From a virus: a stretch of 32,623 bases of DNA. Shown one piece after another: positions 1 to 32,623 of this stretch. The stretch's first letter is position 1. Every line of letters begins with the position of its first letter. The notes below the pieces were generated by a model. That model worked only from the letters and a program-made list of their open reading frames with translations. It did not search any database and was not told the DNA's origin. The translations under genes were made by a program, and so were the position numbers. The stretch covers positions 1-32,623 of IMG/VR virus record IMGVR_UViG_3300009009_000034. One strand, 5' to 3'.

Positions 1-2
1 CC

Positions 3-80
3 CGCTCCGCTGACCTGATCACCACGGGGCAGGTTGACTCCTGCCCCTTCATCGACTACACTGAACACGTTCACACCTGA
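3..80 (+). CDS. 3' end of an unidentified GC-rich gene (partial)
   Basis: The frame is open from the window edge to a TGA at 78-80, giving 25 residues that end in IDYTEHVHT. About 20 of the 25 codons end in G or C, which matches the gene at 88-312 and not the AT-rich phage genes further on; this third-position bias is the main reason to believe it is coding. It stops 7 bases before the next ATG, as in a tight operon. The fragment is too short to assign a family, and its start lies outside the window. Confidence 0.4.
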   Translation, partial: RSADLITTGQVDSCPFIDYTEHVHT

Positions 81-87
81 ACCGACC

Positions 88-312
88 ATGGCAAAAGCAA
101 TCGGCATCGTTCGCTCCACTGATTCCAACCCCAAGGGGCAGGTCGTTCGCTGCAGCAGCGGTGGGGGCATGACCTTCACCAAGGCGACAGGACTGGGCGC
201 TACCATGGTAGACGACCTGGACACTGCTATCGCTAACGCTAAGGCGATCCACCGTGCTGACCGCATCTCTGCAGCGCGTGAGCGCCTGGCAGAGCGGGCA
301 GGCATCTGCTAG
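88..312 (+). CDS. small GC-rich hypothetical protein, 74 residues
   Basis: The protein begins MAKAIGIVRSTDSNPKGQ and ends RLAERAGIC. I do not recognise a family. The N-terminal half is rich in Gly, Ser and Thr (CSSGGGMTFTKATG) and looks like beta structure. The C-terminal half (about residues 44-72) is an Ala/Arg-rich predicted helix. I chose the ATG at 88 rather than the in-frame TTG at 34, because the TTG start would overlap the upstream reading frame ending at 80. No clear Shine-Dalgarno sequence precedes it. Strongly G/C-ending codons set it apart from every gene after base 560, so it may be host DNA, another phage, or a different contig joined by assembly. It is followed by two perfect hairpins. 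Confidence 0.6.
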   Translation: MAKAIGIVRSTDSNPKGQVVRCSSGGGMTFTKATGLGATMVDDLDTAIANAKAIHRADRISAARERLAERAGIC

Positions 313-322
313 TCCAGTTCGT

Positions 323-341
323 GGGGCGGCACACCCGCCCC
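323..341 (+). terminator. GC-rich hairpin after the 74-residue gene, possible terminator
   Basis: GGGGCGG at 323-329 pairs perfectly with CCGCCCC at 335-341 around a 5-base loop, 10 bases after the stop codon at 312. The following bases are not a run of T, so it is not a textbook intrinsic terminator. It could act in transcription ending or in protecting the 3' end of the message. Confidence 0.35.
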
Positions 342-353
342 ATTGATCAGTAA

Positions 354-383
354 TGCTGATCATTCGTTCGTTCGTGATCAGCA
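354..383. repeat. 9-bp inverted repeat with a loop of three TTCG units
   Basis: TGCTGATCA at 354-362 is the exact reverse complement of TGATCAGCA at 375-383. The 12-base loop at 363-374 is TTCG three times in tandem. A further TGATCAG at 344-350 can pair with the left arm as an alternative. Hairpins capped by UUCG are common in T4 RNA, but a triple TTCG loop is unusual. It may be a second terminator or a protein-binding palindrome. Confidence 0.5.
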
Positions 384-439
384 GTTATTATATAATGTTA
401 TCGTTATAGCGGCGGGGCCGTGTTTATAAAACCCAAAGG

Positions 440-486
440 TACCCCTAAACTATAAAGTGTTACCCAAGGGAGACAAATATTACCCC
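440..486 (+). repeat. three direct TACCC(C) repeats about 20 bases apart
   Basis: TACCCC occurs at 440-445, TACCC at 461-465 and TACCCC at 481-486. The start-to-start distances of 21 and 20 bases equal about two turns of B-DNA, so all copies would face the same side. They sit just upstream of the possible promoter at 540-545. They may be operator-like sites, but five-base matches in a short stretch can arise by chance. Confidence 0.3.
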
Positions 487-539
487 AAGACTCAAAAAAT
501 TTCCGGATATAAAAAAAGTTTCAAAAAGGTTAAATGATA

Positions 540-556
540 TATAATAAAAATATAAT
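540..556 (+). promoter_or_regulatory. possible sigma70-type -10 boxes (TATAAT at 540-545 and 551-556)
   Basis: Two perfect TATAAT hexamers precede the ATG at 568. The upstream one leaves room for a short leader of about 16 bases. A poor -35 candidate, TTTCAA at 519-524, is only 15 bases from the first box. The surroundings are very AT-rich, which raises the chance of random matches. Confidence 0.3.
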
Positions 557-567
557 TGTAATCCCCT

Positions 568-744
568 ATGAGAAAAAAATCAGAAGACGAAATATTGCCT
601 CTCCAAGTTGATCCAATTAGTGGAGAATATTATATCAATATTCCAGAATGGATGATTAATGATCTTTCATGGTATGAAGACACTCCAATTAGAATAAACT
701 TAGATAATAATGAAATAATTCTCTCAGAAAGTAAAAATGATTGA
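568..744 (+). CDS. small AbrB/MazE-like cyanophage protein, 58 residues
   Basis: The protein begins MRKKSEDEILPLQVDP and ends IILSESKND. The pattern of 'LP-Q-DP-(S/T)GEYYI-IP' followed by an acidic 'D-L-W-ED' segment and a short beta strand matches small cyanophage proteins I recall that resemble the swapped-hairpin AbrB/MazE fold. That fold is often DNA-binding, but no function is shown here. The ATG is the first in the frame after the AT-rich leader. Its 3' end overlaps the next gene by 8 bases (737-744), indicating translational coupling. Confidence 0.7.
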   Translation: MRKKSEDEILPLQVDPISGEYYINIPEWMINDLSWYEDTPIRINLDNNEIILSESKND

Positions 745-901
745 AAGAACATACAACATATATGTAAAACAAAAATGCATCTATGAATCACTCTCAGAAG
801 ATGAATTCAATAAAACTTGGAGCATGATTAAAAATTTTCTAAGTCTAATAGGGGCGGATGTTAGGATTGAAGATTTAACTTATGAGGAAGTAAATAGTTG
901 A
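737..901 (+). CDS. conserved cyanophage hypothetical protein, 54 residues
   Basis: The product begins MIERTYNIYVKQKCIYESLS and ends LTYEEVNS. It has an N-terminal beta hairpin (RTYNIYVKQKCIY), a helix around EDEFNKTWSMIKNFL and an acidic tail with D-L-T-YEE. I recall similar 50-70 residue proteins ('IY-LSEEEF-TW' and 'LSYEE') in many cyanomyoviruses, where they have no known function. It starts inside the end of the previous gene and finishes 47 bases before the glycosyltransferase start, so the three are probably cotranscribed. Confidence 0.7.
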   Translation: MIERTYNIYVKQKCIYESLSEDEFNKTWSMIKNFLSLIGADVRIEDLTYEEVNS

Positions 902-948
902 CATGCCATACATAATAGAGTATGATACTTTTGTAGAGATTTTAATTT

Positions 949-1704
949 ATGACTAAAGGATTCACAATTAAAGCAAAAAATCCTCCACAATCCCAAGATC
1001 CAGAGTGGGATTTTGAACTAGCAAGACAAATGGTTAGAGGAAAATCAATCGTATTTTGCTTACCAGGAAGAGGAGTTTCTTATACTTACCTAAAGAACTT
1101 TGTACAACTTTGCTTTGACTTGGTACAAGCAGGTGCTAGTATCCAAATTTCGCAAGATTATTCATCAATGGTTAATTTTGCAAGATGCAAATGCTTAGGT
1201 GCTAATGTACTCAGAGGACCCGATCAAATTCCTTGGGACGGTAAACTAAAGTATGATTGGCAACTTTGGATTGATTCTGATATTGTCTTTAACAGCGAAA
1301 AGTTCTGGCAACTAATTCTTATGGACAAGGACATTGCTGCTGGTTGGTACTGCACAGAAGACGGTCACACAACCTCTGTTGCTCACTGGCTTGAAGAAGA
1401 TGACTTCCGTAATAATGGAGGAGTCATGAATCACGAAACTCTAGAAAGTATCTCAAAGCGCCGCAAACCATTTACGGTTGATTATACTGGTTTCGGATGG
1501 TTGCTGATCAAGCACGGTGTATTTGAGCACAGTGAAATAAAATATCCCTGGTTTGCTCCGAAGATGCAAATCTTTGAATCAGGAGAAGTTCAGGACATGT
1601 GTGGAGAAGATGTGAGTTTCTGCCTTGATGCAAAAGAAGCAGGATTTGAAATTTGGTGCGACCCCCGTATTAGAGTTGGACATGAAAAAACCAGAGTCAT
1701 TTGA
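949..1704 (+). CDS. GT-A fold glycosyltransferase-like protein, 251 residues
   Basis: This is probably a nucleotide-sugar glycosyltransferase acting in the host cytoplasm on a virion protein, DNA or a host surface sugar; the acceptor cannot be read from sequence. An early hydrophobic strand (KSIVFCLPGRG, residues 32-42) leads to the metal-binding DxD motif in WIDSDIVF (D109-S110-D111), which would hold the sugar-nucleotide diphosphate through a divalent cation. A C-terminal block GEDVSFC (from residue 219) followed by GFEIWCDPRIRVGHE ends in H245, as in GT2-like enzymes where an acidic residue and a late His complete the active site. All expected motifs are present and the length is normal for phage stand-alone transferases. 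The last 23 bases overlap the next gene if that gene starts at 1682. Confidence 0.8.
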   Translation: MTKGFTIKAKNPPQSQDPEWDFELARQMVRGKSIVFCLPGRGVSYTYLKNFVQLCFDLVQAGASIQISQDYSSMVNFARCKCLGANVLRGPDQIPWDGKLKYDWQLWIDSDIVFNSEKFWQLILMDKDIAAGWYCTEDGHTTSVAHWLEEDDFRNNGGVMNHETLESISKRRKPFTVDYTGFGWLLIKHGVFEHSEIKYPWFAPKMQIFESGEVQDMCGEDVSFCLDAKEAGFEIWCDPRIRVGHEKTRVI

Positions 1705-1873
1705 TTTAATGGCAGAAGAACGCTATAATGTTCTTCTCAATGGAGAGATTATTCACTCCAATTTGACACAAACTGAATACTTTGATGTCGTGGAGGATCT
1801 GGCATCTGATTTTTATCAGACAGGTTCTCCAAGTCCTAATGAACTTGAAACCGAAGTGATTAAAGGAGATTAA
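1682..1873 (+). CDS. conserved cyanophage hypothetical protein, 63 residues
   Basis: From the ATG at 1682 the product begins MKKPESFDLMAEERYNVLLN and continues with IIHSNLTQTEYFDVVEDLASDFYQTGSP in overlapping segments, ending EVIKGD. The core 'Y-V-NGE--NLT--EYFD---DLA-(D/E)FY-TGSP-P-E' is a pattern I recall from small cyanomyovirus proteins of unknown role. An alternative start at 1709 (MAEERYN) would avoid the overlap with the glycosyltransferase and is almost as likely; neither has a strong ribosome site. The frame continues upstream to 1625, but that part lies within the transferase gene. Confidence 0.7.
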   Translation: MKKPESFDLMAEERYNVLLNGEIIHSNLTQTEYFDVVEDLASDFYQTGSPSPNELETEVIKGD

Positions 1874-1878
1874 AAACC

Positions 1879-2028
1879 ATGGCAAAAGCAAAAACTGGTC
1901 TGAATAAGAGTTCTTATATTCCCGGTCCACCTAAGAAGTCTCGTCAAGGAGATGGAATGGGAACCAAATATGCCGCCTCTTCTCGCAATGGGGCACGTAA
2001 GAAGTATAGGGGTCAAGGAAAAGGATAA
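1879..2028 (+). CDS. small, highly basic conserved cyanophage protein, 49 residues
   Basis: The protein begins MAKAKTGLNKSSYIPGPPKK and ends GARKKYRGQGKG. It is dominated by Lys, Arg, Gly and Ser with no hydrophobic core, so it is probably disordered on its own and could bind nucleic acid or acidic proteins. I recall near-identical short proteins (SSYIPGPPKK, SRNGA-K-YRGQG) across cyanomyoviruses, without a known function. It has a good ribosome site (GGAG about 12 bases upstream). Its stop codon shares an A with the next start (TAATG, 2026-2030), so the next gene is probably translationally coupled. Confidence 0.75.
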   Translation: MAKAKTGLNKSSYIPGPPKKSRQGDGMGTKYAASSRNGARKKYRGQGKG

Positions 2029-2657
2029 TGGCATACTTAAACCATAGTCTTCCAGATTGGTCTTGTTACATTCGTAATGAGTTTCTTTTCAATCACCAAA
2101 AAGGACATGGTGAAGTAACCAAATGTGATGTACATTCTGTCGCGAGTATTGAAAAAAGAGTTCCTCTATTTGAGGCATTTCTTGAAAATGGCGTGAATTG
2201 GACTCGGCGTCCTCTTCACGCTTTTTGTTGGAAACCAGATGCTCCAATTGAACCACTTGAAGACGTTATGTACTGGGATTGCTTTTCACCATACATTGAT
2301 GTTCAAAAACGTGCTCGTCTTGCAGGATTGCAAGCAGAATTAATTCGCCCAGATGGAAAAAAGATTCTCGGAACCTACATGTTTACTCTTGATTGGTCTT
2401 GGGAAAATAAAGGAACAACAGATTTTAATTTTTCAGAGACTCCTGAGCATAAATGCGCTCATTTATTCAAGGTTGAGACTGGAAATTATTATGCATATCC
2501 AAATAATAGAATAATTTGGTATGATAATGCTTGGACATTCAATAGAATTAAAAAAAATCCAGGTTATGAAATTGACATGACAACATATTCGGTTGAAAAT
2601 AAGAGAAAAATTGAAACATCTGATCACTACATATATGAAATTACCGATTTAAAATAG
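2028..2657 (+). CDS. conserved cyanophage hypothetical protein, 209 residues
   Basis: The product begins MAYLNHSLPDWSCYIRNEFL and ends HYIYEITDLK. I recall it as a conserved protein of T4-like cyanophages near the speD-gp25 region, but I cannot give a function. It is unusually rich in aromatic residues (many Trp, Tyr and Phe) and has no membrane segment or signal peptide. A central segment (IRPDGKKILGTYMFTLDWSW, about residues 107-126) and a later one around NYYAYPNNRIIWYDNAW look like beta strands, so a compact beta-rich fold is likely. It follows the basic 49-residue gene with a one-base overlap, and a late promoter box begins immediately after its stop. Confidence 0.75.
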   Translation: MAYLNHSLPDWSCYIRNEFLFNHQKGHGEVTKCDVHSVASIEKRVPLFEAFLENGVNWTRRPLHAFCWKPDAPIEPLEDVMYWDCFSPYIDVQKRARLAGLQAELIRPDGKKILGTYMFTLDWSWENKGTTDFNFSETPEHKCAHLFKVETGNYYAYPNNRIIWYDNAWTFNRIKKNPGYEIDMTTYSVENKRKIETSDHYIYEITDLK

Positions 2658-2658
2658 A

Positions 2659-2666
2659 AATAAATA
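2659..2666 (+). promoter_or_regulatory. T4-type late promoter box (AATAAATA)
   Basis: The octamer differs from the T4 late consensus TATAAATA only at the first base, which also varies in cyanophages. It lies just after the stop of the 209-residue gene and 44 bases before the speD ATG at 2703. Transcription would begin near 2672, which argues against the TTG at 2673 being the start codon of speD. Confidence 0.6.
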
Positions 2667-2702
2667 AATTTTTTGATAAAAACTGAATTGGAACAGTATT
2701 CA

Positions 2703-3029
2703 ATGGGTAGGCACCTACTATTAGAGGTGTATGATGTTAATTTTGAAGCGATTAATGATGTAGAATCGCTTCAAAATGCAATGATTGTTGGAATAAATCG
2801 TGCAAAAATGACGATTTTAAATACTTTTTCCCATTGTTTTATTCCTCAAGGATGTACAATCGTTATTGCTCTTGCGGAAAGTCATGTTTCTTGTCACACA
2901 TGGCCAGAAAATGGGTGTTTATCTGTAGATGTGTACACTTGTGGTGAAGGAAACCCCAAGTTAATAGCACTTGAGATTCTAAAATACTTAAATTCTGACA
3001 ATTACAACATTAGAGAAATAAAACGTTAA
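2703..3029 (+). CDS. speD: S-adenosylmethionine decarboxylase proenzyme (pyruvoyl type), 108 residues
   Basis: The enzyme converts S-adenosylmethionine to decarboxylated AdoMet, the aminopropyl donor for spermidine and related polyamines, in the host cytoplasm. The protein begins MGRHLLLEVYDVNF, the typical start of short bacterial SpeD. The self-cleavage site is E59-S60 in AESHVSCHTWPE; Ser60 would become the pyruvoyl cofactor. His65 and Cys80 (in DVYTCG) match the processing and catalytic His and Cys in spacing from the serine (+5 and +20, as in the Thermotoga enzyme). So the gene looks complete and active. An upstream TTG (2673) would add 10 residues, but it coincides with the expected transcription start. 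No polyamine synthase (speE) is in the window, so the product would feed a host enzyme. speD is a known auxiliary metabolic gene of cyanophages. Confidence 0.93.
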   Translation: MGRHLLLEVYDVNFEAINDVESLQNAMIVGINRAKMTILNTFSHCFIPQGCTIVIALAESHVSCHTWPENGCLSVDVYTCGEGNPKLIALEILKYLNSDNYNIREIKR

Positions 3030-3037
3030 ATATTAGT

Positions 3038-3057
3038 AAGGAGATAGCAACCTCCTT
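3038..3057 (+). terminator. weak hairpin after speD (AAGGAG / CTCCTT)
   Basis: AAGGAG at 3038-3043 pairs with CTCCTT at 3052-3057 across an 8-base loop, 9 bases after the speD stop. A run of T appears only 15 bases later (3073-3077), so terminator function is doubtful. The left arm is itself a good Shine-Dalgarno-like sequence, but no start codon follows at a usable distance. Confidence 0.3.
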
Positions 3058-3069
3058 TCAAAAAAGTTC

Positions 3070-3089
3070 TGTTTTTACAAAAAAACAGG
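3070..3089 (+). promoter_or_regulatory. hairpin covering the leader of the 83-residue gene
   Basis: CTGTTTTT at 3070-3077 pairs perfectly with AAAAACAG at 3082-3089 around a 4-base loop. The right arm runs into the ribosome site (AGGAG, 3088-3092) of the gene starting at 3098. It could therefore influence access of ribosomes, or act as a weak terminator of the speD message. No partner molecule is evident. Confidence 0.35.
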
Positions 3090-3097
3090 AGCTAAAA

Positions 3098-3349
3098 ATG
3101 TCTAATTTACCAGTTGATAGAAACAAAGATTACATGTATCAGATGTGGGGAACCACTTCACTTACTTCAGATTATGACAGTTTAGGTCAAAAATCAAAAG
3201 TAATTCAGGAAATCATGCACGATGATGTTCCCAAAAATAAACATCACCTGAAAGAGCAAACTCAACTTCATCAAATTATTCGTAACGATTCTGATTATGA
3301 TGATTGGGAATATGGTACAGATGCAAACTATGGTTTTTCCTGGAAATAA
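3098..3349 (+). CDS. hypothetical phage protein, 83 residues
   Basis: The product begins MSNLPVDRNKDYMYQMWGTT and ends ANYGFSWK. It is polar, rich in Asp, Tyr and His, with no hydrophobic segment. A central run (VIQEIMHDDVPKNKHHLKEQ) and a following TQLHQIIR may be helical, and the tail DYDDWEYGTD is acidic and aromatic. I do not recognise a domain; short proteins of this kind sit just ahead of gp25 in cyanomyoviruses. It has one of the clearest ribosome sites in the window (AGGAG, 6 bases from the ATG). A late promoter follows 1 base after the stop. Confidence 0.7.
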   Translation: MSNLPVDRNKDYMYQMWGTTSLTSDYDSLGQKSKVIQEIMHDDVPKNKHHLKEQTQLHQIIRNDSDYDDWEYGTDANYGFSWK

Positions 3350-3350
3350 A

Positions 3351-3358
3351 CATAAATA
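3351..3358 (+). promoter_or_regulatory. T4-type late promoter box (CATAAATA) for gp25
   Basis: CATAAATA starts 30 bases before the gp25 ATG at 3381, with transcription expected near 3364. It probably drives the baseplate block gp25, gp6 and the 3995-residue gene, which follow with gaps of 1 and 2 bases and no other promoter box between them. Confidence 0.65.
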
Positions 3359-3380
3359 ATATTAGAAAAACTTTTATTCA

Positions 3381-3782
3381 ATGGAAATTACAAGGATATC
3401 AAGAGCATTTAAAGATATTAGTTTGTCTTTTGAACCTCATCCTGTAACAAATGACTTGCCTATTTTAAAAAATGAGTCTGCAATACGCAGAGCAATTCGC
3501 AATCTGGTTGAAACTATCCCAACAGAAAGATTTTTCAATTCTCTAATCGGATCAGACGTTCGTTCTAGTTTATTTGGATTTGTTGATGTCGGAACCGCCT
3601 CAATAATTTCAGATCAAATTGAAACTACCATTAATAATTATGAGGAAAGAGTAGAAAATGTTAGAGTTTTTGTTGACCCTCAACCAGATTTAAATTCATT
3701 TAATGTAACTGTTAATTATGAAATCATTGGGCAAGATTTTCCAATACAAGAATTCAATTTTATATTAGAGGCAACAAGATAA
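3381..3782 (+). CDS. gp25: baseplate wedge protein gp25
   Basis: gp25 is a small core protein of the baseplate wedge that binds gp6 and helps start sheath assembly; it belongs to the GPW/gp25 family shared with contractile injection systems. At 133 residues it matches T4 gp25 (132). The family core is visible as ESAIRRAIRNLVETIPTERFF (residues 32-52, given here as the family pattern 'N-AI--AI-NL--T--ER-F') followed by LFGFVDV and the segment INNYEERV. The family's Glu-Pro-Arg core motif reads E88-E89-R90 here, so the proline is replaced by glutamate. One base separates its stop from gp6, as expected for partners made together. Confidence 0.92.
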   Translation: MEITRISRAFKDISLSFEPHPVTNDLPILKNESAIRRAIRNLVETIPTERFFNSLIGSDVRSSLFGFVDVGTASIISDQIETTINNYEERVENVRVFVDPQPDLNSFNVTVNYEIIGQDFPIQEFNFILEATR

Positions 3783-3783
3783 A

Positions 3784-5715
3784 ATGCCTTTTACTAAGTT
3801 TACAAATCTAGATTTCGATCAGATAAAAACTTCAATAAAAGATTACCTCAGAGCAAATTCCAATTTTACGGATTTTGATTTTGAGGGATCTAATTTTTCT
3901 GTTTTAATTGATACGTTAGCATATAATACTTATATTACTGCATTTAACACTAACATGGTAGTTAATGAATCCTTTTTGGATTCTGCAACTCTCAGAGAAA
4001 ATGTAGTCTCACTGGCAAGAAATATAGGGTATGTTCCTAGGTCCAGAACAGCATCGAATGCAGAAATATATTTTGAGGTTGAGACTTCTAGTCAAAGACC
4101 TTCTTTAACTTTACAGTCTGGAGTAGTTTGTGTCGGATCCGTAAGTGACACAACTTATATTTTTTCAATACCAGAAAATATAACAACTACGGTTAATAAT
4201 GGTATTGCTAGATTTGGTAGTAAAGAGACTCCTATAAAAATATATCAAGGAACTTTATTGTCAAAGCAGTTTACTGTTGATGGATCATTAGATCAAAGAT
4301 TTATTTTAGATAATTCTTTCATAGATTCTTCGACAATATCAGTTTATGTTAGAGGTCCATCAGAGAGTGGTGGATTAGGAACGAAATATAATAAAGTTGA
4401 AAATATTATCAATGTAAATTCTTTATCCGAAATATTTTTGATTCAAGAAGTACAAGATGAAAAATATGAATTATTATTCGGTGATGGATATTTTGGTAAA
4501 AAACTTCTTAATCAATCGGTAATCAATACAAATTACATTGTTACTGATGGCATTGAAGGTAATGGAGCTTCTGAGTTTTCTTTTGTTGGATCATTTAAAG
4601 ATTCTTTGGGAATTACCGTTATTCCTACCACTTCAATTACAATCAATACTGTTACTTCTTCTCAAAGTGGAGGTGATATTGAACCAATATCTTCAATAAA
4701 ATATTATTCACCAAAACTATATTCTGCACAATATAGAGCAGTTACATCTAGAGACTATGAAGTTATCATACCTCAAATATATCCAAATGCAGAATCAGTT
4801 TCTGTTGTTGGTGGTGAAGAATTAAATCCTCCTCAATTTGGAAAAATTTTAATAAGCATAAAACCAAAAAATGGAGATTATGTTTCAGATTTTGATCAAG
4901 AACTTATACTTAATAGATTAAAAAGTTACTCTGTTTCTGGAATAAATCAAGAAATAGTACCTCTTAAAATACTTTATATTGAAGTTGACACATCAGTTTA
5001 TTATAATAATAGTCAAGTTTCAAGTATTGATGAACTAAAAACTTTAGTTTATGATACGCTGTATTCTTATTCAAAATCTTCAGAAATTAATAAATTTGGT
5101 GGAAGATTTAAATACAGTAAAATTGTTCAGTTGATTGACAATGTAGATTCTTCAATAACTTCTAATATTACTAAAATTAAAATTAGAAGAAATTTAAAAG
5201 CATTGTTAAATCAATTTGCACAGTATGAATTGTGTTTTGGAAACAGATTTCATATCAATCCAAACGGGTATAACATCAAAAGTACTGGATTTTATATTGA
5301 TGGTATAAACGAACCACTTTACTTAACAGATACTCCAAATAAAACTAGAGATAATTCTAAATTAGATGGATCAGGAAAGGGTATAATTTCCATTGTCAGA
5401 AAAAATACTGACGGAAGTTATGAAGTTATCTCAGAGTCTGGAGGAGTAATTAATTACACTGACGGAGAGATCAATCTCAGTGGAGTTATTATAACAAAAA
5501 CAGAAAACCCTAACAATATAATTGAGATACAAGCAGTTCCAGAGTCAAATGATATTATTGGATTGAAAGATTTATATTTGGAATTTAACCTTGAAAATAG
5601 TAAAATAAATATGGTAAAAGACGTAATTTCTTCAGGTGAAGATATATCTGGGGTAACCTTTGCAAAAGACTACTATACATCAAGTTATTTTAATGGAGAT
5701 CTAGAGAGGAAGTAA
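3784..5715 (+). CDS. gp6: baseplate wedge protein gp6
   Basis: gp6 forms the inner ring of the baseplate and links neighbouring wedges; its middle region belongs to the baseplate J-like family. The N-terminus, MPFTKFTNLDFDQIKTSIKD, and the following FEGSNFSVLIDTLAYNTYI and NESFLDSATLRENVVSLA are the most conserved gp6 signatures in T4-like phages. Residues around LYSAQYRAVTSRDYEVII (about 313-330) mark the J-like domain junction, where the chain folds back. At 643 residues it is close to T4 gp6 (660). The last 150 residues are less conserved. It lies between gp25 and the gp7-slot giant, the same order as in T4. Confidence 0.93.
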   Translation: MPFTKFTNLDFDQIKTSIKDYLRANSNFTDFDFEGSNFSVLIDTLAYNTYITAFNTNMVVNESFLDSATLRENVVSLARNIGYVPRSRTASNAEIYFEVETSSQRPSLTLQSGVVCVGSVSDTTYIFSIPENITTTVNNGIARFGSKETPIKIYQGTLLSKQFTVDGSLDQRFILDNSFIDSSTISVYVRGPSESGGLGTKYNKVENIINVNSLSEIFLIQEVQDEKYELLFGDGYFGKKLLNQSVINTNYIVTDGIEGNGASEFSFVGSFKDSLGITVIPTTSITINTVTSSQSGGDIEPISSIKYYSPKLYSAQYRAVTSRDYEVIIPQIYPNAESVSVVGGEELNPPQFGKILISIKPKNGDYVSDFDQELILNRLKSYSVSGINQEIVPLKILYIEVDTSVYYNNSQVSSIDELKTLVYDTLYSYSKSSEINKFGGRFKYSKIVQLIDNVDSSITSNITKIKIRRNLKALLNQFAQYELCFGNRFHINPNGYNIKSTGFYIDGINEPLYLTDTPNKTRDNSKLDGSGKGIISIVRKNTDGSYEVISESGGVINYTDGEINLSGVIITKTENPNNIIEIQAVPESNDIIGLKDLYLEFNLENSKINMVKDVISSGEDISGVTFAKDYYTSSYFNGDLERK

Positions 5716-5717
5716 AT

Positions 5718-8700
5718 ATGATTCAAACTAGTTTTGACTCTAGGGTAAAAATTCAACAAGTAATTTCAAATCATCTTCCAGAATTTTTGCGAGAAGAATT
5801 CCCCAAGTCTGCGGAATTTTTAAAACAATACTACATTTCACAAGAATTTCAAAGTGGTGTTGTAGATATTTCTGAGAATTTAGATCAATATTTAAAACTT
5901 GATAATCTAACACCAGAAGTTTTAACCGATACGAGCACTTTATCTGCAAATATTACTTCTACAAGTGATGTTATATCAGTTTCTTCAACAAAAGGGTTTC
6001 CCTCACAGTATGGTTTAGTAAAAATTGATGATGAAATTATTACTTATACTGGTTTAACGTCTAATACTTTTACAGGATGTATTAGAGGATTTAGTGGAAT
6101 AGAAAAGTATTCAAATAAATCTAATTCTATTTCCATAAATGAAAATAATTATTCTAATGATTTGGTGTTTTCAAAGACATCAAGTGCGTCTCATAAGTCT
6201 GGAACAAAAATAATTAATTTAAGCACATTATTTTTAAAAGAATTTTATAGAAAATTAAAATATACTTTAGCACCTGGTCTTGAAGATTCTCAATTTGTTT
6301 CAAATTTAAATGTTAATAACTTTATTAAATCTGCAAGAAGTTTTTATCAATCAAAAGGAACAAAAGAATCATTTAGAATACTTTTCTTAGTCCTTTATGG
6401 AGTTGAACCTAACATTATTGATTTGGAGCAATATTTAATTAAACCATCATATGCGAAATTTATTAAAAGAGAGGTTTTAGTTACTGAGTTATTAACTTCT
6501 GGTGATCCGTTTAAATTAATTGGTCAAACAATAAGAAACAATTATGATTCTAATTCACAAGCTTCAGTTTCTGATGTTGAAATAGTTACTAGGAGAGGAA
6601 AAAGTTATTATAAACTTTATTTGTTTATTGGATATAATGATAAAGAATTGATTGATGGTGACTTTAAAGTAACTGGTAAAACTAGAGTCTTGGATACAGT
6701 TTCTATAGGTTCTTCAACTATTTCAGTTGACTCTACAATAGGATTTCCTGCAAGTGGAAATTTAAAATATGATGATTTAAATATTTCTTATTCCAGTAAA
6801 AGTGTCAACCAGTTTTTTGGATGCTCGGGAATCACAAAAATAATACCAATAAAATCTGACGTAAATTCAGATGAATTTATCTATGGATATGAAGATGGAG
6901 ATCTTAATAAAAAGATTGAATTAAGAATTACTGGGTCGCTGTCAAAAATTGAAGATACTGATAAAATTATATTATCTTACAAAAATGATAAGATAAGTAT
7001 TAAAAATATTGGTGAGAAAATTTTAAATCCAATAGAAAATAAATCTTTTAAACAAAAGTTATCAAATTCTTTCGTTTATAACACTAGCACAAGACACATT
7101 GTTCTTGAAGTATCTGGATCTACTTTTAAATTAGGAAGTATAATAGATAAATCTAGTTTAAAAGTGGGAGATCGTGTTGATATTTTACTTAGAGGTAGTC
7201 AAAATGACGTTAGAGCTTCAAACGCTATAATTAATTCAATTAATCTTCAAAGTAATGAAGTTACTCTAGGAAGTTTGCAAAACTTTTCATACGATCCATA
7301 TTTAAAATATGATATTAGAAGAAAATTAAATTATGCAAAAAGTATAAATGTTCCTTTAGAATTTGGTAATAACACTGTAACTTCTGATATTAGTAACTTA
7401 TATGTTTCTAATGATAGTGCTTACATAACTTCAAATTCTTTGCCGTCATATGAGATTGAAAAGAATTTAATTTCATCATCTATACCATATGCATATGATT
7501 CGTTTTTACAAGGAAAAATAACAGTTCCATCATCTCCTGATTATAACAAATACACCATAATTTCTTTCAATCAAAATGTAGAATTTATTACTGGTGATGA
7601 AGTAATTTATATTGCAGAAAATAAAGAAATACCAGGATTGATTTCTGGTGAAAAATACTATGTTGAGGTTTTAAATCCAAAAAATAAGATAAAACTATAT
7701 TTGTCAAGATCTTTTGTTGGAACTGATAATTACGTTGCATTTGAAACATTAAATTTAAATCAATATCATACATTCATTCTTTCCGAGCATAAAACACAAA
7801 AAATAAGTCCCCAAAGAATTCTAAGAAAACTTAACCTGTTTCAAAATATTCTAAAAGGTTCTGATCAAGAGACTACTCCAGGAAATACTGGTGTTTTAAT
7901 TAATGGTGTTGAAATAGCAAATTATAAATCAAATGATTTTATTTTTTACGGTCCTCTAGAAAAAATAGATGTATTTAATAGTGGAAATGGATATGATGTA
8001 GTTAGACCACCAAAAATTGAAATTAGTAATTCTGGAACCGGATCTACTTCACTAGCAACAGTTACTGTAAGTGGAAATGTTAAAAGTGTTATTGTTGATC
8101 CTCAACAATTTGATATTGATAACATAGTTTCCATAGAAATTACTGGTGGAAATGGAAAAGGGTGCATTCTTTCGCCAGTAATTGAAAGAAGGTATAGAGA
8201 ATTAGAATTTGATTCTAGATTTCTACAGGATGGTGGAGGTGTTGATGCAATTACGGATGAAACAATAACTTTTTTCAAACCACATAATTTTGATAATGGT
8301 GAGTGTATATTTTATGATTGTAACGGTAATACCGAATTAGGTGTTAGCACATTCAAAGGACCAAATAATGGTACAAGAACTTTAAATAATGGATCTGCAT
8401 ATTATGCTCAAGTAGTAAATACTAGAACAGTAAGATTATACCCAACTTTACAAGATTACACTAGTGGAATCAATACTGTAGGATTTAGCACTGCAGGAAG
8501 CACTGGAATCCATAGGTTTAGAACAAAAAATAAACCAACACTATCCAGTATATCAGTTATAAACTCGGGAGAGGGATATACTAATCATCAAATTTATGTG
8601 AAGACTTCTGGAATATCAACATATTTCAATACAGTAACATTTTCTCCACATTACTTTAATAGTGGAGATTTGGTAGAGTACAGAAATACTGAAGAAAATA

Positions 8701-11700
8701 TTATTGGACTTTCAACCACCAATTCATATTATGTTGTAAAAGTAGATGATGATAATTTTAAATTATGTGATGCCGGCATAGGTGGAACATACAAAGATAA
8801 TTACAATAGAAAAAAATATGTAAATTTTGACAGCATTGGATCTGGTTACCATATTTTTAAATATCCAGATATAACTGCAAATGTAACTGTCTCTTATGGT
8901 TCTAGTTATGTTTCTAATAAAGAAATAGTTGCAACTCCGATTGTAACTGGATCTATTAAGTATGTTAATTTATACGATAGTGGAACGGGATATGGATCAA
9001 GTATTTTAAATTTTGAAAAGAAACCGAAAGTACTTTTGAAAACTGGAGAATATGCTCAAGTAAGACCTTATATACAAGATGGTAAAATTACAAAAGTAAA
9101 CGTATTATCATCTGGGTCTGATTACTATTCAACTCCAAAATTAGTTGTTAATGGTCAGGGAACTGGTTGTATTTTGAGACCTGTTGTTAGAAATAATAGG
9201 CTTGTTGATATAATTGTAATTAATTCTGGTGTTGGGTACGAAACTACAACAACAACAATTAGTGTTGTTCCTGCAGGAACTGGAGCAATATTTAATCCTA
9301 GGGTTCGTTCTTTAACAGTAAATAACTACCATAGATTTGGACCAGAAAAATTATCGGAAACAAATAATAATTTACAATATTCTGTAATTGGTTACACACC
9401 ATCTATAGCCAATCAATTTAATGATACTGGAAATTTACATTCTCCCATAATTGGATGGGCATATGATGGAAATCCAATTTATGGACCATTTGGGTATTCG
9501 GATTCAACTGATTTTAATTCCCAAATAAAAAGATTGTCTTCTGGATATTCTTTAAACACTTCAAATATTGTAGATAGACCTTTAGATTTTGATTCTGGAT
9601 TTTTTGTAGAAGATTATGAGTTTATTAGTGGGGATTTAGATCTTTACAATGGAAGATATTGCAGAACACCAGAATTTCCAAATGGAGTTTATGCTTATTT
9701 TGCAGCAACAGCAGAAGATTTGCAATCAGCATCATTTAAATCATTTTATCCATATTTTATTGGTTCAAGTTATAGATCATTAAAAATTGAAGATAATTGG
9801 AATCTTAATCAAGATTTTGATTTTAGTGAATCTAAATTAATTAGAAATACTTTTCCATACAAAGTAAGTGAAGAATATTCTGATTATGAATTTTTAACAG
9901 AATCAAATGAAATAACAAAGCAGTTAACAAATGTCAATTCCACAACCTCAGGAGTAATAGATTCATTTAAAATTATAGAATCTGGTAAAGATTATAAAAT
10001 TGGAGATATTTGTTATTTTGATTCTTCCTTAACTGAAGGTGGGGGATTGTCCGCTACAGTATCAAATATAACAGGAAAAAATATCTCTAAAATTGATATT
10101 AGTTCTGAAAAGTATCAAAATGTTGTTTTTGAATGGGGTGAAAATTTTGTTACTGCTCACTATTATCCGTATTATAATCTATTAAACGAAGATACTATCA
10201 ATATAACAGGACTGACTACTTATATTTCTTCTCTCGATGGTCAAAAAACTTGTAATGTAGGATTTGATAATATAATTTTATTATCGGATATGGCATCTAA
10301 TGTGGTTGCCGGTAAAGTAGAAGATATTTACGTTTCTAAAATACCATCATTAATATCAGTAGGAAGTAGTTTAAACATAGGAAATAGTGAAGTTGTTTCT
10401 GTCTTAAATATTTTTGATCAAGGTTCTATACTTAGAATTAAGAGATCTGATGTTGGTTATGCCCACACAGAGGCTGATATTATCAGTATACTACCAAACA
10501 AATTAACTGTTCCCGTTAAGACTAGTTACTTTGATTCAAAAGTAAATAAAAGAATATACTTCAATCCCAAACAATCTGTTGGTATTGGAACTACACCTGG
10601 AATTGGTATTAATTTATCAAATACTGTTGGTGGAGTATCTAAAACTATTTCAGTACCAACTCAATCAATTTATATACCCAATCACTCATTAAAGACTGGT
10701 CAACCCGCACTACTTAAAAAACTACCGGGAAGATCTCCAATAGTTGTTTCTGATCTTGCAGATTCTCAGGCATTTAATTTACTTGATGGTAGTACTCTAT
10801 CAGAAAATATTTACATTATTAATAAATCAAAAGACTTTATAGGAATAACAACACTTGTAAATAAATCTTTTGAGACTAGTGGTCTATTTTTATTAGGACC
10901 AATACCAATTCAGTCGGATTATTCAATTGAAACTGATTATTTACAGGTTAAGGGAGAAATTCAAAAAAATAAAGCCCAAATTACAACTACAGAAGATCAT
11001 AATTTATTAGCAAATGATAAAATTAATTTGGTTTTAAATTCAAATTTAAACGTTGGAATAGGAACTTCTTCAACTGTTCAAGTCATTTATAATTCAGCAA
11101 ATAAAAAATTACTTGTAAACCCTATTACTTTTGATCAAGATAATGTTGATCTGCCAAATAGTAAGATAAATCTAACTTCACATAGTTTAAAAACTGGTGA
11201 TAAAGTTTTTTACACATATTCTGATCCTCCTATAACTGGATTAACGACTGGTGGATATTTTGTATATAAAATTGACGATAATTCAATTCAATTGACTGAG
11301 ACATATTATGATTCTAAGCAACAATATCCAAATATTATTAAATTCCAATCTACAGGTAGTTCCTATCAAAGATTAAGTTTAATTAATCCAGAAGTAATTG
11401 TTGAGAAAAACAACACTGTAGTATTTGATGTTTCGGATCCTTCAATGTATGGTTATTCTTTAAATGTTTTCTATGATCAGAAATTTACTAATAAGTTTTT
11501 AACAACGGGAATATCTTCCGTCTTTAGTTTTTCTGGAATAGGAACCCCTGGTTTAGTAGGATCTAGAAATACATTAAAATATTCTAATGATATTCCATCA
11601 AGACTTTACTATACATTATATGAAGAAGGAGAGGCAATAGAAATTGATGAAGAAGTAATAAACTCTTCTTCAATTACGTTCGTTGAAAACAAATGCAGTG

Positions 11701-14700
11701 GTTCATACACTATTTCTGGTGTAGGTACAACAACTTTCAATATTAATTTAAAAACTGCTGTACAAAAAACCACATATGTACAGACAGAATGCGATTTATT
11801 AGAGTACACAACAACATCAACGAATGCTACGGGTGGAATTAAAAACCTTAATATTCTCAATAAAGGATATGGATATAAAAAATTACCTATTTTTACTGGG
11901 ACTAATTCTAATTTAGGTAAAAATGCTAATATTGTCCCATATTCCAGAAATATTGGAAATATTAAAGAGTATGAAATACTAGACCAAGGATTTGATTATC
12001 CTTCAGATAAAACCTTGAGGCCAGAAGCTCTGATACCATCAGTTGTCTTTATAAAAGGATCCAACAAAGTTGACAGTATAGAAATACTTAATGGTGGATC
12101 TAGTTATTCATCTGCCCCAAAACCTTTACTTAAGAATACAGTTACTAATGAAATTGTTGATGATCAAATTTTAAGTTCCAAAATTCAATCTGGGTCTGTA
12201 AGTGAGGTTACGATTAATTCTCCAATACGCGGATTAGATTCTGTTGAGCACGAAATTGTTTTTATTAATAATTCAAATGGAATTGGAATTAATTCAGTTC
12301 AGTCCTCAATTTCTGGTGTTGTAACGTGTGTCTTAGTTACACCTATCATAAATGGTTTTATCAATCCTCCATTTGCAGTTGGCGATGAAATTTTTGTAGA
12401 AAATATATCAAAAGATAGTGATATTGGACAAGGATTTAATTCTACAGATTATAATTATCAATTTTTTAAAGTTACATCTTTTGAAAATACAAATCCAGCT
12501 GTTTTAGAGTACAATTTATCTGGTCTTACAACTAATCCAGGAATAGCAAAAACTAGTCAACTTGGATATGGATTACTAATTAAGAAAGATATTTATCCAA
12601 GCACAAAAGTTAATCTTGCAATATCCAATTTTAATAAAGGAGAAAAACTTTCCTATTATATTAAAAATGAATTTGTAAGTACAGATTTAATAGTACAAGA
12701 AAGTAATTCTTCTTACTTAAAAGTAAGTGGTAATGATTTTTCTAAATTAAGTGTTGGAAATGTTTTGAAGGGAATAGACTCTGGATCAATTGCCACTATT
12801 TACGATTTAGACTTAAATAGTTCTAAATTTATTATCGATAGTTCATTTAATCTTTCTTCTGGGTGGAATGATCAGACAGGATTGTTGAATGAATTAAATC
12901 AAGTTATACAAGATGATGATTATTATCAGAATCTTTCATATACTATTAAAAGTCCTATTGAATATTCGGAGTTTATAGATCCAGTTAATCGTTTAGTTCA
13001 CGTTTCTGGACTGAAAAATTTTGCAGATACTCAAATAGAATCATCTTCTGGAATATCTTCTTCTACTGGAACATCAACTGAGGTTATTGTATTGGATGTT
13101 ATAGAAGAGTCACGAGTTGATACAATCAACAACTATACTTTGTCTTTAGATATTGATACCGTAAATAATAAATCAAAGTTTTTAAAATTTAAAAATAAAA
13201 CTTTAACAGATTATATTGATTGTGCATCAAACAGAGTTTTAAAAATTGATGATGTCAGTTCTAAGTTTTCTAAAAAAGATTCTGACCGTGACTTATTTGC
13301 AAATATATACACTTTTTTAGAAAGTACAGTATATTCAAAATATTTAATTCAAGTAACAGATATAACTAATAATAATTATCAACTAAGTGAAGTTGTTGTA
13401 ATTTTTTATGATAAAAATATCTATACTTTTGAAAAGACTTTATTATCTACAACTAGCGAAAAACTAGGTGAAATTAAAGGAGAAGTTGATGAATATAATA
13501 CAAAAACCTTAAGATTTACTCCTACAGATCCTTATGAGACTGATTATGATATCAAATATCTACAATCATATTTTGATAACTTGGAACCTAAAACGGTAGG
13601 AATCAATACAAGGTCTATAGGATGTATTGATTTAACTGGTATAAGTACTTCAGTTGGAATAGGGTCTACAAGCACTATAATATCTTTACCAATTCAGAAA
13701 AACAATGCTTTAGTTGCAAATGTTTATGTATTTGATACGGTAAGATTTAATTTTAATTATGTTGAAGTTGTTGTGGATAATGATACTGTCAATACTTATC
13801 TGGGAGAATATTACTTTGATAATAACATTGGAATAACAACAAACTATATCGGAACATTTGATTCTAAAATTGAGTCTGGATTTTTAAAACTAAACGTTAC
13901 TAATAATATAAACACTAGAATATTAGTAAATACTACCATTGTTGGTTTTGGAAGTACTGCTTCTGGAATAGGAACATATAGATTTAATTATCCAGAACAA
14001 CCAGATGGTAGTGAAAGAAGTGGTAAATTAGAGTCTAACTTTGTTGTTTCATCTGGAATATCGACAGTATTTAAGTTTAAAACTAACGAAATAACCAGCT
14101 CTAAATCATTAATTAGAGTTTCTTATGGAAATACAAGTTCTGTTCACCAGTTAATGTGCCTCCAAGACAACTCTAATATTTACACTGTTCAGTATCCATA
14201 TATTTCTACAGATGATGAGAGTGGAATAGGAACATTTGGGGCAAGTTATTCTGGAGAATTTACTGTTATTTCTTTCTATCCCAATCCAGAAATAACCCAA
14301 AATTTAAAGATACAAAGTTATAATCAACTTCTTTACACTTATAGTGATTTTGAAAATGAGGCATTAGCACCTGTTAATGCTATAATGTATGGAAATGCAT
14401 CAGAAACTATTCGCCTTGCTGCATATGATGGATTAAATGGTCCAAGAGCAAATAAAGTTGAATTTGATTTAAACTATTTGGGAAATCCAATATTTAGAAA
14501 GATATTTAATCCTGGATTGTCTGGTGTCATAAATCAAACTACTGGGGTAATAACAATACCAAATCATTTCTTTAGCACTGGAGAAAGATTAACTTATACG
14601 CCAAAATCAACTTTCATAGGCGTTGGACAAACATCACTTGGTATAGGTGCAACTGCAAATTCTATTGGCGTTGTTACAAATAGACTTCCATCTGAAGTTT

Positions 14701-17700
14701 ATGCGATTAAGATCACAAATGATACTTTCCAACTTTCAACAAGAAGAGATTATGCTCTTAGTGGAATATATGTAACATTTACATCACTTGGTGAAGGAAA
14801 TGCCCATGAATTAGAAATGTACAAAAAGACAGAAAAATCTGTCATTTCAATTGATGGCATTGTTCAAAAACCTTTAACATATACCCCAATATCGTATAAG
14901 CTTGAAAATAATGGTGGTCAAATAGGATTTACTACAAATTATTTTTCTCTGAGTGGTATAGCAACCATCCAACCAAATGATTTACTAAAAGTTGACGATG
15001 AATATATGCAAATTATTTCTACAGGATTTGCATCAACTTCAAAAGGACCAATAACTGGAATTGGTTCTTATAATATTGTTTATGTTAAGAGGGGATATGT
15101 TGGAACTGGTGCAACTTCACATAGTGACTCTACAACTGCTAGAATTTATAAAGGATCTTTTAACATATTCTCAAATAAAATTTACTTTACAGAACCACCA
15201 AGAGGAAGTGCAAGAGAAAGAAGAAATTCGAGTAACTTACCATTCCCAACATCATCATTTGCAGGGAGAGTATTTTTACGCAATGATTATACTGATAATT
15301 TATTATATGATGATATTTCAGATAAGTTTGATGGTGTAAGTTCAAATTACAGATTAACTGTTCAAGGTATCAATACTAGTGGAATTGAAACTGGAAGTGG
15401 GATATTGTTTATCAATGGAGTATTCCAAACTCCATCAACAGTAAACAATGTTGGAAACAATTATTCTTATTCTGGCGCATCTGGTATTACTAGTGTAGTA
15501 TTTACTGGAATAACATCATCTAATGGAGATATTATAAACTCAATATCCGATGTTAATCAAAATCAATTACCAAGAGGAGGTTTAATTGTTTCCCTTGGTT
15601 CAACTCAAGGACTTGGATATGCTCCATTAGTTGGTGCTTCGGTAACTGCTGTTTTAAATCCATCTACTGGTGCTATAGTTAGAGTTGGTATTGGAACTAC
15701 TGATATTATTGGATCTGGTTATAGGAACCCAGTTTCAGTTGCTGTTACTGATACGTCACATACTGGATCTGCAGCGGTTATAACTGCTTCTGTTGGTGCT
15801 GGAGGAACTCTTGCATTTAATGTTGTTAGTGGAGGAAGTGGTTATGTCAAACCAACTATTTTAGTTTCTGAACCTACATACGAAAATCTTCCAGTAACTG
15901 GAGTTTTCCGTAGAGGAATTGGAAATACAACTACAACTGGAACAAATTTACTTGTAAGTCTTGATGTTGGTGCAAGCTCAACAACAGGAATAGGATCAAC
16001 TTATTTTGAAGTTAAACAATTTAAAATTTCAAGACCCGGTTATGGTTTCCAAATTGGAGATATTATTACTCCAGTTGGATTAGTTACAGATAAGAGATTA
16101 AATTCACCCATTAGTCAGTTCCAATTAACTGTTTTAGATGTTTTCTTTGATTCATTCTCATCATGGCAGTTTGGTGAATTGGATTATATTGATTCTGTAA
16201 AAAATCTACAAGATGGATCTAGAACAAGATTCCCACTTTACTACAATGGTCAATTGTTAAGTTTCCAAAAAGGAATTAGTGATCCAAATTCAATAGATAT
16301 TGATTTAAATTCAGTTCTTGTTATTTTTATAAACGGTGTGCTACAAGAACCAGGGTATGCTTATCAATTTGAAGGAGGAACTTCATTCACATTTACTGAA
16401 CCACCCAAGCAAAATGCAAGTGTTTCTATATTCTTCTATAGAGGAACTCGTGGAGTGGACAGTTTTAGTGTTAATGTTAACGAAACTATAAAAATTGGAG
16501 ACGAAGTTAGAGTTAGAGGAATTGAATCTCTATTTGGTAGTGAAGATCAAGATCCAAGAATAGTTCATGATATTGTAGGTTCTGATGTAATTCAGACAGA
16601 CATTTATACTGGTCAGGGAATTGATCCCGTAAATTATAGGTTTACTGATTGGTCAAAACAAAAAGTTGACTCAATCATTAATGGTGATTACGTATATAAA
16701 GTTAGAGATTCTTTAGAATCGCAAATTTATCCAACTGCAAAAATTATTAAAAATGTAAATTCATCAAGTTCTTCAATTTTTGTGGATAATATTGAATTAT
16801 TTGATTATGAAGAAAATGAACTTGGTTCAGTGATAAATTCTTATGATGCTTTAATTGTTAATGGTTCTGATCCAGTATCTGCAGCAATTACAGCAATAGT
16901 TTCAAATGATGGGAAAATTGAATCTCTAGTAATAGAAAATTCTGGTAGTGGTTACAATCAAAGTTCTCCATTACAAATAAAAATTTCTTCACCAAAATAT
17001 GTATCTCCTGGTATTGGAACAACCGCAACAGCAACTGTTAATATTACTAATGGATCTATATCTGGGTATACAATTACTAATGAAGGTTTAGGGTATTCAA
17101 AATATGCTCCCCCACAAGTAATAGTTCCATTACCAGATCCACAACAGGAAGAAGTTACGTTCAAAAGACCTAACAATTTAACCCAAATTGCTAGAGGATT
17201 CTCTGGAATTATAACAGGAATTACAAATACCACTGGAACCAATGGAAATCCTCGTGCTCTCAAATTCTTCCTTAGAAGAGAAAATAATGCATTTACTTTT
17301 GATGACTTAAATGTAAATTATCCGATTTATATTTTTAATACTGATGTTGGAACTGGGGTAACTTCTATTGATTCTGAAAATAATTCTATTGTTGCAATTA
17401 GTACTGTTTATGTTGATAATATCTATTATATACATACCATAACTAAAAATGGTCCAGATGCGGTTATAACATCTAATGTAAAATCAGATTCTAATATTAT
17501 TGGATTAAATACTTCAGGATCTATTGCTAACTCGGTTGGAGACTTTTCTTGGGGAATTTTATCTAACCTTGAAAGTGGATTGGCAAATATTTCTATAGGA
17601 GTTACTGGTTTAACAATTGATTCTGGTTTATCCACATTCCCAGTTATTCAAAGAAGAAATTATGGTTTGAGAGACAGTGGTGCTTTAAGAAAATTATCTA

Positions 17701-17705
17701 CATGA
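5718..17705 (+). CDS. giant baseplate/virion structural protein in the gp7 position, 3995 residues
   Basis: Position between gp6 and gp8 says it fills the role of gp7, the wedge starter, though I see no direct similarity to T4 gp7 (1032 residues). Modules in order: a conserved N-terminus (residues 1-70); a GFP-type module at about 75-130 and again near 331-375 ('T-GFP--G-----E---YTG'); a helical core about 168-255 (FLKEFYRKLKYTLAPG to EQYLIKPSYAKF); H-x-TGD-type repeats near 620-690, 848-940, 973-1050, 1651-1714, 1817-1892 and 2945-3065; GxGY repeats with Tyr at 759, 954, 1092, 1136, 1174, 3376, 3746 and 3793, among others; a YHYH-type domain around 1215-1360; a WQFGELDYID block at 3483; and an end reading GLRDSGALRKL. 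One uninterrupted frame covers nearly 12 kb without any stop. It was probably enlarged by repeat gain and may form long peripheral baseplate extensions. Confidence 0.85.
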   Translation: MIQTSFDSRVKIQQVISNHLPEFLREEFPKSAEFLKQYYISQEFQSGVVDISENLDQYLKLDNLTPEVLTDTSTLSANITSTSDVISVSSTKGFPSQYGLVKIDDEIITYTGLTSNTFTGCIRGFSGIEKYSNKSNSISINENNYSNDLVFSKTSSASHKSGTKIINLSTLFLKEFYRKLKYTLAPGLEDSQFVSNLNVNNFIKSARSFYQSKGTKESFRILFLVLYGVEPNIIDLEQYLIKPSYAKFIKREVLVTELLTSGDPFKLIGQTIRNNYDSNSQASVSDVEIVTRRGKSYYKLYLFIGYNDKELIDGDFKVTGKTRVLDTVSIGSSTISVDSTIGFPASGNLKYDDLNISYSSKSVNQFFGCSGITKIIPIKSDVNSDEFIYGYEDGDLNKKIELRITGSLSKIEDTDKIILSYKNDKISIKNIGEKILNPIENKSFKQKLSNSFVYNTSTRHIVLEVSGSTFKLGSIIDKSSLKVGDRVDILLRGSQNDVRASNAIINSINLQSNEVTLGSLQNFSYDPYLKYDIRRKLNYAKSINVPLEFGNNTVTSDISNLYVSNDSAYITSNSLPSYEIEKNLISSSIPYAYDSFLQGKITVPSSPDYNKYTIISFNQNVEFITGDEVIYIAENKEIPGLISGEKYYVEVLNPKNKIKLYLSRSFVGTDNYVAFETLNLNQYHTFILSEHKTQKISPQRILRKLNLFQNILKGSDQETTPGNTGVLINGVEIANYKSNDFIFYGPLEKIDVFNSGNGYDVVRPPKIEISNSGTGSTSLATVTVSGNVKSVIVDPQQFDIDNIVSIEITGGNGKGCILSPVIERRYRELEFDSRFLQDGGGVDAITDETITFFKPHNFDNGECIFYDCNGNTELGVSTFKGPNNGTRTLNNGSAYYAQVVNTRTVRLYPTLQDYTSGINTVGFSTAGSTGIHRFRTKNKPTLSSISVINSGEGYTNHQIYVKTSGISTYFNTVTFSPHYFNSGDLVEYRNTEENIIGLSTTNSYYVVKVDDDNFKLCDAGIGGTYKDNYNRKKYVNFDSIGSGYHIFKYPDITANVTVSYGSSYVSNKEIVATPIVTGSIKYVNLYDSGTGYGSSILNFEKKPKVLLKTGEYAQVRPYIQDGKITKVNVLSSGSDYYSTPKLVVNGQGTGCILRPVVRNNRLVDIIVINSGVGYETTTTTISVVPAGTGAIFNPRVRSLTVNNYHRFGPEKLSETNNNLQYSVIGYTPSIANQFNDTGNLHSPIIGWAYDGNPIYGPFGYSDSTDFNSQIKRLSSGYSLNTSNIVDRPLDFDSGFFVEDYEFISGDLDLYNGRYCRTPEFPNGVYAYFAATAEDLQSASFKSFYPYFIGSSYRSLKIEDNWNLNQDFDFSESKLIRNTFPYKVSEEYSDYEFLTESNEITKQLTNVNSTTSGVIDSFKIIESGKDYKIGDICYFDSSLTEGGGLSATVSNITGKNISKIDISSEKYQNVVFEWGENFVTAHYYPYYNLLNEDTINITGLTTYISSLDGQKTCNVGFDNIILLSDMASNVVAGKVEDIYVSKIPSLISVGSSLNIGNSEVVSVLNIFDQGSILRIKRSDVGYAHTEADIISILPNKLTVPVKTSYFDSKVNKRIYFNPKQSVGIGTTPGIGINLSNTVGGVSKTISVPTQSIYIPNHSLKTGQPALLKKLPGRSPIVVSDLADSQAFNLLDGSTLSENIYIINKSKDFIGITTLVNKSFETSGLFLLGPIPIQSDYSIETDYLQVKGEIQKNKAQITTTEDHNLLANDKINLVLNSNLNVGIGTSSTVQVIYNSANKKLLVNPITFDQDNVDLPNSKINLTSHSLKTGDKVFYTYSDPPITGLTTGGYFVYKIDDNSIQLTETYYDSKQQYPNIIKFQSTGSSYQRLSLINPEVIVEKNNTVVFDVSDPSMYGYSLNVFYDQKFTNKFLTTGISSVFSFSGIGTPGLVGSRNTLKYSNDIPSRLYYTLYEEGEAIEIDEEVINSSSITFVENKCSGSYTISGVGTTTFNINLKTAVQKTTYVQTECDLLEYTTTSTNATGGIKNLNILNKGYGYKKLPIFTGTNSNLGKNANIVPYSRNIGNIKEYEILDQGFDYPSDKTLRPEALIPSVVFIKGSNKVDSIEILNGGSSYSSAPKPLLKNTVTNEIVDDQILSSKIQSGSVSEVTINSPIRGLDSVEHEIVFINNSNGIGINSVQSSISGVVTCVLVTPIINGFINPPFAVGDEIFVENISKDSDIGQGFNSTDYNYQFFKVTSFENTNPAVLEYNLSGLTTNPGIAKTSQLGYGLLIKKDIYPSTKVNLAISNFNKGEKLSYYIKNEFVSTDLIVQESNSSYLKVSGNDFSKLSVGNVLKGIDSGSIATIYDLDLNSSKFIIDSSFNLSSGWNDQTGLLNELNQVIQDDDYYQNLSYTIKSPIEYSEFIDPVNRLVHVSGLKNFADTQIESSSGISSSTGTSTEVIVLDVIEESRVDTINNYTLSLDIDTVNNKSKFLKFKNKTLTDYIDCASNRVLKIDDVSSKFSKKDSDRDLFANIYTFLESTVYSKYLIQVTDITNNNYQLSEVVVIFYDKNIYTFEKTLLSTTSEKLGEIKGEVDEYNTKTLRFTPTDPYETDYDIKYLQSYFDNLEPKTVGINTRSIGCIDLTGISTSVGIGSTSTIISLPIQKNNALVANVYVFDTVRFNFNYVEVVVDNDTVNTYLGEYYFDNNIGITTNYIGTFDSKIESGFLKLNVTNNINTRILVNTTIVGFGSTASGIGTYRFNYPEQPDGSERSGKLESNFVVSSGISTVFKFKTNEITSSKSLIRVSYGNTSSVHQLMCLQDNSNIYTVQYPYISTDDESGIGTFGASYSGEFTVISFYPNPEITQNLKIQSYNQLLYTYSDFENEALAPVNAIMYGNASETIRLAAYDGLNGPRANKVEFDLNYLGNPIFRKIFNPGLSGVINQTTGVITIPNHFFSTGERLTYTPKSTFIGVGQTSLGIGATANSIGVVTNRLPSEVYAIKITNDTFQLSTRRDYALSGIYVTFTSLGEGNAHELEMYKKTEKSVISIDGIVQKPLTYTPISYKLENNGGQIGFTTNYFSLSGIATIQPNDLLKVDDEYMQIISTGFASTSKGPITGIGSYNIVYVKRGYVGTGATSHSDSTTARIYKGSFNIFSNKIYFTEPPRGSARERRNSSNLPFPTSSFAGRVFLRNDYTDNLLYDDISDKFDGVSSNYRLTVQGINTSGIETGSGILFINGVFQTPSTVNNVGNNYSYSGASGITSVVFTGITSSNGDIINSISDVNQNQLPRGGLIVSLGSTQGLGYAPLVGASVTAVLNPSTGAIVRVGIGTTDIIGSGYRNPVSVAVTDTSHTGSAAVITASVGAGGTLAFNVVSGGSGYVKPTILVSEPTYENLPVTGVFRRGIGNTTTTGTNLLVSLDVGASSTTGIGSTYFEVKQFKISRPGYGFQIGDIITPVGLVTDKRLNSPISQFQLTVLDVFFDSFSSWQFGELDYIDSVKNLQDGSRTRFPLYYNGQLLSFQKGISDPNSIDIDLNSVLVIFINGVLQEPGYAYQFEGGTSFTFTEPPKQNASVSIFFYRGTRGVDSFSVNVNETIKIGDEVRVRGIESLFGSEDQDPRIVHDIVGSDVIQTDIYTGQGIDPVNYRFTDWSKQKVDSIINGDYVYKVRDSLESQIYPTAKIIKNVNSSSSSIFVDNIELFDYEENELGSVINSYDALIVNGSDPVSAAITAIVSNDGKIESLVIENSGSGYNQSSPLQIKISSPKYVSPGIGTTATATVNITNGSISGYTITNEGLGYSKYAPPQVIVPLPDPQQEEVTFKRPNNLTQIARGFSGIITGITNTTGTNGNPRALKFFLRRENNAFTFDDLNVNYPIYIFNTDVGTGVTSIDSENNSIVAISTVYVDNIYYIHTITKNGPDAVITSNVKSDSNIIGLNTSGSIANSVGDFSWGILSNLESGLANISIGVTGLTIDSGLSTFPVIQRRNYGLRDSGALRKLST

Positions 17706-17713
17706 TATAAATA
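17706..17713 (+). promoter_or_regulatory. perfect T4 late promoter box (TATAAATA) for gp8
   Basis: The exact T4 late consensus begins one base after the stop of the giant gene and 26 bases before the gp8 ATG at 17732. Transcription is expected near 17719. It gives gp8 and the 2539-residue gene their own start, which would offset falling transcript levels after a 12-kb gene. Confidence 0.75.
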
Positions 17714-17731
17714 TAAGAAAAAGTCTTTAAA

Positions 17732-19285
17732 ATGGCGGCAATTGTCACAGATCAACTTAGAATATTAAATGCTAATAATTTTGTAAATTCTATTGCAGAC
17801 GATCAAAATGCATATTACTTATTTTTAAGTTTACCAAATCCAACCGTTGTAGGGTTTGGTAGGGATTCTAATTGGGATTCCAATGTACCTAGTCCTATTG
17901 ACAGTTTTAATTATCATGATCACGTAAAAGACACCATGATGTTTGGTTCTAGAATAACATCGGCAAATATTAGAAGATTAATAAGAAAAGTTCCCTGGGT
18001 TAAAGGAAACAAATACGAGATGTATCGTCATGATTATAGCATCAATAATCCATCTCCAATATCAAAATCTGCTCGTCTATATGATGCAAATTATTATGTT
18101 GTAAATCAAGATTACCGAGTATATATTTGTATCGATAATGGTTCGACCGGAATTAATACCACAGGAAATATCTCAAAGGACGAACCATTATTTACTGATT
18201 TGGAACCATCTAAAGCAGGTGAAAGTGGAGATGGATATATTTGGAAATATCTATTTTCAATTTCTCCAAGTGATATAATTAAATTTGATTCTACTGAGTA
18301 CATAACGGTTCCTAATGATTGGGAAACTTCTATAAACCCACAAATAAAATCTATTAGAGATAATGGGGACTCTAATATAAATGAAAATCAAATAAAAAAA
18401 GTTTTTATTGACAATCCTGGTCAAAACTATTCTAATGGTACTGGACAAGAAGTAGACATTCTTGGTGATGGAACTGGCGCAAAAGTAGTAATTGATGTTG
18501 AAGGTGGAGAAATTATAAACACTACTGTATCTGCAGGAGGAAAGGACTATTCATATGGTTTAGTTGATCTTGGATCAATAAATGGAAATACTACTTCAAC
18601 TCCTGCTAGATTAATTCCAATTATACCACCTTCAAGAGGACATGGTTATGATATTTACAAAGAATTAGGAACTGACAAAGTTTTAGTTTATGCAAGATTT
18701 GATGATTCTACAAAAGATTATCCAGTAGATACTAAATTTGCTCAGATTGGAATAATAAAAAATCCGAAGTCTGTGTCAGATGATTCGGTATATAAAGATT
18801 CTTATTTCTCATCTTTATATTCTATGAGGTTTAGTTCTATTACCGGTACACCAGAAGTCGGTCAAAAAATAACTCAATTATCTATTGATGGGGTTAACAA
18901 AGCTCTAGGATATGTTGCATCATATGACAAAGAAACTCAAGTTTTAAAATATTTTACAGATCGTTCATTGTATTATAATAAAACTACCCTGGACCAAACT
19001 GACTATATTGGAATATCTACAAGTGGAAAATACGTTGATTTTGAATCAAGTTCAAATCCAGTATTATCAGAATCTTTTTCAGCATCGATAGATACTTCAT
19101 TTAGCAATAGTGTAATTAATCCCACTGGAAATAAATTAATTAATCTCGATTCTAATTTTGACCAAGGATTATCTCAACCAGAGATAAATAAAAGAACTGG
19201 AGAAGTAATTTATCTCGATAACAGACCAATTATTTCTAGAAATCCACGTCAAAAAGAAGATATTAAAATCGTTCTGGAATTTTAA
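17732..19285 (+). CDS. gp8: baseplate wedge protein gp8
   Basis: gp8 is a wedge protein that dimerises and bridges gp7 and gp10 in T4. The conserved blocks are AIVTDQLRILNANNFVNSI, the segment GDGYIWKYLFSISPSDIIKF followed by EYITVP, and the C-terminus RTGEVIYLDNRPIISRNPRQ with the final KIVLEF; each aligns with T4 gp8 ('GDGYVWEYLFEI', 'SGEMIYMENRPPI', 'INILFTF'). At 517 residues it is about 180 longer than T4 gp8 (334). Part of the excess is two GxxY repeats with Tyr at 233 and 273, inserted after the EYITVP block. The stop is 5 bases before the next ATG, so the two are cotranscribed. Confidence 0.92.
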   Translation: MAAIVTDQLRILNANNFVNSIADDQNAYYLFLSLPNPTVVGFGRDSNWDSNVPSPIDSFNYHDHVKDTMMFGSRITSANIRRLIRKVPWVKGNKYEMYRHDYSINNPSPISKSARLYDANYYVVNQDYRVYICIDNGSTGINTTGNISKDEPLFTDLEPSKAGESGDGYIWKYLFSISPSDIIKFDSTEYITVPNDWETSINPQIKSIRDNGDSNINENQIKKVFIDNPGQNYSNGTGQEVDILGDGTGAKVVIDVEGGEIINTTVSAGGKDYSYGLVDLGSINGNTTSTPARLIPIIPPSRGHGYDIYKELGTDKVLVYARFDDSTKDYPVDTKFAQIGIIKNPKSVSDDSVYKDSYFSSLYSMRFSSITGTPEVGQKITQLSIDGVNKALGYVASYDKETQVLKYFTDRSLYYNKTTLDQTDYIGISTSGKYVDFESSSNPVLSESFSASIDTSFSNSVINPTGNKLINLDSNFDQGLSQPEINKRTGEVIYLDNRPIISRNPRQKEDIKIVLEF

Positions 19286-19290
19286 AGCAA

Positions 19291-22200
19291 ATGGCACAAA
19301 AACTCAACTTAAATATTAATCCTTATTATGATGATTTTGATAGGAACAGTAGTTTTTATAAAGTATTATTTAAGCCAGGATATCCAGTACAGGCTAGAGA
19401 ATTAACAACTTTACAATCAATTTTACAAAATCAAATTGAGTCATTTGGTAGTCATATATTTAAAGAAGGATCCATGGTAATTCCTGGATCAATTACATAT
19501 GATGATAGTTATTTTTCAGTAATTATAAATTCAAGTCATTTAGGGACTAGCGTCTCTTTATACTTGGCAGAACTAGTAGGAAAGAAAATACAGGGAGAAA
19601 ATTCTGGATCTGTTGCAGTAGTTAAAAATTTTAATATTCCTCCAGACGAAGGTGTAGAAAATGTAACTTTATATGTAAAATATCTTTCTTCTGGAAATGA
19701 TTTATCAACTACTCAATTTGAGTCTGATGAATCTTTAATTTTAATTGAAGAAAATATCGTTTATAGCGGTATAACTATTAATTTTGGAAGCACCGTAGCA
19801 ACTGTTTCTTCCAATAAAGCAACATTTACCGGATCTGCGGTTAATTTAGATAAAGGAGTATATTTTATTAGGGGAATGTTTATAGACGTTCCTAACTCAG
19901 TTGTAATATTAGATCCATATTCAAATTTAACATCTTACAGAGTAGGATTAACTGTTCAAGAAGAATTAATATCTTCATTTGATGATTCCAGTTTAAATGA
20001 TAATGCAAGAGGTTTTTCAAATTATGCTGCTCCTGGAGCAGATAGACTAAAAATAACAGCATTTTTAACTAAAAAGTTGTTGAATGATTATGATGATAAA
20101 AATTTCATAGAGATATTAAGAATTGAAAATGGTATACTCAAAAAAATTCAAGATACAACATCATATTCGCTAATCAAAGATTATATCGCACAAAGAACTT
20201 ATGATGAGTCTGGAGATTATTGTGTAAATAAGTTTGACATTGAAGTTTTAGAGTCTTTAAATGATAGAGTATCAAATAATGGCGTATATTTAGATACTGA
20301 AACAACTCAATCAAATAATATTCCTACAGATAATGACATTTGCGTTAAAGTTTCCCCAGGAAAAGCATATGTGAGGGGATATGATGTAGTTGTTCCATCT
20401 TCTATTCTTCTAGATGTTCCCAAACCAAGAGACACTAAAACTAGAGAGAGTAGTTTAGTTCCTTTTGAAATGGGAACTTTAATGAGATTGAATAATGTTT
20501 ACGGAACTCCATATTTAAATTTATTAGGATCTAACAATGAAGTTGAACTCTATAATCAAAGAACAAATTCTGTTTCTTCAGGAACTGGAACTTGGATTGG
20601 AAAAGCAAGAATTTATTCATTTGGTTTAACGGATGCTCCTTACTCTAACAATTCTTCTTCTTGGGACTTATACTTATATGACATTCAAACTTTTACCAAA
20701 ATAATTATAAATGAACCACCTCCTCAGGATCTTATAGAGGGATCTTATATTCGTGGATTAAATAGTGGATCTTCTGGTCATGTTCACTTAATAACGGGAA
20801 ATACTTTATATCTTATCCAAACTTCAGGAATGTTTTCTGTTGGTGAAAGTTTTTCTATAAATGAATCTCTATTAAATACAAGATCTATAGTCTATTTGCA
20901 AGAATATTCAACAAATGACATTAAGTCTTTATGGCAAGATTGTACATCACTAACTTCTGGTGCTTTAGTAACAGATTTTGTAGCTGATGTAGTGTTAACA
21001 AAAAAAGTTCCATTCGGATTTAATGTTACTGATCAAATTACAATTTCAACTTCCGGTGATGTAACATGTCCAGGAAGAAATTTCTTAGGAATTCGTAGCG
21101 ATACCGTAATACAATATCAAATACCTGGAGAAAGTTTAGAAACATTCAATAGAGTTGTTTCAGTTTCTTCAGATGGACTTTCAATGACTGTTGGTGCTTG
21201 TCCTTCTGTTTCTAATGTTTGTAGTGGTTCTTTGCCAGGAGTTACAACTTCGGTTTTATTTAAAGTTGGAACACCAGAAATTATAGATGATTCTAAGTCA
21301 TCATTATATTCACCTTTATTTGATAAAAATATATCTTCTGTAGATTTGTCAAGTGCCAATTTAACAATTAATTCTCAAATCAGATCTCTTTCTACAGATA
21401 GTTTAGGTTCTTTAACTGTTAATGTTTCTAGCACTGGAATTAGTAACGTATTCTTTGAGAATTATGATGCAGATAGATACTCAATATTCTATTCAGATGG
21501 AACTATTGAAGATTTAACCTCTGATCAATTTACTTTAAGTGCAGATGGAACGGAAATTACTTTAAAAGGATTACGAGTAAGTCAAAGTGGAAATGTTGCA
21601 TTAAATGTGACATTAAGAAAATCTGTTGTACAAAATGCCACAAAAACTTATGTAAGAAGTGAGAGATTAATTATTAACAGCACTTCATCTGGATCATATT
21701 CAAGTATTTCTGGATTAACAACAAGTTTTTGGTATGGAACTAGAGTTGAAGATTTTGAAATATGCTTAGATGTTCCTGATGTCACTAATGTTTTAGCAGT
21801 TTATGAATCTTTAAGTTCCAGTGACCCATCAATTGATACATTAACCATTGTTGCAAATCTTGGTTTAGATACAAAATCAATAGTTGGTGAAAAAATAACT
21901 GGATCTTCTAGTGGTGCAGTGGCGCAATTAGTAACTCGGGATTCTTCATCAAAAGTAGGATTTGTATATCTAAATGATGCTTACTTTAAAATTGGTGAAA
22001 CAATTACATTTAAAGAATCCGGAATAGTTACAGAAATACAAATTATTGAAAAAGGTAATTATGTTGACATAACAGATAGATTTATTTTAGATAAGGGTCA
22101 TAGAAAGCAATATTGTGATTATTCTAGAATTATTAGGAAAAAAGACTCTCTTCCACCATCTAGAAAGATATTAGTAGTTTTTAACTATTTTGATATACTA

Positions 22201-25200
22201 TCTAATAATAAAGGGGATTTGCTAACAGCAAATTCTTATGATGAAGAGAGATTCTCCAAAGAAGTTCCAATTTTACCAGACAATATTAGAGCATCTGACA
22301 CTTTAGATTTTAGACCAAGAGTTCAAAAGTTTACAGTTGGAAATGGATCTCCATTTAGTTTTAATTTAAGATCATTTGATAATACTGTAGCAACATCAAT
22401 AATAAAACCTAATGAAAGTTCTATAATAGGTTATGATTATTATTTACCTAGAATTGATAGAGTTATTTTAAACAAACTAGGACAAGTGTCCGTTGTATTA
22501 GGTTCTTCTTCTGATACTCCAGTAGCACCTCTTAATGCCGAAGAAGCGATAGATTTAGCAACTATTCACCACCCAGCGTATCTATATGATGTAAGAGATT
22601 CTAAAATTAATATTATTGATAACAGAAGATATACCATGAGAGATATCTCTAAATTAGAGAATAGAATTAAGAATTTAGAAGTTGTTACTTCTTTATCTTT
22701 ACTTGAATTAGATACTAAATCTCTTCAAATACAAGATGCTGATGGTTTAACTAGATTCAAATCTGGATTTTTTGTTGATGATTTTAAAACTAGATCATTG
22801 ATTGATTTTAAAAATCCAGATGTTAAAGTTGACGTTGACACATCTATTGGTGAAATGTCATCAGCAACAGATAATTGGTCATTTAAATTACAAATTGCTC
22901 CCCAATCTGGTGTTGATATTTCTCCATTAGATTTTTCTCAAGATATTCCATTATTAGATCCAAATGTTAGAAAAACTGGAGATTTAATAACTCTAGATTA
23001 TTCCGAAGATAGTTGGTTAGAGCAACCTTTAGCGTCCGATGTTGAAAACATAAATCCGTTTAGTGTTGTTGAATATATTGGATCAATCAAATTAAATCCA
23101 TCATCAGACAACTGGTTCAGAAATGAATATACAACTAATGGTAGAGTATTATCCACGGGTGTAGAACAAATTTCGGAATTTGTTGAAAGTGTAACTTTAA
23201 ATACTGATGTTGATCCTTATTTAAGGTCTAGAAATTACTCATTTATTGCAGAGTCTTTAAAATCATTTACTCAACATTATGGGTCATTAGATGATGTTAG
23301 TTCCATTGATGTCGTACCAAAACTTCTTGAGATTACTATGCTTTCTGGAGCATTTGTTTCTGGAGAAGATGTTGAGGGTTATATTGGAACACAAAAAGTA
23401 ATTACTTTCAGATTAGCAACTGCAAATCATAAGTCAGGTCCTTATGACCAACCTTCAAAAGTTTATGGTAAAAATCCATATGATAGAACTCAAACAGTTC
23501 CTTCTTCATATGCTTCATCATCATCTTTATTGAACATTGATACACAATCACTCGCGGAAGAATCTGTAACTAGATATGGTGGATATGTTACAACTGAAGT
23601 TACTTTAGTTGGAAAAACTAGTGGCGCAAGTGCAAAAGTTTCTAATAACAGATTAGTTTCGGATGAAGTTGGAAATATTTTGGGGGTATTCTTCATAAGA
23701 AATCCAAATTCTACTCCAGCTCCACAATTTAAATTTAAATCTGGTCAAAAATTATTTAAATTAAGTTCAATTCAAAATGGAGCAACAACATTACCCGGTG
23801 ATATTAGATTATCAAGTAATGCTTTTGGAAGTTTTACTGGAACTGGAATTATTCAGACACAGACAACAAACGTTGTTCAAGTAAGATATGACCCACCACC
23901 ACTGCCACCAACTCCAGAACCAGTAGTATTGACGGAATATGTATATGTCCCAACGACTACTAATGTAACTGAAGTAACTAATGTAATTCAGAATGTTACT
24001 CCAACTGCATCCACAACACCCACAAATCAACCAATATACGTAAATAGTAGAGGAACAGTTTACGGTCAATTCAATCAGAATTTACTGGTAGAATTATATT
24101 ATGACAATAACCCCAAAGATAAAGATATTAAGGATTTAGCAAAAGCTGCCGGGATTAAAAAATTAGATATAGGTGGTAATGGAAATATTAGTCAGTCTCA
24201 AGGAAATAAAATTAGAAATTTTGTTGCAAATGAAAAAGATCTTAATTTAAAATCTGTAGTATCTGATCGCAGTCCTAAGTCTATTGGCGGTAAAGGTGTA
24301 TCCATGAGTGATAAAGTTGCCATTGAAAGGGCAACGAGCACAATTTCTCCAAATATTTCTCCAGTTAACAATGATCCAAAGGGAGGAAATAAAAAATCAT
24401 CAGATAACAATAAAAATGCATCATCATCCAATAAAAAGTGTGCTAAAAAGGATCCTCTAGCACAAACATTTGCAACTGACCCTGGAAATGGATTCTTTTT
24501 GACATCTGTTGATCTATATTTTGCAACTAAAGATCCAATAGAAAAAGTAACAGTACAACTAAGAACAGTGGAGTTGGGAACACCAACAGATTTACTTGTT
24601 CAAGATTATTCTGAAATTTCTTTAGACTCTGAAGATATTATCACTTCAGATGATGGTTCTTTACCAACTAAAGTCACTTTCCCATCTCCAATTTATTTAC
24701 AGGGAGACACTGAATATGCATTGGTTTTACTTTCACCAACAACAGATAAGTATCAAGTCTGGACTGCCACTATGGGTAGAAAAACCATAGCAACTAAATC
24801 ATTACCTGATGTTGAAAGTGTAATAATTGGAAGGCAATATTTAGGTGGAAGTTTATTTAAGTCACAAAATGGAACCATTTGGTCGCCAAATCAATATCAA
24901 GATCTCAAATTTAAACTCTATAGGGCAAAATTTACACCTCAAAGAGGACAGGCAGTTTTCTATAACCCTTCTTTAGTATATAGTGATCAGAAATCTCCAA
25001 CAAATCCAGTAAAAGTACTACCAAGAAAATTAAAAGTTGGAATTACTACTACAAGTAATTTAAATTCTATTTTAACTGTTGGTAGAAGAGTAAGTGAAGG
25101 TCCAAATGTTAATAATCCAGGACCTTATGGTTATATTGAGAGAGTTGGTGGTCCATTAACATATCCATCTGGAGGTGTTTCAATATCAAATGTTGGAATT

Positions 25201-26910
25201 GGTTATTCTGTAGGATCTTTCTCCAGCGTTCCATTATATTCAATATCTGGTTCTGGAAGTGGTGCAACAGCAGATTTAACTTTCAACGCATCTGGAAATC
25301 TTACCACAGTTTCTATAGCATCAAGCGGAAATGGATATTCTGTTGGAGATGTTCTAGGCATAACAACAGCGAATGTTGATAAGGGAAGAAATGCTCAAAT
25401 ATCAGTAACTGCTATAGATGGTAGTATTGATACTTTATATTTAACCAATGTTCAGGGAGAGGAATTTACTCAGAATTCTAATCTTCTACATTATAACACT
25501 TCAAGTTATTCTTTATCTGGAACAACTATCAGAAGTAATTCTTCAGTAATAAGTCCATTATATTCCGGTAACGTATTCCAAGTTACACAAATCAATCATT
25601 CGATGCATGGAGATAATAACAAAGTATCTCTCAAGGACATTGAGCCAGATTCGTCAATTGTTTATTTAACTTCCAATTTAGATATTAATTCTAGCACATT
25701 ATTTGTTTCTGATGTAACTTCATTTTCTACTTTTGAAGGGGTTTCAACATCCAGAGGATATCTTAAAATTAATAGTGAAATAATATTCTATAATAATATT
25801 GATGCTGGATCAAATTCTCTAACAATTGGTACAAGAGGAGTTGATGGAACACAAATTAGATCTCATAATTCTGGAGATTTTGTAAGGAAATATGAAATTG
25901 CTAATGTTTCTCTGAGAAGAATAAACACAACATTTGATTTACCCACAACATCTTCTAACCCAACTCTTAAAAAAGCAGCAGATTTAGATAATTTTTATCT
26001 GGAATTCAATAGGACTGAAAGATCTGGTAGTGACAATCAATTAAGTTTTAGTGATGAAAAAGTTGTTGGTGGGTCTTCCGTAGGTATTTCTCAAAATTAT
26101 CAGTATAGTTCTATTGATCCTCAAATTAATGCCATAACTCCTGGAAAAGAAACTTCAGTTTCTGCCCTTCTGAGAACAGTTAGTGGAACTAGTGCAAGTG
26201 GTAATGAACTTTCCTTCATTGATCAAGGATATCAAAATGTTCAATTAAATGCGATAAACTACTTCAATACCCCAAGATTAGTTTGCTCAGAAATAAATGA
26301 GTCTACTAGATTGTCTAGTTTACCAAGAAATAAATCTATTACTCTCAATGTTTTATTAGAAAGACCGGTAAATGATGCTTATCTTTCTCCAGTAATAGAC
26401 TTACAAACCGCTTATATAGTACTTGGAAGAAATCGTTTAAATAATCCAATTTCTAATTATCCTACAGATTCTAGAGTAAATCTTTCTTTTGGAGATCCAC
26501 ATAGTTCAGTTTATATTTCAAATAGAGTTGATCTAAAACAATCATCCACAAGTTTGAAAGTTTTATTATCTGCTTGTAGACCTTTTGGTTCAGATTTTAG
26601 AATTCTTTATAAATTGTTTAGACCAGATACCGCTGAAATTGATCCCTCTTATATACTTTTCCCAGGTTATGATAATATGAGGGACACTGATAACGATGGA
26701 TTTGGTGATTTTGTTATTGATTCGGCGTTAAATAGTGGAAGACCCGATACAAAAGTAAGAGAAAGTTCTACTGATGAGTTTTTAGAGTATCAATTTACAG
26801 CAGATAATTTAGACCCATTTACGGGATTTGCTATTAAAATAGTGATGTCATCAACTAACGAATCATCTCAGTTAAGATTTAAGGACCTAAGAGCAATAGC
26901 ACTAGCATAA
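19291..26910 (+). CDS. giant DUF4815-type virion structural protein, 2539 residues
   Basis: This is probably a peripheral baseplate or host-contact protein, since it fills the slot of T4 gp9-gp12. The N-terminal region (YYDDFDRNSSFYKVLFKPGY, then ARELTTLQSILQNQIESFG) matches the phage family DUF4815. At about 1116 a coiled-coil-like stretch, MRDISKLENRIKNLEVVTSL, is followed by FKSGFFVDDFKTRS. A proline-rich linker (1535-1545) and a Ser/Lys/Asn-rich linker (about 1693-1720) precede a second conserved block starting DPLAQTF at 1721 (then GFFLTSVDLYFATKD). Two GxGY repeats (IGYSVG, NGYSVG) and a GFP-like module near 2134-2188 follow. D2465-T-D-N-D-G-F-G-D resembles a calcium-binding thrombospondin-3 loop. 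The end, LRFKDLRAIALA, is a common terminus of such proteins. The frame is intact throughout. Confidence 0.85.
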   Translation: MAQKLNLNINPYYDDFDRNSSFYKVLFKPGYPVQARELTTLQSILQNQIESFGSHIFKEGSMVIPGSITYDDSYFSVIINSSHLGTSVSLYLAELVGKKIQGENSGSVAVVKNFNIPPDEGVENVTLYVKYLSSGNDLSTTQFESDESLILIEENIVYSGITINFGSTVATVSSNKATFTGSAVNLDKGVYFIRGMFIDVPNSVVILDPYSNLTSYRVGLTVQEELISSFDDSSLNDNARGFSNYAAPGADRLKITAFLTKKLLNDYDDKNFIEILRIENGILKKIQDTTSYSLIKDYIAQRTYDESGDYCVNKFDIEVLESLNDRVSNNGVYLDTETTQSNNIPTDNDICVKVSPGKAYVRGYDVVVPSSILLDVPKPRDTKTRESSLVPFEMGTLMRLNNVYGTPYLNLLGSNNEVELYNQRTNSVSSGTGTWIGKARIYSFGLTDAPYSNNSSSWDLYLYDIQTFTKIIINEPPPQDLIEGSYIRGLNSGSSGHVHLITGNTLYLIQTSGMFSVGESFSINESLLNTRSIVYLQEYSTNDIKSLWQDCTSLTSGALVTDFVADVVLTKKVPFGFNVTDQITISTSGDVTCPGRNFLGIRSDTVIQYQIPGESLETFNRVVSVSSDGLSMTVGACPSVSNVCSGSLPGVTTSVLFKVGTPEIIDDSKSSLYSPLFDKNISSVDLSSANLTINSQIRSLSTDSLGSLTVNVSSTGISNVFFENYDADRYSIFYSDGTIEDLTSDQFTLSADGTEITLKGLRVSQSGNVALNVTLRKSVVQNATKTYVRSERLIINSTSSGSYSSISGLTTSFWYGTRVEDFEICLDVPDVTNVLAVYESLSSSDPSIDTLTIVANLGLDTKSIVGEKITGSSSGAVAQLVTRDSSSKVGFVYLNDAYFKIGETITFKESGIVTEIQIIEKGNYVDITDRFILDKGHRKQYCDYSRIIRKKDSLPPSRKILVVFNYFDILSNNKGDLLTANSYDEERFSKEVPILPDNIRASDTLDFRPRVQKFTVGNGSPFSFNLRSFDNTVATSIIKPNESSIIGYDYYLPRIDRVILNKLGQVSVVLGSSSDTPVAPLNAEEAIDLATIHHPAYLYDVRDSKINIIDNRRYTMRDISKLENRIKNLEVVTSLSLLELDTKSLQIQDADGLTRFKSGFFVDDFKTRSLIDFKNPDVKVDVDTSIGEMSSATDNWSFKLQIAPQSGVDISPLDFSQDIPLLDPNVRKTGDLITLDYSEDSWLEQPLASDVENINPFSVVEYIGSIKLNPSSDNWFRNEYTTNGRVLSTGVEQISEFVESVTLNTDVDPYLRSRNYSFIAESLKSFTQHYGSLDDVSSIDVVPKLLEITMLSGAFVSGEDVEGYIGTQKVITFRLATANHKSGPYDQPSKVYGKNPYDRTQTVPSSYASSSSLLNIDTQSLAEESVTRYGGYVTTEVTLVGKTSGASAKVSNNRLVSDEVGNILGVFFIRNPNSTPAPQFKFKSGQKLFKLSSIQNGATTLPGDIRLSSNAFGSFTGTGIIQTQTTNVVQVRYDPPPLPPTPEPVVLTEYVYVPTTTNVTEVTNVIQNVTPTASTTPTNQPIYVNSRGTVYGQFNQNLLVELYYDNNPKDKDIKDLAKAAGIKKLDIGGNGNISQSQGNKIRNFVANEKDLNLKSVVSDRSPKSIGGKGVSMSDKVAIERATSTISPNISPVNNDPKGGNKKSSDNNKNASSSNKKCAKKDPLAQTFATDPGNGFFLTSVDLYFATKDPIEKVTVQLRTVELGTPTDLLVQDYSEISLDSEDIITSDDGSLPTKVTFPSPIYLQGDTEYALVLLSPTTDKYQVWTATMGRKTIATKSLPDVESVIIGRQYLGGSLFKSQNGTIWSPNQYQDLKFKLYRAKFTPQRGQAVFYNPSLVYSDQKSPTNPVKVLPRKLKVGITTTSNLNSILTVGRRVSEGPNVNNPGPYGYIERVGGPLTYPSGGVSISNVGIGYSVGSFSSVPLYSISGSGSGATADLTFNASGNLTTVSIASSGNGYSVGDVLGITTANVDKGRNAQISVTAIDGSIDTLYLTNVQGEEFTQNSNLLHYNTSSYSLSGTTIRSNSSVISPLYSGNVFQVTQINHSMHGDNNKVSLKDIEPDSSIVYLTSNLDINSSTLFVSDVTSFSTFEGVSTSRGYLKINSEIIFYNNIDAGSNSLTIGTRGVDGTQIRSHNSGDFVRKYEIANVSLRRINTTFDLPTTSSNPTLKKAADLDNFYLEFNRTERSGSDNQLSFSDEKVVGGSSVGISQNYQYSSIDPQINAITPGKETSVSALLRTVSGTSASGNELSFIDQGYQNVQLNAINYFNTPRLVCSEINESTRLSSLPRNKSITLNVLLERPVNDAYLSPVIDLQTAYIVLGRNRLNNPISNYPTDSRVNLSFGDPHSSVYISNRVDLKQSSTSLKVLLSACRPFGSDFRILYKLFRPDTAEIDPSYILFPGYDNMRDTDNDGFGDFVIDSALNSGRPDTKVRESSTDEFLEYQFTADNLDPFTGFAIKIVMSSTNESSQLRFKDLRAIALA

Positions 26911-26911
26911 T

Positions 26912-27112
26912 ATGATACCGGTAGAAGGAAACAAAAATCTCTTTAGAGATGAAAAGAGTGGAGCAATTGTGAATTGTGATACTTTTGGACACTCTCAATA
27001 TATTAAAATGAGAGACACCAGGAAACAGCAAAAAGAAGAGATTGACAATCTTAAGAATGAACTTTCTGAAATTAAAATATTATTAAAGGAAATTATCAAT
27101 GGAAAAAATTGA
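26912..27112 (+). CDS. small coiled-coil cyanophage protein, 66 residues
   Basis: The protein begins MIPVEGNKNLFRDEKSGAIV. After a short N-terminal motif with NCDTFGHSQYIKMRD, residues 36-63 form a strong predicted helix with heptad-like Leu/Ile spacing (EEIDNLKNELSEIKILLKEI). I recall this protein ('MIPVEG-KNL-RDE-(S/T)GAI-NCD') from many cyanomyoviruses, always without a function. It starts 2 bases after the giant protein's stop and overlaps the next gene by 14 bases, so it probably acts with, or is made in proportion to, these structural proteins. Confidence 0.8.
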   Translation: MIPVEGNKNLFRDEKSGAIVNCDTFGHSQYIKMRDTRKQQKEEIDNLKNELSEIKILLKEIINGKN

Positions 27113-27284
27113 CCCATCTAACATTCAACTCGATTCAATAGATTCTTTATTTGAGTACGAAAAACATTCTAGAATACTAGACACATTAGATGTTGAGGAA
27201 TTAAGATTATTCTCTAAATTTTATTGTAAACTTTATTTAAAGCAACAAGAAACTATCAAATCTATTGGGTCTATTGATATATAA
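27099..27284 (+). CDS. conserved cyanophage hypothetical protein, 61 residues
   Basis: The product begins MEKIDPSNIQLDSIDSLFEY and ends KSIGSIDI. It is mostly predicted helix, with an acidic first half and a hydrophobic helix LRLFSKFYCKLYLKQQETI at about residues 36-54. Short proteins of this type follow the 66-residue coiled-coil gene in cyanophages. The start lies within that gene, in another frame. A late promoter box overlaps its stop codon. No function can be given. Confidence 0.7.
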   Translation: MEKIDPSNIQLDSIDSLFEYEKHSRILDTLDVEELRLFSKFYCKLYLKQQETIKSIGSIDI

Positions 27285-27287
27285 ATA
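27280..27287 (+). promoter_or_regulatory. perfect T4 late promoter box (TATAAATA) for the 114-residue gene
   Basis: TATAAATA spans the TAA stop (27282-27284) of the preceding gene and lies 35 bases before the ATG at 27315. Transcription would start near 27293. Confidence 0.7.
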
Positions 27288-27314
27288 TTTTTGATAATAC
27301 TTAATATTTTATAG

Positions 27315-27659
27315 ATGGCAGCATCTTATGTAGCGAATTTAGTTATTAATCAAAATGCAGATTTTTCTGAAATTTTTAATTTGGAAGATCCCAACTCAAA
27401 TTCGGCATTAAATTTAACTGGATATTCTGTTTTTTCTCAAATGCGAAAACATTCTTCCAGTTCAAACTATGTTTCTCTTAATGCAATAATTTATAACGCA
27501 CCTTTAGGGCAAGTTAGAGTTGGATTAACTACAACTCAAACAGAAAGTCTGAAACCAGGTCGTTATATATACGATGTTATTGTAATTAATACTAGTGGGG
27601 TTTCATCAAGATTAATAGAAGGAATGGTTTTAGTTAAAGAAGGTGCAACTAAGATATAA
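27315..27659 (+). CDS. small beta-rich virion protein, 114 residues
   Basis: The protein begins MAASYVANLVINQNADFSEI. The layout resembles small phage baseplate or tail proteins of the BppU-N-terminal type: a start strand with 'L-I-QNADF', then LNLTGYSVFSQMRKH, a strand pair ending GQVRVGLTTTQTESL, then KPGRYIYDVIV and EGMVLVKEGATKI. The pattern '(L)TG---QMR', 'L----T--L-PG-Y-YD' and 'EG---V' is typical. It occupies the place of T4 wac (the fibritin whisker gene) before gp13 but has no coiled coil, so it is not fibritin. It is probably a minor structural protein with its own late promoter on each side. Confidence 0.65.
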   Translation: MAASYVANLVINQNADFSEIFNLEDPNSNSALNLTGYSVFSQMRKHSSSSNYVSLNAIIYNAPLGQVRVGLTTTQTESLKPGRYIYDVIVINTSGVSSRLIEGMVLVKEGATKI

Positions 27660-27662
27660 AAC

Positions 27663-27670
27663 AATAAATA
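27663..27670 (+). promoter_or_regulatory. T4-type late promoter box (AATAAATA) for gp13
   Basis: AATAAATA begins 4 bases after the preceding stop and 29 bases before the gp13 ATG at 27692. It probably drives the unit gp13-gp14-gp15-gp16, whose genes overlap or nearly touch; no further box of this type was seen to 31128. Confidence 0.65.
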
Positions 27671-27691
27671 TAAGAATGATAGAGTAAACAC

Positions 27692-28522
27692 ATGGCAAAA
27701 CCAGCCTCTAGACAACAACTTATAGATTACTGTTTGAGGCGTTTAGGTGCCCCTGTATTGGAAATTAATGTTGATGATGATCAAATAGATGATTTAGTTG
27801 ATGATGCCCTTCAATACTTCCAAGAACGCCATTTTGATGGTGTTGAAAGAATGTATTTAAAATATCAAATAACTCAAGATGATATTAATAGGGGAAGTGC
27901 AAAATCTACGAATGGTGTTGGTATTGTTACCACAACCGCAGTATCTACAACTGGTACACCATTTAACTGGTACGAAAGTTCAAACTTTATACAGGTTCCA
28001 GATTCAGTAATTGGAGTAGAAAAAGTTTTTAAATTTGATACTAGTTCAATATCTGGTGGAATGTTTAGTATTAAATATCAATTATTTTTAAATGACTTAT
28101 ATTATTTCAATTCAGTTGAGCTTCTTCAATATGCTATGGTAAAAAGTTATCTTGAGGATATTGATTTTCTTTTAACAACTGACAAACAACTTAGATTTAA
28201 TAAGAGACAAGATAGATTATACTTAGATATTGATTGGGGATCTCAAAAAGCAGGAAATTTTTTAGTTTTAGATTGCTATAGGATTTTAGATCCAAATAAT
28301 TTTACTCAAGTTTATAATGATAGTTTCTTAAAAAGATATTTAACTGCATTAATTAAGCGCCAATGGGGTCAAAATTTAATTAAGTTTAGAGGAGTTAAAT
28401 TGCCCGGTGGAATAGAATTGAATGGTAGAGAAATATATGAAGATGCAGAAAGAGAATTGGATAAATTAAAAGAAACCATGTCTTTAGAGCACGAACTTCC
28501 ACCATATGATTTTATTGGGTAA
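27692..28522 (+). CDS. gp13: neck protein gp13
   Basis: gp13 forms, with gp14, the neck ring that closes the filled head and receives the tail. The N-terminus MAKPASRQQLIDYCLRRLGA followed by PVLEINVDDDQIDDLVDDAL and YFQERHFDG is the hallmark of gp13 in cyanophages. Later conserved parts include DCYRILDPNNF and FLKRYLTALIKRQWGQNL (about residues 218-235), and a C-terminal ELNGREIYEDAERELDKL. At 276 residues it is a little shorter than T4 gp13 (309). Its stop shares an A with the gp14 start (TAATG), indicating coupled translation. Confidence 0.92.
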   Translation: MAKPASRQQLIDYCLRRLGAPVLEINVDDDQIDDLVDDALQYFQERHFDGVERMYLKYQITQDDINRGSAKSTNGVGIVTTTAVSTTGTPFNWYESSNFIQVPDSVIGVEKVFKFDTSSISGGMFSIKYQLFLNDLYYFNSVELLQYAMVKSYLEDIDFLLTTDKQLRFNKRQDRLYLDIDWGSQKAGNFLVLDCYRILDPNNFTQVYNDSFLKRYLTALIKRQWGQNLIKFRGVKLPGGIELNGREIYEDAERELDKLKETMSLEHELPPYDFIG

Positions 28523-29913
28523 TGGCACTTAATCCTTTCTTTTTAAACGGTTCTCCAGGAGAGCAACGACTAGTACAAGATTTAATTAATGAACAGTTAA
28601 AAATATACGGTATTGAAGTAACTTATATACCAAGAAAATTTGTCAGAAAACAAACTGTAATTAAAGAAGTAATGTCATCAAAATTTGATGACTCATTTTT
28701 ACTTGAGGCTTATGTTAATACGTATGAGGGATATGGAGGATCTGGAGATATTTTAACAAAATTTGGTATGAGTTTAAGGGATGAATTAACTTTAATCATA
28801 TCAAAAGAACGATTTGAAGATTTTATATCCCCATTTTTAGCACAAATGGTTGATGATGGCATAGAAATATCCAATAGACCTAGAGAAGGAGATCTAATTT
28901 ATTTTCCTCTTGGTCAAAGATTATTTGAAGTAAAATTTGTTGAACATGAACAACCTTTTTATCAACTTGGAAAAACTTATGTTTATGAATTAAAATGTGA
29001 ATTATTTGAATATGAAGATGAAGTTATTGATACTTCAAACGAAGAAATAGATTCAAGAATTGGTAATTTAGGATACATATCTACTCTGCAATTAATTGGC
29101 ACGGGAACAACTGCGTTGGCGCAACCAATAATGGGAACTGGATATATTCAAAAAATATATTTAAACAATGATGGACGTGGTTATAAAGCCTCTCCAACAA
29201 TAGGAATAACTTCAGCACCACCTGGAGGAACTAATGCATCTGCAGTTGCCTTTATAAGAAAAGTTGGCGGAGTTTATTCCATAGAAAAAATTCTCATGTC
29301 AAATGCGGGCATGGGTTATACAGTACCTCCTACAATAACAATTAGTGGTGGTGGTGGATCTGGAGCTGCAGCAACTTGTTCAATTAATACAAATCAATTT
29401 GGCGTTGTTAGAATTCCTATGTTAAGTGGTGGCGTAGGTTATAGCACTGTTCCCAATGTAAATATAGTTGGGCAATATGATGGAGAACAGGCAAAAGCAG
29501 TAGCAATTTTGGGGAATAACGAAACTATAAGTTCAGTATTAATAGAAAATGCCGGTAGCGGATATGAAGATCCTCCACAGGTTGTAATTGGAAACCCTGC
29601 AATAATTACAGGTATTGGCACTTACGTATTTAATGAAGAAGTTATAGGATCAAGATCTCAAACAAAAGCAAAAGTTAAAAATTGGGATAATGATACCAAG
29701 ATTCTTAAAGTGTCATTTATATCTTCAGATAAAGTTGAAAATGGATTTTATCCCGGAGAAATAATTATAGGACAAAAATCTGGTGCAATTTATTCTTTAA
29801 AATATTATGAAGGAATGGATTTATATGATAAATATAGTGAAAATGATGAAATTGAAACAGAGGCAGATCTTATTTTAGATTTTTCAGAGTCAAACCCATT
29901 TGGAACATACTGA
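28522..29913 (+). CDS. gp14: neck protein gp14 with an inserted repeat domain
   Basis: gp14 works with gp13 in the neck. The N-terminal half (MALNPFFLNGSPGEQRLVQD, then YEGYGGSGDILTKFGMSLRD and YVYELKCELFEYEDEVIDT) is clear gp14, and the C-terminus (YEGMDLYDKYSENDEIETEA, ending SESNPFGTY) resumes it. Between them, about residues 195-375, lie four GxGY repeats with Tyr at 221, 266, 307 and 348, 41 to 45 residues apart, each followed by a Pro-x-(I/V) strand and small-residue-rich strands. This accounts for the length of 463 against 256 in T4. The repeats probably form a beta structure decorating the neck. The stop overlaps the gp15 start (TGATG). Confidence 0.92.
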   Translation: MALNPFFLNGSPGEQRLVQDLINEQLKIYGIEVTYIPRKFVRKQTVIKEVMSSKFDDSFLLEAYVNTYEGYGGSGDILTKFGMSLRDELTLIISKERFEDFISPFLAQMVDDGIEISNRPREGDLIYFPLGQRLFEVKFVEHEQPFYQLGKTYVYELKCELFEYEDEVIDTSNEEIDSRIGNLGYISTLQLIGTGTTALAQPIMGTGYIQKIYLNNDGRGYKASPTIGITSAPPGGTNASAVAFIRKVGGVYSIEKILMSNAGMGYTVPPTITISGGGGSGAAATCSINTNQFGVVRIPMLSGGVGYSTVPNVNIVGQYDGEQAKAVAILGNNETISSVLIENAGSGYEDPPQVVIGNPAIITGIGTYVFNEEVIGSRSQTKAKVKNWDNDTKILKVSFISSDKVENGFYPGEIIIGQKSGAIYSLKYYEGMDLYDKYSENDEIETEADLILDFSESNPFGTY

Positions 29914-30710
29914 TGTTAGGAACTTACTATTATCACGAAATAATCAGAAAAACAATAATTTCTTTTGGAACTGTATTTAATCAAATACATATAGTTCATA
30001 AAGATAGTAATGATGTAAACATCAGTCAAATTAGAGTTCCTTTGTCATATGGTCCAACACAAAAGTTCTTGGCAAGATTGCAACAACAACCAGATTTAAA
30101 CAAACCAATTCAAATAACATTGCCAAGAATGTCATTTGAAATGAATTCAATTGAATATGATCCATCAAGAAAAACTTCAGTAACTCAATCCTTTAAATCT
30201 CTTGATGGTCAGAATTTAAAGAAAGTTTATTTGCCAGTTCCTTACAATATTGGTTTTGAATTGAATATTTTAACTAAACTAAATGATGATGCGCTCCAAA
30301 TAATTGAACAAATTTTACCTTATTTTCAACCTTCTTTTAATTTAACCATAGATTTAGTAGATTCTATAGGAGAAAAAAGAGATGTTCCTATTACATTGAA
30401 CAATATTTCTTTTCAAGATGATTATGAGGGAGATTTTTCAACCAGAAGAGCTTTAATATATACTTTACAATTTACAGCAAAAACATATCTATTTGGCCCG
30501 ATATCTGATTCTACGGAAGGATTAATTCGTAAAGTGCAAGTTGATATGTATACTAATACCGATATTTCTACATCTAAGAGAGAAGTTAGGTACACGGTTG
30601 TTCCTGATCCAATTGATGCAGATCCCGGTGATGATTTCGGATTTAATGAAACTTGGAATTTCTTTGATGATTCTAAAGAATATAGTCCAACTCAGCAAAG
30701 TGACATTTGA
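29913..30710 (+). CDS. gp15: tail terminator / proximal sheath stabiliser gp15
   Basis: gp15 forms the hexameric ring that caps the tail tube and sheath and joins the tail to the neck. The recognisable blocks are MLGTYYYHEIIRKTIISFGT, the segment RVPLSYGPTQKFLAR, then ITLPRMSFEM, the stretch VPYNIGFELNILTKLNDDAL followed by QIIEQILPYFQPSF, and a late DYEGDFSTRRALIYTLQFTA. The length (265) agrees with T4 gp15 (272). It starts inside the gp14 stop and ends 7 bases before gp16, with an acidic C-terminal tail. Confidence 0.94.
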   Translation: MLGTYYYHEIIRKTIISFGTVFNQIHIVHKDSNDVNISQIRVPLSYGPTQKFLARLQQQPDLNKPIQITLPRMSFEMNSIEYDPSRKTSVTQSFKSLDGQNLKKVYLPVPYNIGFELNILTKLNDDALQIIEQILPYFQPSFNLTIDLVDSIGEKRDVPITLNNISFQDDYEGDFSTRRALIYTLQFTAKTYLFGPISDSTEGLIRKVQVDMYTNTDISTSKREVRYTVVPDPIDADPGDDFGFNETWNFFDDSKEYSPTQQSDI

Positions 30711-30717
30711 TTGACCT

Positions 30718-31116
30718 ATGAATAATATACCAGTAAAAGTTGATTCTGAAGTTGTTAAGGTAGAGACTGAAGATATTCAGATTTTAAACAAGGTTGAAAA
30801 TGATATAAAAAAAGACTATGAGTATACGAGAGCTAATTTATATTCACTAATTGAAAAAGGTCAAGAAGCAATTAATGGAATCATGGAACTTGCTTCAGAA
30901 ACTGATCAACCAAGAGCATATGAAGTTGCCGGTCAACTTATAAAAAGTGTTGGTGACGTAACTGATAAATTAATTGATTTGCAGAAAAAACTTAAAGATG
31001 TTGAAGAAGAGACTGTAAAAACAACAAATAATGTTACTAATAATGCAGTATTTGTTGGATCAACTGCAGAACTTTCTAAGTTACTAAAGAAAGGTTTTCT
31101 AAATAATAATGAGTAA
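30718..31116 (+). CDS. gp16: small terminase subunit gp16
   Basis: gp16 recognises DNA and stimulates the packaging motor gp17. The product is 132 residues, shorter than T4 gp16 (164). The core helical region runs from DYEYTRANLYSLIEKGQEAI through MELASETDQPRAYEVAGQLI to VTDKLIDLQKKLKDVEEE (about residues 36-103), with the 'PRAYEV' motif typical of T4-type small terminases. The C-terminus contains NAVFVGSTAELSKLLKKG, a segment that in this family contacts the motor. In T4 the next gene is gp17; here a modular protein follows instead. Confidence 0.9.
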   Translation: MNNIPVKVDSEVVKVETEDIQILNKVENDIKKDYEYTRANLYSLIEKGQEAINGIMELASETDQPRAYEVAGQLIKSVGDVTDKLIDLQKKLKDVEEETVKTTNNVTNNAVFVGSTAELSKLLKKGFLNNNE

Positions 31117-31127
31117 TTTTTTTTATT

Positions 31128-32623
31128 GTGCATAAAGTAAAGTCTCACAAGTCTGTTGAACAAATTGCAAAGAAGCATCGTCTTGATGTTTCTTTTATAC
31201 AGAATCAACTTGATATGGGAGAACCGATTGAGCATGAACATACCAAAGATCATGATCTTGCAACTGATATTGCTCTACAGCATTTAGATGAAATTCCAGA
31301 TTATTATACTCGTTTGAAAAAGATGGAAGCAGATGCCAAGAAGCATCATAAAAAATTTAAAGATATTAAAGAAGAAGGTCTTCGTGATTGGTTTGGTAAA
31401 TCTAAATCAAAAGATGGAAAATCTGGATGGGTGAACGTTGTAACTGGTGGAACTTGTGCAAGTGACGAGCCTGGGGAAGGAGTTCCAAAATGTGTATCCT
31501 CTTCCAAAAGAGCAAGCATGACTAAAGCAGAAAGACTTTCTGCGTCAAGAAGAAAAAAAGCAGCAGACTCTGATCAGCAACAAAAATCGGATGCTGCAAA
31601 ACCAACTTATGTTTCTACTGATTCACCTAGAAATAAAATGAAAGAAGAAATGGACGTACAAGAAGCAAAAGATAAACCAAGTAAGGGTAGTGGTAAAAAG
31701 GATGCTTGTTATCATAAAGTAAAATCTAGATATAGCGTTTGGCCAAGTGCATATGCATCAGGAGCACTGGTCAAATGTCGCCAAAAAGGTGCTTCAAATT
31801 GGGGAACAAAGTCTGAAGAAGTAGAAATGATAAGATATTGTCCAAAATGTCAAAAAAATGAAACTAAAGAAGAATGTAGATATGGACCAAAATATTGGGA
31901 CATGTTTTCTACTCCAATTACATTGAGTGATATTGGAAAAAATTATACTCCAAATACTCCACATCCAGGAAATATGCCAGAATCAAAAGATCACGAACAT
32001 TCCATGGCAAGATCTGAAATTTCTACCATTATTTCGGCAGCAAATAGATTAAAGAAAAAAATGAAAGGGGAAGGTAATATTGAAGCTTGGGTTCAATCTA
32101 AAATTACTAAAGCAGCAGATTATCTAGACAGTGCGGCAGATTATATTGACAGTGGAGAAATGAACTCGGAAGGAGTAACCTTAGCAAAAGGTGAAGGAGG
32201 TTCTCCATACGAACCATATAATAAACCAAAAGGACCATCACAACCAACTCAACCTTCAGGTGGTTTTGATAAGTTTAGAGAAAAGTATGGTATTCCAAAA
32301 AAACCATCTGTTCAAATGGCACAATATATTCCACAAAGTAATACTATTGACGAACATGAAGTATATGGAAATATAACACTTCAAAATGCAGAAGGTAATG
32401 ATTTTGTTCAAATTATTGATTTAATCAAACCAGAAAAAATTAAAAGTTCTGTAAGTGAAAAATGTTGGGATGCATATGAGCAACAAGGAATGAAAAAGAA
32501 AGGAAAAAGATTAGTTCCAAATTGTGTTAAAAAGGAAGAATATTCTAACTGGAGAGACGAATTAATTATCTCCGAAAAGTGGGAAGATAAATTAAAAAAT
32601 ATGACTCCAGATCAAATTGAAAA
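31128..32623 (+). CDS. modular Cys/Lys-rich phage protein with DUF5661-like start (3' end outside window)
   Basis: The frame has no stop for 498 codons to the window edge. An in-frame TGA at 31110 and the match MHKVKSHKSVEQIAKKH support the GTG at 31128. Modules in order: residues 1-70, DUF5661-like, with EHEHT (35-39) and HLDEIPDYYTRL (52-63); 99-165, SGWVNVVTGGTC with C110 and C122 and a basic KRASMTKAERLSASRRKKAA; 190-225, DACYHKVKSRYSVWPSAYAS with C194 and C217; 237-262, a zinc-ribbon-like C238-x2-C241-x8-C250; 288-345, HSMARS and KGEGNIEAWVQSKITKAADY; a Pro-rich linker near 365-382; and CWDAYEQQGMKKKG with C446 and C466. I recall these modules separately in other marine T4-like phage proteins. 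Function is unknown. It is soluble, not a terminase, and lies where gp17 would follow gp16. Confidence 0.8.
   Translation, partial: MHKVKSHKSVEQIAKKHRLDVSFIQNQLDMGEPIEHEHTKDHDLATDIALQHLDEIPDYYTRLKKMEADAKKHHKKFKDIKEEGLRDWFGKSKSKDGKSGWVNVVTGGTCASDEPGEGVPKCVSSSKRASMTKAERLSASRRKKAADSDQQQKSDAAKPTYVSTDSPRNKMKEEMDVQEAKDKPSKGSGKKDACYHKVKSRYSVWPSAYASGALVKCRQKGASNWGTKSEEVEMIRYCPKCQKNETKEECRYGPKYWDMFSTPITLSDIGKNYTPNTPHPGNMPESKDHEHSMARSEISTIISAANRLKKKMKGEGNIEAWVQSKITKAADYLDSAADYIDSGEMNSEGVTLAKGEGGSPYEPYNKPKGPSQPTQPSGGFDKFREKYGIPKKPSVQMAQYIPQSNTIDEHEVYGNITLQNAEGNDFVQIIDLIKPEKIKSSVSEKCWDAYEQQGMKKKGKRLVPNCVKKEEYSNWRDELIISEKWEDKLKNMTPDQIE

Follow-up and report, generated by a model that had tools for sequence, protein, structure and literature searches.

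The neck of T4-like phages is usually regarded as a conserved connector, and the locus analysed here raises the question of why a gp14 neck protein should carry a regular array of repeats, and what such an array might do at the joint between head and tail. The window (the whole of IMG/VR record IMGVR_UViG_3300009009_000034, a virus fragment of 32,623 bases) has the genes for gp13, gp14, gp15 and gp16 in the T4-like order, and the features that place the protein are the following.

27692..28522, + strand: gp13 (head-tail adaptor Ad2), the partner ring (PHROG match)
28522..29913, + strand: gp14 (neck / head-closure Hc2) open reading frame, 463 AAs (Pfam, PHROG and PDB sequence matches)
28522..29055, + strand: conserved gp14 core, residues 1–178 (PF11649; T4 gp14 fold match; identity to relatives)
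29913..30710, + strand: gp15 (tail sheath stabiliser / terminator), partner of the gp14 arm in T4 (PF16724, E 1e-90)

Pfam family PF11649 (T4_neck-protein) matches residues 3–178 of the window gp14 at E 8e-32, with 111.1 bits against a curated cut-off of 25, and T4 gp14 is the only match among PDB sequences, spanning query residues 3–172. When the core is compared with PDB structures by VIA-align, T4 gp14 chains take the top rank (Z 10.5–10.8, about 31% identity; core pLDDT is middling), the best of them with Z 10.8 and an rmsd of 4.2 over 121 residues; for the core, both Foldseek and VIA-align find neck proteins, that of T4 included. Among annotated relatives the closest is the gp14 of Synechococcus phage S-SRM01, whose source is Serangoon Reservoir (62.7% identity, full length). 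Next come an unannotated single-cell contig (59.5%) and then P-SSM2 and P-SSM5 (59.1%). The window gp14 is a typical representative of a gp14 variant that is modular and widespread. Two features elsewhere in the window are recorded in passing: a 2539-AA virion protein (19291–26910) has a choice-of-anchor R domain at its residues 1711–1836, and ferredoxin-like and S-adenosylmethionine decarboxylase-like genes (2028–3026) lie directly upstream of the baseplate genes.

Beyond the core, the protein can be divided as follows.

29071..29109, + strand: first strand of an accessory small β-barrel, residues ~184–196 (AlphaFold2 strand 185–192; weak barrel match; S-PM2 / P-SSM4 alignment)
29110..29616, + strand: inserted GxGY repeat array, residues 197–365 (empty-site alignment; unit profile; pLDDT ~95)
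29146..29259, + strand: repeat unit 1, residues 209–246 (unit profile)
29281..29400, + strand: repeat unit 2, residues 254–293 (unit profile)
29404..29520, + strand: repeat unit 3, residues 295–333 (unit profile)
29527..29622, + strand: repeat unit 4, shorter, residues 336–367 (unit profile)
29617..29814, + strand: remainder of the accessory barrel, residues ~366–431, also matched by the cyanophage gp8 family (phrog_438, structure match, alignments)
29815..29910, + strand: acidic C-terminal tail with a DFSESNPFG motif (median 66% identity to relatives)

The GxGY motif stands at residues 218, 263, 304 and 345, with spacings of 45, 41 and 41, and there is a stray GTGY at 205; five GxGY within a 190-residue stretch were reached in none of 20,000 shuffles. 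A unit profile of 41 positions, built from relatives with the window's own units left out, gives the array stretch 131.6 bits, against 11.7 for the best shuffle (2,000 made, 1,992 scored). The earlier note, which was made from the sequence of the window, had seen four regular GxGY units 41–45 residues apart, and these figures bear it out; its coordinates of 29100–29620 were also nearly exact, but the insert measures 169 residues and not 180–200. In an AlphaFold2 model built on 67 sequences, residues ~200–360 mostly have pLDDT values of 85–96 (about 95), and the units mostly show a long-short-long pattern of strands each; the pTM of 0.51 means that the orientation of the array relative to the core is not predicted. 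A single-sequence model of the array alone (mean pLDDT 38) was left unused.

Neither Pfam nor NCBIfam has a curated repeat family over the array, no clear solved fold was found for it among the Foldseek and VIA-align matches listed from the PDB, and its profile met only chance-level matches among PDB sequences (E ≥ 0.19). A scan of bacterial genomes with the array profile, which covered one peptide pattern only, confirmed no relative. Units of this type are matched in many virion families, including large tail and baseplate proteins (PHROG). At the threshold used, the unit profile found no units in the window's other open reading frames that were tested, and GxGY motifs and PHROG matches in those frames suggest that diverged units are present there. 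Foldseek matches in BFVD, possibly obtained through the array, include DNA-stabilising proteins of the P22 Gp10-like type from uncultured phages, as well as a Sylvanvirus protein. Several glycine, GxGY and proline positions of the array are invariant or nearly so across 14 aligned relatives, and the median identity to the window among 66 relatives is 76% for the core, 49% for the array, 51% for the accessory module (368–430) and 66% for the tail. These values place the array under a constraint of shape, yet with lower conservation and more freedom to change than the core.

Two cyanophages whose gp14s have no array reveal the insertion site. The S-PM2 protein (292 AAs) matches the window gp14 at residues 5–178 and 361–463 and nowhere between, and excision of the array lifts the alignment score from 33 to 199, with best boundaries at 208–366; for P-SSM4 the best excision is residues 197–365, and the score rises from 28 to 196. 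A similar scan with S-SM2 gave unclear boundaries. These empty-site alignments argue that the host of the insert is a second small module (~184–196 plus 366–431) and not the core. The module is related to a baseplate protein: phrog_438, the cyanophage gp8 family, matches residues 366–446 at E 7e-6. VIA-align weakly relates the range from 184 to ~431 to small barrels such as eIF2-gamma (Z 5–6), and, as read from short aligned lengths of ~70 residues, this match may pair 184–195 with 373–431 across the array. Judging from these alignments, then, the array sits in the first loop of what is probably a second small β-barrel in the C-terminal arm of gp14, and S-PM2 and P-SSM4 keep the barrel without the array. 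The repeat domain had been described as an insertion that interrupts conserved gp14 sequence, and it is an insertion relative to T4, but the core is not interrupted. The acidic C terminus that was said to resume after the array is present as the DFSESNPFG tail, but the remainder of the accessory module (~366–431) intervenes. The tail has weak similarity to the T4 C terminus (2 of 1,000 shuffles are as good); the parallel comparisons with CBA120 (429 of 1,000) and K368 (38 of 1,000) give no or marginal support.

In T4, residues 178–256 of gp14 become ordered on gp15 after tail joining, according to PMC12270204. The array might be a structural brace, turned back onto gp15, onto the first ring of the sheath or onto the capsid vertex so as to stiffen the joint, with no contact with the host. 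Its position in the arm that contacts gp15 in T4 (PMC12270204) favours such a role, as does the fact that the accessory barrel is common to the baseplate protein family gp8; the faster divergence of the array relative to the core, and the ability of S-PM2 and P-SSM4 to manage without one, speak against it.

How widely the array occurs was examined with six related-locus scans and a set of reference phages, which yielded 495 loci, 490 of them with a gp14 core open reading frame; after the five loci without one and the incomplete frames had been dropped, 361 distinct complete proteins remained. Selected phages served as seeds for the scans, and each scan contributed its best 80 loci, so the counts that follow are not unbiased frequencies. 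Total gp14 length runs from 213 to 1109 AAs across the set, and the number of units recognised by the profile follows size classes: none in all 61 proteins shorter than 290 AAs and all 51 of 290–330 AAs, two in 60 of the 61 of 330–400 AAs (one in the other), four in 123 of the 136 of 440–500 AAs (three in 12 and two in one), and four to eight in all 14 of 500–700 AAs. The 38 proteins of 700–1200 AAs have two to seven, a range in which divergent units may have been missed. The array is thus quantised, with none, two or four units and more in the long forms, and the increments of two suggest, though they do not prove, that the units act as pairs. The gp14s of T4, CBA120, K368, Mosig, P-SSM4 and S-PM2 have no units, and those of T4 and a pelagiphage are much shorter. 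The array is not common to all T4-like phages, and the possibility that the segment is an extended native region of gp14 found in all of them is rejected. The constancy of four units in the 440–500 AA class speaks for a brace, and gp14 lengths of up to 1109 AAs speak against one.

A tree of the gp14 N-domain was made from 57 rows (80% clustering plus references), with architecture classes assigned by protein length; its deep groupings rest on long branches and are uncertain. All 43 gp14s of at least 457 AAs fall in one starred clade. The longer forms need six changes on this tree, at least three of them forced by starred branches, and the class with one or two units needs two changes, both forced. 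The array-less S-PM2 lies beside S-RIM32, and the array-less P-SSM4 beside ACG-2014d. The two-unit arrays of S-RIM32 (203–282) and ACG-2014d (185–264) follow the barrel's GEEVxG strand, whereas the window array precedes the equivalent FNEEVIG strand; two different loops of one barrel have therefore been used. Such recurrence, together with the like units in many virion families, is what might be expected if a mobile GxGY virion repeat had lodged in a tolerant loop and persisted without a selected role. We consider this near-neutral accretion improbable: the array has been kept across the starred clade, with its 43 representative rows, and its glycine, GxGY and proline positions are conserved.

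Some relatives carry a further domain within the array. In the 763-AA gp14 of Sf-FS3, a Laminin_G_3 domain (31.2 bits against a curated cut-off of 27.6) occupies residues 322–448, between array units, and the gp14s of S-SSM7 and S-SSM6a have the same insert at 49.8% identity; the window gp14 has no match to Laminin_G_3 (PF13385) in Pfam at E ≤ 1. A domain of this type is hard to place except on the outside of the ring, so it probably points outward. The earlier note had read the array as a decoration of the neck, and this is the best reading, well supported by the Laminin_G_3 domain inside the Sf-FS3 array and by the variable number of units and variable length. The lectin-type insertion also counts against a brace, which on all this evidence we regard as unlikely, though a real contender.

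Other enlarged neck proteins turned up in the same survey. Two IMG/VR contigs encode gp14s of 1109 (L222) and 1022 AAs (L250), with extra stretches, and in the L222 protein an additional GxGY-like stretch lies within a region whose L250 counterpart lacks it. Pelagibacter phage Mosig has a gp15 of 532 AAs (locus 3319–4914), with a C-terminal extension that ends in a GxxY-type unit and that nothing else in the phage collection matches; the other 67 gp15s measured among Mosig-like loci have 255–269 AAs. A lectin domain suspected by eye in the Mosig extension and in the 1022–1109 AA gp14s received no Pfam call, BLASTP found nothing between the Sf-FS3 and Mosig stretches (E 0.09), and no lectin domain is claimed for the Mosig extension or for these gp14s. 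The gp13 of S-CAM9 (locus 768–1889; 373 AAs) has an extra stretch that is absent from the other gp13s compared, another insertion in a neck protein. A weak, below-cut-off T4_neck match in a 621-AA frame of Tenacibaculum phage PTm1 (~207297–207842) hints that enlarged neck proteins may also occur outside the cyanophages.

The decoration had further been proposed to replace fibritin; it would then act as neck whiskers that hold the long tail fibres and help to attach them. Fibritin_C is indeed missing from each of the 11 cyanophage or pelagiphage records examined, S-PM2 among them (the T4 control is positive), and a 2010 review lists wac among the tail genes missing from cyanomyoviruses and mentions one unpublished St Kilda isolate with whiskers (PMC2984593). 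On the other hand, the window gp14 has no Fibritin_C match in Pfam at E ≤ 1, and T4 fibritin binds domain III (190–239) of gp13 and not gp14, as described in PMC12270204. The gp13s of the window and eight other cyanophages align 29 of 50 residues with T4 190–239, a weak result, as those of CBA120 and K368 align 26. Both S-PM2 and P-SSM4 lack fibritin as well as the array, and no collar is visible on S-PM2 in published cryo-EM, as reported in the same review (PMC2984593); S-PM2, lacking fibritin, array and visible collar alike, argues that a phage without fibritin does not need the array as a substitute. No array-bearing cyanophage with a visible collar was found in print. A functional replacement of fibritin is therefore rated low, and we think it very doubtful, chiefly on the strength of S-PM2, P-SSM4 and the gp13 attachment in T4.

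We think it probable that the array is part of a lineage-specific display module on the neck, a stalk or scaffold on gp14 that serves most likely in glycan binding or in holding fibres. On this proposal gp14 would keep its T4-like core and form the six-fold neck ring, and its C-terminal arm, which in T4 rests on gp15 once the tail has joined, would have gained a small accessory β-barrel in most of the cyanophages compared. The first loop of this barrel would, in the lineage of the window, carry a rigid array of four GxGY β units, and six copies, if the number is as in T4, would project sideways at the level of the gp14–gp15 junction as a short collar around the head-tail joint. The array itself would be a building block of general use in virions, serving as stalk or scaffold and either binding by itself or, as in some relatives, carrying a lectin-type domain. 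Its most likely use would be weak multivalent binding of the side of the virion to glycans of the host surface or the environment, or a grip on the long tail fibres. What speaks for adhesion or fibre holding, as against a brace, is the faster divergence of the array, its open-ended length and the lectin-type insertion. A broader idea is plausible at somewhat less than even chances: the essential head-closure ring may have become an interchangeable six-fold display platform, in which either of two barrel loops can receive an array and an array can itself receive lectin-type domains, so that nested insertions might supply a second, side-on adhesin or a fibritin-independent holder of tail fibres.

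If the display module is real, the necks of a widespread group of viruses, both marine and freshwater, are decorated in modular fashion, and a natural series is at hand for the role of a neck appendage after fibritin loss: S-PM2 and P-SSM4 without an array, P-SSM2 and S-SRM01 with one, and S-SSM7 and Sf-FS3 with an array and a lectin-type domain. No description of an array insert in gp14 was recognised in the literature searched, mostly by the titles listed. Among known systems, T4 gp14 (PF11649; Hc2; PDB 9MKB, 9LU4–9LU7) shares with the window protein the sequence and fold of the core (1–178) and the gene order 13-14-15, but it has 256 AAs, no array, a much shorter C-terminal arm and no accessory barrel that can be seen in the alignment. 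An array that points outward would lie in the same part of the virion as T4 fibritin (gpwac), which makes the whiskers and collar, but fibritin is an unrelated protein, is attached to gp13 and not to gp14, and is absent from the relatives tested. The ~763-AA gp14s of Sf-FS3, S-SSM7 and S-SSM6a have the same core, array units and tail as the window protein and differ in the Laminin_G_3-type domain within the array. The cyanophage gp14s of phrog_460 (P-SSM2, S-SRM01 and S-SM2) are homologous over their full length, share the array of four units and the tail, and differ from the window gp14 only by sequence divergence.
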